From the IMG/VR virus record IMGVR_UViG_3300031753_000103, positions 1 to 45,911 of that record: a stretch of DNA of 45,911 nucleotides; one strand, given 5' to 3'. Within the stretch, counting starts at the first letter, position 1. Every line of letters begins with the position of its first letter. Positions 1 to 45,911 of this stretch are shown piece by piece. The notes beneath the pieces were generated by a model. The model saw nothing but the letters and a program-made list of their open reading frames with translations, made no database searches and was not told the origin of the DNA. Source of the DNA: a virus. A program made the position numbers and the translations under genes.

Positions 1-127
1 ATCGCCCGCCGAGGGGACCGTGGCCGGCGCTTGTGGCTGTTCCGCGCTGGGCGCCCCCGGCTGGCCATCGGGGCCGGGAGAACCGGAAGCGCCCACTTCG
101 GCATTGTCATTTTGTCCGACGATGCCT
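1..127. repeat. Contig-end overlap, copy 1
   Basis: Identical base for base to 45785-45911. The 650-aa minus-strand gene reads through the join without a frame change, so the molecule is circular or circularly permuted. The exact length of 127 matches a common assembler k-mer. I infer an assembly overlap rather than a true terminal repeat. Confidence 0.95.
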
Positions 128-756
128 TGTCTCGGCCCGATTCCTACTCGCGCGGCACCATGAAACGGCGTCCATCCGGTTTTTGGCACCTGTGACAACG
201 CGTAGTCGATGCCCGCCCGCTCGTTCTGCGGCTGGCTAGGATCAAGCCCGGTCGAGCGCTTGAAGTCATCGCCCATGCCGCCGCCAACATGAAGCTGTAG
301 CGCGCCGAACGACGTACCTTTGTCTCCTACGGGGTTTCCAAGACCTTCCGAGGCCGCCACCTTGACGGCGACATCGGGGGCGATGCCGTAACGCTGCGCC
401 TCCTGCCGAATATACGGCACCAGCCCGCGCGGATCGCTGATCCCGCTCGACATTCCAGAGCCGCCCGGAGCTGGGCTAAAGCTAGTCGGATCTGGCGCCG
501 GTTCGGCCATCGGGATTTTGGTCGCACCCGGCAAGGTTGGCATCATGCCGCCCGTACCGCCGAGAAGCTGCGACCATTCGGCATTTCCGGCCTGCTGCGT
601 CTCCTGCTGCTGCTGCTGCTGGCGCTGCTGGTTTTGCAGATAGACCTGCAACATCGCGCGCCGGATCTGCGCGTCCTGCTGCTTCTGATAGTTTTCCGAG
701 ATCAGCCCGGCGCCTTGGCCGAGTCCCGCGAGGATACCGCCGAGGTTCAACGCCAT
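1..756 (-). CDS. Virion-associated lytic/ejection protein, N-terminal 252 codons (gene crosses the contig join)
   Basis: An ATG at 754-756 opens a frame that runs off position 1 and continues at 45784 down to 44588, giving a protein of 650 aa. Residues 24-60 are Gln-rich and probably helical (QKQQDAQ, then a polyQ run). Residues about 110-210 form a lysozyme/transglycosylase-like domain with ASEG (Glu137 as candidate acid) followed by GTSFGALQLHVGGG. A Pro/Gly-rich linker follows. I infer an internal virion protein that cuts peptidoglycan locally during DNA entry. It starts four bases after the stop of the 546-aa gene, with GGCGAG as a possible ribosome site. Its sister genes on both sides are also large, low-complexity virion candidates. 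Confidence 0.8.
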   Translation of the reverse strand, partial: MALNLGGILAGLGQGAGLISENYQKQQDAQIRRAMLQVYLQNQQRQQQQQQETQQAGNAEWSQLLGGTGGMMPTLPGATKIPMAEPAPDPTSFSPAPGGSGMSSGISDPRGLVPYIRQEAQRYGIAPDVAVKVAASEGLGNPVGDKGTSFGALQLHVGGGMGDDFKRSTGLDPSQPQNERAGIDYALSQVPKTGWTPFHGAARVGIGPRQGIVGQNDNAEVGASGSPGPDGQPGAPSAEQPQAPATVPSAGD

Positions 757-759
757 CGG

Positions 760-2400
760 TCAACTCGCCGGCAAAAATGATGCAAGGGTGCCGAACAAGC
801 CCGGCCCCGCTACGCCGCTCCCTGCGATGTCGGAAGTCGCGCCAGTCAACAGGTTCGTGTTAATCCCGGCCCCAAGCCCGGTGCCGGGCGCGATAATGCC
901 CCCTGCCCCGCTGCCAAACAGACCGCCCCCGCCACCGCCGAACAGGCTGTTAGCACCGCCGAGCAGCGGCCCGACACCGCCGATGGTTTGCCCAAGCTGA
1001 TTGACGCCCATCTGGCCGAGTTGCCCGGAAAGCTGCGAGGCCGACTGCCCAAGCCCCATGTATTGCATCAGGTCCGACATCAACTGCTGCGGCAACTGGT
1101 ACTGATTGTTGCCAAGCTGCGTCGTTTGGTTCAGCGCGTTGAGCGCGTTCGTTCCCATCGTCGTGCCGGTCGAGTACGGCTGGCCCGCGAGCGAGGTCAA
1201 CTGGCCCGCCGCCGTGCCCCCGAGGTTCTGAGAATTGATGAGGCCCGCACCGGCTCCGCCGAGCAGCGACGACAGCCCAGCCGCCCCCTGCACCCCCGCC
1301 ACGTTCTGCTGGCCGAGCGCCGACAAAAGCTGCCCGATGTTGCTACCGTAAAGGCTGTACGGCGCAGCGGCGGAACTTGCTGCCAACCCCGAGGCTCCGG
1401 TGAACCCCGGCAACGCCGATCCGAGGCCGGTCGTCCCCGCCTGTAGCTGCTGATTGAGAAACGGCGAGATCGCACCAAGCTGGCCGAGGTATGCTTGGCT
1501 CGGCAACGCACCGCTCGATGCCGCCAATCCCGGCGCGGCCTGCAACAGAGGCGAGGCCGCCCCCGCCGCCGTGGCCTGCCGGTTCAGTTGGTTGTTCTGC
1601 CAGTTGATGTCGAAATTGCCGAGCGCATTGCTGGTCACGCTCGCCCCGTAGGGCGTGCCCGCCACTCCCGACATCGCGTTGACCGCGTTCGATTGGTCGA
1701 GAAGCTGCTGCTGCGTCCGGTTGAACAGCGCCGATTGCGGATCGAAGCCGCTCTGCAACAGCGACTGCCCGGCATTACTGAGACTCTGCGCGCCGCCGGC
1801 ACCGTACCCAGCGCCCGCGCCTGCGCCCGCCTGCGCTGTCGGGTAATACGGATTTGCCTCGGCCATCCCGGCGAGTTGGCCGTACATCGGATTTTGCGCC
1901 AGGCCGGCTACATTCGAGGCGAGATTGCCGAGCTGCCCGGCACCGTAGCCGCCGATCCCCGCCGCCTGCCCCGCTCCCGCCATCGCCGGCGCGAAATACG
2001 GATTGTTTTGCAACGCCGAGATCGAGGCTCCGTAGAGCGGCGAGAAGGCGTTGTTCAGGACGTTGCTCGCGTAGGGCAGCGCCCCGCTTGCCGCGCCGCC
2101 CAGCGCCGAACTCCCGCCCACCCCCTGCCCAAACAGCGTCGGGGCATAACTCGCCGCCATCGAGGCGGCCATCTGCGCCTCGTTCGCCGCCGTCGTGGGG
2201 TCAAACGTCGTGCCGCTCGGGAGCAGGAACTGGTTGGCGAATTGCTGCGCCTGCGGGTACGCCACCCCGGCGGGCGTTGCGCCCGGCGTCTGCGGGAAAT
2301 TCTGCGCAATATTGCCGAGAGTCGCGCCGACTTGAGGCTGGCCAGGCGGAATAAAGACGGTGCCGCCGCTGCCGGTGCCGCCGCTCGATGCCGGTCCCAT
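760..2400 (-). CDS. Gly/Ala/Gln-rich probable ejection or tail protein, 546 aa
   Basis: Almost the whole protein is built of Ala, Gly, Gln, Asn, Ser and Leu, with many short GQA/GAGAG-type segments and no Cys-based or catalytic motif. Such composition is common in internal virion (pilot) proteins of podoviruses and in some tail proteins. The start ATG (2398-2400) shares a base with the stop of the acetyltransferase gene (TGATG). It lies directly before the 650-aa lytic protein and the 569-aa protein, and I infer that the three form the ejection set, comparable in position to T7 gp14-16. The family itself is not recognised. Confidence 0.65.
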   Translation of the reverse strand: MGPASSGGTGSGGTVFIPPGQPQVGATLGNIAQNFPQTPGATPAGVAYPQAQQFANQFLLPSGTTFDPTTAANEAQMAASMAASYAPTLFGQGVGGSSALGGAASGALPYASNVLNNAFSPLYGASISALQNNPYFAPAMAGAGQAAGIGGYGAGQLGNLASNVAGLAQNPMYGQLAGMAEANPYYPTAQAGAGAGAGYGAGGAQSLSNAGQSLLQSGFDPQSALFNRTQQQLLDQSNAVNAMSGVAGTPYGASVTSNALGNFDINWQNNQLNRQATAAGAASPLLQAAPGLAASSGALPSQAYLGQLGAISPFLNQQLQAGTTGLGSALPGFTGASGLAASSAAAPYSLYGSNIGQLLSALGQQNVAGVQGAAGLSSLLGGAGAGLINSQNLGGTAAGQLTSLAGQPYSTGTTMGTNALNALNQTTQLGNNQYQLPQQLMSDLMQYMGLGQSASQLSGQLGQMGVNQLGQTIGGVGPLLGGANSLFGGGGGGLFGSGAGGIIAPGTGLGAGINTNLLTGATSDIAGSGVAGPGLFGTLASFLPAS

Positions 2401-2867
2401 CAGAGCACCTTGAAGAAGATGGTCGAGCGCGGCTCAAACCCGAGAGCGAGGAAGAACGGCATCAGCGGCCGGCCGGCATTGTCATGCGCCATCACGACGC
2501 GCACTCCCTTGGCTCGCAACCCGGCGAGAGCGGTGCGCCACATGCGAAAACCGATACGGCTATTATCACGAAATGGCGGCGCAAGGTAGTGGCCGCAATC
2601 GAACGCAAAGAGCGTTCGGCGCGACGTAAAGTGGGGATGAACCTGAAAAGCGATGAACCCGGCTAGGGTGCCGTTCACCCGCGCCGTCCAGATCAGCAAC
2701 TGGCCCTCGCCCTCCATGCGCTTGAGCCAATCCCAATCGACATCGAGCGGGGCAGCGTCTTTGACGGGGCTGAGTTCCTCCCAATAGGCGAGGATCAAAT
2801 CCTGCACGTTCGCGCCGGTGAGGATGTCGGCCAGCTTCTCCCAGCCGAAGCGGACGCGCTCAGCCAC
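2400..2867 (-). CDS. GNAT-family acetyltransferase-like protein, 155 aa
   Basis: The start is GTG at 2865-2867, overlapping the stop of the upstream small gene. The order of segments fits a GNAT fold: an N-terminal helix pair, a strand region (LLIWTARVNGTLAGFIAFQV) near residues 58-77, a helix around GFRMWRTALAGLRAKGVRVV, and a C-terminal strand ending in GFEPRSTIFFKVL. Proteins of this kind sit beside virion genes in many podoviruses. The substrate is unknown, and acetylation of a virion or host component is only a guess. It is coupled at both ends to neighbouring late genes. Confidence 0.65.
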   Translation of the reverse strand: MAERVRFGWEKLADILTGANVQDLILAYWEELSPVKDAAPLDVDWDWLKRMEGEGQLLIWTARVNGTLAGFIAFQVHPHFTSRRTLFAFDCGHYLAPPFRDNSRIGFRMWRTALAGLRAKGVRVVMAHDNAGRPLMPFFLALGFEPRSTIFFKVL

Positions 2868-3087
2868 GGCTCACCCGCCGCACCCGGCCGCGGTAGAGCA
2901 GCACATTCCACCCCGTCCGCTTAGGGTGCAAGGGAATGTAGGCCCAACCCCACGACGACCACCGTCCCGGCAGCCACAAGAAACGCGGCAAAAACCACAA
3001 GGGCGAGGCCGTGACCGTGAAACTCCCACCGTGGGTGATGCGAGTGGTCGCGGCCCAAATGAGGCAGTTGCACAGCCGGGGGTGCCA
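2860..3087 (-). CDS. Trp/Arg-rich small protein with no canonical start codon, 75+ aa
   Basis: This frame reads WHPRLCNCLIWAATTRITHG, then a Trp-rich stretch (WFLPRFLWLPGRW, WGWAYIPLHPKR), and ends LLYRGRVRRVSRG. It looks strongly coding and resembles a small protein seen in other phages (from memory, not searched). Its stop (2860-2862) overlaps the GTG of the acetyltransferase gene, as expected for coupling. The frame is open upstream only to about 3120, and before the Trp codon there is no ATG, GTG or TTG. The true start is therefore rare (CTG or ATT), reached by recoding from the upstream gene, or hidden by a sequence error. The end given is the first Trp codon, not a proven start. Confidence 0.5.
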   Translation of the reverse strand, partial: WHPRLCNCLIWAATTRITHGGSFTVTASPLWFLPRFLWLPGRWSSWGWAYIPLHPKRTGWNVLLYRGRVRRVSRG

Positions 3088-3088
3088 G

Positions 3089-3316
3089 TTAGGGCTCGAC
3101 CCCCGGCGCGACGGTCACGACCACGCCCGAGGGAGCGACCGTCGCATCCCGAAGCGTCACCTGCTGCGTCGATCCGTCGTCGAAGTGCACGAGCACATGA
3201 TCGCCCTTGCGCTTGCCGGCCATCGTCGCGTGGATCAGCGCGTGCAGCGAGTGGGCCACCTCTTTGCGATCCGGGGTGTCCGCTCCCGTAAATTCGACCT
3301 TCGTGATGTTCGCCAT
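3089..3316 (-). CDS. Conserved small phage protein of unknown function, 75 aa
   Basis: The ATG at 3314-3316 is preceded by GAAGGAGG, one of the strongest ribosome sites in the window, which sets the start well inside the longer open frame. The protein is a compact alpha/beta-looking polypeptide: MANITKVEFTG, a helix EVAHSLHALIHATMAGK, then two strands (DHVLVHFDDGSTQQVTL and SGVVVTVAPGVEP). No catalytic motif is visible. It lies between the lysis genes and the acetyltransferase. I do not recognise a family. Confidence 0.65.
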   Translation of the reverse strand: MANITKVEFTGADTPDRKEVAHSLHALIHATMAGKRKGDHVLVHFDDGSTQQVTLRDATVAPSGVVVTVAPGVEP

Positions 3317-3327
3317 GTGATCCTCCT

Positions 3328-3429
3328 TCAAAAACCGTATGGGCCGGGCATCATGATTAGGGTGGCGAGCGCCAGAAACGCAATAGCAGCGATGATGCCG
3401 ACCACGATCATCCGGCCGCGCCGCGTCAT
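3328..3429 (-). CDS. 33-aa single-span membrane peptide in the lysis cluster
   Basis: MTRRGRM is followed by one hydrophobic helix (residues about 7-26, IVVGIIAAIAFLALATLIMM) and a short tail GPYGF. The ATG overlaps the stop of the transglycosylase gene (ATGA), so it is translationally coupled to it. The positive N-terminus suggests an N-in orientation. Position and topology suggest a holin accessory or small lysis peptide, but there is no family match I can name. It lies below the usual length cutoff of gene callers. Confidence 0.55.
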   Translation of the reverse strand: MTRRGRMIVVGIIAAIAFLALATLIMMPGPYGF

Positions 3430-3893
3430 CCGTCCACCCCTTGCGCTTCCCAATAGGACTGCGCGTTGTCCCAGGCCTGCGGGTAGGCGTGGTCATCGAC
3501 CGCCGAGAGGTCGCGCAATACGCCGCCGACGCCGCGGTTATACGAATCCGCCCATTCCTCGTAGGATGGGTCTCGGTTGAGCCTCCCGGTAAGCTGCTCC
3601 CAATAAACCTTGGCGACCTTCATCCCCGTACGCAGCCCGATTTCCGGGTCGTACATCATCTCGGGGTTCGTGATGTTGGCGTCCACCTGCCGCGCGGTCG
3701 ACGCCAAAACCTGCATCAGACCGTAGCTCCCCTCGCCCAAGCGCGACTCGTAGCGGTAGGCGTGCGGCCGGAAGGCGCTCTCGATCTGGCAGAACGCCAT
3801 TACCTCGGACGGATTGAACCAGGAGGCGAAGTCGCGGTCGTTGACCTGCTTCACGAGGTCGAGAATTTGCTGCTGTTGTGGGGTCATGCTCAC
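3426..3893 (-). CDS. Soluble lytic transglycosylase (endolysin candidate), 155 aa
   Basis: This is a lytic transglycosylase (SLT) fold. CQIESAF carries the catalytic Glu38, GSYGLMQV (residues 55-62) is the family's central motif, and DSYNRGVG near residue 115-122 supplies the conserved Tyr-Asn. The expected reaction is cleavage of the MurNAc-GlcNAc bond of peptidoglycan with anhydro-MurNAc formation. There is no signal peptide, so release would depend on a holin, and two small membrane-protein genes lie just upstream. The start ATG overlaps the upstream stop (ATGA). At 155 aa it is about the length of the bare domain. A structural role in the virion is possible, but an endolysin is more likely here. 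Confidence 0.85.
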   Translation of the reverse strand: MSMTPQQQQILDLVKQVNDRDFASWFNPSEVMAFCQIESAFRPHAYRYESRLGEGSYGLMQVLASTARQVDANITNPEMMYDPEIGLRTGMKVAKVYWEQLTGRLNRDPSYEEWADSYNRGVGGVLRDLSAVDDHAYPQAWDNAQSYWEAQGVDG

Positions 3894-4420
3894 GACACAT
3901 CCTGCACGACGTAGTAGACCCAGATCGTCGCGGTGCTATCCCCCGTCGTGCTGCTATCGGCGCCGTCTGTTAGAATAAGCGGTTGACCGATAGGCGAGAC
4001 TGCGTTTCCCGCCGCCTGTGAACATATGCTGCCGGATGCGGCATCGTTTTTTGTGTTGTTAAGAACATCGCCGAAAATAGCGCTAGACCCTGACGCGGGC
4101 GAGCCTAAATCGAATGACCCACTTCCACTGAAGTAATTGGCTGCTCCAAGCGCCAAATATGGATGTGATGTGGTGAATGCGACCGAATTGAAGTTATACT
4201 TTATTGCCCCCGCTACCGGGACAATAAGTTTCCCCGCCTGCCCTGTAATAATGACAGGCGGATTTGAAAACAACGCATTCAAATCCGCCGACGACAGATC
4301 GACGCGGGCGACCTGCAAGCCGCTGCCCCCCGCGACCAGCGCATTGATCTGAAGCTGAAGGTCGTTGACCAGTTTGCGAAGCGAGGCTACGTCCTGCGGG
4401 CCTTCGTTCAGCGCTGCCAT
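3890..4420 (-). CDS. Probable fibre or surface protein, 176 aa
   Basis: I place the start at MAALNEGPQDV rather than at the longer frame that overlaps the upstream gene. Residues about 8-30 (VASLRKLVNDLQLQINAL) are a short coiled coil. The rest is a beta-rich, Gly/Ser/Ala-rich domain (VIITGQAGKLIVPVAGAIKY, FSGSGSFDLGSPASGSS, ending IWVYYVVQDVS). A coiled coil followed by a beta domain is typical of trimeric phage fibres and spike tips. It lies among the lysis genes at the distal end of the late operon. No family assigned. Confidence 0.6.
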   Translation of the reverse strand: MAALNEGPQDVASLRKLVNDLQLQINALVAGGSGLQVARVDLSSADLNALFSNPPVIITGQAGKLIVPVAGAIKYNFNSVAFTTSHPYLALGAANYFSGSGSFDLGSPASGSSAIFGDVLNNTKNDAASGSICSQAAGNAVSPIGQPLILTDGADSSTTGDSTATIWVYYVVQDVS

Positions 4421-4424
4421 CTCC

Positions 4425-4631
4425 CTACGTCCTTTCTTCCGACCGAAGATCACGCTCCTGCTGCCGCCCCTCGGCGTGCGCCGCCTTCAGAAGCTGGTCG
4501 AGTCGGCTGTTGAGCGACAGGTGGATACCATCGAGCCGTTTCAGCATTGCGACAAGCCCGATAATGGCCGTAGCGCAGGAAAGCGTCGCCGCCATCAGGG
4601 TCAGGAGCCGAAGGGCTGTGTCCTCGGTCAT
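4425..4631 (-). CDS. Small membrane protein near lysis genes, 68 aa
   Basis: The N-terminal hydrophobic helix (residues about 8-29, RLLTLMAATLSCATAIIGLV) is followed by an amphipathic, charged C-terminus containing NSRLDQLLKAAHAEGRQQER. Proteins with one N-terminal span and an NSRxDxLL helix are common beside phage lysins. The role could be holin, antiholin or spanin-like, and sequence alone does not decide. It starts six bases after the stop of the next small membrane protein's neighbourhood and ends just before the fibre-like gene. Confidence 0.6.
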   Translation of the reverse strand: MTEDTALRLLTLMAATLSCATAIIGLVAMLKRLDGIHLSLNSRLDQLLKAAHAEGRQQERDLRSEERT

Positions 4632-4640
4632 CCCCCTATA

Positions 4641-4844
4641 TTACGGGAAGAAATGGACTTTGAGAAGAAACCCGAGGGTTGTAACGACGACGGTCACGAT
4701 GAGCCAAGCGACCTTTTCAACGCGGGCGCCCCGCTCGTCGCACGCCGCCATGTGCATCCGTAGGGTGGTCTCCATGATCGTAACCCGCTGGGACAACTCA
4801 TCTCGCCGATCAAACGTTCGTCGGTCGGGAAGGTTCTGCTGCAT
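4641..4844 (-). CDS. XhlA-like/holin-like membrane protein, 67 aa
   Basis: The N-terminal half is hydrophilic and helical (RRTFDRRDELSQRVTIMETT). The C-terminus is a single hydrophobic helix (residues about 46-64, VAWLIVTVVVTTLGFLLKV) ending at FFP. Coil plus C-terminal span is the topology of haemolysin XhlA-type holin partners. Together with the 68-aa protein it could form the membrane-permeabilising pair for the transglycosylase. Proposed from topology and context only. Confidence 0.6.
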   Translation of the reverse strand: MQQNLPDRRTFDRRDELSQRVTIMETTLRMHMAACDERGARVEKVAWLIVTVVVTTLGFLLKVHFFP

Positions 4845-4862
4845 CGGGTATCTCCGGTCATG

Positions 4863-4958
4863 CTACCATAGAAACGCAGAGACGAGAGAAACGATGGCGG
4901 CGGCCCAAAGGACGGCCTCGATACGACGGCTCCACTGGATCTCGTCGAGAATGTTCAT
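4863..4958 (-). CDS. 31-aa membrane peptide
   Basis: MNILDEIQWSRRIEAV leads into one hydrophobic helix (LWAAAIVSLVSAFLW) and a TAG stop. It lies in line with, and just upstream of, the two other tiny membrane-protein genes. No convincing ribosome site precedes the ATG (a CCGGG sits directly against it), so the call rests on composition and position. It is the last minus-strand frame before the divergent plus-strand gene at 4984. Confidence 0.4.
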   Translation of the reverse strand: MNILDEIQWSRRIEAVLWAAAIVSLVSAFLW

Positions 4959-4983
4959 CCCGGAATTTGGTGTATGCGGAACA

Positions 4984-6000
4984 ATGCGGTGGCTGTCAAT
5001 GATAACGCTCCCGGTTCTCGCGCTCGGCGCGTCTGCGGTCCTAGCTGATCTCGTCGGGTGGGGGCATCAATGGGGCAGCCTGGCGATCCTGATGGCGGTG
5101 TTCTTCGGGCTGCGGGAGATGGGCGATGCCGGTTGGCGGCGGCTGTTGACGGCGGCGCTCGTGTTCAGCGTCTTCGTCGCCGTACTCGCCGTCGTGCAGG
5201 TCTGGTTCGTGCCGCGGTCGCGCGGGCCGTTTGCGTCGCCCAATACCCTAGGCGCGTTCGCTGTGCTAATGTTCTTCTTGGCTGTGGCTTGCGTACCCGA
5301 GGGTGGTCTGCTCCGTGTGCGGGACCCGGTTCGATTCCGGGCGGGGGCAGTCGCAGCCAACCTTCTCTCGCTCGCCCTGTCGCAGAGCCGCGGCGCGATC
5401 CTCGCCCTCGGGGCGGGGTTGGCCGTCCTGGCCCTGCGCCGCCCTCATGCTGACAGGCACGACCGGATTGATGCCGTGGCGATCATCGTCGTTGCCGCCG
5501 GCGCTGCCTGGCTGATGCGCCCCGAGATCGACCCGTTCCGCCTCCACGTATGGCAATGGGGATGGTCGATCTGGATGGACCGGCCGCTGACCGGCTGGGG
5601 GATCGGCGGCGTTTGGGTCGTCAATGGCGGGCGCTACTACAGCGTACCTCTCGAATGGGCGATGCAGACCGGAATCATCGGCTTGGAGGCAGCCGCTTGG
5701 CTCTACGTCGCCGCGGTGCGCCGTGCATGGGACCAGCCGGCGATGCTTGCCTTCCTCGCCGCGTGGCTCGTGCAGGGCATCTTCCTGTTCTCGATCCCCG
5801 CGACGATCATCCCGTTCTTCGCGGTGTTGGCATACCTCGACCGGCCCGATCGCGAGCCGGCATTGGCCGAGCCGGTGCAGGCGATACTACTGGCTAGAAT
5901 ACGGGAACGAAGCCTTGCACGCCGCCCGGCGTCATCACCACGAGCCAGCGCTGGACGGTGGTGTGCGCGTTCAGCGGCCCGACAGACGACATCGCAGTAG
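4984..6000 (+). CDS. O-antigen ligase/polymerase-like membrane protein, 338 aa
   Basis: This is a polytopic inner-membrane protein with about 8-9 hydrophobic spans. It carries the three landmarks of the Wzy/WaaL (O-antigen ligase) family: SRGPFASPNTLGAF (residues 79-92), SQSRGAIL (133-140) and DRPLTGWGIGG (199-209). A loop, YYSVPLEWAMQTGIIGLE, follows where the family usually has its His-Asn segment. Members join or polymerise O-antigen chains on undecaprenyl or lipid A acceptors at the periplasmic face. Here I infer alteration of host lipopolysaccharide, which could exclude competing phages. It is the only plus-strand gene inside the late operon. Its last 35 codons overlap the 3' end of the opposing gene and look like antisense sequence, suggesting an inserted gene that lost its own stop. 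Confidence 0.75.
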   Translation: MRWLSMITLPVLALGASAVLADLVGWGHQWGSLAILMAVFFGLREMGDAGWRRLLTAALVFSVFVAVLAVVQVWFVPRSRGPFASPNTLGAFAVLMFFLAVACVPEGGLLRVRDPVRFRAGAVAANLLSLALSQSRGAILALGAGLAVLALRRPHADRHDRIDAVAIIVVAAGAAWLMRPEIDPFRLHVWQWGWSIWMDRPLTGWGIGGVWVVNGGRYYSVPLEWAMQTGIIGLEAAAWLYVAAVRRAWDQPAMLAFLAAWLVQGIFLFSIPATIIPFFAVLAYLDRPDREPALAEPVQAILLARIRERSLARRPASSPRASAGRWCARSAARQTTSQ

Positions 6001-6208
6001 CCGTCGTCCCGTTCGCCGCAAAAGCGCCGGGGCCGAGAAGCTGCAATTCGCCGCCGTTGGCGTTCAGCGTGACCCATTGCAGGATGTAGTTGTTCAGATA
6101 CGAGAACAGCGATCCCGTGTCCTGCGGCCCGGTGATCGGCGCTGCCGCAACTGTCCCGATGACCGCGAGCGCAGCACCGGCGAAAAGCCCCTGTAGCAAA
6201 CGCTTCAT
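5894..6208 (-). CDS. Exported protein of unknown function, 104 aa
   Basis: The protein has a clear signal peptide: MKRLLQGLFAGAALAVIGTV, then an Ala-rich cleavage region near residues 20-24 (AAAP). The mature part is small and beta-rich (QWVTLNANGGELQLLGPGAF, TVQRWLVVMTPGGVQGFVPV). Signal peptides are uncommon on virion proteins, so a periplasmic role is more likely than a structural one. The 3' end is overlapped by about 107 bases from the opposing O-antigen-ligase-like gene. No family recognised. Confidence 0.65.
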   Translation of the reverse strand: MKRLLQGLFAGAALAVIGTVAAAPITGPQDTGSLFSYLNNYILQWVTLNANGGELQLLGPGAFAANGTTATAMSSVGPLNAHTTVQRWLVVMTPGGVQGFVPVF

Positions 6209-6221
6209 CGTAAACCCCCTC

Positions 6222-6608
6222 TCAGTTCTCGTCTTCCTGATAGCCCTTCGGCACGATGTCGCCCTGGGCGTTGACGCTCTCCGTCGCGCTCGTCACCCCG
6301 GACGTGAACTCGATGGTCAGCGCGTTGCCGACGCTGGCGCGGATGTCGATGTTGTCGGCCTCGACATGGCCGCCGCCGTTGGCAACCATCGCGAAGTTCG
6401 CCGCCCAAATGATCGTCCCCGAGCCGCTGCCCCCGTCGCGGATCACCGCCTCGGCTGTCCCCGCCGACGTGCCAGCGACCGAGACCTGCAACGAGCGCAG
6501 CCGCAGCTGGGATTCGCTGACCCCGGCGCTGATGGGGGCCGCCTCGCTTGCGGTGGCCGCACCGCCCGCCGAGCTGGTGTTCGTGATCTGCCAGGGCCTA
6601 CCGGGCAT
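6222..6608 (-). CDS. Small beta-rich virion protein, 128 aa
   Basis: The ATG at 6606-6608 is preceded by GAGGC. The sequence begins PGRPWQITNTSS and is rich in Ser, Thr, Gly, Ala and Val, with alternating hydrophobic residues (LRLRSLQVSVAGTSAGTAEA, GNALTIEFTSGVTSATES), as in phage fibre or decoration proteins. The C-terminus is acidic (KGYQEDEN). It lies among fibre genes. Function not determined. Confidence 0.6.
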   Translation of the reverse strand: MPGRPWQITNTSSAGGAATASEAAPISAGVSESQLRLRSLQVSVAGTSAGTAEAVIRDGGSGSGTIIWAANFAMVANGGGHVEADNIDIRASVGNALTIEFTSGVTSATESVNAQGDIVPKGYQEDEN

Positions 6609-6624
6609 GGGCTTGCCTCACGGG

Positions 6625-6795
6625 TTACTCGGCCATCCGGCCGCGATTCAGACGATCCAAAATAGCGCGAGCAGCCTTAACGCAGCAGCAATCGGGGAGC
6701 AAAGACGGGATTGTAGTGCCGCAAAACTCGCACGCAACATGCTCTCTAATCGTAGCGGCAAGTTCCGCGACTTGGGCTGGAACGTCAACAGCCAC
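6625..6795 (-). CDS. 56-aa Cys-rich protein with GTG start
   Basis: The GTG at 6793-6795 lies 12 bases after the upstream stop, with AGGA in between. The product reads AVDVPAQVAELAATIREHVA, then CEFC, TTIPSLLPDCCC, and a basic helix ending RLNRGRMAE. CxxC plus a CCC cluster about 13 residues on suggests metal binding or disulfides. The gene fills an otherwise empty 200-base gap between two fibre-region genes. No family recognised. Confidence 0.6.
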   Translation of the reverse strand: MAVDVPAQVAELAATIREHVACEFCGTTIPSLLPDCCCVKAARAILDRLNRGRMAE

Positions 6796-6807
6796 GATAT
6801 TTGTCCT

Positions 6808-7215
6808 CTACGGGTTGGACGGCCATCCGGCCGCGATGTTGACCGCCTCGACGACGGCGACGGTGGCCGCCCCCGCAATCGCGGCGCGGAGTGTACGATA
6901 ATTGTTGGCGATCTGCGCAAGAAATGTTCCGACCTGCCCGGAGGTCAAGCCGGTCGCCGTGCCACCTCGGATGAAGGCGGCGAGGTCGAACGCCGCATCG
7001 AACACGGCATCGAGCGCGGCCAGCTTCCGTGCCTTGTGCCAAGAAAGTTCGGCCGCCGATCCCGAGTATCCCGAGATCAGCGATGTCGCGGCGCTCTCCA
7101 TCGCCGAAGTAGCGAAATGCACAGCGCCGGCGGGATCGACTTCAAAATGAATGCCTGCGGCATAGAGCGTATCGGTCAACCCAAGCGCCGTGATCTGAGA
7201 GAGCGCCAACGCCAT
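6808..7215 (-). CDS. Tail-fibre-associated protein, DUF4376-like C-terminus, 135 aa
   Basis: I prefer the ATG at 7213-7215, which overlaps the fibre stop as TGATG and has GGAGC upstream. A start four codons earlier is possible. The protein is helical and Ala-rich. Its C-terminal pattern (LTSGQVGTFLAQIANNYRT, then AAIAGAATVAVVEAVNIAAG and WP) resembles the end of DUF4376, a domain found in fibre-linked proteins. I compared from memory, so this is tentative. It lies directly after the collagen-like fibre, where fibre chaperones or fibre caps often lie. Confidence 0.55.
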   Translation of the reverse strand: MALALSQITALGLTDTLYAAGIHFEVDPAGAVHFATSAMESAATSLISGYSGSAAELSWHKARKLAALDAVFDAAFDLAAFIRGGTATGLTSGQVGTFLAQIANNYRTLRAAIAGAATVAVVEAVNIAAGWPSNP

Positions 7216-8654
7216 CAACTGCTCCATACACCAAAGATTGGAGCGTTTGTTGCTATTGCAGTTGTCGGCGTGGTGGCCGGATCAGCGAACGCCGCAGAAC
7301 CGCCAGCGACGGTGTATCCGGTTAGCGCGTTGTTGTTGTTGATGTGGCCTGTCAGGACCGCCGATCCGACAAGGGCCGTGCTGGCGATTGAACCGATGCC
7401 GGGCGTGCCGGTGCCACCAGCGGTCCAGATCGCTTGCATCGACTCAAAATACCAACCCGGCTCAAGATACACAGGGCTTGCAAGCGAAGCCGAGGCGACA
7501 ACGGCATTGGCTGCAAAGGATTGGTTCGCTGTGCCGAGAACTCCAAAATCGGCAAGCAGTTTGCCGGGATAGCCGTTGGTCGAGAGGATCGAGTAGAGTC
7601 CAGCATAAAGGTTGTTGTTTTGCCCTGTGTAAGTCGCTGTGATCTTGGCGCGCGCTTTCACAGCAAGGATCGGCGCGGCGAGATAGAATGGCAGGTAATA
7701 GATTGTGCCATTAGCCAGCGATAGCGAGTTGAGCGCTGTGCCGGCGATGAAAGGGATGATGCCAATACCGAGACGGCTGATCGTCGTCGAGGCCGCACCG
7801 CTGAACGGCACACCCCGCATCGTCTGCGCGCGGACTGGTCCGATCAGCACCAGCACATTCGCGGCCGTCCCGACGCTGATCGCGCTCGGTGCGTTGAAAT
7901 TGAAGGTCGGAGTGCTCGTGTTCTCGCTCGTGGCAGTCCAGTAGATCGCCGTACGCGCTAGTGTCGTGTGCGCGATGTCGGCGCCGAGGGTCAGCAGACC
8001 GACGCCTTCTTCCTCCTGCGAACGGGTTGTGAATGACGAGTTGGTGAACTCGATAATGTTGTACGAGACGGGGAAGGATTGAGTTGTGCCGAGGCCCTGC
8101 CCGGTATAGCCAGCGAAAGGATCAACGCCACCAGGCGGCGCGGGGCAGGCGGCACACGTCAGCGTCCCGGTGCCTGTGGTGGAGGTGCCGCAAACGAAGG
8201 CATCGCGCGGCAGCATCGAGCCGGATGCGCCGGTGGCGCCGGTCGAACCCGTGGCGCCGGTGGCGCCGGTCGAACCCGTGGCGCCGGTGGCGCCGGTCGA
8301 ACCCGTGGCGCCGGTGGCGCCGGTCGAACCCGTGGCGCCGGTGGCGCCGGTCGAACCCGTGGCGCCGGTGGCGCCGGTGGCGCCGGTCGCTCCTGTTGAT
8401 CCTGTCGCCCCGGTAGCCCCCGTCGCTCCTGTAGCCCCGGTGTGGCCTGTTGGCCCTGCCGGGCCAGCACCACCAGCCGCACCTGTTGCTCCGGTCGCGC
8501 CAGTGGGGCCGACCGTCCCGGTACCGCTCGCCGTTCCCGTGCTGCTGAGCGTGCCTGCCGCGAGTAGAAGCCCCTCGCCGACCTGTACGAGGCCGGTTCC
8601 GAAGGGGCCGCTGCCGAGCAGCGCCCCGCCGCGTGCTCCCTGCCCGGCCGCCAT
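7215..8654 (-). CDS. Collagen-like tail fibre protein, 479 aa
   Basis: A short N-terminal virion-binding part is followed by a long Gly-X-Y region (about residues 45-145) of GATGAT and GSTGAT triplets, a collagen-like trimeric shaft. The remaining 330 residues form a beta-rich distal part ([55 protein letters not shown]), which I take as the receptor-binding head. Five perfect 27-bp repeats (8227-8361) encode part of the shaft, so shaft length can change by slippage or recombination. It probably binds a host surface polymer. Confidence 0.8.
8227..8361. repeat. 27-bp tandem repeat, five perfect copies, in the fibre shaft
   Basis: The copies start at 8227, 8254, 8281, 8308 and 8335, with a partial copy after them. 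Each unit encodes nine residues (three Gly-X-Y triplets) on the minus strand, so gain or loss of units keeps the frame. Confidence 0.95.
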
Positions 8655-8657
8655 GCG

Positions 8658-8834
8658 TCAGCGCTTGGACTTGGCGGCCTTGCGACCCTTTGCCGTCGTC
8701 TTGCTGCCGCGCATGAGACCGATCTTGTTCAGCGTTCCGTAGACAGCGCTCTTGTTGTCGCCGTACTCGCGCTTCAGCTTTGCCTCCACGTCAGCGACGG
8801 CGGTCTTCTTCCCGCTCGGCGTCCGCTTTGGCAT
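8658..8834 (-). CDS. Small basic protein, 58 aa
   Basis: MPKRTPSGKKTAVADVEAKL is followed by a helix with EYGDNKSAVYGTLNKIGLMR and a very basic tail (SKTTAKGRKAAKSKR). About one residue in three is Lys or Arg, suggesting nucleic-acid binding, perhaps a DNA-condensing virion component. Its ATG overlaps the stop of the preceding 39-aa gene (TGATG). It was found by reading the gap between fibre genes. Confidence 0.65.
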   Translation of the reverse strand: MPKRTPSGKKTAVADVEAKLKREYGDNKSAVYGTLNKIGLMRGSKTTAKGRKAAKSKR

Positions 8835-8953
8835 CAGCCGCGCTTCCGGGGCTTCTTCGCCATCTTCATCGGGGGCATCTTGCCCATCGGCATCCGGCCC
8901 GGCATCGGTGCGGAGCCGCCCTTCGGCATCTTCGGCTTGTTCTTCGACTTCAT
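8834..8953 (-). CDS. 39-aa Lys/Met/Pro-rich peptide
   Basis: An AAGGAGGGG ribosome site precedes the ATG at 8951-8953. The product, MKSKNKPKMPKGGSAPMPGR then MPMGKMPPMKMAKKPRKRG, is nearly all Lys, Met, Pro, Gly and Arg. It is extremely basic and probably unstructured. It is coupled to the following basic 58-aa protein. The pair could act on packaged DNA. No family known to me. Confidence 0.6.
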   Translation of the reverse strand: MKSKNKPKMPKGGSAPMPGRMPMGKMPPMKMAKKPRKRG

Positions 8954-8997
8954 GTTGCCCCTCCTTGTCAAACCCGCGAATGAGGATGAGGTCTGCA

Positions 8998-9651
8998 TCA
9001 GACGATTTTCACAAAACCGCCGCTGTTCCACAGCGCCCCCGGCGGCAGGCCCGTGGGCGAAGTCGGCAATCCGGTTCCCCCAGCTTGACGCTGAATAAGC
9101 ACGCACCCACCACTGGATACTGTTGTGTCGCCGGGGATCAGATAGACGTTCCCTTGCCGCGACGTGCCAGCATTTCCCGCCTGCACCACCGCATCGCCGC
9201 CGGCCGACCCGCCGGCAGCATCACCGCCCAAGATAACCGCCGGAGCCCCGTTGCTCGTTGCTGCATCAACGCCGCCCGACAGCACGCCGCCGCCCCCGGT
9301 GAACGGGCTTTCGAGCAACAGTTTTGCCCCCGCCAAACCGGAATGCACGCCGCCCGAAATCACTAAATCGGTATCGGTCGGGGCCGTATAATTGTCGGTC
9401 ACAACCGAACTGGTGATCGCCACCGTGCCGCCGGCGGTCGTGATCCCATTGCCGGGATTGACCGCGATAGCGCCGCCAGAAATGACGAGGCCGCCGCTGA
9501 TCGGAAGCGCCCCCTGCGTGTCCGAGGATGTCCATTCGGCCAGCGTTCCCGCTGAACCCGAGCCGGTCACGCCGCCCGAGGTCGAGACAGTCGAGCCGGA
9601 AACCGTGAACCCGCCCGCAAAGGTGATCGGGCCTGCAATCGTCGTTGTCAT
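8998..9651 (-). CDS. Gly/Ser-rich fibre or spike protein, 217 aa
   Basis: I placed the start at the ATG (9649-9651) that overlaps the upstream stop as ATGA. The open frame extends far upstream, but there it is antisense-like. The protein is a repetitive beta-rich chain with SGG, GGG and SSG steps (ITFAGGFTVSGSTVSTSGGV, VLSGGVDAATSNGAPAVILG) and ends LWNSGGFVKIV. The pattern is typical of beta-helical or fibrous appendage proteins. It lies next to another fibre-like protein. Confidence 0.65.
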   Translation of the reverse strand: MTTTIAGPITFAGGFTVSGSTVSTSGGVTGSGSAGTLAEWTSSDTQGALPISGGLVISGGAIAVNPGNGITTAGGTVAITSSVVTDNYTAPTDTDLVISGGVHSGLAGAKLLLESPFTGGGGVLSGGVDAATSNGAPAVILGGDAAGGSAGGDAVVQAGNAGTSRQGNVYLIPGDTTVSSGGCVLIQRQAGGTGLPTSPTGLPPGALWNSGGFVKIV

Positions 9652-10076
9652 GCGGGATACCAAGTCGTGTTGATGGCACGATACTGCCACGCGAAGGCCC
9701 CGAGCGCGGCCAGCGTAAACCCGCTGCCGACGACGCTCGCGCCACCCGGAGCCGTCACGGTCAGGGCCGCGATGTCCTGCGTCGTGGAGGTCGAGAACAC
9801 CTGAGCGTCGAGCGGCGAGGGGGGCAACACCACGGTCAAGGCCGCTATCGCGGTAGCGGGATCGACCCGAAATGCGCCGAGGCCGGCGGTCGCGGTCAGC
9901 GTCGCGCCATCGACCGGCTGCTGATAGCTGTAGCTCGGATAGGAGAGGTCTTGCGGCTGGATCTTGTAGCTGACGCCAGCCCGCGTCACCACAAGGATGT
10001 CGCCCGGCTGGAACGGCGACGGCAGGCCGGTGACGCCGGTGGCGAATACGCTGTATTTCTCGCTCGGGCTCGGCAT
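9648..10076 (-). CDS. Tail appendage protein, 142 aa
   Basis: MPSPSEKYSVFATGVTGLPS is followed by PGDILVVTRAGVSYKIQPQD, a short module common near the base of phage fibres. The rest is Ala/Thr/Val-rich beta sequence, ending RAINTTWYPA. It is separated by three bases from the 770-aa tail gene and coupled to the next fibre gene, so the three probably assemble together at the tail. Confidence 0.6.
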   Translation of the reverse strand: MPSPSEKYSVFATGVTGLPSPFQPGDILVVTRAGVSYKIQPQDLSYPSYSYQQPVDGATLTATAGLGAFRVDPATAIAALTVVLPPSPLDAQVFSTSTTQDIAALTVTAPGGASVVGSGFTLAALGAFAWQYRAINTTWYPA

Positions 10077-10079
10077 CTC

Positions 10080-12392
10080 TTACCCCGGCGTCAGAAGCGT
10101 GGTGCCGGCATTGTCGGATAGGATCGTCACGCCGTCGTCGGCCAAGAGATACCCCGGAGCCGCCGCGACGATCGGGCTGTTGTACCCTAAAATCTCGTAG
10201 CGAAAATAGAAATTGCCGAGCCGCACCGTGTCGTCGCTCTGCCCCGACGCTGCGAACTGCATCTGCTTGAAAACGATGGGCTTGTGCCAGTAGAGCGGCA
10301 ACTGGCGGAAATTGAGGTCGCCCGTCGGCAGGCTCACGGAATCGAGCACGTCGCCGTCCTCGTCGAGCACGCTGACGTTCACGAAGACATCGGCGGCGAT
10401 GGCGATCGAGCCTTCGACCATCGCGTTCATCACGATCTGGCTGTTGTCGGGCAGCAGCGTGGTCTCGGCCGACCACGACAGCGGCGAGCCGTTCTCGACA
10501 TAGCCCGAGGCGTTGTTGGCAAACCAGTCGCTTTGCCAGAGTGAGGCATCGACCGCTAGCGGGGCCGTGACGAAGGTGTTGCGCCACGGCTGGATAAGGC
10601 GGGCCGGGAAGCTGTGAGGGCCGTGGAATACCTTGCGGCGCAGGTCGAACCACCATTCCTGAAAAGGCGCCCCGACCACGTCGCCGTTCTGCACGGTTAT
10701 CCTGAGAACGCCGCCATTGGCCGCAGCGCAGATGCGCGACGGATAGACCGCAAACTGGAAGGGCGACACGATCCCCTCGCCGCCCTCGCCAACCGGGGGC
10801 GAGACGGTACCGTTGAAGCCGATGATCCGCAACCCCTCGGGACTGACGAAGGAGAGGCCGAGTTCGCTGGGCGTGATCGACAGCGGCGCGGCGGTCCCGG
10901 TCGCCACCGGGAGCAGGTTCATCGTCAGGTTGCCGGTCGATTGATCGCCGACGATCTGCTGCATCGAGGTCACGCCTTGAAAGGCGATCAAGCCCTCGAC
11001 GATGCCGCCGGTCAACGGCACCCCTAGCAGCAGCGGCCCAAGCGAGGTAATCGCCGCGCCATCGGCCGGCGTCAACGCCTGCACCCCGAGGCTGTTGGTG
11101 ACGACACAGGGCAGGAGCGAATCCGAGAAGACGACACCGTTCAACCCGAGCGCATACCACGCCCGCCTGTTCATCTGCGCGACGCCGAGCGGCACGGAGG
11201 GCAACGGATTGCGAGCCGTGTCACCAGCGCCCCACAACGGCGCCGTGCGCGTGCCGCCGGCTATCGTGATCGACGTGCCGTTGGCCGTCGCCGTCGCCGC
11301 CTGGCTCAACTCGATGAAGTTGCCCGCGACGTTGAAGTGGATCGTCGCCGTCGTCAATGCCGCCTGGCTGATCGTGATCGACGTGGCGCTGTTGATCGCC
11401 GTTACCATCGTGCCCGGCGGGATGCTGGTGCCTAGCGTGTCGGTGATCGGCATGCCGACGAAGATGTTGGCGGTCGTGCCGTTGACGATGCTGTCGATTG
11501 TCGTGTTGCCGTGCGTGTCCCCTTGAAACATGACCGGCCCGGCCGCGTCCATATCGACGATCGCCAGCACGGTCCCGGTGCTGAGCGCGTTCTGCGTCAG
11601 TTGCAGCGTCGCGCCGATGGTGTTCGTGGCGCAGGTCGTGCCCGCCGGGAAGGCCGAACAGTAGACCGGGGCGCCGGCAACGCTGACGACGCCGTAATTG
11701 GTTGTGATCGTGATGAAGGGGCTGCCCGCCACCGTCGTCCCGACCATGAACCCGGCATTGGTCAGTGGCCCCACAGCGCTCACCGCGTCGATATTGGCGG
11801 GGATGCCCGAGCCGGTCACGGCCATGCCCGGCTGAAAGCCGAGGATGTTCGGGTATCCAACGATGATCGGCACCGTGTTGATTGTGTCGCCGACCGTCCC
11901 GATGGATGCCCCGGAGACATCGAACCAGCCGAATTTGATGAGGCCGCCGGGGAAACCGGGATGGGTGACGATGACCCGGTTGAAGACAAAGGCGAGGATC
12001 GGCGGCGTCCAGTCGCCCGTTGCCGGGGGCGTGGTCGGCACGTTCGCCGACGTGACGCCTCCAACCGCGAGGAACACCCGATTCACGAGATCGTAGGCAT
12101 AGGGTTGGTCGAAACCGGCGCTGAGCGTCGATGGGATGAGGCCGTATTCCACATCGCCGACGATGATGCGGCCCGAGATCGGCCCGGCCGGGACGGGCGC
12201 GTTCGCCCCGGTGAAGTCGGTGAGTTCGAGCGCGGCCGGTCGCGGCACCCACACGTCGCGGGTCTGCGGGTCGGGGATCAGATTGACGAGCGCCGCCATC
12301 GAGCCGGGCGGGGCGTTCGTGCCGTCAACCGCGTCGCTGCATCCTTTTGGCTGCCAGCGAACCGGGACCGTGTTGCGCTGCGGCGTCGGCAT
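10080..12392 (-). CDS. Large tail (hub/nozzle-type) protein, 770 aa
   Basis: The N-terminus (RNTVPVRWQPKGCSDAVDGT, ALVNLIPDPQTRDVWVPRPA) fits the start of large podoviral tail proteins that wrap the portal axis, with conserved Trp and Pro positions. The middle carries repeated beta modules, for example GMAVTGSGIPANI and GTSIPPGTMVTAINSATSIT. The C-terminal third resembles a beta-propeller-like tail hub (FQEWWFDLRRKVFHGPHSFP, FYFRYEILGYNSPIVA). Size and place, after the adaptor and before the fibres, support a tail nozzle or hub role. The exact family is not certain. Confidence 0.65.
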   Translation of the reverse strand: MPTPQRNTVPVRWQPKGCSDAVDGTNAPPGSMAALVNLIPDPQTRDVWVPRPAALELTDFTGANAPVPAGPISGRIIVGDVEYGLIPSTLSAGFDQPYAYDLVNRVFLAVGGVTSANVPTTPPATGDWTPPILAFVFNRVIVTHPGFPGGLIKFGWFDVSGASIGTVGDTINTVPIIVGYPNILGFQPGMAVTGSGIPANIDAVSAVGPLTNAGFMVGTTVAGSPFITITTNYGVVSVAGAPVYCSAFPAGTTCATNTIGATLQLTQNALSTGTVLAIVDMDAAGPVMFQGDTHGNTTIDSIVNGTTANIFVGMPITDTLGTSIPPGTMVTAINSATSITISQAALTTATIHFNVAGNFIELSQAATATANGTSITIAGGTRTAPLWGAGDTARNPLPSVPLGVAQMNRRAWYALGLNGVVFSDSLLPCVVTNSLGVQALTPADGAAITSLGPLLLGVPLTGGIVEGLIAFQGVTSMQQIVGDQSTGNLTMNLLPVATGTAAPLSITPSELGLSFVSPEGLRIIGFNGTVSPPVGEGGEGIVSPFQFAVYPSRICAAANGGVLRITVQNGDVVGAPFQEWWFDLRRKVFHGPHSFPARLIQPWRNTFVTAPLAVDASLWQSDWFANNASGYVENGSPLSWSAETTLLPDNSQIVMNAMVEGSIAIAADVFVNVSVLDEDGDVLDSVSLPTGDLNFRQLPLYWHKPIVFKQMQFAASGQSDDTVRLGNFYFRYEILGYNSPIVAAAPGYLLADDGVTILSDNAGTTLLTPG

Positions 12393-12395
12393 GGA

Positions 12396-13349
12396 TTAGC
12401 AGCCCCAGCCCTGGATCTTCGTGTCCTTCAGCCTGCCGCCCGCCCCGCGGCCGAAGTTCCGCGCGTCGAGCACCACCTGTTGCGCCCGGTTGGTCTTGTC
12501 GTCGGAAAGGCCGAGATACTGTTCCAGGTGCCGCGAGGCTGAGGCGAAAAACTGCTCTCGCCGCTGATCGCCGGTCAGGCCCATGATGAAGCCGGTAAGC
12601 TGGTCGATCAGGTAGCCGTCGCTCGGAAACCACGGATATTGCGCGGTGCTCACGATGTCGGGCATCTGGCGCTGGTAGCGCACCGTGACCGGGTAGCTGC
12701 CGATCGGGGCCGGGTAGACATAGGCGACGGGCGGGATGCCGAAGAAGACGCTTGCCGCCGTGTTGGTCCCGGTCGCCGGCACGGAGAGCGTGATGTTGAG
12801 GCCCGACACGGTGATCGTGGTGCCGGGCTGCACGCCCTCGCCGGCCATCGAGAGGCCGTTCTGCAAGTTGCTTGCGTCAGCGACGGTGCCGGCGGTCGAG
12901 CCGGCGGTCAGCGTCGCCGTGGTCGCGTTGACGATGCGCTGCGTCAGCGGCCCGCCCATGTCGGTCGCCCACAATTCCGGCGTCGATTGGCTCGGCAGCT
13001 GCGGGAACAGATCGAACTCAGCGAGGTCGATCGGGATGAGGTAGAGCGGCTGACCGGCGGGGAAGGAAGGCGTCGGGTAGAGATACCACACCGATTTGTT
13101 GACGCCGCGCGACCCCGAGGAACCCGAAGTGCGCAGATAGTCGAGCGGTAGGGGATACGGCCCGCTGCCGAACAGCGTCACCAGCGCCGGGTTGAAATTG
13201 AACAGGTAGCGCCCGCGAGCGAGCGCCAAATCCTTGTTCTGGCAGAGGTCGGAGAGGATCGCGTTCAGGAAGTCGAGCGCCTGCGCGTCCATGTTGATCG
13301 CGCGAGCGTTTTGCAGCGCCTTATCAATAACCCCCGCCGCCGTCAGCAC
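12396..13349 (-). CDS. Head-tail adaptor protein (P22 gp4/T7 gp11-like position) with inserted module, 317 aa
   Basis: The N-terminal helices, with VIDKALQNARAINMDAQALD and FLNAILSDLCQNKDLALARG, match the pattern of podoviral adaptors (a residue run of type ALxxxxI...E/DxLxxLNxML). The C-terminus has another helical part (YLIDQLTGFIMGLTGDQRRE). Residues about 138-205 hold an inserted beta module (TLTAGSTAGTV, GEGVQPGTTITVSGLNITLS) of the same type found in the 770-aa protein. I infer a dodecameric ring between portal and tail. The gene order capsid, completion proteins, adaptor, tail agrees. Confidence 0.65.
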   Translation of the reverse strand: MLTAAGVIDKALQNARAINMDAQALDFLNAILSDLCQNKDLALARGRYLFNFNPALVTLFGSGPYPLPLDYLRTSGSSGSRGVNKSVWYLYPTPSFPAGQPLYLIPIDLAEFDLFPQLPSQSTPELWATDMGGPLTQRIVNATTATLTAGSTAGTVADASNLQNGLSMAGEGVQPGTTITVSGLNITLSVPATGTNTAASVFFGIPPVAYVYPAPIGSYPVTVRYQRQMPDIVSTAQYPWFPSDGYLIDQLTGFIMGLTGDQRREQFFASASRHLEQYLGLSDDKTNRAQQVVLDARNFGRGAGGRLKDTKIQGWGC

Positions 13350-13352
13350 GGA

Positions 13353-13874
13353 TCATTCCGCCGCCGCCAACGAGCGGTCGTTGGCCGCATCTTCGTCGTC
13401 CGCAATCTCGGGCGGCTCCTCGCCGGCGATGATCGATTCGAGATAGGGGATACGCTGCCGCGTGCCCTCGATCTGCCCCCTGATCTGGGTGATGCGGTTG
13501 TCGTGCTGCGCCAGCGCGTTCACGTCCTGCGGCGCATGGCGGGTCGCATCCGGGTTGCGGCGGTTGCCCCCGACCACGCGCAGCTTGATGTCCAGCGCCG
13601 CCGCCGCGTGTGCGCGCGCCTCGATCTCCTTCGCCAGCAGCTTGAGATTGGCGGCGAGGCTCTGCTTGACGATCGGCAGTTCCTCGATCGCCGCCTGGCG
13701 CCGCCCGGCCTTCGCGATCACGTCGAGCCGTTCGTTCAGCGCTTCCAGCGGGATCAGCGCATCGACGAAGGTGACGAAATTGAGCTCCTTACCATCCGGG
13801 GAAAGCGGGATTTTGGACGCGATCTGCATCCCCGGAATCTTGACCGACTCGACGATCGTTGCGTCTTCGCTCAT
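13353..13874 (-). CDS. Coiled-coil structural protein, 173 aa
   Basis: The start at 13872-13874 overlaps the upstream stop (ATGA), and in-frame sequence further upstream is antisense to the neighbour. After a short N-terminus (VESVKIPGMQIASKIPLSPD), most of the protein is helical and heptad-like (ALNERLDVIAKAGRRQAAIE, IVKQSLAANLKLLAKEIEAR). It ends in an acidic tail (EEPPEIADDEDAANDRS). No family recognised. Position suggests a head-completion or virion core protein. Confidence 0.6.
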   Translation of the reverse strand: MSEDATIVESVKIPGMQIASKIPLSPDGKELNFVTFVDALIPLEALNERLDVIAKAGRRQAAIEELPIVKQSLAANLKLLAKEIEARAHAAAALDIKLRVVGGNRRNPDATRHAPQDVNALAQHDNRITQIRGQIEGTRQRIPYLESIIAGEEPPEIADDEDAANDRSLAAAE

Positions 13875-14146
13875 GCTTCTGTCCTGTTTCTCCACGGAAG
13901 CCAAGGCGGTTGAGGTTCCAGCCTCAGCCGATCCCGGCACCAATGCCATGCGTTCATGTAGGGCACCCACCACAGGCGAAACAATCTCGTTCGCCCGCGG
14001 CGAGCCGCCATGTTTTGAATGACGGCCAAAGCGATCGGACCGATTTCCTCCTTCTCGCCGCCGATGGTCGTCGAAATCCACCGCCTGGTGACGACCACGC
14101 CATCGCGCATTTCCCACCGAACCGAGATATACGGTCCCGCCGTCAT
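13871..14146 (-). CDS. Small Arg/Trp-rich protein, 91 aa
   Basis: It begins MTAGPYISVRWEMRDGVVVT with a strand-turn-strand look, and its C-terminal half is rich in Trp and Arg (RLFRLWWVPYMNAWHWCRDR, PQPPWLPWRNRTEA). Both ends overlap neighbours by ATGA. The function is unknown. Its retention in a tight late operon implies a virion or assembly role. Confidence 0.6.
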   Translation of the reverse strand: MTAGPYISVRWEMRDGVVVTRRWISTTIGGEKEEIGPIALAVIQNMAARRGRTRLFRLWWVPYMNAWHWCRDRLRLEPQPPWLPWRNRTEA

Positions 14147-14826
14147 CCCATCATCACCGTGTTTGCATCGGGGATCACGGAGCGCCGCAGACGCGACATC
14201 CGGCCCTTGCCCTGGAAATCGAGTTCGTTCTGGTGCGCCCGCCATTCGATCTCGCGGTACGAGATATATTCGGCAAGCGTGCCGACGATCTCCGTGCCGT
14301 GATGCAGCAGGCGACCGTCGATCCTGATACCTTGGTCGATCAGGCGACCCGTGTTGCCGGCCTCGGGCATGTTGACGGTCCATTTGACCTTGCGGCTGAG
14401 CCGATCGCGCAACCCCGCCGCCTCGATGGCCTGCGGCGTCAGAAGGCCTGCGGTCAGGCGCGCATGCCGCTGCGCCCGGTCCTGCGCCTGCTTCTTGATC
14501 TTCTCCTTGCGCTCGGCCTTGGCCCGCGTCTTCTCGGTCTCGTAAATGACCCGCAGATCCATGTCGGACAGGACCGAGCGGGTTTCCTCGTCCTGTAGCG
14601 CCAGGAAGCGTTCGAAATCGTCCTCGGCGGGCGGCTCGGCGACCGGCAGCGGTTCGTCGAGGCCGATCACGGGCGCCGACTCGCCCTCGCGCGGCACCGG
14701 CGGCATCGGGAGCGGGGCATCCTCGGACGACGCTGCGGCAGCGGCCTTCTTTGCCGCGCGCGCCTCGCGCGCCAGCGCCAGGTTCTCGCGGAGCTTGGCT
14801 TTCTGCTCCTCGGTCAATTCCGACAT
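14143..14826 (-). CDS. Helical structural protein, 227 aa
   Basis: I took the ATG at 14824-14826 (MSELTEEQKAKLRENLALAR) over an ATG eight codons upstream. An Ala/Lys-rich helix and a Pro-rich linker (APLPMPPVPREGESAPVIG) precede a charged helical segment (IYETEKTRAKAERKEKIKKQ). The C-terminal compact domain has GNTGRLIDQGIRIDGRLLHH and ISYREIEWRAHQNELDF. It may bridge capsid interior or completion parts. No family recognised. Confidence 0.6.
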   Translation of the reverse strand: MSELTEEQKAKLRENLALAREARAAKKAAAAASSEDAPLPMPPVPREGESAPVIGLDEPLPVAEPPAEDDFERFLALQDEETRSVLSDMDLRVIYETEKTRAKAERKEKIKKQAQDRAQRHARLTAGLLTPQAIEAAGLRDRLSRKVKWTVNMPEAGNTGRLIDQGIRIDGRLLHHGTEIVGTLAEYISYREIEWRAHQNELDFQGKGRMSRLRRSVIPDANTVMMG

Positions 14827-14834
14827 GAAAACTC

Positions 14835-15143
14835 CTACGTCAGCGTCCACGGCCCGGCCGAGAGGCCGTAGCCGGTCAACAGGATCACCTGGCCGCTCGT
14901 CGCATCGACCGCGACGATGTCCCCGGGAAACAGCGTCAGGACGCCCCGGTTCGGGACGTAGAGTAGCCCTTCCTTGACAAAACCGCCGACGCCGCCGGTC
15001 TGCGCAACCGGGTGCCTCGCGTTCTGATCGTCCTTGATGATCTCGTTGATGTCGGACACGTCTTCGGCGTTGACCGCGACCGAATGCCAGACGAGCGCGG
15101 TCAGGCTGTTGGTCGCGTTCGTCCCGAGGAGCTGCGTTGCCAT
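14835..15143 (-). CDS. Small head protein, 102 aa
   Basis: It begins MATQLLGTNATNSLTALVWH and has a compact beta-type C-terminus (GLLYVPNRGVLTLFPGDIVA, GQVILLTGYGLSAG). Length and beta content fit a decoration or head-completion protein, but no diagnostic motif is present. It is adjacent (sharing base 15143) to the following 73-aa gene, in a run of small genes right after the major capsid gene. Confidence 0.55.
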   Translation of the reverse strand: MATQLLGTNATNSLTALVWHSVAVNAEDVSDINEIIKDDQNARHPVAQTGGVGGFVKEGLLYVPNRGVLTLFPGDIVAVDATSGQVILLTGYGLSAGPWTLT

Positions 15144-15364
15144 CAGGCCACCTTCACATATTCAGCGGTCATCGGATCATCAAGCATGGCGAGCACCAGT
15201 CGTTGAAGCGCTTCCTCGTTCGTGGAACCCACGCCGCTCCAAGCCAACTTCTTGCCGTCACGCTCGGCGCTGACAACGACTACAGCGGTATCCACTTGCT
15301 CCCAATATCCTTTCTGGGTTTGGGGAACGAAGCTGACGCGAACAACGGGCGCTGGCAAAACCAT
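15143..15364 (-). CDS. 73-aa conserved-looking small protein
   Basis: The ATG (15362-15364) overlaps the upstream stop as TGATG. The protein alternates strands and a helix (VVRVSFVPQTQKGYWEQVDT, AVVVVSAERDGKKLAWSGVG, then EEALQRLVLAML), a compact alpha/beta layout. No motif. Probably part of the virion or assembly set because of its place between capsid and completion genes. Confidence 0.55.
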   Translation of the reverse strand: MVLPAPVVRVSFVPQTQKGYWEQVDTAVVVVSAERDGKKLAWSGVGSTNEEALQRLVLAMLDDPMTAEYVKVA

Positions 15365-15681
15365 CACTCGCCGCCCGTTTGCCACCCATTGATCTGCGCC
15401 AAGTCGGCCGCAGTCAGAATGGTCGAGCCGCTGGCCGCCGCGAAATCGGAGACGATCTGCGTCAGCGCCGTGTTGATGTTTGCGAGCGTAACCGCGCCGG
15501 CCGTGCCCGGCACCATCGTCGCATCGTTCTTGAACAGCATCTGCGCGTTGCCGAGAGCGCCCGGCCCCGCCAGCGGCCCGACGCCGGGGTTGTTGCCCTG
15601 CGCCTGCCCCATCATCACCGTGCCGCCGCCGGCGGGCACCTGCATGAACCGGACCTCGACCTCGATGCGAACCTGAGACAT
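15364..15681 (-). CDS. Small protein downstream of the major capsid gene, 105 aa
   Basis: The N-terminal strands (SQVRIEVEVRFMQVPAGGGT) are followed by a Gly/Pro/Ala-rich central part and a C-terminal helix region (ANINTALTQIVSDFAAASGS). It starts about 25 bases after the capsid stop. Candidate capsid cement or head-completion protein, from position only. Confidence 0.55.
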   Translation of the reverse strand: MSQVRIEVEVRFMQVPAGGGTVMMGQAQGNNPGVGPLAGPGALGNAQMLFKNDATMVPGTAGAVTLANINTALTQIVSDFAAASGSTILTAADLAQINGWQTGGE

Positions 15682-15705
15682 AAGTCTTACTCCTTTGTCG
15701 GTCGA

Positions 15706-17052
15706 TCAGCCGAAGGCGCCGGTGTTGGAGGCCGAGCATTCGATCCGCGCCATCTTGCGCTGATCGAGGATCGTCCACCCCTCCATGAACTTATAACCAA
15801 TCACGCGGAGTTGGTCCAACTGGTCCGCCTTATCGGGTCCGGTCGGGCGCAGCCATTCGACGTTCTTCAGCTTGAGGCAGGCGAAGGCGTCGCGGCCGAA
15901 GATGAAGACCGGGTAGACGGTGACGCCGGTCGCCGGCGCGGCGGGCGGGATCATCGCGGCACCGAGGCCGGTGATCGTGACCGATGTCGAGGGCGGGATT
16001 TCGATGGCCTGGCCCTGGAAGGAACCCGTGACCGGCCCCGAGGTCGTAAGGCCAAGGTTGGTCGGGAGCGCGCCCGAGCCGACGCCGACATAGACGGCAT
16101 ACGTGAAGCCGGGGGTCGAGGGCGTGGTCAAAGAAATGCCACCGGTGGTCACGGACACGTCGGTCGAAAGCTGGTAGATCTGCGATTCGTAGAAGTTCTG
16201 GTTGTCCCAGCCCGTGACCTGGATCGTGTAGGTGCCGGTGGTCAGGTTGCCGCTGGCGTTGGAGCCATTGACCTGCGCGATGCCGGTGAAGGTCGGCGCG
16301 AGATTCGTCACGCAGAAGGTGATGCCGCCCCAATAACCCATCTGGTTGATGTAGAGACGATCCACGTCGCTGCGGGACCAGGCGTTGACGACGGTCGGGT
16401 TGTTGCGCAGGTCTTCCAGCGGGAAGATCGAGCCGATGGCGACGTAGTGCTCGACGCCCTTGATGGTCTTCTCGCTCTGCCGCGCGGTGTAGTCGATGGA
16501 ACGCTGCACCGTCTCTCCGGTCTGCCCGTTCCACAGCGGGGCACCGAGATTGTAGAGGTTGGCGTAGGTGCGGTTGACATCGGTCGGGTTCAGCACGTCG
16601 GTCGCCGCGAGGGCGGCGCGGGAGCCGACCGAATTGGCGTAATTGACCTGGGTGCCCGACATCAGGTTGACGAAGCCGTTGCGCTCCTTGAGCTGCGCGA
16701 GTTGCATGCCGAGCTGCTTGCTCGCCATCTTCATCAGGTCCTGCTGCGTCGTCACGGTCGCGACATCGGTCGCCACCCAACGGCCGGCCCATTGGATCGG
16801 GGTGCCCGTCACCATCGCAAAGTTGAGGCTGTTCGCGTCGGGCGGAACGCCTTCCGCCGTGGGGAAATGCGGCAAGGGCATGTATTGCCAGCGGATCGCC
16901 TCCCACTGGACGCCGCGGCCCTGCGGGATCTCCTTCTGATCGGCGAACTGGTAGAGAACGAGAAAGCGCTGGGTTTCCTCAAGCGCTTTCGCCGCGATCA
17001 AGCGGGTGGTAGCGGCGGCATACTGTTGAGAGGTATTGACTGTCAAGGCCAC
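15706..17052 (-). CDS. Major capsid protein, N4-gp56 family, 448 aa
   Basis: HK97-like capsid subunit of the N4-gp56 group, recognised by the N-terminal part (ALEETQRFLVLYQFADQKEI, RGVQWEAIRWQYMPL, TTQQDLMKMASKQLGMQLAQ) and the C-terminal core (VFIFGRDAFACLKL, ending MARIECSASNTGAFG). Residues about 258-375 look like an inserted Ig-like beta domain (GTYTIQVTGWDNQNFYESQ, FTYAVYVGVGSGAL) that would project from the capsid surface. It forms the icosahedral shell. It lies 37 bases after the scaffold gene, the usual order. Confidence 0.85.
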   Translation of the reverse strand: MALTVNTSQQYAAATTRLIAAKALEETQRFLVLYQFADQKEIPQGRGVQWEAIRWQYMPLPHFPTAEGVPPDANSLNFAMVTGTPIQWAGRWVATDVATVTTQQDLMKMASKQLGMQLAQLKERNGFVNLMSGTQVNYANSVGSRAALAATDVLNPTDVNRTYANLYNLGAPLWNGQTGETVQRSIDYTARQSEKTIKGVEHYVAIGSIFPLEDLRNNPTVVNAWSRSDVDRLYINQMGYWGGITFCVTNLAPTFTGIAQVNGSNASGNLTTGTYTIQVTGWDNQNFYESQIYQLSTDVSVTTGGISLTTPSTPGFTYAVYVGVGSGALPTNLGLTTSGPVTGSFQGQAIEIPPSTSVTITGLGAAMIPPAAPATGVTVYPVFIFGRDAFACLKLKNVEWLRPTGPDKADQLDQLRVIGYKFMEGWTILDQRKMARIECSASNTGAFG

Positions 17053-17089
17053 TTAAAGCCTCCCTTGCTGGGGAGGCGAGGCCCCCCGG

Positions 17090-17911
17090 TCAGAAAGTAA
17101 TTTCGCCCCGCGCCCAAGCGTCTCGCAGGAGCGCTTCATCGGCTTCAAGGCTACCTGGGGCAGGGCGGCGCCCTGTTGCGGGAGCATCGCCGCGCGGGCT
17201 TCCTGTGCGCACCTGCTGGGCAGCCACCCGACCGGCAGCGGCTTTGCGCTGCGGCGCGGCGGCGCGGTTGGCGCGGGCGATGGCGTCTTCGCCGAGCAGA
17301 TATTTGAGGGCGACTTCCCGATTGACGAAATTGCCGCGGGCACGCTCGTCCGCAACCATACGCTCGACCCGCGCACGGTATTGCTCGTGAATCTTGGATG
17401 TGCGTGCCTGACTGTCATACGCCTGTCGGTCGAGTGTTTCCTGCGTCGTGACCTGCTGGTGCAGCAGGTATTGCTGCATCCGTCGTTCGCTCTGTTCCCG
17501 TTCCCGTCGCGCGGCGGCGATGGCTGCCTGCGCCGGGGACATCAATTCCAACGATTCGAGGAACCGCTGTTCCTCGGCCGCCTCGGCGGCACGCTGCGCG
17601 GCGGTATCGACCTGTGGCTGCGGGGCGGGCCGCGCCTGCAACTGCTGCCGAAGATCGTCGATCTGGCGCTGCTGCTCGCGGATCGTCTCGCCGTAGGGTC
17701 GGCCGCGCGGGCCTTGGCGTCGTGCTGCTGCGGGAGGCGAGGGTTCGTCGGGTTCCGGCTCGACCTCGATGGGGTTGCCGTCTTCGTCGAGTTCCGGTTC
17801 CGGCTCCTCCGGGTCCAGCGTCTCGTCGAGTTCGGTGTCGAGCGGTTCGGCGTTCGGGTCTGCGGGCGGCTCCCCGCCCGGTTGTGCGGGATCGCGCGGC
17901 AGGTCCGACAT
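17090..17911 (-). CDS. Scaffolding protein, 273 aa
   Basis: The N-terminal 60 residues are acidic and Pro-rich (DTELDETLDPEEPEPELDED). Residues about 75-185 are a strongly helical, coiled-coil-like segment rich in Gln, Glu, Arg and Ala (ETIREQQRQIDDLRQQLQAR, ARREREQSERRMQQYLLHQQ). The C-terminus is basic. This composition, together with a place immediately upstream of the major capsid gene, is characteristic of phage scaffolds, which template shell assembly and then leave. A 118-base gap with a possible promoter precedes it, so scaffold and capsid may have separate expression. Confidence 0.75.
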   Translation of the reverse strand: MSDLPRDPAQPGGEPPADPNAEPLDTELDETLDPEEPEPELDEDGNPIEVEPEPDEPSPPAAARRQGPRGRPYGETIREQQRQIDDLRQQLQARPAPQPQVDTAAQRAAEAAEEQRFLESLELMSPAQAAIAAARREREQSERRMQQYLLHQQVTTQETLDRQAYDSQARTSKIHEQYRARVERMVADERARGNFVNREVALKYLLGEDAIARANRAAAPQRKAAAGRVAAQQVRTGSPRGDAPATGRRPAPGSLEADEALLRDAWARGEITF

Positions 17912-17983
17912 GCCCCTTCTACTCCCTGATGCGGGTTTCGGTGGCCCGCTCCCGTGGTGGCGCGATGCGCTCGCGCCGTGCGT

Positions 17984-18019
17984 TCTATAGCGTAAGCCGC
18001 AATTTCATCGGCTTGTCAA
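17984..18019 (-). promoter_or_regulatory. Possible promoter before scaffold/capsid genes
   Basis: On the minus strand, a consensus TTGACA (18014-18019) is followed by TACGCT after 19 bases (17989-17994) and TATAGA after 24. The -35 is perfect but the spacing is poor. It lies in one of the few non-coding gaps of the head-gene region, just before the most highly needed proteins. Weak call. Confidence 0.3.
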
Positions 18020-18029
18020 GCACGATCCG

Positions 18030-20231
18030 CTACTTTCGCGGCATTGCGATCATCCCCGCTCTCGGAAGTTGATCCGGATGAATCTGCCCCGGCGGCCCGC
18101 GCAGCGGCCGGTTCGGCTGCGGCTGCGCTCCCGGCTGCGGGCCGCGCGGCCCGGCGATCTGCGGCTGTCCCGGCTGCGGGCCTCCTCCGAGCATCGCCTG
18201 CGAGCGCTGCATCGAGGCCATGTTCTTCATCTGCATCGACTGCAAGTGCAGCATGATATGGGCGCGGATCATACCGTGCGGATCGCCGCCGGCCATCGCC
18301 TGCTGATGCGCCTGCAAGTGCTTCGGGTCGTCGTCGAGCGGATGTACCTGTACGTCATGCCCATCGGCCAGGAGGCCGTTTTCAAGCTCGGGGTCCATCG
18401 TCAACAGCGTGCGTTGGTCGATCAGGATGGACGAGCCGAGAAAAGCCCCGAAGATGTTCTGCGTGTTGGCGAGGATGGCCGGCGCCAGGTGCAGTTGGTA
18501 GCCTTCCAGCGCGAGCGCTTGGCGCATCGCCGGATCGCGCAGCACGTTGAGCCAGCCGGTCCCGAGCTGCTGCATCATCGCGTTCATCTTGACCTGCTCG
18601 CCGCCGCGCCAGATGAACGTATAGTGCGAGCGGTTCTGTAGCGGAGCCACGGCCTCCATCTTTGCCCGCACCCCCATCTCGCCGAATTGGCGGATCAGGA
18701 GGTCGCGGTCGCGGAACTGGTAATCGAGGTCGATCGCCCAACCGAGCGCCGGCGTTAGGCACGTCTCGACCACGACCTTGACCCCCTCGGCGGTCGTCAA
18801 CAGGTCAACCTGCTGGTCCTGCGCGATCTGCGCCTGGGTCGGCTTCCCGGCCCGCATCTGCTGCGGCAGCATCGACGGGTTGACCGATAGCGACTGAAAA
18901 ATCGCCTGGATCGCCATCTGCACCCGCTGAATGGCGCGTGGCGTCAGGTCCGGGAATTCGGCGATCTTGATCGCGTCGGGCGGGCAGTCGATCACCGCGC
19001 CCACGTTGTAGACGATGGGACCGTTGTATTTCTCGGGATCGCGGAAGATCATCGGCGCGGCCGATAGGGTCGCGGCATCGGCGCCCTCGTTCACCGCATC
19101 GTTCGCCTCGTACTGGATCGACTCGACCGCCTGGAGCGGGCTCCCCCCCTTGAAGACGCCGGCGATCTTCTTCAGCGGCCCCGAGAGCAGCGGGCAGCGG
19201 TCATTCCAGTAAGGGTTGCGCTTTGCCCCGAGCGGCACGCGTTTCGGGCCGAAGAACACCCGGCAGAGGCGCGGCGTCCCCTTCTCGTCGAATTTGCCGT
19301 CGTCGTCGAGCGGCAGCATGTGCCAGGTTTCCCACACCGCCGCGTGGCCGCCCTTGCCCTTGATGCCGACGTGCTCGATCAATTCCTTCTCGATGTCGCG
19401 CTGATCGCTGGCGACCGCCGCCATCTCGTTCTTGACCGTCTTCGCCTCGGCCTTGCGGACCACCCCGGCGTCGGCCATCTGGTCGATCTTGGCCTTCGTC
19501 CATTTGCGCACGATCGTCACCGAGCCGCCGACCGCCAGCGCCTCCTCGATCGTGTCGGCGGTGGGCGGCAGCACCAGCACGTCGGTATCGTGGACGACCT
19601 CGAAGACCGGCCGGCCCTCGATGATGTCCTCGATCTCGATGTCCTCGATTTCCTCGCCCGGCATCTCGGCGCCGGTCACGGGATCGCGCGGCGCGTGCGT
19701 TTCACGTGAAACGATCTGCCGCCCGATCTCGGCCCAATCGCAGTAGAGGTTTAGGTGCCCCTCGACGAGGCCGTTGCGCAGCAAGGGTTGGGCGACCTGC
19801 GTCTCGAAACGCCCTTGCCGCAGGTAGTGTTCGAGGAGGCCGACGATGGCGCGCGGCTGGGCGCCGTCCGTGTCCACGACCTCGACGGTACGGCCGCTTT
19901 GCGGGAAAAGCTGGTTCGACCACCGGGTTACGATGGCGTCAACCGCGTCCTTGATGATCGGCAGGTAGATGTCGGCGATGCCGCTGTAATAGCGGTTGCC
20001 GTTCGATTCGCAGTTGTAGCAGTCCCAATAGTCGGCGATGTCGTCGGCACGCTGCGCCTGGTCCTGATAGCCGCGCCAGATCGTGCCGGAAAGTTCGGCC
20101 AGATGTGAGCGCAGCTTTTCGGCCTTGCCGGCCAGCAGGTCTCGGTCGCGCGAGACCGGGGCGTCCGCCTCCGGTTCGGCCGCGGGCGGCGCTACGGCGT
20201 CATCGAGGACAAAGGCTTCCTCGTCAGCCAC
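18030..20231 (-). CDS. Portal protein, 733 aa
   Basis: Large podoviral portal. Typical segments include GNRYYSGIADIYLPIIKDAV and TRWSNQLFPQSGRTVEVVDT in the N-terminal wing, VNEGADAATLSAAPMIFRDP in the middle, and a stem/crown part (FQSLSVNPSMLPQQMRAG, then CLTPALGWAIDLDYQFRDRD). The C-terminal 80 residues are Gln/Pro/Gly-rich (barrel-like tail). A dodecamer would form the DNA channel and docking site of the terminase. The start is GTG (20229-20231), overlapping the upstream gene by 8 bases. Identification rests on size, segment pattern and place between terminase and scaffold. Confidence 0.8.
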   Translation of the reverse strand: MADEEAFVLDDAVAPPAAEPEADAPVSRDRDLLAGKAEKLRSHLAELSGTIWRGYQDQAQRADDIADYWDCYNCESNGNRYYSGIADIYLPIIKDAVDAIVTRWSNQLFPQSGRTVEVVDTDGAQPRAIVGLLEHYLRQGRFETQVAQPLLRNGLVEGHLNLYCDWAEIGRQIVSRETHAPRDPVTGAEMPGEEIEDIEIEDIIEGRPVFEVVHDTDVLVLPPTADTIEEALAVGGSVTIVRKWTKAKIDQMADAGVVRKAEAKTVKNEMAAVASDQRDIEKELIEHVGIKGKGGHAAVWETWHMLPLDDDGKFDEKGTPRLCRVFFGPKRVPLGAKRNPYWNDRCPLLSGPLKKIAGVFKGGSPLQAVESIQYEANDAVNEGADAATLSAAPMIFRDPEKYNGPIVYNVGAVIDCPPDAIKIAEFPDLTPRAIQRVQMAIQAIFQSLSVNPSMLPQQMRAGKPTQAQIAQDQQVDLLTTAEGVKVVVETCLTPALGWAIDLDYQFRDRDLLIRQFGEMGVRAKMEAVAPLQNRSHYTFIWRGGEQVKMNAMMQQLGTGWLNVLRDPAMRQALALEGYQLHLAPAILANTQNIFGAFLGSSILIDQRTLLTMDPELENGLLADGHDVQVHPLDDDPKHLQAHQQAMAGGDPHGMIRAHIMLHLQSMQMKNMASMQRSQAMLGGGPQPGQPQIAGPRGPQPGAQPQPNRPLRGPPGQIHPDQLPRAGMIAMPRK

Positions 20232-20514
20232 CGCCGCTCATCGCCTTTTCGATGGCCGCGAGCTTGTCCCGCATCCCGCTCAGATGCAGGCCGAGACCGC
20301 CGAGACCGTTCGCCGCCAGCCGCTCGACCGCGTTCACGAGGTCGCGAAGCAGTTCGTGGCGCAGGTCGTCGGCCGAGGGAGGTGGGGCCGGCTCGGGAGC
20401 GGGCGGCTCGACAACCGGCGGCTGCGGGGCGACGATGGGCGGCAGCGGCTCGGGAGGCGGCGGGGCGCTCATATGGTCGGGTTGCGGCGCGTTCAGGTCG
20501 GACAGATCGCTCAT
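20224..20514 (-). CDS. Pro-rich small protein between terminase and portal, 96 aa
   Basis: The N-terminal half is almost entirely Pro, Ala, Glu and Val (PPPPEPLPPIVAPQPPVVEP) and must be extended. The C-terminal half is helical (LRHELLRDLVNAVERLAANG, then GMRDKLAAIEKAM). It overlaps both neighbours. It could tether terminase to portal or be a virion core peptide. No family recognised. Confidence 0.55.
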   Translation of the reverse strand: MSDLSDLNAPQPDHMSAPPPPEPLPPIVAPQPPVVEPPAPEPAPPPSADDLRHELLRDLVNAVERLAANGLGGLGLHLSGMRDKLAAIEKAMSGGG

Positions 20515-22598
20515 TGCGTCCTCATTGGCATGGCCGAGACGTAGCGCTGGCCGGTTCGCTCATCGACGCGCCAGTTCTGGCCGTCGTCCTCGTCCTTATC
20601 CTCGGTTACGCCCGCCTTGACAAGCGCGATGAAGCTCTCCAACCCCTCGATCAGCACGCGGTACGGCCCAGCCTCTGCCTCATCCTGCAAACGGCCATGC
20701 ACCAAGGAGCGCGTGTAGCCGCCAGCCAAGGCCCGCAGGGTCCACCGCGCCTCAGTCGAAATCTCGACCATTGGGAAGCCGCGCTCGCGCCGCGTCAGGA
20801 AATCGCGCAAGGCCAGCGACCCACGCACCCGTTCGCCCCCCGACCGGCTCTCGGCCGGGATTGCGCGCACCGCCTGGTGCAACCCGACGTTGGTGTAGCG
20901 CTCGCGATGCCCCGGCGGCACGACCCACACCGGCGACCGCCGCCGCAACACCAGCCGGTCGGGCGCGGCGATCTTCAGCATCTCCTCCCACGACCGCGGC
21001 TTCCCCGGTTCCAGCCGCGCGCTCTCGCCGGCCAGAACCGCCTGCTCGGCGATGTGCTCGACACACTCGGCCGGCGGCCCCTCCATGACCCAATCAGCGA
21101 GGATTAGCAGCCGCCCGTCGAACGCCTGCGCCAACACCGCGGCCGTCACCGATCCCGTAGCGTTTGCTGCGAGGAAGACCGGCTTCCCCTGCATCATCGC
21201 CAGATCCTCGACGATGTGCTCGACCGAGAATTCGTTGTAGATCGGCGCCGCCGGCCGCGTCACCGGCGCGTAGGCGAGCGCATTCGCCGCGTCGATCCGG
21301 CCATGCGGGAATGACATAAACTGGTTTTCCAGTTCGGGCAGCGGCTGCGCAAAAACAACCTCACCCGCCTCGAAAAACGGTTGTAGGCCGCGAATGAACG
21401 CCAGCTTGCCGCCGCCGCGCGTCGCCGTGATCGCCTTCCTGCCGCGATACGGCACGGCCACGCCGCGACGAACCTGCTCCTGCCGGATCGGCTGCAACAG
21501 GAACTGCTCAAGCCCGTCCTGCTCGATCTCGATCCATACCGGTTCGAACCGCTCGTTGAGGTCGAACACCAGTGCCACGATCTCGTCGGGCAGCAGAACA
21601 GGCGCATCGGACGCCCACACCACCAGCCGCCGGTTGACCCACGACCACGCCGCCCACCCGGTCGATGCCGATTTCTGCCCCACCGTGCGCGCCGGGTCGA
21701 TGAAGCAATAAACCGGCTCCCAGGTCCGCACCCGCGGCTCGTAGCGGAACTGCTCGCGGCGAAACACCCGATCGGACACACTCGACGCCTGGCACAGATA
21801 CTCCTGTGCCCATGTGTGCTCGTCGCCGCGGTACATCTCGTGCATCGCGTCGATCTTCGCCAGCGGAAACTTCCCCGGCCACGTCGCTGTCCGTTTCCCC
21901 GTCTCCAAATCCTTGAACTCGATGGGATATTTGACGGTCGGCCACCCCGCCTTTTCCAGCCGCTCGGGAAGCGAGCCGACGCCGCGCCGCGTCCCGAGCG
22001 AGCGCACCCATGTCGTCGCCGGGTCCGCCAGCGACGGCAACAGCGTCTCCAACACCCACTTCCACGTCATCTCGCGCTCGGGGTCGGTGCGGACCTCCTC
22101 GGGGTCTTCAAGATCGTCGATCAGCAGCGCATCCGGCCGCCAATCGTAATGCTTCAACCCCGCGAGCGACTGCCCCCTGCCGATCGCCTGGATACACGCC
22201 TCGGTCGCCAGCACGATCTTGCCTTCCTGCCACACGCTCCCGCGCAGGTGCCCGAACAGCGGCTCCTGGCCGATGAACGGGTTGATCTCGAACTCCCGCT
22301 TGATCGCCGACAGCCGGTCCACCGCCCGCATGTAGGACGCGCTGACCACGACCATGTTGTGAAATTCGCGGAAGCACGCCCGCAAAACCGCCCCTTCCTC
22401 AAGGAAGGTCGATTTGCCTATCCCACGAAAACCCTCGATGTTGACCCGCGGCTGCCGCGAATGGATGACCCGCACGATCTCGCGGTGCGCCGCGCAGCTT
22501 TCCTCGGGATGGCGATGCCGGAACAGCAGCCGGTGCGCCTCCCAGCGGTCCTCCGAGAGATACCGGATGGCCTCGGCGCGGGGATCAAGCTCGGCCAT
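20511..22598 (-). CDS. Terminase large subunit, 695 aa
   Basis: DNA-packaging motor. The ATPase has Walker A GFRGIGKST (residues 56-64) and Walker B LLIDDLED (158-165), followed by a likely coupling segment (SLGTRRGVGSL). The nuclease domain has YCFIDPAR (Asp301), WIEIEQDG (Glu357) and GRIDAANALAYAP (Asp436), the three acids of the RNase H-like fold. Residues about 455-695 are extra: most large subunits end near 450-600 aa. This tail contains GKPVFLAANATGSVTAAVLA and RLLILADWVMEG, which look like a second, degenerate nuclease-like fold. The ATG at 22596-22598 overlaps the upstream stop (TGATG). Confidence 0.88.
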   Translation of the reverse strand: MAELDPRAEAIRYLSEDRWEAHRLLFRHRHPEESCAAHREIVRVIHSRQPRVNIEGFRGIGKSTFLEEGAVLRACFREFHNMVVVSASYMRAVDRLSAIKREFEINPFIGQEPLFGHLRGSVWQEGKIVLATEACIQAIGRGQSLAGLKHYDWRPDALLIDDLEDPEEVRTDPEREMTWKWVLETLLPSLADPATTWVRSLGTRRGVGSLPERLEKAGWPTVKYPIEFKDLETGKRTATWPGKFPLAKIDAMHEMYRGDEHTWAQEYLCQASSVSDRVFRREQFRYEPRVRTWEPVYCFIDPARTVGQKSASTGWAAWSWVNRRLVVWASDAPVLLPDEIVALVFDLNERFEPVWIEIEQDGLEQFLLQPIRQEQVRRGVAVPYRGRKAITATRGGGKLAFIRGLQPFFEAGEVVFAQPLPELENQFMSFPHGRIDAANALAYAPVTRPAAPIYNEFSVEHIVEDLAMMQGKPVFLAANATGSVTAAVLAQAFDGRLLILADWVMEGPPAECVEHIAEQAVLAGESARLEPGKPRSWEEMLKIAAPDRLVLRRRSPVWVVPPGHRERYTNVGLHQAVRAIPAESRSGGERVRGSLALRDFLTRRERGFPMVEISTEARWTLRALAGGYTRSLVHGRLQDEAEAGPYRVLIEGLESFIALVKAGVTEDKDEDDGQNWRVDERTGQRYVSAMPMRTQ

Positions 22599-22780
22599 CA
22601 CGCCGCCGATTGCTGCGCCCGCTTGCACTCCACCGCCGCCTGCCGGCTCACATGCCGATGCCCGCAATCCCACACCGGCATCAGTTCCTCCCGCTCCTGC
22701 TGCCCCACCAGCACCGCCGCAATCTGGTCAACCCGCACCCGGATCGCCCGCAATTCCGCCAGCGCTTCAGCAGTCGTCAT
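22598..22780 (-). CDS. 60-aa protein upstream of the terminase
   Basis: An N-terminal helix (AEALAELRAIRVRVDQIAAV) precedes a small Cys/His segment (PVWDCGHRHVSRQAAVECKR). The CGHxH...C arrangement could bind one metal ion. It is directly coupled to the terminase gene, where a small terminase subunit often lies, but its length and sequence do not support that. Start chosen because upstream in-frame sequence does not look coding. Confidence 0.5.
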   Translation of the reverse strand: MTTAEALAELRAIRVRVDQIAAVLVGQQEREELMPVWDCGHRHVSRQAAVECKRAQQSAA

Positions 22781-23045
22781 CGTCGGGATCGTCGTCTTCT
22801 CCGTCGCCGCCGCCGACATCTTCGTCCTCATCCCCCTCGGCGTCGTCGAACCCGTCGTCCGAAAATTCCTCATCCGGCCAGTCCGCCATCTCCTCAAACC
22901 CGCTCTCGTCCTCCTCCCCGTCAGCGAGTCCGGGTCGCCGTTGACCTCCTCGTCAAACTCGTCCTCAGGCCCATAAAACCGGCGGACAGCAGCATTAGCG
23001 GGCGTAATACCGGGAGTGCATGGTTCCCGGCCGCGCTCCCCGCAT
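22767..23045 (-). pseudogene. Broken or recoded acidic small gene
   Basis: An N-terminal piece (ATG 23043-23045, MRGARPGTMHSRYYAR) ends at TAA (22995-22997). In the +1 frame the sequence continues naturally as RRFYGPEDEFDEEVNGDPDS. At a G4 run (22916-22919) a -1 shift enters a third stretch, EEDESGFEEMADWPDEEFSD, that stays acidic to a TGA at 22767-22769. The two shifts cancel, so the first and last pieces share a frame. Either the gene is damaged, the assembly has two indels, or it is recoded. The last part alone could be read from an ATG at 22887-22889 (40 aa). A very acidic small protein upstream of the terminase is the likely ancestral product. Confidence 0.45.
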
Positions 23046-23046
23046 C

Positions 23047-23109
23047 TCAACCCATTCCGCCTTTGGCGTAGGACAGAGCCGCCCTGCCCCCTTGGAGTGA
23101 GCGCGCCAC
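23047..23109 (-). CDS. Possible 20-aa peptide
   Basis: A GTG follows the lipoprotein stop by two bases and opens a 20-codon frame, ARSLQGGRAALSYAKGGMG, that ends one base before the next ATG. It is natural-looking and well placed for coupled translation, but too short for any firm call. Confidence 0.3.
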   Translation of the reverse strand: MARSLQGGRAALSYAKGGMG

Positions 23110-23111
23110 GA

Positions 23112-23411
23112 TCACAGCAGCCCGATCGCCACCGGCAAAACCGCCTGAATAATCCCAGCCAGCGACCCAAGCCACGTCGGCGTCGAACTGTTCACCGTCG
23201 CCGGCACACTTCCCGCCGCCAGCGGCCCGCATACCGCGTTCCCGTAACCCGCCACGCTCTGCGCCGTCGCATTCCCCGACGCCGCACCCGCCGCCAGCAA
23301 CGGCCCCACCGATACGCACGCCTGCTGCGCCTCGGCCACCGCCGTCGATACCTGCGCGGACGTGCACGACACCAACATCATCGCCACGAACGCGACAACC
23401 AAGTGCTTCAT
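23112..23411 (-). CDS. Small lipoprotein, possible spanin or lysis factor, 99 aa
   Basis: The signal peptide MKHLVVAFVAMMLVSC carries a lipobox (LVSC, modified Cys16). The mature part is Ala/Gly/Ser-rich with two further Cys (AQQACVSVGPL, NAVCGPLAAG) and a hydrophobic C-terminus (SLAGIIQAVLPVAIGLL). It follows the holin-like gene with a 4-base overlap. A lipoprotein beside a holin suggests an outer-membrane spanin subunit, though it lacks the usual Pro-rich region and no inner-membrane partner is evident. Confidence 0.6.
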   Translation of the reverse strand: MKHLVVAFVAMMLVSCTSAQVSTAVAEAQQACVSVGPLLAAGAASGNATAQSVAGYGNAVCGPLAAGSVPATVNSSTPTWLGSLAGIIQAVLPVAIGLL

Positions 23412-23590
23412 TTCCCTGCCTCCGAGGGCGTCAGCCACGTCGCCCCAAACGCCAATCCCGCCGAAATCAACGTCGTCAACGAACCCGCCACGTCCGGCGA
23501 TACCGGGTGGTTCAGCAGCGACAGCAACAGCGTCGTAATTGCCCCCGCCACCGCCGTCGTCCCGCCCGCCGCTACCGCCTTCGTCGGCAT
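23408..23590 (-). CDS. Holin-like membrane protein, 60 aa
   Basis: MPTKAVAAGGTTAVAGAITT begins a first hydrophobic segment (to about residue 26), a short polar turn (NHPVSPDVAG) follows, then a second hydrophobic segment (SLTTLISAGLAFGATWL) and a short charged end (TPSEAGK). Two spans with a short loop fit small class II holins. GGAG lies 8 bases before the chosen ATG, and an ATG 12 codons upstream is possible. It is the first gene of the late leftward operon in this map. Confidence 0.6.
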   Translation of the reverse strand: MPTKAVAAGGTTAVAGAITTLLLSLLNHPVSPDVAGSLTTLISAGLAFGATWLTPSEAGK

Positions 23591-23932
23591 CCCGGTTCGC
23601 TCCACCCTCACACAACCGACGCGCATAGCACGCCTCGCGCCACACCCGCAACGGTTTTCGATTTCCGCGCGCAGTTTCCGAGGGGGGTGCCAATTTTTCG
23701 CGTGGCCCGGCCCGGCCCCGGGCGTTCCCTGTACGTCGGCCAGGGCACCCCCGCCACTGCCGGCCCGCGAGCCTCGACCGGCTCGACCGAGCTATTTCGC
23801 ACCGCACCATCGACCTATTTTCCATAATAACCCTTACGCGACACGATCACCCAAGCAACATCAATGGCTTAGGTTGTCGCTGCACCGCACTCGCACCGCA
23901 CAACACAACATGTAGAGTTGGCGGATTGCCTC
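23591..23932. other. Non-coding spacer upstream of the late operon
   Basis: I see no convincing gene here. The left part is GC-rich (a GGCCC/CCGGG cluster near 23700-23725) and the part around 23815-23840 is AT-rich. A late promoter and the packaging recognition site would be expected near here by position, but no specific element can be named. Confidence 0.5.
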
Positions 23933-24004
23933 ATGTTGCGCTGCGGTATGGTTGCCGTCCTGTTCATGGCTATCGTCCTGGCCTCGACCTCGACCTCGAC
24001 CTGA
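23933..24004 (+). CDS. Possible 23-aa hydrophobic peptide
   Basis: ATG opens a short frame, MLRCGMVAVLFMAIVLASTS followed by TST and a stop, resembling a signal peptide or a single-span peptide. The Ser-Thr end is encoded by a CTCGAC tandem run (about 23979-24003). No ribosome site is evident. Low confidence. Confidence 0.3.
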   Translation: MLRCGMVAVLFMAIVLASTSTST

Positions 24005-24048
24005 GGCATCCTACTGCGTCGAGGGATTACGCAAGTGGCTTGCATCAC

Positions 24049-24597
24049 ATGGCATACGGAAGGTGTCACGCGCACAATCGCCGAGGTGAATTGTGCCATT
24101 ACGCCGCTGTGCCTGGCAAGCCGGTTTGCCGATTCCACGGCGCAAACGCTGGGCGTCGTACCTCTCCGACTCCTGCCGAAGTTAGGCGGTTACGAGCTGG
24201 TCTGGCTGCGAAGCAGGCTCAATTCAAAGCGTTAGGATTGAAGTGGTATGGTGGTCCGGGCAGTCGCCGGCAGCTATGGGGTAAAGCGATGGACGCGATA
24301 AAGGCCGAGCGTGCTGAGTTGGTTCCGGTGGTAGAGGCTGGTGGTCAGGCTGGGAAGCTGGCGAAGTCCACCGATCTGGCTTTGGAGCACATCGAGCGTT
24401 TTTTCGAACATGCGAAGACGTACGATCTTGACGACCCGAAGCTGGCGAGATTGGCGAATGATGCGGCGTTGGGGGTACTGGCTCGGTCGATCCGGGTTCA
24501 GGAAGGGGAGTTTCGGGCTCGGCAGACGGATGCGTTGGCGGCGCTGTTTGCGGAGATCGCTGCGGCTCGGCTGAAGCTCGACGAACCTAAAACCTAG
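24049..24597 (+). CDS. Cys/His zinc-motif protein, possible terminase-associated factor, 182 aa
   Basis: The N-terminus carries RCHAHNRRGELCHYAAVPGK then PVCRFHGANAG, a CxxH...C...CxxH pattern like the short zinc modules (C-x2-K..C...C-x2-HGG) frequent in phage proteins near terminase genes. The rest is helical (EVRRLRAGLAAKQAQFKALG, LALEHIERFFEHAKTYDLDD). It is transcribed away from the terminase operon and ends before a strong hairpin. No small terminase subunit was identified elsewhere, so this is a candidate by context. The start is set at the ATG just before the Cys/His module. Confidence 0.5.
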   Translation: MAYGRCHAHNRRGELCHYAAVPGKPVCRFHGANAGRRTSPTPAEVRRLRAGLAAKQAQFKALGLKWYGGPGSRRQLWGKAMDAIKAERAELVPVVEAGGQAGKLAKSTDLALEHIERFFEHAKTYDLDDPKLARLANDAALGVLARSIRVQEGEFRARQTDALAALFAEIAAARLKLDEPKT

Positions 24598-24601
24598 GGG
24601 C

Positions 24602-24776
24602 GTCACATGCTGTCACATGCCCAAGTGACGTTTTATGTACACATATACCCCCCCTATAGGGGGGAGTATATGTGACAGGCGTCACATTGATTTAGTGTGA
24701 CGGGGATGTGACGGCATGTGACAGCCACACAAAATCGCTCCAAACGCCAATGATTCCAGCGCTTTGAAGTGTCACA
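24602..24776. repeat. TGTGAC repeat cluster (iteron-like)
   Basis: Eight TGTGAC/GTCACA hexamers lie at 24602, 24612, 24671, 24681, 24696, 24707, 24717 and 24771, plus AGTGAC at 24624. Two runs (24602/24612 and 24696/24707/24717) have 10-11 bp spacing, about one helical turn, so a protein could bind them on one face. The cluster overlaps the 3' end of the helicase gene, and the coding sequence there reads Ser-His and Val-Thr steps. Candidate replication-initiator or regulator binding region. Confidence 0.6.
24641..24673. terminator. Strong hairpin between convergent genes
   Basis: ACATATAC plus six C pairs with six G plus GTATATGT around a TATA loop, with one bulged A (24665). This gives 14 bp. 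It lies between the ends of the plus-strand zinc protein gene and the minus-strand helicase gene, so a bidirectional terminator is plausible, although no U-run follows on either strand. It is flanked by TGTGAC repeats and could instead belong to an origin. Confidence 0.55.
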
Positions 24777-25786
24777 CGGATGCGCCGGAATTGCTCGCGG
24801 GGGTTGCCGTCCGGACTGATGATCGAAGCGCCCAAAAGATACCCCCGCCACTGGTCCAATGTGACGCCTTTTCGGCCAACTGGGATGTGCTCCGAGCGGG
24901 GGAGGTCGGCCGCCTTGTCGGCGAGGCAATTTTCAAGCTGCTGCAAGCCGAGCTTCGCCGCGCCGGTGGGTTGCTTCGGGGGCTTTGCTGCGGTTCGGTC
25001 GGGGGCGCATGCCTCGACCACGCAGGAGGCGACCGCGTCGCCGTCGTCGTCTTCGCCAAGCTCGACCCGCCGCAGCGTGAACGCGAAATTTCCCTCGGTC
25101 GCATAGTCGCGCTGCTTCGTGACGGCGACTCCGATCATCTGCGAACCCGCTTCACGGCTAACCTCGATCTCGGTATCGGTCGCGGCTCGGAGCAGGCTAT
25201 GCCCGCGGGCGCCACGGCTGAGGTCTTTGCCGGTGTGGTGGACGAGCAAGATTGATGCGCCGGTTTCCGTTTTCAAATGGTCAATATTGCGCACTAATGC
25301 GCCCATGTCGTCGGGCTGGTTTTCGTTGCCTCCCGCCATGACGCGCGACAGTGTGTCGATGATGATGAGGCCGACCGGGAGGCCGATGTCGGCATGCAGG
25401 ATCGTGCTGACAAGCTTTGCCGTGTCCGATTGCGGGGAGCACAGATCGACCGGCGATACGATCGCCGCGAAGGGGATGCGCTCGGCGTTCCATTGCAAGG
25501 CGTTCTCTAGCTTCGCGGCGGCGACGCGGTTCTCGATGCCGCGCCCGGCTTCGGCCGCGATGTAGACCACGCCGACCTGGCGCACGCGATGCTCGAAGAA
25601 CTCTGCGGCGCCGGCGACGGAGAGGGCGAGATGCAGCGCGAGGAAGGTTTTGCCGCTGCCGCTCTCGCCATAGAGCACCGCCATCGAGCCGCTGCCGAGG
25701 AGATGCTTGATTATGTATCCATCTTGCAGACGCGGCTTTATTGCGGAGAATTGCAATAGCGGGAATGGATCGTGGCCGTTCCTCAT
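24692..25786 (-). CDS. RepA-like AAA (RecA-fold) replicative helicase, 364 aa
   Basis: AAA_25/RepA-type hexameric helicase. Walker A is GESGSGKT (residues 40-47), Walker B LIIIDT (140-145), and LLVHHTGKD (180-188) is the sensor segment with His-His typical of the family. The C-terminal 100 residues (PPKQPTGAAKLGLQQLENCL, GKGVTLDQWRGYLLGA-like region) look like a winged-helix addition. It should unwind DNA at the fork. Its ATG overlaps the stop of the primase-fragment gene (ATGA). The phage has no polymerase, so host polymerase would be recruited. Confidence 0.85.
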   Translation of the reverse strand: MRNGHDPFPLLQFSAIKPRLQDGYIIKHLLGSGSMAVLYGESGSGKTFLALHLALSVAGAAEFFEHRVRQVGVVYIAAEAGRGIENRVAAAKLENALQWNAERIPFAAIVSPVDLCSPQSDTAKLVSTILHADIGLPVGLIIIDTLSRVMAGGNENQPDDMGALVRNIDHLKTETGASILLVHHTGKDLSRGARGHSLLRAATDTEIEVSREAGSQMIGVAVTKQRDYATEGNFAFTLRRVELGEDDDGDAVASCVVEACAPDRTAAKPPKQPTGAAKLGLQQLENCLADKAADLPRSEHIPVGRKGVTLDQWRGYLLGASIISPDGNPREQFRRIRVTLQSAGIIGVWSDFVWLSHAVTSPSH

Positions 25787-26145
25787 TGGATCAGCCAATC
25801 CGGCGCGACGCAATCGGGGTTGCGGTCGCGGTAGGCTCGTAAGATTCGCTGTCGCCGCTCGGCCGCCTGCCGTTGGCGCTTCAACTCCGGATCGGGGCGC
25901 GCGGCCTCTTCACCGAGGAGGCGCTTTGCCTCTTTGAAATCGACCTTGCGCGTTCGCTGTATCCAATCGACAGCATCGCCGCCGGCGTGGCATCCGAAAC
26001 AATGGAAGCGCCATTTGCCGCGGTATTGCTCGATCTTGAACGAGCCGGTCTTGTCCGGCGCATGGAACGGGCAGGGTGCCCACCAAGCCTTGCCACGCCG
26101 CTTGAGCGGGACCGAGGCGGCAACAATGTCAAACAGGGTTGGCAA
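25783..26145 (-). CDS. CHC2 zinc-finger primase-type protein, 120 aa
   Basis: The zinc-binding domain of DnaG-type primases is intact: CPFH (Cys25, His28) and CFGCHAGGD (Cys49, Cys52). It is followed by the usual helix (FKEAKRLLGEE) and a basic tail. The TOPRIM catalytic domain is absent, so it is either a template-recognition subunit or an accessory to the RepA-like helicase. The start is TTG at 26143-26145, with AGGGGGAG 8-9 bases upstream. The in-frame sequence above it runs through the hairpin region and does not look coding. Confidence 0.75.
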   Translation of the reverse strand: MPTLFDIVAASVPLKRRGKAWWAPCPFHAPDKTGSFKIEQYRGKWRFHCFGCHAGGDAVDWIQRTRKVDFKEAKRLLGEEAARPDPELKRQRQAAERRQRILRAYRDRNPDCVAPDWLIQ

Positions 26146-26169
26146 AACGTGCGTCTCCCCCTCCCCTGA

Positions 26170-26256
26170 GAGAGAGCGGGACCGAGCCCGAGAGCCGGGG
26201 GAACAGCGCAGGCGGGCGGAACTCGGGTAGCTACTCCCGAGCTGGCCCGCTCTCTC
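26170..26256. promoter_or_regulatory. Inverted repeats in the leader of the primase/helicase operon
   Basis: An 11-bp outer pair (GAGAGAGCGGG at 26170-26180 and CCCGCTCTCTC at 26246-26256) encloses an inner hairpin, CTCGGGTAGCTACTCCCGAG (26222-26241). Both lie between the leftward promoter and the TTG start of the primase fragment, so they would form in that mRNA leader. They may control translation, or mark an origin. Confidence 0.6.
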
Positions 26257-26264
26257 AACGCGAC

Positions 26265-26292
26265 ACTGTACCGCACTGGCGGCGCGGCGCAA
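26265..26292 (-). promoter_or_regulatory. Leftward sigma70-like promoter for primase/helicase
   Basis: On the minus strand, TTGCGC (26287-26292), 16 bases, then TACAGT (26265-26270). It faces the primase-fragment gene about 120 bases downstream and is back-to-back with the rightward promoter at 26409. Confidence 0.5.
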
Positions 26293-26293
26293 C

Positions 26294-26340
26294 GGCAAAA
26301 GCGGCGGGGGCAAAAAGCGGATTGAAGGGCAAAAACCCGG
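26294..26340. repeat. Three A-tract direct repeats
   Basis: GGCAAAAGCGG (26294-26304), GGCAAAAAGCGG (26309-26320) and GGCAAAAACCCGG (26328-26340) follow one another in the same orientation in the non-coding space between the divergent promoters. Iteron-like, and an A-tract target would suit a GapR-type protein encoded nearby. Confidence 0.55.
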
Positions 26341-26349
26341 TTTTTGCCC
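26327..26349. promoter_or_regulatory. 23-bp perfect palindrome
   Basis: GGGCAAAAACC and GGTTTTTGCCC flank a single central C (26338), giving an 11-bp stem with no loop as DNA. As RNA it would be a hairpin without a following U-run. Its place between divergent promoters favours a protein-binding site or origin element over a terminator. Confidence 0.65.
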
Positions 26350-26364
26350 ATTTAACCTTTCGCG

Positions 26365-26384
26365 CCCTTATGTCTCCATAGAGG
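26365..26384. promoter_or_regulatory. Dyad S0 of the CYTYTA-N8-TARAGG family
   Basis: CCCTTA-TGTCTCCA-TAGAGG. It lies 25 bases before the -35 box of the rightward promoter at 26409, and is the only copy placed upstream of a recognisable sigma70 promoter. Confidence 0.55.
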
Positions 26385-26408
26385 CGTGGTGCGAGCGCGA
26401 TTTTTCTG

Positions 26409-26437
26409 TTGACGTGTGAGAACGCGCGGCCTATAGT
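26409..26437 (+). promoter_or_regulatory. Rightward sigma70-type promoter
   Basis: TTGACG (26409-26414), a 17-base spacer and TATAGT (26432-26437). It drives the 46-aa gene and the GapR-like gene, and uses host RNA polymerase consensus, consistent with immediate-early expression. Confidence 0.7.
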
Positions 26438-26475
26438 CTCACGCTCGCTCTATCGCCAAGGCGCTCGTTTCTGAG

Positions 26476-26616
26476 ATGCAGGCCGCGTGTGGGTTGTACC
26501 ACGTCGGCCTCATTGGTCACATCGCTTCGGCACTTCAGCGCGCCTACGCTCAGGGCTATTCCGACGCAGCGGGATTGCCAGCCTCGCCGCGCTACGATAC
26601 CGACAGTGATCGTTAG
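26476..26616 (+). CDS. 46-aa protein of unknown function
   Basis: MQAACGLYHVGLIGHIASAL is followed by QRAYAQGYSDAAGLPASPRY, helical with conserved-looking Gly and His. It is the first gene after the rightward promoter, with AAGG 14 bases before the ATG. In-frame codons upstream also look coding (SIAKALVSE) but offer no start. Function unknown. Confidence 0.55.
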   Translation: MQAACGLYHVGLIGHIASALQRAYAQGYSDAAGLPASPRYDTDSDR

Positions 26617-26627
26617 GGAGAACGCGC

Positions 26628-26918
26628 ATGGCTGACGTTGGTGGCATCGCGGGTGACAGGCTCCGCAGCTTCGTCGAGCGCATCGAGCGGCTTGAGGAGG
26701 AAAAGCGCGGGATTGGCGTCGACATCAAAGAGGTATACGCCGAGGCGAAGAGCAGTGGCTTCGATACGAAGGTCATGCGGCTGCTCATCAAAGAGCGCCG
26801 CATGGACAAGGACGATCTGGACGAGCAGGAAACGCTGCTCGACATCTACCGCCGCGCCTTGGGCCAACTGGCGACTACGCCGCTCGGCGAGGCCGCGCTG
26901 GCGAGGGCGGCCGGGTGA
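26628..26918 (+). CDS. GapR-like nucleoid protein (DUF2312), 96 aa
   Basis: The DUF2312 signature is clear: GDRLRSFVERIERLEEEKRG, DIKEVYAEAKSSGFDTKVMR, then a third helix with QETLLDIYRRALG. In Caulobacter, GapR tetramers encircle overtwisted DNA ahead of moving polymerases and stimulate topoisomerases. A phage copy could bind A-rich or overtwisted phage DNA during replication or transcription. The gene is rightward, shortly after the promoter, beside the putative origin. The family is mostly confined to Alphaproteobacteria and their phages, so this is the best host clue here. Confidence 0.88.
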   Translation: MADVGGIAGDRLRSFVERIERLEEEKRGIGVDIKEVYAEAKSSGFDTKVMRLLIKERRMDKDDLDEQETLLDIYRRALGQLATTPLGEAALARAAG

Positions 26919-26940
26919 AGGGAGGCATCCCACTCATACT

Positions 26941-27141
26941 ATGGCTGACACAACGATCTGGCGTGAGGGCGCGACGGCCGAGGAGGCGGCGGCGGTGGAC
27001 GCGCTCGACTGCGACATCGCCAACCTGCGCGCGTTGCTGGCTGCCTACTCGACGCAGCGGCAGCTTATCGCGAACCGGGCTTGCCAGCGGGCGCGGTACT
27101 GGCGGGGAAAAAAGTCTACTGCCGGCGAAAATACCTGTTGA
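26941..27141 (+). CDS. 66-aa helical protein
   Basis: MADTTIWREGATAEEAAAVD leads into two helices (ALDCDIANLRALLAAYSTQR and LIANRACQRARYWRGKK). GGGAGG lies 20-odd bases upstream rather than in the ideal place. The gene ends over the next promoter's -35 box. Unknown function. Confidence 0.55.
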   Translation: MADTTIWREGATAEEAAAVDALDCDIANLRALLAAYSTQRQLIANRACQRARYWRGKKSTAGENTC

Positions 27142-27166
27142 CAACCGCGTGAGGCGGCGCTAGGCT
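27138..27166 (+). promoter_or_regulatory. Second rightward promoter
   Basis: TTGACA (27138-27143, perfect), a 17-base spacer and TAGGCT (27161-27166, weak). It lies upstream of the 43-aa gene, which has a strong AGGAGG. Confidence 0.5.
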
Positions 27167-27190
27167 CGCAGCGTCAAAACAGGAGGTTAA

Positions 27191-27322
27191 ATCGCGTTTT
27201 CAACATGGCGATGCGACCGCACCGAAGCCGCAAAATACGGGACCAAACGCGCGGCGACTACGGTTGTTCGCGCTCTCAAGGCCGCCTATCCGGGCCGCCA
27301 ATACAGCGTCGAAGCAGCGTAG
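27191..27322 (+). CDS. 43-aa basic protein with apparent ATC start
   Basis: AGGAGG (27181-27186) is followed, four bases later, by ATC opening a natural-looking frame: AFSTWRCDRTEAAKYGTKRA, then TTVVRALKAAYPGRQYSVEA and a stop. A TAA immediately before the ATC closes the frame upstream, so no other start exists. The ATG-initiated frame 14 bases further (27205) gives an unlikely Arg/Ser-rich product. Either a rare AUC start is used or an ATG was lost by mutation or error. Confidence 0.5.
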   Translation: MAFSTWRCDRTEAAKYGTKRAATTVVRALKAAYPGRQYSVEAA

Positions 27323-27342
27323 CTTTTAATCGCTCACAGAAG
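27323..27342. promoter_or_regulatory. Dyad S1
   Basis: CTTTTA-ATCGCTCA-CAGAAG. It begins one base after the TAG of the 43-aa gene and ends 8 bases before the ATG at 27351. Two positions are weaker than consensus. Confidence 0.5.
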
Positions 27343-27350
27343 CCAACTTT

Positions 27351-27659
27351 ATGAAGAAAGATCAGGACATGGAAAACGAACGGGCCGTTCTCGTCACGAC
27401 CGCGCATCGCGGCGTGTTCTTCGGCTACCTCAACGGAAGCTACAAGCCGGGCGATGCGGTGATCCACATGCGGGCTGCGCGCAATGTGGTCTATTGGCCG
27501 ACCGGCAACAGGGGCTTCCTCGGCCTTGCGGCAATGGGGCCAAAGGACGGCGCCCGAATTGGGCCACCGGCAAACATCGAACTGCGCGACATCACGTGCG
27601 TTGCCGAATGCACCGCTGATGCGGTCACCGGTTTTGAGCGTGCGCCATGGAGCCGGTAA
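27351..27659 (+). CDS. DUF6948-like phage protein, 102 aa
   Basis: ENERAVLVTTAHRGVFFGYL, then VYWPTGNRGFLGLAAMGPKD and ARIGPPANIELRDITCVAEC, ending FERAPWSR, follow the layout of a small conserved phage family (DUF6948, from memory). It is predicted to be a beta-rich single domain. The role is not known to me. An internal ATG (27369) with AGGA is an alternative start. The end overlaps the next gene by 13 bases. Confidence 0.6.
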   Translation: MKKDQDMENERAVLVTTAHRGVFFGYLNGSYKPGDAVIHMRAARNVVYWPTGNRGFLGLAAMGPKDGARIGPPANIELRDITCVAECTADAVTGFERAPWSR

Positions 27660-28348
27660 TCCTGCAAGGCGACGCGCGTAGCGCGTTCGACGGGTACGGG
27701 TACGGGTCCGGGGACGGGTACGGGTCCGGGTACGGGTCCGGGGACGGGTACGGGTCCGGGTCCGGGTACGGGTACGGGTACGGGTCCGGGTACGGGGACG
27801 GGTACGGGTCCGGGTCCGGGTCCGGGTACGGGGACGGGTCCGGGGACGGGTACGGGTACGGGTCCGGGTACGGGGACGGGTACGGGTCCGGGTCCGGGTC
27901 CGGGTACGGGGACGGGTCCGGGGACGGGTACGGGTCCGGGTCCGGGTACGGGGACGGGTACGGGTCCGGGTCCGGGTCCGGGTACGGGCTGTATTGGTTG
28001 GCCTGCCTGCCCTCACTCACGGAAGACTGGTCGCCGCAGCAACTCGGGCGGTTGTTGGAGTTGCAGACGTTGGGGGCCACGATCGCCTATTGGTGTTCGG
28101 ACAGCCAAGGGCGGCCTTGCAACGGGGGCCGAGGCAATCCAGTGGCTCCGGGACATATCGACACCGAACGCGGCCCACTGGCCCTGTGCGAGCGAGGGAC
28201 GCTGCACGCCACACAGATCCCGCCGAAATGGAAAGGCGACCGCCTTTGGGTTGTCGCGCTGATCGGCGATGTGGTCGGCGACGCGGAGAAGTTGGGTGGC
28301 CTGATTCGCGAAGCGATCGGCGAGGTCAAGCGCCTAGCCTCTATCTGA
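27647..28348 (+). CDS. Gly-X dipeptide repeat protein with DUF7666-like domain, 233 aa
   Basis: After MEPVILQGDARSAF come 50 consecutive dipeptides of Tyr-Gly, Ser-Gly or Asp-Gly (residues 15-114). The C-terminal domain (LYWLACLPSLTEDWSPQQL, GRPCNGGRGNPVAPGHIDTE, RGTLHATQIPPKWKGDRLWV, VALIGDVVGD) resembles DUF7666, a domain of unknown role found with similar Gly-rich runs in other phages. The tract would be flexible, perhaps phase-separating or self-associating. No catalytic site is evident. It overlaps the upstream gene and is followed by dyad S2. Confidence 0.65.
   Translation: MEPVILQGDARSAFDGYGYGSGDGYGSGYGSGDGYGSGSGYGYGYGSGYGDGYGSGSGSGYGDGSGDGYGYGSGYGDGYGSGSGSGYGDGSGDGYGSGSGYGDGYGSGSGSGYGLYWLACLPSLTEDWSPQQLGRLLELQTLGATIAYWCSDSQGRPCNGGRGNPVAPGHIDTERGPLALCERGTLHATQIPPKWKGDRLWVVALIGDVVGDAEKLGGLIREAIGEVKRLASI
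27689..27988. repeat. Hexanucleotide tract encoding 50 X-Gly dipeptides
   Basis: Uninterrupted units of TAC, TCC or GAC followed by GGG. Longer internal duplications are visible (a block encoding GYGDGYGSGSGSGYGDGSGD occurs twice, with a related partial third). Six-base units keep the frame, so copy-number change alters only length. Confidence 0.9.
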
Positions 28349-28357
28349 CAGTAACGC
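28338..28357. promoter_or_regulatory. Dyad S2
   Basis: CCTCTA-TCTGACAG-TAACGC. The left arm is inside the last codons of the Gly-repeat gene. It ends 17 bases before the ATG at 28375, with a separate AAAGG in between. Confidence 0.55.
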
Positions 28358-28374
28358 ACAGAAAGGTTAACGCG

Positions 28375-28821
28375 ATGGGCACAGATATTCATTTGCTGGT
28401 GGAGCGTCGTGTACGGCGCGACGGCTTGCCCGATCAGTGGGTCCCCGTGCTCATCATGCTTCATGGCTTCTCAACGGCTGCCCGAGAAAAGCCGCCGAAG
28501 CAAAACTATGCGTGGCCCGCGTGCGTCGAGCGCAACTACGAGCGTTTCGCTGCACTTGCCAGCGTTCGCGGCGATGGTCCTGCGGCGCGAGGGCTGCCCG
28601 CAGACGCTAGCGATACCGCGCGCCTGCTGTTTGAACTCGGAGGAGGTCACACGCCGTCATGGCTGCCGCTCCCTGAAGCGGCTCAGACGTTTCTCAAAAC
28701 CGAGCAATGGCCGCTCCGCGACGTAGACCGTTCGTACCCGGAATCGTACTACTTCAACATCGAGCCGGAAACGGATGGCGCTGCTGTCGAGCATCGGGTC
28801 GTTTTTTGGTTCGATAGCTAA
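28375..28821 (+). CDS. Conserved phage protein, 148 aa
   Basis: MGTDIHLLVERRVRRDGLPD is followed by NYERFAALASVRGD, ARGLPADAS, GGGHTPSWLPLPEA and a C-terminal half with ESYYFNIEPETDG. The order of these segments (an MGTDIH start, RNYxLFxxLAxVR, RGLPxDxS, HxxSWLxLxE) recurs in a widespread phage and bacterial family whose biochemical role I do not know. The start is fixed by the AAAGG in the leader after dyad S2. Confidence 0.65.
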   Translation: MGTDIHLLVERRVRRDGLPDQWVPVLIMLHGFSTAAREKPPKQNYAWPACVERNYERFAALASVRGDGPAARGLPADASDTARLLFELGGGHTPSWLPLPEAAQTFLKTEQWPLRDVDRSYPESYYFNIEPETDGAAVEHRVVFWFDS

Positions 28822-28823
28822 TC

Positions 28824-28994
28824 GTGGCGTGGTTGGCGACAATCCTAGAGAATGGTGAACGGCATGTGTTGCCGCTCAACGATCTCCGCGAGCATGACAC
28901 GGAAGGCTTGGATTGCTGGTGCGGGCCGTGGCGGCATGATGGCGTGATCGTTCACAACGCCGCAGACGGTCGCACAAAAGGCGAGCGCAATTGA
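28824..28994 (+). CDS. Small conserved phage protein, GTG start, 56 aa
   Basis: Begins AWLATILENGERHVLPLNDL, continues REHDTEGLDCWCGPWRHDGV and ends IVHNAADGRTKGERN. The CWC motif, the HVLPLNDLREH segment and IVHNxxDGR are recurrent in small phage proteins. The Cys pair may bind metal. The GTG lies three bases after the previous stop. Confidence 0.6.
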   Translation: MAWLATILENGERHVLPLNDLREHDTEGLDCWCGPWRHDGVIVHNAADGRTKGERN

Positions 28995-29014
28995 CCTTTA
29001 ATGCGCTACAGAGG
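28995..29014. promoter_or_regulatory. Dyad S3
   Basis: CCTTTA-ATGCGCTA-CAGAGG. It starts on the base after the TGA of the 56-aa gene and ends 8 bases before the ATG at 29023. Confidence 0.6.
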
Positions 29015-29022
29015 CCAGATAG

Positions 29023-29232
29023 ATGAACGAAAGCCCCGCGCCCTACCGTATCGCCCGACCGCGCATCCGATGGCCGAGCAAGCGCGCCTGCAAAGCGCCG
29101 CCGTGGGACTGCAACCACCTGTCGCTGAGCGAGGTCACGGAATGCCAAGCGTTGCACGTACAGACGCGGCAGCTTCACCCCTACGAGCTGCGCCGCCTCC
29201 GCGAACTCCACGCACGCCGGCCGCCGAGCTGA
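29023..29232 (+). CDS. Basic small protein, 69 aa
   Basis: MNESPAPYRIARPRIRWPSK, then RACKAPPWDCNHLSLSEVTE and an Arg/His-rich end. It is preceded by dyad S3 and ends convergently, overlapping the 3' end of the VRR-NUC gene by about 50 bases. The overlap makes one of the two ends uncertain. Unknown function. Confidence 0.5.
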   Translation: MNESPAPYRIARPRIRWPSKRACKAPPWDCNHLSLSEVTECQALHVQTRQLHPYELRRLRELHARRPPS

Positions 29233-29654
29233 TCGTCGGGCCAGGCGACCGGGCCATCGCCGGCGGTCGCGATCCCGCGCCTGATGCGGTCGAGGCTCGG
29301 CTTCGTCTCCCGCGTCGGGATGCCCCAAAAGGCGAGCGCGGCCTGCACGTCATCGAGAGAGCGGCAGACCACGACAGGACGGCAGCCAGCATTGTTGATC
29401 GCTTCGTGGCAACGCCGTTGGGCTTCTGAGAGCGCTCCCCTCGGCGATTTCAATTCGATCCAAAGCGATCGGCTCTGATGAAGTAGCAACAGGTCGGGCA
29501 CGCCGGCCTTCAACCCCATCCCCTTGAGGATCATCCCGCGCATCTCGCCCCCGCCGCCAGAAGGGATTGCCGTGAACCACGCCGGCGGGCAAAGCGCCCA
29601 AGCAAGGTAGTTGGCGACCTGGCGCTGTAGCGCCTGCTCGGGCTGGTGTCTCAT
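29181..29654 (-). CDS. VRR-NUC domain nuclease, 157 aa
   Basis: Compact PD-(D/E)XK nuclease of the VRR-NUC type, common in phages. IPSGGGGEMRG near residue 30 precedes GVPDLLLL (catalytic Asp) and LWIELKSPRGALSEAQ (Glu and Lys), and a final helix has DVQAALAFWG. Family members process branched or flapped DNA, so a role in recombination or resolution of replication intermediates is likely. The C-terminal Arg-rich end may be extended by overlap with the opposing gene. It lies at the end of the leftward early operon. Confidence 0.85.
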   Translation of the reverse strand: MRHQPEQALQRQVANYLAWALCPPAWFTAIPSGGGGEMRGMILKGMGLKAGVPDLLLLHQSRSLWIELKSPRGALSEAQRRCHEAINNAGCRPVVVCRSLDDVQAALAFWGIPTRETKPSLDRIRRGIATAGDGPVAWPDDQLGGRRAWSSRRRRSS

Positions 29655-29657
29655 GGC

Positions 29658-29921
29658 TTAACAGTTGTGCCCGATGATGCAGAGCGAGCGTGGCGAGAAA
29701 CATCCCGGCGCCGGCCTGCACGCTGTCTCGGCCTCGCGGTCTGCGACGGGCCACCAGCCGCGGCGGATCGCGGCCCGCGCGTCCTCGTAGGTGCGGGCGC
29801 TCTTGGCGCAGATGGCGGGTTGGTCCGGCAGGACAAGCTGATAGTCGCCATCGCCCGTGGAGGCAGCGGCGGCGAACAGCAGCGAGCTGGCGATCACGAG
29901 GTACGAGGGCAGCGCGGTCAT
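29658..29921 (-). CDS. Small exported Cys-containing protein, 87 aa
   Basis: The signal-peptide-like N-terminus MTALPSYLVIASSLLFAAAA is followed by a mature part with several Cys (DQPAICAKSARTYEDARAAI, ETACRPAPGCFSPRSLCIIG) that could form disulfides in the periplasm. The ATG overlaps the stop of the PAPS-reductase-like gene (ATGA). Unknown role. A secreted product of an early operon could act against superinfecting phages. Confidence 0.6.
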   Translation of the reverse strand: MTALPSYLVIASSLLFAAAASTGDGDYQLVLPDQPAICAKSARTYEDARAAIRRGWWPVADREAETACRPAPGCFSPRSLCIIGHNC

Positions 29922-30721
29922 ACGCCACAAATCCCTTCGCACTCGCCTCCCCACAGGTCAAGTTGATCTTCCTCAAGGTTCGCCTCTCCAAGAGGGACGC
30001 GCTGCGGGTGCATGAACTCGACCGCCCGCATCCCTCGCGAGTTGCCGGTGCGCAGCATTGCGTCCACGGCTACGGCGTCCGCAAAGTCGGTGGGGCTCTG
30101 CGCCTTGAGCGTCCGCCATTCGCTGTTTCCGCGGTACGGGCAGCCGATGCAGGCCGATTTCGGCGGGGTCGGATAGTCGTGCTTTTCGAGCCAGCGCAGG
30201 CAGTCGCCGCGGGTCATCCGCTTGTCGATCAGCGGATAGATGTTGACCATGTAGGCCTGCCGCGCCGGCTTCATCCGCTGCGCCTCGTCTCGTGAGATGC
30301 CGAGCAGGACTTGCACCGCGCCAGGCCGGATGTAGGCCCGTCCCGGCCTGCCGAGCAGCCGGCGGATTTCGTGCATGATCGGCGTCAGTTTGTATTCCGA
30401 CGAGCATTGCCGGCGACCCATCCCCTGCGAGCCATTGGGGTTGACCGTGTGCCAGGGAACCGCCGCGAACCGGCCGCCGGTCGTGTTGCGACGATCCCTG
30501 ATGCCGTCGCGGATGTTGCCCTGAGTGACTACGTTGACCGGGAAGGGCAGCACATTCGGCGAGCGGAGCCACGCCAGATGATCGTAGACCGCCTGCGGCT
30601 CCCACTGCGTGTCGGCGAAGATTGCTATGTCGGGCGGCTCAATCTCGCCGTGCGCGGCCATCAGCGCGAGCGTCGTCGATTGGACGCCAGCGCCAAGGGA
30701 GAGAACGCGGAGCGCGGTCAT
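29918..30721 (-). CDS. PAPS-reductase/DndC-like PP-loop protein, 267 aa
   Basis: The N-terminal PP-loop is RVLSLGAGVQSTTLALMA (residues 5-22). Further family landmarks are IAIFADTQWEP, an Arg-rich middle (GMGRRQCSSEYKLTPI), and a C-terminal Cys pair CIGCPYRGNSEW. The fold activates a substrate with ATP and, in relatives, handles sulfur (PAPS reductase, DndC). Phage versions are widespread with no settled role. Options are nucleic-acid modification, interference with host phosphorothioation, or sulfur scavenging. It is coupled to genes on both sides. Confidence 0.8.
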   Translation of the reverse strand: MTALRVLSLGAGVQSTTLALMAAHGEIEPPDIAIFADTQWEPQAVYDHLAWLRSPNVLPFPVNVVTQGNIRDGIRDRRNTTGGRFAAVPWHTVNPNGSQGMGRRQCSSEYKLTPIMHEIRRLLGRPGRAYIRPGAVQVLLGISRDEAQRMKPARQAYMVNIYPLIDKRMTRGDCLRWLEKHDYPTPPKSACIGCPYRGNSEWRTLKAQSPTDFADAVAVDAMLRTGNSRGMRAVEFMHPQRVPLGEANLEEDQLDLWGGECEGICGV

Positions 30722-30936
30722 CGCGTTGGCCCTCGGTAATAGTTATCCATCCGCGCGACCGCTAATCGAAGCCACCCGATGTCAAGGTAGAGCCGCCGCG
30801 ACACATCGTCAGCGAGCCAGTGAAATCTCGGTCGCCAGCCCTTGAATTGCCAGCGCGGCACACGGCAACAGTGGAAACACCAATGCCCCGGCTTGAGAAA
30901 GCGCCGCAAGCGGCGAGGTAGCGATCGGTCACTCAT
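30718..30936 (-). CDS. Arg/Trp-rich small protein, 72 aa
   Basis: MSDRSLPRRLRRFLKPGHWC, then FHCCRVPRWQFKGWRPRFHW and a C-terminal helix. CFHCC could bind a metal. It overlaps both neighbours by ATGA. No family recognised. Confidence 0.55.
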   Translation of the reverse strand: MSDRSLPRRLRRFLKPGHWCFHCCRVPRWQFKGWRPRFHWLADDVSRRLYLDIGWLRLAVARMDNYYRGPTR

Positions 30937-31052
30937 GGCTTCAGGAACTCGATGCCCCGCCGGATCCGCTCCTTAGTCGGCCGCCTCGGCGGGTAGCGCG
31001 TCGAGCGCGTCGGCTGGGGCCGTGGTGGCTTGGGCTTCGGCTTGTCGGGCAT
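30933..31052 (-). CDS. 39-aa Pro/Arg/Lys-rich peptide
   Basis: MPDKPKPKPPRPQPTRSTRY then PPRRPTKERIRRGIEFLKP. It is disordered and basic. The ATG follows dyad S4 by 8 bases and the stop overlaps the next ATG, so context supports translation. Unknown function. Confidence 0.5.
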   Translation of the reverse strand: MPDKPKPKPPRPQPTRSTRYPPRRPTKERIRRGIEFLKP

Positions 31053-31060
31053 CACGTTAA

Positions 31061-31080
31061 CCTTTATGTATTATTAGAGG
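31061..31080. promoter_or_regulatory. Dyad S4
   Basis: CCTTTA-TGTATTAT-TAGAGG, fully matching the consensus. It fits exactly between the stop of the 108-aa gene (31081) and the ATG of the 39-aa gene. Confidence 0.7.
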
Positions 31081-31407
31081 CTAGGTTCCGACTTTGCTGC
31101 TGTCGTCGATCCAGACAAACTCGCCGTTCGGGCCGACCGGGAAATGACCGCCGCAATTAACGCAAAACGTGCCGCTGTAGAACTTCGGCTCCCGCGCATA
31201 CGTCTCGGCAATGGTCTGGCCCATTGTGGTCACGCCGCCGCACTTCAGGTGCCTGTATGATCGCCGCACCGGACGCACGAAACCTTTAGCGCGTTCTTCC
31301 TCGGCTAAAACGACATAACCTTGCTGTTGGCCGTTCGGCTTCAGGTTACGATGCTCAGGATAGATTTGCGTGCCATCCGACAGCGTTTTGCGAGGCTTAT
31401 TGGTCAT
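31081..31407 (-). CDS. Conserved phage protein with Cys pairs, 108 aa
   Basis: KTLSDGTQIYPEHRNLKPNG, then RRSYRHLKCGGVTTMGQTIA and KFYSGTFCVNCGGHFPVGPN. A single Cys (HLKCGG) plus CVNC could make a small zinc ribbon. The ending GEFVWIDDSSKVGT recurs in related small phage proteins as I recall. Coupled to the upstream gene by ATGA. Function unknown. Confidence 0.6.
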   Translation of the reverse strand: MTNKPRKTLSDGTQIYPEHRNLKPNGQQQGYVVLAEEERAKGFVRPVRRSYRHLKCGGVTTMGQTIAETYAREPKFYSGTFCVNCGGHFPVGPNGEFVWIDDSSKVGT

Positions 31408-31658
31408 GCGCGCCCCTCCGGGTTTAGGCCGATCGCCTCTCTGTTGCCTTGCTCGATGTTATCGGAGACAAGTTTCAGGGCCATCGCAGGGGTTAATGAA
31501 CGCTGATCCTGCATGGCAATTAGCTGCCCCACTAAATGCGCCGCAAGCGCGAGCATTTCCATCGCCGATAGTCGGCTGGCGTGTTTACGCAGCACGGCGG
31601 TCAATTCATCTCGGAACTGCCTGTGATGGTCATTCGGCGTGCGAACAGTTGTCTTCAC
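31404..31658 (-). CDS. Helical small protein, 84 aa
   Basis: I chose GTG at 31656-31658 (KTTVRTPNDHHRQFRDELTA), which has AAAGGCGAG just upstream, over a TTG six codons earlier that lies inside dyad S5. The rest is helical (VLRKHASRLSAMEMLALAAH, LVGQLIAMQDQRSLTPAMAL). Unknown function. Confidence 0.55.
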   Translation of the reverse strand: MKTTVRTPNDHHRQFRDELTAVLRKHASRLSAMEMLALAAHLVGQLIAMQDQRSLTPAMALKLVSDNIEQGNREAIGLNPEGRA

Positions 31659-31666
31659 AAATCTCG

Positions 31667-31686
31667 CCTTTATCAAGCGTTAACGG
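31667..31686. promoter_or_regulatory. Dyad S5
   Basis: CCTTTA-TCAAGCGT-TAACGG. It overlaps the last codons and stop of the 55-aa gene and ends 8 bases before the GTG at 31658 on the minus strand. Confidence 0.6.
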
Positions 31687-31840
31687 CTACGCCAGCATCA
31701 AACGCCTCGTTGATTGCAGCGAGGGCCTTTTCCTCCAAGGCGTCAATCAGCGCATGCGTGGTAATCGCTGACGCCGGGACGCGCTGGCGAAGTGCGGCAA
31801 ACGCTTCAAGCATGGCCTCTTTGTCCGGAAATGTCGGCAT
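31673..31840 (-). CDS. 55-aa helical protein
   Basis: MPTFPDKEAMLEAFAALRQR then VPASAITTHALIDALEEKAL and AAINEAFDAGVAVNA. Two amphipathic helices are predicted. AGGG precedes the ATG. The gene lies between two dyads (S5, S6). Unknown function. Confidence 0.55.
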   Translation of the reverse strand: MPTFPDKEAMLEAFAALRQRVPASAITTHALIDALEEKALAAINEAFDAGVAVNA

Positions 31841-31852
31841 AGCCCTAATTGT

Positions 31853-31872
31853 CCTTTATTGATCTTTAGAGG
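31853..31872. promoter_or_regulatory. Dyad S6
   Basis: CCTTTA-TTGATCTT-TAGAGG, fully matching the consensus. It overlaps the 3' end of the 120-aa gene and ends 12 bases before the ATG at 31840. Confidence 0.7.
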
Positions 31873-32218
31873 CCAATGGGTCGCCTTGGACGGTCGGCAC
31901 TTGGACCGTTCCGCCGCTCACCATCCGCGTCGCGGCGATCGCTAACGCCTGCGCGATGACAGCCCCAAGGTGAGTTATGTCCTGTAGGTCGTTGTCGGTC
32001 ATCTCGTCCGTGGTTTCATTCTTGAAGCACAGACGGTAGCAATCCTGTTGGTGCTCGCGGGTTTCGGAGTGGTTGATGCCGCAGCAAACGAAGCTGACGG
32101 GATGAAAATCAGGTGATTCGTATTCCTCCGGCGTCTGCTCGTCTGGTGTTGCCTCAATCGAGTGCAGCGGCTCGCAATCATCAAAACCGCGCCAGCACCG
32201 AATGGGAAGCATCAACAT
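31856..32218 (-). CDS. Cys-rich protein, 120 aa
   Basis: The N-terminal half has six Cys (IRCWRGFDDCEPL, SFVCCGINHSE, QDCYRLCFKNE) and an acidic linker. The C-terminal half is helical (LQDITHLGAVIAQALAIAAT). Metal binding is plausible. It overlaps the methyltransferase stop, and a second ATG two codons on would give a TGATG junction. No family recognised. Confidence 0.55.
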   Translation of the reverse strand: MLMLPIRCWRGFDDCEPLHSIEATPDEQTPEEYESPDFHPVSFVCCGINHSETREHQQDCYRLCFKNETTDEMTDNDLQDITHLGAVIAQALAIAATRMVSGGTVQVPTVQGDPLASKDQ

Positions 32219-33303
32219 TTCTCGCTCCTGAAGAACTCCGGCAGCGGCTCGCCCGCGCGGACCCGCTCGCCGATGGCCCGAACCGCGTCGTTGTAGCTGC
32301 CGATCGCGTCGGCACCCTCGTCAAAAGCATCTTCTGTCGGTGCGGCTGGCAGAAAATCAAACAGCGTCTCTTGCCGGGGTTGAACCCCATAGGTAGCCGC
32401 GCGGATGTTTTTGGCGGCTTGGCGGTAGTAGCTTGGTTTCAACTCTATTCCAAGCCCTCGCCGCCCTGCGCAGAGCGCCCCGTAGACCTCGGAACCAACC
32501 CCCATGAACGGCGTCAAAACCGTGTCATGCGGATTGCTCCAAAGTTGGAGGCAACGCTCGATCACGTCCAGTTGCAACGGGTGGATGTGTTTTTCGTCCT
32601 CGGGGTCGCGGGCGGCCCGGTACGGCAGCACCCGGTCAATCCGAATGTCATCCCAAATTGAGGAAGCATATTGCTGCCAAATCCAGTGCCCGAGCTTGTT
32701 GGTTTGTGGGTCTTGCCAATCCCGATACTTTTCAAGGAAACCGTCAGGCGGCAACCGCTCGCCAGCATAATGTGATAACCCGACAGGATGGCGGATCGGT
32801 TCGGCGTTTGCACACCGCTTACGGAAAGCGAGGATGTAGTCGGCGCCGGCGTTGGCACACAAGCTGCTATCCTTGACAATCTGCCGGTGCATAAGCGCCA
32901 GCGAGCGAGTGCGGATCGCGACACGCAACGGCTCTTTCCAAATGGCGTATCGCGCCACGAAGGCAAAGCCGTGTTGAGCGTGAAGGCGGATGATCTCGCC
33001 AGGAAGATCATAAAGCGTTTGCTCGGCACGGGGCACGTCGGCGCAATGCACCACGGTCAATCGCCCCGGTTTCGTCAACCGCGCAATCTCGGCAACCACG
33101 AAGCCGTAATGCGTCAGAAATTCCTCGTCGGAATGGCAGTTGCTCAGGTCGTGGTCGTCGCTTGAATAATTGTATAGTCCCGAAAACGGCGGGGAGTAAA
33201 CCGACAAACCAATCGACGCCGCTGGCAACGCAGGCATAACCTCAACACAATCCCCGCAATAAATTGCATACGTGTCGGTAATTTCCTGATCGGTCACAGC
33301 CAT
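32212..33303 (-). CDS. Beta-class DNA methyltransferase (N4-cytosine/N6-adenine type), 363 aa
   Basis: Catalytic motif IV is SPPF (residues 37-40) near the N-terminus, and the AdoMet-binding motif I is FMGVGS (266-271) near the C-terminus, with GLGIELKPSYYRQA after it. This order defines the beta class. SPPF rather than DPPY is typical of N4-cytosine enzymes, so m4C is more likely than m6A. No recognition of specificity is possible by eye. It overlaps the helicase gene by 10 bases. With no nuclease partner, it probably protects phage DNA from host restriction or marks replicated DNA. Confidence 0.85.
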   Translation of the reverse strand: MAVTDQEITDTYAIYCGDCVEVMPALPAASIGLSVYSPPFSGLYNYSSDDHDLSNCHSDEEFLTHYGFVVAEIARLTKPGRLTVVHCADVPRAEQTLYDLPGEIIRLHAQHGFAFVARYAIWKEPLRVAIRTRSLALMHRQIVKDSSLCANAGADYILAFRKRCANAEPIRHPVGLSHYAGERLPPDGFLEKYRDWQDPQTNKLGHWIWQQYASSIWDDIRIDRVLPYRAARDPEDEKHIHPLQLDVIERCLQLWSNPHDTVLTPFMGVGSEVYGALCAGRRGLGIELKPSYYRQAAKNIRAATYGVQPRQETLFDFLPAAPTEDAFDEGADAIGSYNDAVRAIGERVRAGEPLPEFFRSEKC

Positions 33304-34679
33304 GACGGCGCTCCTACGCTATGCGGGCGGTTGCTGGTGCGTTCGATCTGCATTGCCTCGGTCATAAGCGACACAATCTCGGTGAACATCTTATCGGCGG
33401 CATCGGCCTTGCGTTGAAGGTTTTTCAAAACGCCGAGTTCACCTTCGGTCGTTACGATGTCAACATTCACCGGGCGCTCTTGGCCAAACCGCCAGCAACG
33501 CCGCACCCCTTGATAGAATTGCTCAAAAGAGTGCGACGGGAAAAACGTCATATGCGCGCAATGCTGCCAATTCATTCCGAACGCGCCGATCCTCGGTTTG
33601 GTCACAAGCACCCGTAGCCGGCCAGCCGAGAAATCTTCAAACGCGGATTCTTTGGCGCCGTCGGTGTCCGATCCTTTAACCTGTCGGGCGCCGGGGATCA
33701 GCCGCTCCAATAAGTCGGCCTCATCGTTCAACTGGCACCACACCACGGCCGGATGATGCCCGTTCACAAGATCGGCAACCTTTTGGCAACGCGGGCCGAG
33801 CGTCAGGCGCCGTTCCTCGCGCTGTTCATCGAGCGTCGTCGCCTGCATCGGGAATAGGAACCCAGAAAAATTATCGCGGTTTTGCACCACGAGTTCGCGC
33901 TGGTTAAGGGGTGGCAATACGAAGGCCCCGTCCTCAAATCCAAGATCGGATGGCCGCCTGATCGCCCGCGCCCATGAGCACACCCACCGCCAAAAATCAC
34001 GCTCAGCGTGTTGCTTGAACCGCCACCGAGCGCCCCACCAAATCGGATGTAGACTGTTCTCGTCGTTTTTGAAAAACGTCGAAAGCATGTCCATTCGGCC
34101 AAGTTCGCCAAGCGCCTCGGCTGACGTGCCGAGTTCGATGAAATCATTTGGGGCTGCCGTGGCGGTACAGAGCAGCCGGTAAGGGATTTTCCGCATGAAC
34201 TCGGTAACGGCTTGTTGCCTAGCCCCGTCGAAATGCTTGATTGCGCTGCTTTCGTCGCAAACGACAGCGGAAAAATCATCCGATTGAAAATAGTGAAGTC
34301 GCTCATAGTTAGTGACAACAATGGTGGATGTAATCTCGCCCCGATGAGAACGGGCAGCAGGGATGCCGAACTTCGATGCTTCGCGCACAGTCTGCGCAGC
34401 CACCGCGAGCGGCGTTAACACAAGCACGGGGCGCCGCGTTTTGCGCACCACGTTCTCGGCCCACACAAGCTGCATCGGCGTCTTGCCTAAGCCGCAATCC
34501 GCGAATATCGCCGCCCTACCCTTGCGAATGGCCCACTCAACAAGCGCCTTCTGAAAATCGAACAGAAAGTCGGGAATCCACAGCGGTTCGAACCCGGCCA
34601 TGCCGCCAAGCTGCGATTTGCGTTCTATGAAGGCGCGGTAATCCATCTGGCCTGTCGTCCAGTCGATTGCGGTCTTCAC
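33294..34679 (-). CDS. SNF2/DEAD-like superfamily 2 helicase, 461 aa
   Basis: Motif I is CGLGKT (residues 62-67), motif Ia PVLVLTPLAVAAQT, motif II CDESS (141-145, DE-box variant), motif III TATAAPND, and motif VI QFYQGVRRCWRFGQERPV, the SNF2-like arginine-finger segment. It should use ATP to translocate on duplex DNA or remodel protein-DNA complexes. I take GTG (34677-34679), with AGGA seven bases upstream, as start. Co-transcribed and overlapping with the methyltransferase, so the two probably act together, as in the paired helicase-methylase modules of many phages. Confidence 0.82.
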   Translation of the reverse strand: MKTAIDWTTGQMDYRAFIERKSQLGGMAGFEPLWIPDFLFDFQKALVEWAIRKGRAAIFADCGLGKTPMQLVWAENVVRKTRRPVLVLTPLAVAAQTVREASKFGIPAARSHRGEITSTIVVTNYERLHYFQSDDFSAVVCDESSAIKHFDGARQQAVTEFMRKIPYRLLCTATAAPNDFIELGTSAEALGELGRMDMLSTFFKNDENSLHPIWWGARWRFKQHAERDFWRWVCSWARAIRRPSDLGFEDGAFVLPPLNQRELVVQNRDNFSGFLFPMQATTLDEQREERRLTLGPRCQKVADLVNGHHPAVVWCQLNDEADLLERLIPGARQVKGSDTDGAKESAFEDFSAGRLRVLVTKPRIGAFGMNWQHCAHMTFFPSHSFEQFYQGVRRCWRFGQERPVNVDIVTTEGELGVLKNLQRKADAADKMFTEIVSLMTEAMQIERTSNRPHSVGAPSWL

Positions 34680-34702
34680 GGTGCGATCCTCGTAGAAGGG
34701 TC

Positions 34703-34738
34703 GGCGGCGGGCGCGATCCCCCGACAACGCCCGCCGCC
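34703..34738. promoter_or_regulatory. GC-rich stem-loop in the helicase leader
   Basis: GGCGGCGGGCG (34703-34713) pairs with CGCCCGCCGCC (34728-34738) around a 14-base loop. In the leftward mRNA it would lie between the stop of a 13-codon leader frame and the ribosome site of the helicase gene. No U-run follows. Confidence 0.6.
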
Positions 34739-34779
34739 TAAACTGCCGGCCTGAGGCACGCGGCAGCTATGGTGTTCAT
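34738..34779 (-). CDS. Possible 13-aa leader peptide
   Basis: ATG at 34777-34779 opens MNTIAAACLRPAV and stops at the base of the GC stem-loop. It starts within dyad S7. Placement suggests an attenuation-type leader, but nothing proves translation. Confidence 0.35.
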   Translation of the reverse strand: MNTIAAACLRPAV

Positions 34780-34795
34780 TATTAGGCATTAAAGG
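34776..34795. promoter_or_regulatory. Dyad S7 (weak)
   Basis: TCATTA-TTAGGCAT-TAAAGG. One arm is perfect and the other has about three mismatches. It is the copy farthest from its main downstream gene (about 96 bases to the helicase start), but it overlaps the leader-peptide ATG. Confidence 0.4.
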
Positions 34796-35194
34796 TTATG
34801 TAGCGATTTGCTCCACAATCCATTGCCGCATCTTGCAAAACCGTTCTTCCGGCGTTTCACGGAAGAACCATTCATCATTCATATACATGATTTCGGCGGC
34901 CAACGCGGGCGCGACACCAAAGGTCTTAGCGACGGCATCCCGATCCTCGGGGTCAATGTTTACCATCTCGATGCGCCGCTTAGCTCCAAGGGCGCCGAGC
35001 GCGCAAACCTCCCCATCTCGCTCAAGATCATTAGTGATGAGACGTTTCGCCTCAAGATCATCTAAGGCGACCAATAACTCCTTCAATAGCGCCTGCCCTC
35101 GCGATCCGTTTGTGGCACTCGCAACGGCCCCGCGCCAGCGGATCATCGCCCATTGGTCATAATCGTAATCGTCGGAGTAACCTGAGCGAGACAT
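34796..35194 (-). CDS. Widespread small phage protein of unknown function, 132 aa
   Basis: MSRSGYSDDYDYDQWAMIRW, then RGAVASATNGSRGQALLKEL, KRLITNDLERDGEVCALGAL and FFRETPEERFCKMRQWIVEQ. The sequence pattern (WRGAVASA, RGQxxLKE, DGEVCAxGA, NDE) recurs in many phages infecting Proteobacteria, as I recall, with no known function. Alpha-helical and soluble. Follows dyad S8 by 9 bases. Confidence 0.7.
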   Translation of the reverse strand: MSRSGYSDDYDYDQWAMIRWRGAVASATNGSRGQALLKELLVALDDLEAKRLITNDLERDGEVCALGALGAKRRIEMVNIDPEDRDAVAKTFGVAPALAAEIMYMNDEWFFRETPEERFCKMRQWIVEQIAT

Positions 35195-35203
35195 TTGACC
35201 TGT

Positions 35204-35223
35204 CCTTTAAGGGCTATTAGAGG
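35204..35223. promoter_or_regulatory. Dyad S8
   Basis: CCTTTA-AGGGCTAT-TAGAGG, fully matching the consensus. It overlaps the last codons of the 75-aa gene and lies 9 bases from the ATG at 35194. Confidence 0.7.
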
Positions 35224-35434
35224 CCAGGGCGAGCGACAATTTGTGCAGGCCGTCAGCCGCTCGATCCCAAGCTCGCGCATTTTTCGGCTCGCGATCTTCG
35301 CGGCACCATTTGGCGTGCTCGCGGCAGACGGCGGCTAGACCGTCCAAGGTCGCCGGAAGGCCATTGTCATAGAGGACATCAAACAACGCCGCTTGCACTG
35401 GTGGCATAGTGAACGGACGCGCTCGATCGCTCAT
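35207..35434 (-). CDS. 75-aa helical protein
   Basis: MSDRARPFTMPPVQAALFDV, then LDGLAAVCREHAKWCREDRE and a C-terminal helix LHKLSLALAS. Overlaps the next upstream gene by ATGA. Unknown function. Confidence 0.55.
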   Translation of the reverse strand: MSDRARPFTMPPVQAALFDVLYDNGLPATLDGLAAVCREHAKWCREDREPKNARAWDRAADGLHKLSLALASNSP

Positions 35435-35622
35435 CGCAGCGCCGCCTTCGCTTCGGCCACGATCCGCTCACCCATCTCGACCATGCGCTTGCCGAGCCGG
35501 ATCGCCGCTTCTGCCTCAGCGTAGGTGATGCGCGTTACGGCCGAGGGGGTCGCGACGCTCTCTACGTCTACGAGAGCGATCCGCAGGCCGTCGCTCGCCA
35601 CATAGATGCCGGGTTCGCTCAT
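35431..35622 (-). CDS. 63-aa small protein
   Basis: MSEPGIYVASDGLRIALVDV, then RITYAEAEAAIRLGKRMVEM and GERIVAEAKAALR, a strand-helix-helix layout. The start is the ATG that overlaps the repressor stop (ATGA). It is co-translated with the HTH protein and may modulate it. No family known. Confidence 0.55.
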   Translation of the reverse strand: MSEPGIYVASDGLRIALVDVESVATPSAVTRITYAEAEAAIRLGKRMVEMGERIVAEAKAALR

Positions 35623-35834
35623 GCTGCCTCCGGGGGTTGCGGATCGTCTCTCAGAGCCTCTAGCGCTTGGCCGAGCCGGATCACCACATCTCGGGTCGGT
35701 TCCGTCCTGGCGTTCTTCCACCTATACCAAGTCGTGAGCGCGAGACCGGCCTTGGCGCAGACCAGTCGCATCGAGAGACCGGCCTGTTGGGCGGCGGTTT
35801 CCAGTTCCTCGGGTGTCTCGAAAATCTCGATCAT
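35619..35834 (-). CDS. HTH (XRE/cI-like) transcriptional repressor candidate, 71 aa
   Basis: A short helix-turn-helix protein. Helices near residues 8-19 (PEELETAAQQAG) and 21-29 (SMRLVCAKAG) precede LALTTWYRWKNART, a typical XRE recognition helix with Trp. There is no separate dimerisation or autocleavage domain. It opens the leftward early operon and faces the rightward one. An operator (35837-35850) lies 2 bases from its ATG, so autoregulation is likely. It could work as a Cro-type or cI-type switch, or control the 15 dyads elsewhere. Confidence 0.75.
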   Translation of the reverse strand: MIEIFETPEELETAAQQAGLSMRLVCAKAGLALTTWYRWKNARTEPTRDVVIRLGQALEALRDDPQPPEAA

Positions 35835-35836
35835 AG

Positions 35837-35912
35837 GTGCAGGCTTGCACAAAAAACCGAGAGGCGCAACATTTTTTCGTTGCACGGGTGCAGCGTATGT
35901 GCAAGGGTGCAC
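35837..35912. promoter_or_regulatory. Three operators of type GTGCA-N4-TGCAC in the divergent control region
   Basis: O1 GTGCAGGCTTGCAC (35837-35850), O2 TTGCACGGGTGCAG (35880-35893), O3 GTGCAAGGGTGCAC (35899-35912). O2 and O3 are 19 bp apart centre to centre. O1 lies at the repressor gene's start. The layout is like the operator sets of lambdoid switches. I could not assign -35 and -10 boxes with confidence. Confidence 0.75.
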
Positions 35913-35996
35913 TGCCGCCGTGCTCCCCGGTTGCCATTCTCCGGCCGGAGCCCTCAACCCCAACTGAGGCAGCGGGCACGGCGGTCGGAGGATCGA

Positions 35997-36221
35997 ATGA
36001 GCATCAGCGACGACTTCCGCGACATGATCCACGGGCAGCTCGTGCTGGCCGGCAGCGAGCGCGCGGTCCAAGCAAAGTTCGATCGTGACTGCTTCCGGCT
36101 GGAGAAGCGGCGCTACGCCAAACGGCTGCGGGAGATTTGTGCGGAGTTTTCTGAGCAGGCCAAGGGGATTGACCCCGAACGTGCCCTGCAAGCGCTGATC
36201 GCCGACCTGGAGCGCGAGTGA
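35997..36221 (+). CDS. First rightward early protein, 74 aa
   Basis: CGGAGG sets the ATG. MSISDDFRDMIHGQLVLAGS, then RAVQAKFDRDCFRLEKRRYA and KRLREICAEFSEQAKGIDPE, highly charged and helical. As the first gene after the operator set it may be a regulator, but no HTH is evident. Unknown function. Confidence 0.6.
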   Translation: MSISDDFRDMIHGQLVLAGSERAVQAKFDRDCFRLEKRRYAKRLREICAEFSEQAKGIDPERALQALIADLERE

Positions 36222-36400
36222 TGCGCTCCTACCCCGACGACGACGAGAGCTACGGGCAGGGCGAGTGCTCCTGCCGCTACATCGGGCGCGGCGGGAACGA
36301 CCCGGATGCGTATTGGCGGCTCGACAAGTGGTGCCCGGTGCACGGCCGCGACCCGGACGACGCGCGGGACGAGATGATCGAGAGGGAGCGGGACCGATGA
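36221..36400 (+). CDS. 59-aa small Cys/His protein
   Basis: MRSYPDDDESYGQGECSCRY, IGRGGNDPDAYWRLDKWCPV and HGRDPDDARDEMIERERDR. CSC plus WCPVHGRDPDD recurs in small phage proteins and suggests one metal site. TGATG overlap with the upstream gene, ATGA with the downstream one. Confidence 0.6.
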   Translation: MRSYPDDDESYGQGECSCRYIGRGGNDPDAYWRLDKWCPVHGRDPDDARDEMIERERDR

Positions 36401-36684
36401 CCGACGTTCGCTACCCGCCGCCGCCGTGGCCGGCAGACCTCGCGCAGAGAGAGGCCGAGTGGGAAGAATGCCCCGACTGCCACGGCCGACTGACCGTGAG
36501 CCGAACCCATCGGGGCTCGTTGATCGCGCATTGTCCTCGCTGCGTTGGCTGGTTCTTTCCCCGCCGCCGATCGGCCCCCGCGCCGCGGGGTACGCCGTTA
36601 TGGCTCAACGTGCTCGGCCTGCTCGGCGTCGGCGTGATCGCGCTGGCGGTGGTCGGCCTCGGGTACGCCGCGATTGGAGGATAG
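36397..36684 (+). CDS. Zinc-ribbon membrane protein, 95 aa
   Basis: ECPDCHGRLTVSRTHRGS and AHCPRCVGWFFPRR give a CxxC...CxxC zinc ribbon (about residues 25-50). A C-terminal hydrophobic helix (WLNVLGLLGVGVIALAVVGL) anchors it. A cytoplasmic ribbon on a membrane anchor is unusual. Possibly it recruits nucleic acid or a host protein to the membrane. Function unknown. Confidence 0.6.
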   Translation: MTDVRYPPPPWPADLAQREAEWEECPDCHGRLTVSRTHRGSLIAHCPRCVGWFFPRRRSAPAPRGTPLWLNVLGLLGVGVIALAVVGLGYAAIGG

Positions 36685-36687
36685 GCG

Positions 36688-36855
36688 ATGTTTTGGGTCC
36701 CTCCGGTTCTTTCGGGCGCATGCACGTTCGCCGTCGTTCTGGCCGCTAACCTAATGACGGCTGGATACCTAAGAAGCTGCGTCATCGCCGTCTTCATCGG
36801 GATCACTTGCGGAGTGTCGCACGCTCTAGGCGAGAACGCTTCTATTGGGAGATAA
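36688..36855 (+). CDS. 55-aa membrane protein
   Basis: MFWVPPVLSGACTFAVVLAA, then NLMTAGYLRSCVIAVFIGIT and CGVSHALGENASIGR: two hydrophobic spans around a short polar turn. The TAA overlaps dyad S9. Possibly a superinfection or membrane-potential factor, without evidence. Confidence 0.55.
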   Translation: MFWVPPVLSGACTFAVVLAANLMTAGYLRSCVIAVFIGITCGVSHALGENASIGR

Positions 36856-36858
36856 AGG
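36839..36858. promoter_or_regulatory. Dyad S9
   Basis: CTTCTA-TTGGGAGA-TAAAGG. Its right arm contains the stop of the 55-aa gene and ends only 2 bases before the ATG at 36861, too close for AAAGG to act as a normal ribosome site. Confidence 0.65.
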
Positions 36859-36860
36859 AC

Positions 36861-37058
36861 ATGGCGGAGATCGTGTTTGTTTTAGTTTTGGTGTTCACGC
36901 CATCCGCCACCTATCGTGGCGTATCTGCCGTCACTCTTGACGTGGGATCAGAACGCGCATGTCGGACAGCCGGCGATCTTGCGCTGCAACAAAGCCGACG
37001 AGTAGAGGGGTATCTGTGTCTTCCGAGAGAACGCTACCTGTCCGTTAAGGAGCATTAA
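36861..37058 (+). CDS. 65-aa exported or membrane-anchored protein
   Basis: The N-terminal hydrophobic segment MAEIVFVLVLVFTPSATYRG is followed by a soluble part with two Cys (ERACRTAGDLALQQ, GYLCLPRERYLSVKEH). Probably periplasmic. Unknown function. Confidence 0.55.
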   Translation: MAEIVFVLVLVFTPSATYRGVSAVTLDVGSERACRTAGDLALQQSRRVEGYLCLPRERYLSVKEH

Positions 37059-37061
37059 AAG
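37042..37061. promoter_or_regulatory. Dyad S10
   Basis: CCGTTA-AGGAGCAT-TAAAAG. It overlaps the last codons of the 65-aa gene, including its stop, and ends 2 bases before the ATG at 37064. The spacer happens to contain AGGAG, the likely ribosome site. Confidence 0.5.
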
Positions 37062-37063
37062 CT

Positions 37064-37360
37064 ATGTCGAGAAACGGCGGGTTAGCTCGCGCAAAGTCGC
37101 TTTCGCCAGAGCGGCGGAGCGCTATCGCTTTCCGAGCCGCCACAATACGGTGGTCAGGACAAGCGAAGGACGATCCGTTGCGCAAATGGCCTTCCATTAA
37201 CGCGCTGCTGCGCCAGATCGACAAGCACAAGAATGCCATTGCCACGCATCGTGACGCACTGCGCGAAATCTACGCTGATCTTGAGGCCATCGTTGAAAGC
37301 AGCGATGAGGGGCTTCGATTGCTAGAGGCCGCAGTGGAAGAACTAAGTTCTTACCTATGA
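37064..37360 (+). CDS. 98-aa helical protein
   Basis: SRNGGLARAKSLSPERRSAI, then a Trp-containing linker and a long helix (NALLRQIDKHKNAIATHRDA, LREIYADLEAIVESSDEGLR). Looks like a basic N-terminus followed by a coiled coil. Unknown. Confidence 0.55.
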   Translation: MSRNGGLARAKSLSPERRSAIAFRAATIRWSGQAKDDPLRKWPSINALLRQIDKHKNAIATHRDALREIYADLEAIVESSDEGLRLLEAAVEELSSYL

Positions 37361-37362
37361 CG

Positions 37363-37382
37363 CTTTTATAGTCGATTAAAGG
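37363..37382. promoter_or_regulatory. Dyad S11
   Basis: CTTTTA-TAGTCGAT-TAAAGG, 9 bases before the ATG at 37392. Here the right arm (AAAGGA) is also at a usable ribosome-site distance. Confidence 0.65.
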
Positions 37383-37391
37383 ATACATCGG

Positions 37392-37898
37392 ATGAACACC
37401 AAGCGCCTGTATGAAATTCTCTCTGAAACAACGATGGAGTTTCGGAAAGGACGTGTATTTGAAGGCACGCCATCGTTGGTCGCGCAAGCCGAAGCGGGCG
37501 CAGACGAACTCAAGGGCGGCGGCATTCTGGAAGTCTACGCAATGCCACACGTCGATGAAGCGCCACCCGGCATTGAAAGGGTCGATTTGGAATTTGAGGT
37601 TATCGGGGTTGATCGGGCGCTGGCTGAAAAGCGTCGCGGTGAACTCGTTGGCATTTTGAACTCCTACCCCCAGCCTGATCGTTTGGAGGGCGGCCCGTCG
37701 TACATCGAGATCGGGGGGGTGATCGGGAGCCAAAGCGCAGCATTCCAGCTTTTCGCTCTCGGCAAAGTGCTTGGGCTTTGGCAAATCATTACGCCGTCGA
37801 CATTCGGCTTTTCGGGACCAGAGGCTCGCGAAATGGCCGGGCGCGGCCTCATAATGATTTCCGGCTACCCATCCGGCCTAGCCTCTATACGTCGGTAA
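37392..37898 (+). CDS. 168-aa protein of unknown function
   Basis: MNTKRLYEILSETTMEFRKG, then a strand-rich part (GGILEVYAMPHVDEAPPGIE, RVDLEFEVIGVDRALAEKRR) and YIEIGGVIGSQSAAFQLFAL. Alpha/beta, soluble. It lies directly before the ERF gene. It may take part in the recombination module, but no motif supports that. Confidence 0.55.
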   Translation: MNTKRLYEILSETTMEFRKGRVFEGTPSLVAQAEAGADELKGGGILEVYAMPHVDEAPPGIERVDLEFEVIGVDRALAEKRRGELVGILNSYPQPDRLEGGPSYIEIGGVIGSQSAAFQLFALGKVLGLWQIITPSTFGFSGPEAREMAGRGLIMISGYPSGLASIRR

Positions 37899-37901
37899 CG
37901 G
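37882..37901. promoter_or_regulatory. Dyad S12
   Basis: CCTCTA-TACGTCGG-TAACGG. It overlaps the last codons of the 168-aa gene and lies 12 bases before the ATG of the ERF gene, with GAGAAAGG in between. Confidence 0.6.
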
Positions 37902-37913
37902 GGAGAAAGGTTA

Positions 37914-38672
37914 ATGGAGCCGCGCAACGAGCCGCTGTACGAGCCGCCACCGCCTGAGACGGGGCGCGAGATCGCTACAGCCGAAGGCCCGCGCTCCCTG
38001 CTGAGTGCGATCGTCGAGCTTGCGCGCGATCCGAACATGGACGTGGCGAAGCTCGACGCGCTGATGCAGATGCAGGAGCGCATGGAGCGCCGGCAGGCCG
38101 AGATCGCGTTCACGCGGGCGCTTGCCGAGTTTCCCACCATCCGCGTGAAGAAGAACGGACGGGTCGATCTTGGGGCCAAAGGCTCCTACGCCTTCGCGCG
38201 TTGGGAGGACATCGACAAGATCATCGGCCCACTGCTGCATGAGCACGGGTTCCGGCTGACCTTCGATTCGCAGCCGCGTCCGGGCGACGGCGGCGGTCTC
38301 ATCATCACGGGCACGCTGCTGCATCGCGACGGGCACAGTAGGTCCGCGTCGATGCCCCTACCGCTCGACAGCGGGCAAGGTCGCAACAACCTGCAAGCCA
38401 ACGGCTCGACCCTCAGCTACGGGAAGCGCTATTGCGCCGAGATGCTGCTGAACATCGTGCGCGAGGGCGAGGACAACGACGGTGCCGGCAGCACCGAACC
38501 GATTGACGCCGAGAGCGTGAAGCGCCTCAACGATCTGATCGTCGAGACGAAAAGCGACTTCAACGGCTTCCTCAAATTTATGGGCGTGAAGGGGTTGCCC
38601 GAGATCATGCAGAAGGACTACGCGACCGCCGTCAACGCTCTGCTGGCAAAACGCGCCAGAAAGACCGAATAG
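37914..38672 (+). CDS. erf: ERF-family single-strand annealing protein, 252 aa
   Basis: ERF recombinase pattern: MQMQERMERRQAEIAFTRAL, FPTIRVKKNGRVDLGAKGSY, the helix WEDIDKIIGPLLHEHGFRLT, and the hallmark NGSTLSYGKRYCAEMLLNIV. A charged linker (EGEDNDGAGS) and a short C-terminal helical domain follow. It coats single-stranded DNA and anneals complementary strands in phage recombination and genome circularisation. The gene is followed one base later by the exonuclease gene, the classic two-gene annealing recombination pair. Confidence 0.88.
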   Translation: MEPRNEPLYEPPPPETGREIATAEGPRSLLSAIVELARDPNMDVAKLDALMQMQERMERRQAEIAFTRALAEFPTIRVKKNGRVDLGAKGSYAFARWEDIDKIIGPLLHEHGFRLTFDSQPRPGDGGGLIITGTLLHRDGHSRSASMPLPLDSGQGRNNLQANGSTLSYGKRYCAEMLLNIVREGEDNDGAGSTEPIDAESVKRLNDLIVETKSDFNGFLKFMGVKGLPEIMQKDYATAVNALLAKRARKTE

Positions 38673-38673
38673 C

Positions 38674-39351
38674 ATGAAAATCTTCAACGTTGAACCGGGG
38701 AGCGGTGAATGGTTGCGGGTCAGATTGGGCCTGCCAACCGCGAGCATGTTCCATCGCCTGTTGACGCCGGCCAAGCTGGAATACAGCAAGCAGGCCCGTG
38801 CCTATGCGATCTATCTCGTGGCCGAGAAGCTGCTGAACACATCGCTGTCACCCTTGGAACAGACCGAATGGATGTCGCGGGGCAACGAACTTGAGCCGCA
38901 GGCGATCCGCGCCTACGAGTTTCAGGAGGAGGCCGAGACCGCGCCGGTGGGCTTCATCACCGACGACGCGATGACGATGGGGGCAACCCCCGATCGCCTG
39001 CTGGTGGGCGTTCCGGCCGCGCTTGAGGTCAAGTGCCCGGCGCCGCATACGCACCTTGGCTACCTAATCGACGGATTTGGCAGCGATTACGTGGCCCAGG
39101 CGCAGGGGCAGAACCTCGTCGGCGAGTTTGAGTACGTGGATCGCTATTCGTGGCATCCCGAGCTTCCCGCCTGCCGCGTGCGGACCTATCGGGACGACAA
39201 TTTCATCCACGCGCTCCAACGGGCTATCGACCGCTTCAACGAGGAGAAGCACGAGATCGAGGAGAAGGTGCGGGCGATGGGATACTTCGAGGAGCGCAAG
39301 CGGTTGCTCACGGCGGTTGATGATCTGGTCGCGCAGGAGGACCGGGGATGA
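38674..39351 (+). CDS. YqaJ/lambda-type 5'-3' exonuclease, 225 aa
   Basis: Lambda-exonuclease fold: GLPTASMFHRLLT (residues 19-31), SRGNELEPQAIRAYE (68-82), GATPDRLL (103-110, catalytic Asp107), and LEVKCP (117-122, Glu118 and Lys120), then YVAQAQGQNLVG. It should degrade one strand of duplex ends to load the ERF partner. The protein length is typical. It is immediately downstream of the ERF gene and overlaps the next small gene. Confidence 0.88.
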   Translation: MKIFNVEPGSGEWLRVRLGLPTASMFHRLLTPAKLEYSKQARAYAIYLVAEKLLNTSLSPLEQTEWMSRGNELEPQAIRAYEFQEEAETAPVGFITDDAMTMGATPDRLLVGVPAALEVKCPAPHTHLGYLIDGFGSDYVAQAQGQNLVGEFEYVDRYSWHPELPACRVRTYRDDNFIHALQRAIDRFNEEKHEIEEKVRAMGYFEERKRLLTAVDDLVAQEDRG

Positions 39352-39584
39352 CTATTGGTGGTGTGACGGTTCAAGAGCGTCCGGTTGGAAGCCTCATTTT
39401 TATGGTTGGTGGCGGTCACACCGTTCTTACGTTCAAACCCGGCGTCGATGGCGGCTTGCCGACCATTGAGTTTGGTCCGTATAGCAATGAGTTTAACGCG
39501 CGGGGCGTCTTATACGTGTTGACCGAGATGGCGCGGCGCTACGGGATTGACGTGGTGCAGGTGCCCGACCCAAGCAAGCTCTAG
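39348..39584 (+). CDS. 78-aa small protein
   Basis: TIGGVTVQERPVGSLIFMVG, then TVLTFKPGVDGGLPTIEFGP and a helix VLYVLTEMARRYG. A compact beta-beta-alpha layout. Overlaps the exonuclease stop (ATGA), so co-translated. Unknown role, perhaps a modulator of recombination. Confidence 0.55.
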   Translation: MTIGGVTVQERPVGSLIFMVGGGHTVLTFKPGVDGGLPTIEFGPYSNEFNARGVLYVLTEMARRYGIDVVQVPDPSKL

Positions 39585-39604
39585 CTTCTATATGCGGATA
39601 AAGG
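39585..39604. promoter_or_regulatory. Dyad S13
   Basis: CTTCTA-TATGCGGA-TAAAGG. It lies between the TAG of the 78-aa gene and the ATG at 39607, 2 bases from the latter. Confidence 0.65.
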
Positions 39605-39606
39605 CT

Positions 39607-39690
39607 ATGCCCATTTCCAGGGAACAAGCTGAAGCGGCGGCAACGGTTGCTTATGGCTACGCGGAAGGCTACGTCACGCAAACGGGTTAG
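39607..39690 (+). CDS. 27-aa peptide
   Basis: MPISREQAEAAATVAYGYAE then GYVTQTG. Framed by dyads S13 and S14, so its boundaries agree with the intergenic elements. A natural-looking helical peptide, below normal gene-calling limits. Confidence 0.45.
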   Translation: MPISREQAEAAATVAYGYAEGYVTQTG

Positions 39691-39710
39691 CTTCTAAGCG
39701 GTAATAGAGG
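39691..39710. promoter_or_regulatory. Dyad S14
   Basis: CTTCTA-AGCGGTAA-TAGAGG. It starts on the base after the TAG of the 27-aa gene and lies 8 bases before the ATG at 39719, where a separate AGGA serves as ribosome site. Confidence 0.7.
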
Positions 39711-39718
39711 ACAGGAAG

Positions 39719-39901
39719 ATGACCGACCCGTCACCAAAGGCGCTGAAAGCGGCCCGCGAGTGGTTGAGCGGCGGCCCGCCGCGGACACACCGAGACGACG
39801 TTTCTCTTGCCCTCGCCCTCGACGAGTTCGCCCGCCTGATTGTTGAGCGAGAGCGTGGTAAAGGACTTGCTCAAGATGATCGCGGGAGACTTTTGCCATG
39901 A
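39719..39901 (+). CDS. 60-aa helical protein
   Basis: MTDPSPKALKAAREWLSGGP, then DDVSLALALDEFARLIVERE. Predicted two-helix protein. Overlaps the next gene by ATGA. Unknown. Confidence 0.55.
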   Translation: MTDPSPKALKAAREWLSGGPPRTHRDDVSLALALDEFARLIVERERGKGLAQDDRGRLLP

Positions 39902-40329
39902 CCGACCCCCAGCGCTCCGGCGCTGACGGCCTTATCGCTCGGCTTGAGGCCGCGACCGAGGGGAGCCGCGAATTGGATGCCATGATTCATGTAGAAGTCG
40001 CGTGGCTGCCGGGGACGTTGAGCAAAGAAGAACGTGCTGCCGTATTAGAGAACTGTGTGCGGAAACCAGTGGCCTGCGACGGGTGCGGCCGTAGCGAGTC
40101 GCGCTGCCCGCCGTACACGACCTCGCTTGACGCGGCGCTGACGCTCGTGCCGGAAATCGCAACAACGGCATGGTCTATCAGCCAAAACCCAGACCGTAAT
40201 AACCCCGGCCCCTGTGGCGTAGTAATGCCCGATATAACTTCCGTTTTTACCCGCGACGGAGAAGCGTTCGCCGCTACGCCTGCGCTCGCCCTCTGCATCG
40301 CGGCACTCAAAGCACGGAGTCAGCCATGA
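39898..40329 (+). CDS. Conserved phage protein, 143 aa
   Basis: LIARLEAATEGSRELDAMIH, then YTTSLDAALTLVPE, and the end AATPALALCIAALKARSQP. This arrangement (RLEAATxGSRELDA, YTxSLDAALxLVP, TPALALCIAALKAR) is familiar from many phages and prophages of Proteobacteria. A Cys cluster (CDGCGRSESRCPP) is inserted in the middle, which I do not recall as usual. Function unknown. Confidence 0.65.
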   Translation: MTDPQRSGADGLIARLEAATEGSRELDAMIHVEVAWLPGTLSKEERAAVLENCVRKPVACDGCGRSESRCPPYTTSLDAALTLVPEIATTAWSISQNPDRNNPGPCGVVMPDITSVFTRDGEAFAATPALALCIAALKARSQP

Positions 40330-40556
40330 CCGGCGCGGGCGACGAGCGGCTGGCGGTTGAGAGCGCTCGCGCGTGGATTGCTGATGCCGATGCGCGGCAA
40401 CTTGATCCGCGCGCCGTGAGGCAAAGTCCATACGAGATGGACAGGACGCGCTCCCTACTTGCCGCTTATGACACCTGCGCACGGCAACGCGACGAAGCCC
40501 GCGCCGAGATCGCCCGCCTCCGCGCCCTCGCCGGCCGGCTCGAACAGAAGGAGTAG
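40326..40556 (+). CDS. 76-aa helical protein
   Basis: RLAVESARAWIADADARQLD, then YEMDRTRSLLAAYDTCARQR and EARAEIARLRALAGRLEQKE. It ends in a coiled coil. ATGA overlap with the upstream gene. Unknown function. Confidence 0.55.
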   Translation: MTGAGDERLAVESARAWIADADARQLDPRAVRQSPYEMDRTRSLLAAYDTCARQRDEARAEIARLRALAGRLEQKE

Positions 40557-40562
40557 CTAAAA

Positions 40563-40751
40563 ATGACATTCCTTTGGGTTCTCATTGTAACAACAAACAT
40601 TTATGGCTATCCGTCGCAAAGTGGTTTTGAGGGGGGCCGTGATCCCTCGGCACCATATATTGGCGTGGCAATGCCATCGTATGAGGCGTGCTTTGAGGCG
40701 CAGAAGATCAACCCTGATTCCGAATGCCGTCCAATACCAAGCATCAAATAA
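40563..40751 (+). CDS. 62-aa exported small protein
   Basis: MTFLWVLIVTTNIYGYPSQS begins with a hydrophobic stretch. The rest, with FEGGRDPSAPYIGVAMPSYE and a Cys pair (ACFEAQKINPDSECRP), looks periplasmic. AGAAGGAG lies 11 bases upstream. Unknown. Confidence 0.5.
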   Translation: MTFLWVLIVTTNIYGYPSQSGFEGGRDPSAPYIGVAMPSYEACFEAQKINPDSECRPIPSIK

Positions 40752-40764
40752 CGACAAAGCCAAA

Positions 40765-41304
40765 ATGAACTTCCAACCCATCGCCCACTACGACGTGCAT
40801 CTGCTCGCCGCGAGCCTCGTCACCCGCGACGGCCTGTGGCGGGACGCGCCTGAGCCGGGCCGCAAGCTGCTGCAAGTCCGCTTCCCGCGAGCCGGCACGA
40901 GCGACAGCGAAGACACAATCGCGTGGGCGATCGGGACCAACACCACGCGCCGGCAATGGCCCGAGCTGCACAACCTTATCGGCCGCATGAAGCGCGACAG
41001 CGAGGCGCGGATCGGTGCCGAGATCGAGATGGGGCGGCAGTACCTCGAAATGCTCGACCGGGGCGCACGGCTTGAGTGGCATGCCGAGGATGGGCCATAT
41101 TTCGAGCGCTACGCCCGCTCGCTGATCCCGCTGCGCACGAACCCGCATACGCTGCTGATCGCCGGCTGCGAGGTAGCCTCGCCTGGGCATGGCTGGCTGA
41201 CGTGGATGAACGTGCGGGCGCCGTGCGCGGCAATCAACATGGGCGATTGCCCGCTGGTGATGCTGGTGATCGACAGCCGCAGGAAGGAGAAAACCGATGC
41301 CTGA
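40765..41304 (+). CDS. 179-aa protein of unknown function
   Basis: MNFQPIAHYDVHLLAASLVT, then LLQVRFPRAGTSDSEDTIAW and a central helix (LHNLIGRMKRDSEARIGAEI). The C-terminal half has NMGDCPLVMLVIDSRRKEKT. Alpha/beta soluble protein. The in-frame sequence upstream is not coding-like, so this ATG is the probable start. Confidence 0.55.
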   Translation: MNFQPIAHYDVHLLAASLVTRDGLWRDAPEPGRKLLQVRFPRAGTSDSEDTIAWAIGTNTTRRQWPELHNLIGRMKRDSEARIGAEIEMGRQYLEMLDRGARLEWHAEDGPYFERYARSLIPLRTNPHTLLIAGCEVASPGHGWLTWMNVRAPCAAINMGDCPLVMLVIDSRRKEKTDA

Positions 41305-41590
41305 GAAGCAGCCTCTCGTCGCCTACTCCGTCGCTCTCTCCTACGGGACGGGGGCGTACGGGACAGGCGCTCTAATCGTCAATACCATCGTTGCCCCCTC
41401 GCCCGAGGCCGCGGTCGCGATGATGACCGACATGCTCTACCGCCAGCGGATACCGACTGACACGCTGACCTGCGTTGCCGTGGTGCCGATGACGCTGGAA
41501 TGGCTGCGCTGGGCCACCCGCGCGGTCGAGAGCGGCGATCCCAACGGCGGGCGCGTGCTGTCGCTGGTGCAGCCGCCGCCTGCGGCCTAG
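41297..41590 (+). CDS. 97-aa protein, last rightward early gene
   Basis: MPEKQPLVAYSVALSYGTGA, then TIVAPSPEAAVAMMTDMLYR and VVPMTLEWLRWATRAVESG. Alpha/beta. It overlaps the upstream gene by 8 bases and the opposing ATP-grasp gene by 4 bases tail to tail, so no terminator separates the early rightward and late leftward transcripts. Confidence 0.55.
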   Translation: MPEKQPLVAYSVALSYGTGAYGTGALIVNTIVAPSPEAAVAMMTDMLYRQRIPTDTLTCVAVVPMTLEWLRWATRAVESGDPNGGRVLSLVQPPPAA

Positions 41591-42885
41591 GCGTACCGCA
41601 AGCCCATCGCGTAGCCGTGCGCGTTCAGCTTGTCGATCTCCCCCCGTAACCGCGTCCCAATGTCTTGGCGGTAGAAAGGCGATGCTGGAATGCTCAACCG
41701 CTCGATGGCCCGCAGCGCCTTGCCGCGAGCCTCGACGACCGTCTCGCCCGTGCCGCTGGCGATCAGCACATAATCCCCCGCCGTCTCAAGCGCATCCTTT
41801 CCCTGCTTGACCTCAGCAAAATGCAATCGGGGCAGCAGGGCGGGCGTAATCCCATGAATGGGGATGCCGACCACCTGCTCGTAGTCGGCCACCGGCCCGG
41901 GGAATGGCGGTAGCGCCAGCACGATACCTACCGCGACCTCGTTCATTCGATGCGCGTGCTTCGGCGGGCGTCCTTCGGCAAGCCCCGCCAGAAACTCGAT
42001 GAAATCGCCCTCGACCAGCGCTTGCTCGATGCCGCAAGCAGGCCAACCGCACCTGGCCGTCCATTCGAGCGGCCACGCCGCGCCGTCCTCGTCGATGATC
42101 GTGTTGCAATCCATGCAGCCGACGAACCCGGTGCGGCTCAGCATGTCCTCGACGGGCTTCAGCACCTTGTCGGCGAGCTTAGACCGTGACACAAAACGCA
42201 TCACGGTCCCCATCTCGCCGGTGTTCGGCCCGATGTCGCCGGCGCACAACCTTTTGTGCTCGTGGTTTTCCTCCCATTCGCCGGTAAAGCCAGCGGGGCC
42301 AAACCAGCATCCGACGCCCAATTCGACGCCCTTGATTGGCTCTTGAAGGATGAACGTGCCCTTCGGCCGGCCGTGCCGCCGCTTGAACTGGCGCAGCATG
42401 TAGGCCGGGTCTTCGTCAACCCCGCTCTTGCACGACAGCGCCTTGTCGGCGTCGGGCCAGCACGGCTTGGAATAAAACGGGTGCCCCACCTTCTCGATGA
42501 AGGCAATGGCTGAATCGTAATCGGTGAACTCGCGGACGGGCGGGATGGCAATGCCGGCACGCTTGAAGATCGCCATGCCGTGCAGCCGGTCGTTCTCCCA
42601 AGCGGCGCTTTCCGGCGTGCCGCCGATCCAGGGGACGCCGCGCGCTGTGCAGCGGCGCTGGATTTCCAGCATCGGCAGGTCATTCGATCCGAGGATGGCA
42701 AGGTCGCACCAGCCGATTGATTCCCGCCAGTCTCCGACGCGCGTTACGAGGCCGGTGCCGACCGGGCACTTGCGCGCGTCCCACCCCTGGCAGAAGTACC
42801 GCACGTCGTGACCGTGCGCTTGTGCTCGCAGCATGAGATCGAGCAAGCCGTCCGGGGTCTTTTCGATCCCGAGAACCCGCATCAC
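41587..42885 (-). CDS. PurD-like ATP-grasp ligase, 432 aa
   Basis: ATP-grasp enzyme of the phosphoribosylamine-glycine ligase (PurD) type. GHPFYSKPCW (Lys140), FILQEPIKGVELGVG (Glu182, residues 178-192), the PurD-like signature GPNTGEMG (219-226), CMDCNTIIDE and LEWTARCGWP (Glu274, Arg278) form the nucleotide and metal site. Such enzymes join a carboxylate (glycine in PurD) to an amine. The N-terminal domain (VLGIEKTPDGLLDLMLRAQA) lacks the usual PurD GxGGREHAL loop, so the substrate probably differs. It is the last gene of the virion operon. Candidate roles are nucleobase or nucleotide modification, or decoration of a virion or host amine. Confidence 0.8.
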   Translation of the reverse strand: MMRVLGIEKTPDGLLDLMLRAQAHGHDVRYFCQGWDARKCPVGTGLVTRVGDWRESIGWCDLAILGSNDLPMLEIQRRCTARGVPWIGGTPESAAWENDRLHGMAIFKRAGIAIPPVREFTDYDSAIAFIEKVGHPFYSKPCWPDADKALSCKSGVDEDPAYMLRQFKRRHGRPKGTFILQEPIKGVELGVGCWFGPAGFTGEWEENHEHKRLCAGDIGPNTGEMGTVMRFVSRSKLADKVLKPVEDMLSRTGFVGCMDCNTIIDEDGAAWPLEWTARCGWPACGIEQALVEGDFIEFLAGLAEGRPPKHAHRMNEVAVGIVLALPPFPGPVADYEQVVGIPIHGITPALLPRLHFAEVKQGKDALETAGDYVLIASGTGETVVEARGKALRAIERLSIPASPFYRQDIGTRLRGEIDKLNAHGYAMGLRYA

Positions 42886-44591
42886 GGCCCGCCGACGCTG
42901 TGCCTCGGCTCCCGCGCGGGCGGCTCGATGTAGTCGCCGTCCGGGTAGCGCCTTGGCGGCGACGGGGGCGGCTGCGGAAAGCCGCGTGATGGTAGCGGCG
43001 GCATGGCCGGCCCGCCTTGTGACGGCGCCGCTGCCCCGCTACCGAGCATCCTGAGCCCCATCGCGCCCTGATCCGGCGGCTGGCCATAGCGCCCCATGCT
43101 CGGCGATCCCACCTCCTTCATCGCCTCGCGCCGCTGGAACATGCGCATTATCGCCCGGTTCGGATCGTTGAGATACCGCACGGCGTGTTTTGAAATCTGC
43201 GCGGCGGCCCCGCTTGCGAGCATCTTTGGATTGACCGTCGCCAAACCCATGAGGATCTGGTGCGTCGTCGCGACATCGGCCATGCGGTTGAGCAATCCAG
43301 GCTTCTTCGCCAGTTCACGGCTCGCCGCCTTGGTCACGTCATCCTCGATTGAGCGCAGCGCACCGTACTGATGCTTGAACGCCTGATAGCCAGGGGTGGT
43401 CGCGTTTGAGATCGCCGAATCCAGCAGCTCTCGGTGCATCGTGGCGATCGGCTCAAAGACATCGCCTTGCGCCTTCATCTTGTTCTCGTAGTATGAGCGC
43501 CATTCGCCGTTGATGAGTTTGATTCGTTTCTGCATCTGCAACGGCGTCTCGACCCCTATCTTTTCAAGGTCATCGGCCTTGCGCAGCAACTTGGCGGCCC
43601 AATCGGGATGTTCCGAGGCAACCACCGGATCGCGACCGATTTCTCGATATTTAGCCACGATCGGCGACAGCGGGATCACGACCCCCATCTCCCCGGTCTG
43701 CCGGGCGAGCGCATCGTACTTCTGGAAAAGCTGCGACTTGATCTGGTCAATCGAGTCGGAAAACTGTCGCAAGGTCCGCGGAAGCATGCCCGGCCGCTCT
43801 GCGTTACCGGCCGCGTCGGTCAGCTTCAGCGTGTTCTTGTTCTCGATAATCTGGTCAATAGCCGTGATGATACGCCGGTCCTGCTCATCCAGCCTTGGCG
43901 CGCTCTTTCGTCCCTTGAGGCCGGGGTTAATCGCCTGCCGGTACTGCTGCGAAATCGCGCGATCCACCGCCCCGGGGTTGTTCTCGGCAATCGCGGAACC
44001 AAGAGTGGACGGCTCAGGGGCCGGTGCAGGCGTCGGCTCAGGCCGTGGCAACGGCTCAACCCGACCGCCGCCAGCCTGTGCGATCTGCTCAGGCGTCTTT
44101 GGCCCGCCGTAGATGCCCTTACCGCCGCCCCTGACATCGCCCATGACGCCACGCGCGCCGGCGAGCATGGACGGTGCTTCAGCCGCCTCCGTGGTCAACC
44201 CTCGCGCTGGGCCGCCGCCTGCCATCAGCATTGCGGTCCCGAGGCCCTGCGCCGGCGACTGCGGCCCCGGCTGCTTCTCGCCCGTCAGGTACTGCCCCGG
44301 CGTCTTGATGGCTTCCCACAGCGATTCGCCGATGCCGCGCGCCGCCGAGCCGAGCATGCGCCCACCGAAGCCGGAACGGCCGCCGGCAAATTTCGATGCG
44401 CGGCCCTCGGGGATGCCCTTGCCTTCGACGCCAGCGGCGACGCCCGAGCCGAAATTCTTGATCCCCTGCCAGATTTCGTCACCGATGCCTTGCGCGGGTG
44501 CGGCCGCCGGTCCAGATGGTTTGATTGTGTATCCCGGCGGCAGCCCACCAGCGGCAGGCTTGATTGTATACCCTTCGGGCAAATCACTCAT
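42882..44591 (-). CDS. Large internal virion/ejection protein candidate, 569 aa
   Basis: The start overlaps the upstream stop (ATGA). The N-terminus has two copies of a short repeat (LPEGYTIKPAAGGL, PPGYTIKPSG), a motif I have seen at the start of phage ejection proteins. A Gly/Ala region (GIKNFGSGVAAGVEGKGIPE) and a Pro-rich linker precede a long helical domain (residues about 230-470; LRQFSDSIDQIKSQLFQKYD, MHRELLDSAISNATTPGYQA). It ends Pro/Gly-rich. Third member of the 546-650-569 aa set. No enzyme motif. Confidence 0.65.
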   Translation of the reverse strand: MSDLPEGYTIKPAAGGLPPGYTIKPSGPAAAPAQGIGDEIWQGIKNFGSGVAAGVEGKGIPEGRASKFAGGRSGFGGRMLGSAARGIGESLWEAIKTPGQYLTGEKQPGPQSPAQGLGTAMLMAGGGPARGLTTEAAEAPSMLAGARGVMGDVRGGGKGIYGGPKTPEQIAQAGGGRVEPLPRPEPTPAPAPEPSTLGSAIAENNPGAVDRAISQQYRQAINPGLKGRKSAPRLDEQDRRIITAIDQIIENKNTLKLTDAAGNAERPGMLPRTLRQFSDSIDQIKSQLFQKYDALARQTGEMGVVIPLSPIVAKYREIGRDPVVASEHPDWAAKLLRKADDLEKIGVETPLQMQKRIKLINGEWRSYYENKMKAQGDVFEPIATMHRELLDSAISNATTPGYQAFKHQYGALRSIEDDVTKAASRELAKKPGLLNRMADVATTHQILMGLATVNPKMLASGAAAQISKHAVRYLNDPNRAIMRMFQRREAMKEVGSPSMGRYGQPPDQGAMGLRMLGSGAAAPSQGGPAMPPLPSRGFPQPPPSPPRRYPDGDYIEPPAREPRHSVGGP

Positions 44592-45911
44592 TGCGCCGGC
44601 ACCCACGTACCACCGCGATAGACCAGATCGGGCTTGCCCGGTGCGGTCGCGATGTCACCTTCCTTCGGGCCGGTAGGTGCCGCGTCTTGCTGTTGCTCCA
44701 CCACCCGGTTCTTTTCGACGAACGACCTAAACGTGTCCTGATCGCCAGCTTTCTCACGGAATGCAAGAACCTCGGCCGGCGTCCACGGAATCGCTTTGGT
44801 GATCGACTCGCGCATCGCCTTGGCGTAATCCTTCTGTTGCGCGCCGACCCAATCGGTGTTGACGACCCCCTCCAAGGCATTGTCAACGGTCTGCCGCATA
44901 CGGGCGAGATTGTAGAGTTTCACGAGATTGGTCTGGCCCGGCTTCAGCGAGAGAGCGCCGAAACTTTGCGCCGCCCACTTTCCCCCGTAGACAGGCGAAG
45001 TCACAATCGACAATTCCCGCTCAAGATTCGCAAGAGCGCTATTCGTCAACTGCGCGTCCTCGTCGGTCAGCGTCTCGGCAAGATTCTCTTTCAAAGCGTC
45101 CAGCAATCCAGGCCCCTGCTGCCTTCCGCCGAAGATGCCTCGGTTAGTGGAAATCGGCATTTTGGAAACATTTTCGAGGTCGGACTGGATTTCACGCGCA
45201 GCGATGATCTGGCGCTGCACCTGAGCGCCGCTGCGCCCCGCGCCGCCTGCGGCCCCCTTGCCGGTGTCCTCAACGCGATCAGAAACAATCGGCTCTCCGG
45301 TGGCTGAGTTAACCCACCCGGTCGGCGTCATCTTCGCCGATCCCTCGAATACCTTCTCGCCGTCCTTGAACGCGACGATGTTGTGCGGCTGGCTCTCCCC
45401 TCCCTTCGTGCCAATGACGTGCGCGCCCCCCGGTAGCGTGATCGGCTGCGCTTCGTTGCTGCCAGGCCGTACCCGCATCGGACCCTTGTCGGTTTCAAGG
45501 ATCGTGCCCGGTTCCTCCGCGCGCTTACGCTGCTCGTCGGAGAGTTTGTTGGCGCGCTCCCAATCCTTGATCTCGGCATCAACCTGCGTCTTGTATTGCT
45601 CCCATGCGCGTTTGGCCTTCTCCTGCTCGACCGGGGCGAGACGCGCCCTCTCGTCGTTGTAGATTTTCAGCTTCACGGCCCCCGGCAGGTTCGGGTACGC
45701 CTGGTCGATCTTTTGGGCGAGCGCCGTGTCGCTCATCTTGCCATTGACATCGGGCGGGATGATCGCGTTGAGCCGCTTGCGCAGATCGCCCGCCGAGGGG
45801 ACCGTGGCCGGCGCTTGTGGCTGTTCCGCGCTGGGCGCCCCCGGCTGGCCATCGGGGCCGGGAGAACCGGAAGCGCCCACTTCGGCATTGTCATTTTGTC
45901 CGACGATGCCT
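44588..45911 (-). CDS. Virion-associated lytic/ejection protein, C-terminal 398 codons (continues from 756-1)
   Basis: This is the rest of the 650-aa protein. The 45785-45911 segment repeats 1-127, and the unique part is 44588-45784. After a Pro/Gly linker it is strongly helical and charged (DTALAQKIDQAYPNLPGAVK, AKRAWEQYKTQVDAEIKDWE, LSDEQRKRAEE), then mixed (QRQIIAAREIQSDLENVSKM, QTNLVKLYNLARMRQTVDNA, WTPAEVLAFREKAGD). It ends with PDLVYRGGTWVPAQ. The long helices fit a channel-forming ejection protein. The gene-like start at 45878-45880 is internal, not real. Confidence 0.75.
   Translation of the reverse strand, partial: GIVGQNDNAEVGASGSPGPDGQPGAPSAEQPQAPATVPSAGDLRKRLNAIIPPDVNGKMSDTALAQKIDQAYPNLPGAVKLKIYNDERARLAPVEQEKAKRAWEQYKTQVDAEIKDWERANKLSDEQRKRAEEPGTILETDKGPMRVRPGSNEAQPITLPGGAHVIGTKGGESQPHNIVAFKDGEKVFEGSAKMTPTGWVNSATGEPIVSDRVEDTGKGAAGGAGRSGAQVQRQIIAAREIQSDLENVSKMPISTNRGIFGGRQQGPGLLDALKENLAETLTDEDAQLTNSALANLERELSIVTSPVYGGKWAAQSFGALSLKPGQTNLVKLYNLARMRQTVDNALEGVVNTDWVGAQQKDYAKAMRESITKAIPWTPAEVLAFREKAGDQDTFRSFVEKNRVVEQQQDAAPTGPKEGDIATAPGKPDLVYRGGTWVPAQ
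45785..45911. repeat. Contig-end overlap, copy 2
   Basis: Same 127 bases as 1-127, lying in the Pro/Gly linker of the 650-aa gene. Remove one copy when circularising. Confidence 0.95.

Follow-up and report, generated by a model that had tools for sequence, protein, structure and literature searches.

What is a gene for a polytopic membrane protein doing on the strand opposite the late genes of a phage, and what does its product act on? The question is raised by an open reading frame at positions 4984-6000 (+) of the window, which is the whole stretch of DNA analyzed here (45,911 nt of IMG/VR virus record IMGVR_UViG_3300031753_000103, an uncultured phage). Translation gives 338 residues with no internal stop, and a sequence-only reading had described the product as an O-antigen ligase-like protein with three family landmarks, encoded by a gene inserted in the virion operon of an alphaproteobacterial podovirus. 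Based on an alignment in which the window protein is joined by 11 homologues taken from IMG/VR contigs (12 sequences in all), on the gene content of related phages and on comparison with known systems, we favor, with a probability of roughly 0.6, a cargo gene of the WaaL/Wzy_C superfamily that alters or blocks the host surface polymer and thereby excludes other phages.

The simplest answer would be a spurious or decaying frame opposite the late genes. Such an explanation could draw on the facts that no promoter-like site was seen and no clear ribosome-binding site was found upstream of the ligase-like gene, and that the C-terminal tail of its product merely reads the neighboring gene in antisense. 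Against it, the 12 divergent homologues are conserved in one orientation, their alignment stays in frame with insertions and deletions confined to loops, and dN/dS values, far below 1, range from 0.19 to 0.44 over the membrane core (Nei-Gojobori, pairs of relatives), indicating purifying selection. The in-frame alignment and these ratios therefore point to a real gene, translated and maintained, and a spurious frame was rejected in practice, its probability being negligible. The third-position GC of the frame is likewise coding-like (0.61/0.56/0.76). The window protein shares 38-53% identity with its homologues and, since these start at the equivalent of M6, the true start is probably 4999 rather than 4984.

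The gene lies antisense to the late genes, with tail-fiber genes on one side and lysis genes on the other (Table 1). It is, as had been claimed, the sole credible plus-strand gene of a minus-strand late block, the remaining long plus-strand frames of the block each lying opposite a conserved gene for capsid, terminase or tail. The putative holin gene starts 139 bp away and is divergent from the ligase-like gene; its product had no PHROG match. The window further encodes a GNAT acetyltransferase (PF00583) near the lysis genes (2400-2867, -), with 51-56% identity in relatives. Farther away are a phosphoadenosine phosphosulfate reductase-like gene (29918-30721, -; phrog_424, E 3.4e-39) and a gene for an ATP-grasp protein resembling phosphoribosylglycinamide synthetase (41587-42885, -; PF01071, PF02843), the latter adjoined by genes for two large proteins without a match (42882-44606 and 44588-45880).

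Table 1. Features of the ligase-like gene and of its surroundings, in window coordinates
Feature	Position	Strand	Remarks
Membrane core of the Wzy_C/WaaL-like protein, residues 1-285	4984..5838	+	start probably 4999 (M6)
Hydrophilic C-terminal tail	5839..6000	+	last 107 nt overlap the end of the 5894-6208 gene in antisense
R136 codon (QSRGA), invariant	5389..5391	+	opposite R191 (7TPG WaaL chain) and R215 (E. coli WaaL)
R186 codon (R..W), invariant	5539..5541	+	opposite R265 (7TPG WaaL chain) and R288 (E. coli WaaL)
Y219 codon, invariant (12/12)	5638..5640	+	at the catalytic-motif His position of WaaL and of the G022 phage Wzy
E224 codon, Glu or Asp in 12/12	5653..5655	+	aligns with the Glu five residues past the WaaL His
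Putative partner gene, 104 aa, signal-peptide-like N-terminus (by eye) and conserved domain	5894..6208	-	convergent, overlapping
67-aa protein with one C-terminal TM segment, probably a holin-like lysis gene	4641..4844	-	by eye
Endolysin candidate in the lysis block, an SLT-type lytic transglycosylase	3426..3893	-	PF01464, E 1.9e-12; phrog_669
Tail fiber protein with collagen repeats, encoded in the late block and upstream of the module	7215..8654	-	

The protein makes a good sequence case for membership of the WaaL/Wzy_C superfamily. Among 24,736 Pfam models, Wzy_C (PF04932) is the sole consistent family, matched over the whole profile by 11 of the 12 members with a best E-value of 3.8e-6. 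The window protein itself scores 21.0 bits (E 3.1e-4), below the Pfam cut-off of 31.7, while one homologue passes this cut-off at 32.8 bits when its whole frame is scored in a six-frame search. A search of 177,635 PDB sequences with the 12-member profile placed the WaaL chain 7TPG at the top (E 0.0054), followed by unrelated matches at E ≥0.33; the same search with the single sequence or a 5-sequence profile returned nothing, WaaL being found by the 12-member profile only. IctB, which we take to belong to an O-antigen-ligase-like family, matched weakly. Comparison by hhalign with the single sequences of E. coli WaaL, epsilon15 Wzy and D3 Wzy was not significant. No match was found in PHROGs, and tblastn returned nothing from 50,697 phages with the window protein or its homologues, nor from 72,556 plasmids with the window protein; none of the annotated phage families searched includes this one.

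All three landmarks noticed in the polytopic window protein are kept across the 12 sequences, namely F-x-SPN-x-LGA, QSRGA, and R..W..G.....P.tGwGxgg followed by YS.PLE....G, with F-x-SPN-x-LGA, QSRGA, R186/W190, GxG, Y219, P222 and G230 invariant. The two arginines that bind pyrophosphate in WaaL are in register with R136 and R186, each present in 12/12 sequences; the register of R186 falls within the significant stretch of the 7TPG alignment, and that of R136 with R191 draws on the QSRGA motif and on alignments that are weak. In the 7TPG alignment, Y219 lies opposite H313 of the H-N motif and E224 opposite the Glu five residues later. The E. coli WaaL aligns with the 7TPG chain, and its R215, R288 and H338 correspond to the same positions in an alignment to the 12-member profile that is itself not significant. 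The catalytic histidine of WaaL (H313 of 7TPG, H338 of E. coli) is absent and replaced by tyrosine in all 12 members. The superfamily rule for this histidine was judged from WaaL, epsilon15, D3, the G022 phage and the literature. In G022, a more distant phage of the group, an independent Wzy_C gene (L112:1000-2109, +), apparently on the virion-gene strand, has the normal His (HSDGLQMLFELG) aligned with Y219; when the two profiles are compared one to one, it aligns with the 12-member family at E 6.8e-7. The His-to-Tyr change within the ligase-like family is firm. The description as O-antigen ligase-like stands for the superfamily, to which the Wzy_C matches and the top rank of 7TPG testify, and not for ligase activity; the residue that is the catalytic base in WaaL is Tyr throughout.

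Structure prediction, which had been proposed as a check against WaaL, gave a split answer. A first AlphaFold2 model, from 5 sequences, had a pLDDT of 53.8 and a pTM of 0.51; Foldseek searches of 350,542 chains ranked RodA first and second and WaaL fifth for this model, with probabilities of 0.99-1.00 but non-significant E-values of 0.03-0.12 and TM-scores of 0.39-0.44. A second model, from 12 sequences, scored better (pLDDT 80.5, pTM 0.78), gave no fold match and bears no resemblance to WaaL or RodA. Both models have nearly identical helices, with about ten membrane spans, a helix at 180-199 and a hairpin carrying Y219. The agreement of the helix boundaries indicates that the difference between them is one of packing. 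Models of membrane proteins from shallow alignments can be wrongly packed.

The gene meets a small convergent gene tail to tail, the two sharing 107 nt at their 3' ends. The last ~35 residues of the ligase-like protein are an antisense reading of 5894-6208 (-), as the antisense-like terminal codons seen from the sequence alone had suggested. Among the 12 aligned members, 11 have both genes side by side, and only in G012 (L128) are they apart, by 3.5 kb. In 10 of these 11, the membrane core ends no more than 6 nt from the small-gene stop; the distance in the window is 55 nt. Past the core, the ligase-like frame of each of the 11 continues for 84-345 nt antisense through the small gene to its own stop. 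The C-terminal tail shows no conservation independent of the 5894-6208 gene and, because the frame reads antisense through that gene, it is not conserved in its own right; what is conserved is the junction.

Presence and absence were counted, with the window included, over the 17 records that reach 40 kb or more. The ligase-like gene occurs in six (window, G005, G009, G012, G014 and G018) and is missing from the other 11 (G002, G017, G019, G022, G023, G024, G025, G028, G029, G030 and G031); as no record has a completeness estimate, absence holds for the record only. The gene is accessory and non-core. On a capsid tree the pattern requires at least two changes: the gene is fixed in the sub-clade of the window, and G018, with the gene, adjoins G019, without it. 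The term "inserted" is apt insofar as this is not a fixed core gene; a recent insertion was rejected, given fixation in the sub-clade. The small gene is present in exactly the same six records, so that both genes or neither are found in 17/17. Under random assortment such co-occurrence has a probability of 1 in 12,376, a figure to be read in the knowledge that the records are related, and its clearest independent event is the contrast between G018 and G019. In G005 the small gene matches weakly, at E 1.5e-16 and across two thirds of the profile. The small convergent protein is probably a dedicated partner of the ligase-like protein.

Several observations concern the surrounding region in relatives. 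Many proteins of the tail/fiber region of the late block start, by eye, with a Sec signal-peptide-like stretch, which is unusual for virion proteins (window 5894-6208, -; L003:12943-14322 and 14400-14906; L008:17383-18771 and 18768-19670; L012:13306-13980). Just upstream of the small gene, several relatives encode a second polytopic protein of about 286-323 aa with several conserved histidines (L008:14511-15449, L012:15263-16216, L015:13678-14538 and L019:15169-16140, all +), which had no Pfam or NCBIfam match and was not seen in the window. In L003, which lacks the ligase-like gene, the corresponding region encodes a methyltransferase (PF08241) together with a protein that weakly matches a glycosyltransferase (Anp1), at 14908-15456 and 15674-16408. 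A similar-looking pair (L106:2309-2842 and 3153-3779) sits beside the ligase-like gene in G012. G022 has its other Wzy_C gene in place of the ligase-like gene. The methyltransferase/Anp1 region may be a spot for surface-modification cargo. Pattern scans with the ligase and capsid alignments found no relative among 84,980 prokaryote genomes, and no host or prophage assignment can therefore be made; for the suggested alphaproteobacterial host no link was found, and the label podovirus was likewise not confirmed.

The same alignment would fit a ligase, a polymerase or a decoy, three readings that sequence does not separate. A catalytically dead decoy would act as a competitive block on O-antigen assembly, binding either the host Wzy/WaaL complex or Und-PP-linked glycan, in the manner of the known alpha-polymerase inhibitors but made from the polymerase fold. 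The replacement of His by Tyr in 12/12 members with both substrate-binding arginines invariant fits such a protein, the corresponding His-to-Ala mutant of PglS, a related enzyme, serves as an inactive control (PMC12800693), and conversion by phage D3 proceeds partly through inhibition of the host polymerase (PMC4815439). Yet the strictness of the Tyr, together with a Glu or Asp always five positions on, suggests a working site, and RodA, where WaaL has the His, relies on an acidic base, Asp (PMC10449877). We regard a decoy as rather unlikely.

A true O-antigen ligase, as the title of the sequence-only reading implies, would link lipid A-core to a glycan that is either the host's or specified by the phage. 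It appears improbable: WaaL is the closest solved structure by sequence, but the alignment cannot separate polymerase from ligase, the WaaL His is missing, and the well-studied phage members found in the same slot are polymerases. Still less credible is an unrelated polytopic membrane protein, such as a transporter or a superinfection-exclusion protein, whose likeness to Wzy_C would stem from composition and short motifs. The lack of a fold match for the better-scored model and the weak single-sequence scores speak for it. They are countered by the full-length match of 11/12 members to a single Pfam model, by a best PDB sequence match to WaaL with the functional residues in register, and by the ranks of RodA and WaaL for the weaker model.

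Returning to the superfamily cargo gene that acts on the host surface polymer, we propose that an ancestor of the phage sub-group acquired the gene, which would have been retained in a slot used for serotype conversion. The polytopic inner-membrane protein would bind Und-PP-linked glycan on the periplasmic side, with R136 and R186 presumably holding the pyrophosphate, and the host O-antigen or capsule could then be altered through a Wzy-beta-type change of linkage or through a block of normal polymerization or ligation. For a protein carrying Tyr at the His position, two modes are considered: E224 may assist as a base, a role suggested because the position is always Glu or Asp and RodA uses Asp, or the protein may be an inactive competitor. 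The expected outcome would be an altered or shortened surface polymer offering fewer receptors to competing phages or to the phage's own progeny, so that later phages would be unable to adsorb and progeny would escape trapping on debris.

Phage-borne O-antigen polymerases are classic genes of lysogenic conversion. Here, no match to PF00589 (tyrosine integrase) or PF00239 (serine recombinase) was found in 11 records, a scope that leaves aside other integration modes and missing contig ends, and lysogenic conversion therefore lacks support. A more specific proposal, which we hold only tentatively and lean against, is that these phages, in which no integrase was detected, carry a module of two genes against superinfection. 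It would act in lytic infection rather than lysogeny and combine a Wzy/WaaL fold, changed from His to Tyr, with a small exported partner. In such a module, the Tyr would be either a new catalytic solution or the mark of a pseudo-enzyme inhibitor, and the convergent overlap would lock both genes together. The ligase-like gene is a candidate surface-exclusion system in uncultured phages. The family keeps the slot and the substrate-binding arginines and loses the His, in phages without a detected integrase, and so offers a natural test of whether the superfamily His is needed for chemistry.

The described conversion cases used for comparison come from a few temperate phages with known hosts. WzyPh1 of Acinetobacter baumannii prophages, compared by description, is also a phage-borne surface-glycan polymerase, which overrides the host linkage and is shown to change that of the capsule (PMC9241936); unlike the window gene, it is carried by prophages of a known host. 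WaaL (7TPG and 7TPJ, and the E. coli enzyme), of which 7TPG is the best PDB match of the family profile, shares the arginines and the acidic residue in register, whereas the ligase-like protein has Tyr for His and is shorter, with about 10 predicted TM helices. RodA/SEDS glycosyltransferases, the top fold match of the weaker model, match neither the sequence nor the better-scored model.

The closest parallels in arrangement are Salmonella phage epsilon15 and Pseudomonas phage D3, although the ligase-like protein has no significant sequence match to the Wzy-beta of either. In epsilon15 (NC_004775, 23271-24662), Wzy-beta is likewise a polytopic protein with a Wzy_C domain (PMC4815439), annotated "O-antigen ligase family protein", and its gene is reversed relative to the late genes and convergent with the tail-spike gene, with the tail spike on one side and holin/endolysin on the other. 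A small protein, the alpha-polymerase inhibitor, is encoded beside wzy-beta as the small gene is here. Compared by form, that inhibitor has 66 aa and two TM segments and is encoded in the same orientation, whereas the partner described here is signal-peptide-like, convergent and overlapping. The serotype-conversion unit of D3 comprises iap, an O-acetylase and wzy-beta, of which iap and wzy-beta run against the late genes, with tail genes on one side and endolysin on the other, like the window gene; infection by D3 brings serotype change and superinfection resistance through its conversion genes (PMC4815439). Both phages have an integrase, none having been found in 11 records of the group of the window, and D3 additionally has the O-acetylase. 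The canonical motif of the last periplasmic loop is VHN (VHNLYL) in epsilon15 Wzy-beta and IHN (IHNILS) in that of D3, as opposed to YS or YN in the ligase-like family. The sequence-only reading had called the carriage of such a gene beside lysis and fiber genes notable; slot and orientation have precedents in these two phages, and phage-borne genes of the Wzy/WaaL type are known as a kind, so that what is new is the replaced His and the linked small partner.

Follow-up and report, generated by a model that had tools for sequence, protein, structure and literature searches.

The viral genome analysed here, the whole 45,911-nucleotide stretch of the IMG/VR record IMGVR_UViG_3300031753_000103 (hereafter the window), encodes at the end of its late operon an ATP-grasp enzyme with the complete fold of PurD, the GAR synthetase of purine synthesis, in which the residues that select the PurD substrates appear to have been exchanged for another, strictly conserved set. 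We predict with high confidence that this window ligase is a carboxylate-amine ligase other than PurD. The full explanation that we prefer, namely that a PurD-fold carboxylate-amine ligase performs no GAR synthesis and most likely has a virion protein or another late protein as its target, is held more tentatively, at slightly less than an even chance.

The ligase gene (41587–42885, minus strand) is a single uninterrupted frame of 432 codons, in which the motif GPNTGEMG occupies residues 219–226 and LEWTARCGWP residues 273–282. The ORF of the window opens with a GTG codon; the relatives start one codon later, at ATG 42882, and the likelier product is therefore probably a protein of 431 aa. The sequence at this point reads ...CCG TGA TG..., where the A of the ATG is the final base of the TGA stop codon of the upstream gene, thus forming a TGATG overlap. 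The ligase and the window features discussed together with it are the following:

41587..42885, minus strand: PurD-fold ATP-grasp ligase, by ORF, Pfam/NCBIfam and AlphaFold2 (probable start ATG 42882, 431 aa)
42882..44606, minus strand: putative ejection-type late protein of 574 aa, directly upstream of the ligase, by the SLT (L038) and Peptidase_M15_3 (L011) domains of its relatives
44588..45910, minus strand: C-terminal portion of a late protein (about 650 aa as a whole), its frame traced by arithmetic through the 127-bp repeat
1..756, minus strand: N-terminal portion of the preceding protein of about 650 aa, continuing across the record ends
760..2400, minus strand: late protein of cluster F1, 546 aa, in relatives kept between the GNAT and the large late proteins
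2400..2867, minus strand: GNAT acetyltransferase, 155 aa, by PF00583 (E 6.6e-7), phrog_1249 (E 9.2e-10) and synteny
40765..41304, plus strand: distant Asp/Asn beta-hydroxylase-like (2OG) relative with an eroded iron motif, convergent to the ligase, by alignment (start inferred)
1..127 = 45785–45911, no strand: exact direct terminal repeat of 127 bp, closed genome of about 45.8 kb

The terminal repeat shows the genome to be closed, and the late operon accordingly runs on uninterrupted over the junction of the record ends. The window also holds two internal arrays. A 300-bp tandem array of GGGTAC/GGGTCC/GGGGAC-type hexamers at 27689–27988 (TRF period 78, 95% matches) lies in the plus-strand ORF 27647–28348, where it reads as a Gly-Tyr/Gly-Ser/Gly-Asp repeat, and 27-bp tandem repeats at 8227–8438 (5.6 copies, 100% matches by TRF) are located inside a collagen-like tail-fibre gene (PF01391).

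Of the Pfam domains of PurD, GARS_A is matched by the window ligase above its cut-off (E 7.7e-11) and GARS_C below its cut-off (E 1.6e-6), and GARS_N gives no match. The NCBIfam purD model TIGR00877 scores 105.2 bits and does not reach the curated equivalog cut-off of 288, and a PHROG search returned no match for the window ligase or for the copies in L001 and L087. The AlphaFold2 model, obtained from 57 aligned sequences, has a mean pLDDT of 94.1 and a pTM of 0.92, and the top 15 matches in a Foldseek comparison with the PDB are all GAR synthetases (E 4.7e-31 for 2yw2). Superposition on 2yw2 with VIA-align gives a Z score of 36.7 and an rmsd of 3.1 for 396 aligned residues with 24% identity, and a Z score of 32.8 was obtained for 1gso, also PurD. 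The next structural matches are PurT, PurK and PylC, at Z 23–25. The superposition on PurD covers the N-terminal domain, with the alignment starting at residue 2, and by this model the window ligase is a complete three-domain PurD architecture, N-terminal domain included. The viral structure library BFVD holds 35 matches at E<=0.001, which are partial ATP-grasp matches with TM (query) <=0.45.

A scan of viral contigs with a single sequence found nothing, and the family was reached only by a profile of two sequences, the window ligase and a protein of MW202796.1, Caudoviricetes sp. (Manatee Spring). The latter is a phage member of the family with 37% identity to the window ligase; its gene lies 3' of a large late gene with a GNAT upstream, but is unannotated in the record. 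The profile matched 181 viral-contig stretches, of which 150 encode relatives, and the best 80 were kept. In the 82-sequence phage alignment many columns are invariant, many catalytic ones among them. Values of dN/dS between 0.026 and 0.269 in all 75 printed pairs (70–98.5% identity, the pairs not being independent) indicate that the phage gene is under purifying selection. With the open frame, the two motifs and the confident model, these relatives and ratios confirm the PurD-like ATP-grasp ligase that the original prediction placed at 41587–42885.

Among 84,980 species genomes, 115 relatives were found and 80 kept, which HMM score and neighbourhood divide into 14 phage or prophage copies (>400 bits), from Paraburkholderia (prophages L087, L088 and L091), Sphingomonas, Rhodanobacteraceae and others, and 66 cellular copies (277–343 bits). 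The cellular copies are about 28–35% identical to the window ligase and are scattered in the chromosomes of DPANN archaea, CPR bacteria, haloarchaea and Proteobacteria, including Woeseiaceae, Parvularculaceae and others; they do not lie in phage late operons. Two plasmid-borne members, from Halarchaeum and Sphingomonas, are named 'phosphoribosylglycinamide synthetase C domain-containing protein' at NCBI. A FastTree tree of 180 sequences unites 96/96 phage sequences (0.933), 66/66 cellular sequences (0.999) and 18/18 PurDs (1.0), and because these three groups are rooted on PurD, the cellular family is placed as the sister of the phage clade, a relation that shared substitutions support independently. 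Of the 27 records that matched in a collection of named phages, 26 are 22–28% identical to the window ligase, like true PurD, and were set aside; the annotated ones are host purD, and the others were judged host-like by identity alone.

In Aquifex PurD, ATP is contacted by K103, K143, E185, E192 and K214, and glycine by D212, R287 and E292 (PMC8880213). A phmmer alignment maps these ATP contacts to K140, Q181, E188 and K211 of the window ligase, with R100 as the first of the series by another alignment, and the glycine contacts to E209, R278 and A283, of which the Arg alone is retained. Residues were then counted in 96 phage and 66 cellular members against 18 true PurDs; a 19th PurD row, L165, is a wrong-strand translation and was left out of these counts and of the tree. 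K140, E188, K211, E274 and R278 are identical across the three groups, and the ATP and metal residues K140, E188, K211 and E274 are retained in 96/96 phage sequences, in agreement with the earlier view that the ATP-grasp core is intact.

The remaining positions set both families apart from PurD. R100, Q181, E209, E224 and T276 are each present in 96/96 phage and 66/66 cellular members, where 18/18 PurDs have Lys, Glu, Asp, Gly and Asn, respectively, and D259 is found in 90/96 phage and 66/66 cellular members in place of a Tyr in 18/18 PurDs. At position 283, the Glu of 18/18 PurDs occurs in 1/66 cellular members and is outside the four commonest phage residues, which cover 91/96 sequences. Y372, in 95/96 phage sequences, takes the place of a fixed C-domain Arg in PurD and of what is mostly Val in the cellular family. 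Conservation of E224 and E209 was partly selected for, because the search patterns contained TGE (E224, cellular set) and residues 194–210 including E209 (phage set), but R100, Q181, D259, T276 and Y372 are outside these patterns. The placement of D259 and N261 beside E274 and T276 is, as we take it, reminiscent of D-Ala-D-Ala ligases.

The GGREH loop, which in PurD participates in phosphoribosylamine binding, shows a similar exchange. Its Arg has a frequency of 0.95 in PurD (19 rows, including L165), while the commonest residue at this position is Asn in the phage sequences (0.22) and Leu in the cellular ones (0.95). The original prediction held that the N-terminal loop of PurD is absent and proposed a structural comparison of the N-terminal domain; the motif is indeed lost, but the loop is replaced, not deleted, in a domain that is present and superposes on that of PurD. 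As for PurD itself (TIGR00877; 2yw2, 1gso), the phage ligase thus has the full-length fold, the ATP lysines, the Mg glutamate, the carboxylate-binding Arg and the C-terminal RxDIG, but differs by the lack of GGREH, by TGE for TGG and EFT or EWT for EFN, by changes of the glycine-site Asp and Glu, by Tyr for the C-domain Arg, and by surroundings that contain no purine genes. The substituted catalytic set is common to the phage ligases and the cellular 'phosphoribosylglycinamide synthetase C domain-containing protein' family. Because of this residue pattern relative to PurD, ATP-dependent carboxylate activation looks intact in the window ligase, whereas the means of selecting glycine and phosphoribosylamine appear to be lost.

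A true PurD that supplies purines as an auxiliary metabolic gene would account for the shared fold and the two Pfam GARS domains, and viral purD/GART is reported and treated as a purine gene in several virome papers (PMC11097641, PMC12043954, PMC11360552). This cannot easily be reconciled with a score of 105 bits against a cut-off of 288, or with the altered glycine and phosphoribosylamine contacts. Furthermore, a set of 27 ligase-bearing phage records was searched, made up of the window, MW202796.1 and a choice of 25 viral contigs of 37–45 kb from the 80 kept. PurF (TIGR01134) was found in 0/27 and a PurN-type formyltransferase (PF00551) in 0/27, with models that are positive in 14/14 and 12/14 control genomes. 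The absence of both from 27/27 records, window included, is in line with the original statement that no other purine gene is present and that de novo synthesis is unlikely. The hosts, moreover, retain their own enzyme: a true PurD (>288 bits) is also present in 18 of the 22 cellular genomes with a family member. No PurD over the cut-off was found in G006, G010 and G022, the hosts of L103, L117 and L158, which are reduced DPANN/CPR genomes (Woesearchaeota, Diapherotrites, Jorgensenbacteria), or in a fourth genome, a Rhodanobacteraceae assembly; most such genomes are drafts, in which absence is not proof. Judged by score and residues, the window ligase is not PurD, and a role in purine supply is highly improbable.

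The late operon runs on the minus strand in the order GNAT (2867–2400), F1 (2400–760), the protein of about 650 aa (756–1, continued to 44588), the 574-aa protein (44606–42882) and the ligase. The upstream late proteins of the window, the 574-aa protein included, gave no family match. The protein encoded upstream of the ligase was tested in four relatives: that of L038 carries SLT, a transglycosylase domain (E 5.6e-15), that of L011 carries Peptidase_M15_3 (E 5.7e-5), both being peptidoglycan-hydrolase domains, and those of L068 and L087 gave no domain match, so that the label of a putative ejection protein for the gene in the window derives from L038 and L011. Such domains would fit T7 gp16-like ejection proteins. 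The gene junction was measured at 54 loci outside the window that have a nearby upstream gene of at least 250 aa (longest-ORF starts). At 32 of them the ligase begins inside the upstream gene, with an overlap of 4 nt in 25 and of 1 nt in 3, and at 38 the distance is at most 31 nt. Together with the TGATG overlap of the window, this bears out the coupling to a late ejection-type gene that had been proposed. Since the phage ligase is translated with the last ejection-type gene, it is made late, during virion assembly.

The position directly after ejection-type genes would also suit an inactive virion component, i.e., a PurD-fold protein that is packaged, or used as a scaffold, together with the ejection proteins. 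Conservation of K140, E188, K211 and E274 in 96/96 phage sequences would not be required of a protein without catalysis, and we regard such a role as improbable.

A GNAT of a single family is encoded upstream on the same strand, at a median distance of 4.9 kb, in 40 of the 53 loci with at least 8 kb of upstream sequence. It is missing in the other 13, and a two-enzyme pathway is therefore not obligatory. By phrog_1249, which is positive in all 14 control genomes and thus a general acetyltransferase signal, a GNAT is present in 22/27 phage records. A hydroxylase-like protein is found upstream in 7 of the 13 GNAT-less loci. The overall count for this family, 16/49, is an upper bound, the HMM having been iterated and several members being without the HxD/E motif. 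The relatives in L087, L094, L026 and L082 match PF05118, and the protein at 40765–41304 of the window has no Pfam match. In the alignment, the distal His of the window copy is replaced by Cys and the Arg by Leu, and L003 and L004 are without the first His. These two eroded copies occupy the same convergent place as that of the window. The hydroxylase-like protein looks like a relic or pseudo-enzyme in the lineage of the window, to judge from its residues.

The original prediction had grouped the ligase with a methyltransferase and a PAPS-reductase-like protein as candidate modification enzymes, had named DNA bases, nucleotides or a virion component as possible targets of the ligase, and had proposed the neighbours of homologues as a check. 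Both proteins are real in the window (phrog_67, a DNA methyltransferase, and phrog_424, respectively), which is what speaks for a function in DNA-base or nucleotide modification. Across the 27 phage records, however, the N6/N4 methyltransferase family PF01555 occurs in 1/27, the window only, phrog_424 in 3/27, window included, and thymidylate-synthase-type enzymes (PF00303) in 0/27; single-protein searches with the methyltransferase and the PAPS-reductase-like protein of the window returned the window itself only. The ligase gene is also late and away from the replication genes. With the tested families almost never shared, the neighbour analysis does not support the proposal, and DNA-base or nucleotide modification is a very unlikely function. 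The actual companions of the ligase are the GNAT and, less often, the 2OG hydroxylase-like protein, neither of which had been named.

Based on the residue pattern, a reaction sequence can be proposed for the preferred non-PurD ligase. Mg-ATP would be bound by the ATP-grasp lobes through K140, K211, E188, E97 and E274, and a carboxylate substrate held by R278 would be phosphorylated to give an acyl phosphate. Attack of an amine on this intermediate would yield an amide, ADP and phosphate. The pockets for glycine and phosphoribosylamine would be replaced by the conserved set R100, Q181, E209, E224, D259, N261, T276, W281 and Y372, and both substrates should therefore differ from those of PurD. 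Amide-bond formation, the chemistry originally suggested, is supported in that we infer it from the retained residues. The target of the ligase would be a virion or other late protein, and the GNAT of the same operon might use the same amine or a related one. This target we likewise infer, and considered by itself it is somewhat less probable than not.

Being encoded late is no proof of a virion target, and a small-molecule product is about as possible. A ligase of the latter type would make a late amide-linked metabolite, such as a conjugate of an amino acid or a nucleotide, that serves to take over the host, to counter its defences or to stabilise the particle. The nearest folds, PurD followed by PurT, PurK and PylC, are all small-molecule enzymes, and some of the varied neighbourhoods of the cellular sister point the same way. 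In 6/66 cellular loci, from Gammaproteobacteria, a cluster C4 protein is encoded immediately upstream of the ligase (L141 7411–8952, L154 8409–9950 and four more), and the member in L141 is a PGM1/BesA-like ATP-grasp peptide ligase (NF042917, 146 bits with a cut-off of 750; PF18105, E 3.9e-11). Judged from the protein starts, apparent glycogen genes follow in L141 and L154. A gene of a methyltransferase cluster is directly upstream in 3/66 loci, L158, L159 and L146 (Pfam match for L158); the hosts of these are two Patescibacteria genomes and one Magnetobacteriaceae genome. On a Roseomonas plasmid, a type III polyketide synthase and an aminotransferase adjoin the cellular family member. These neighbourhoods are weak hints at peptide or small-molecule amides, and the PGM1/BesA-like and methyltransferase neighbours point to small molecules and peptides as much as to proteins. 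On the other hand, a free metabolic enzyme would have no need of the fixed position within the structural operon that most of the 54 loci show, and we consider a small-molecule ligase a serious but not the leading candidate, at clearly less than an even chance.

A more specific form of the preferred explanation, the modification of a virion or late protein, is that a dedicated late set, composed of the PurD-derived amide ligase, the GNAT and often the hydroxylase-like protein, lies among the ejection genes and covalently decorates injected or tail proteins. The phages that carry it, from the environment and from Paraburkholderia, would then make up a large group that has gone unrecognised. We consider this reading, the group of carriers included, rather unlikely as it stands.

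ATP-grasp enzymes of other types are known from phages. The early clusters of LUZ24-like phages contain an amidoligase, a glutamine amidotransferase and an ATP-grasp protein of 291 aa (PMC3890496). These resemble the present system in the combination of a phage ATP-grasp enzyme with amide chemistry, but the protein is smaller and early, and its amidoligase and GATase partners were not noticed among the neighbours inspected here. The R2K/CDC123 ATP-grasp peptide ligases are also found in phages and have been proposed to modify proteins; they are described as a divergent clade (PMC4431377), and by that description they would be set apart from the phage ligase. R2K ligases in phages appear in a further source as well (PMC7824862). 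Literature searches found no paper that describes the non-PurD ligase family of phages and cells.

The phage ligases thus form, by their sequences, a new clade of the known ATP-grasp superfamily, with a distinct and highly conserved active site, and the cellular sister family persists in some tiny genomes without a PurD over the cut-off. The current names of both groups refer to purine synthesis. Some of the published viral purD/GART calls may belong to the non-PurD family (PMC11097641, PMC12043954, PMC11360552); a re-examination is due, for which a residue test at E224, T276, position 283 and Y372 can separate the non-PurD family from PurD. The link to ejection genes raises the testable question of whether injected phage proteins are covalently modified. 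If the late decoration of such proteins is true, it would be a hitherto undescribed kind of post-translational modification of virions.
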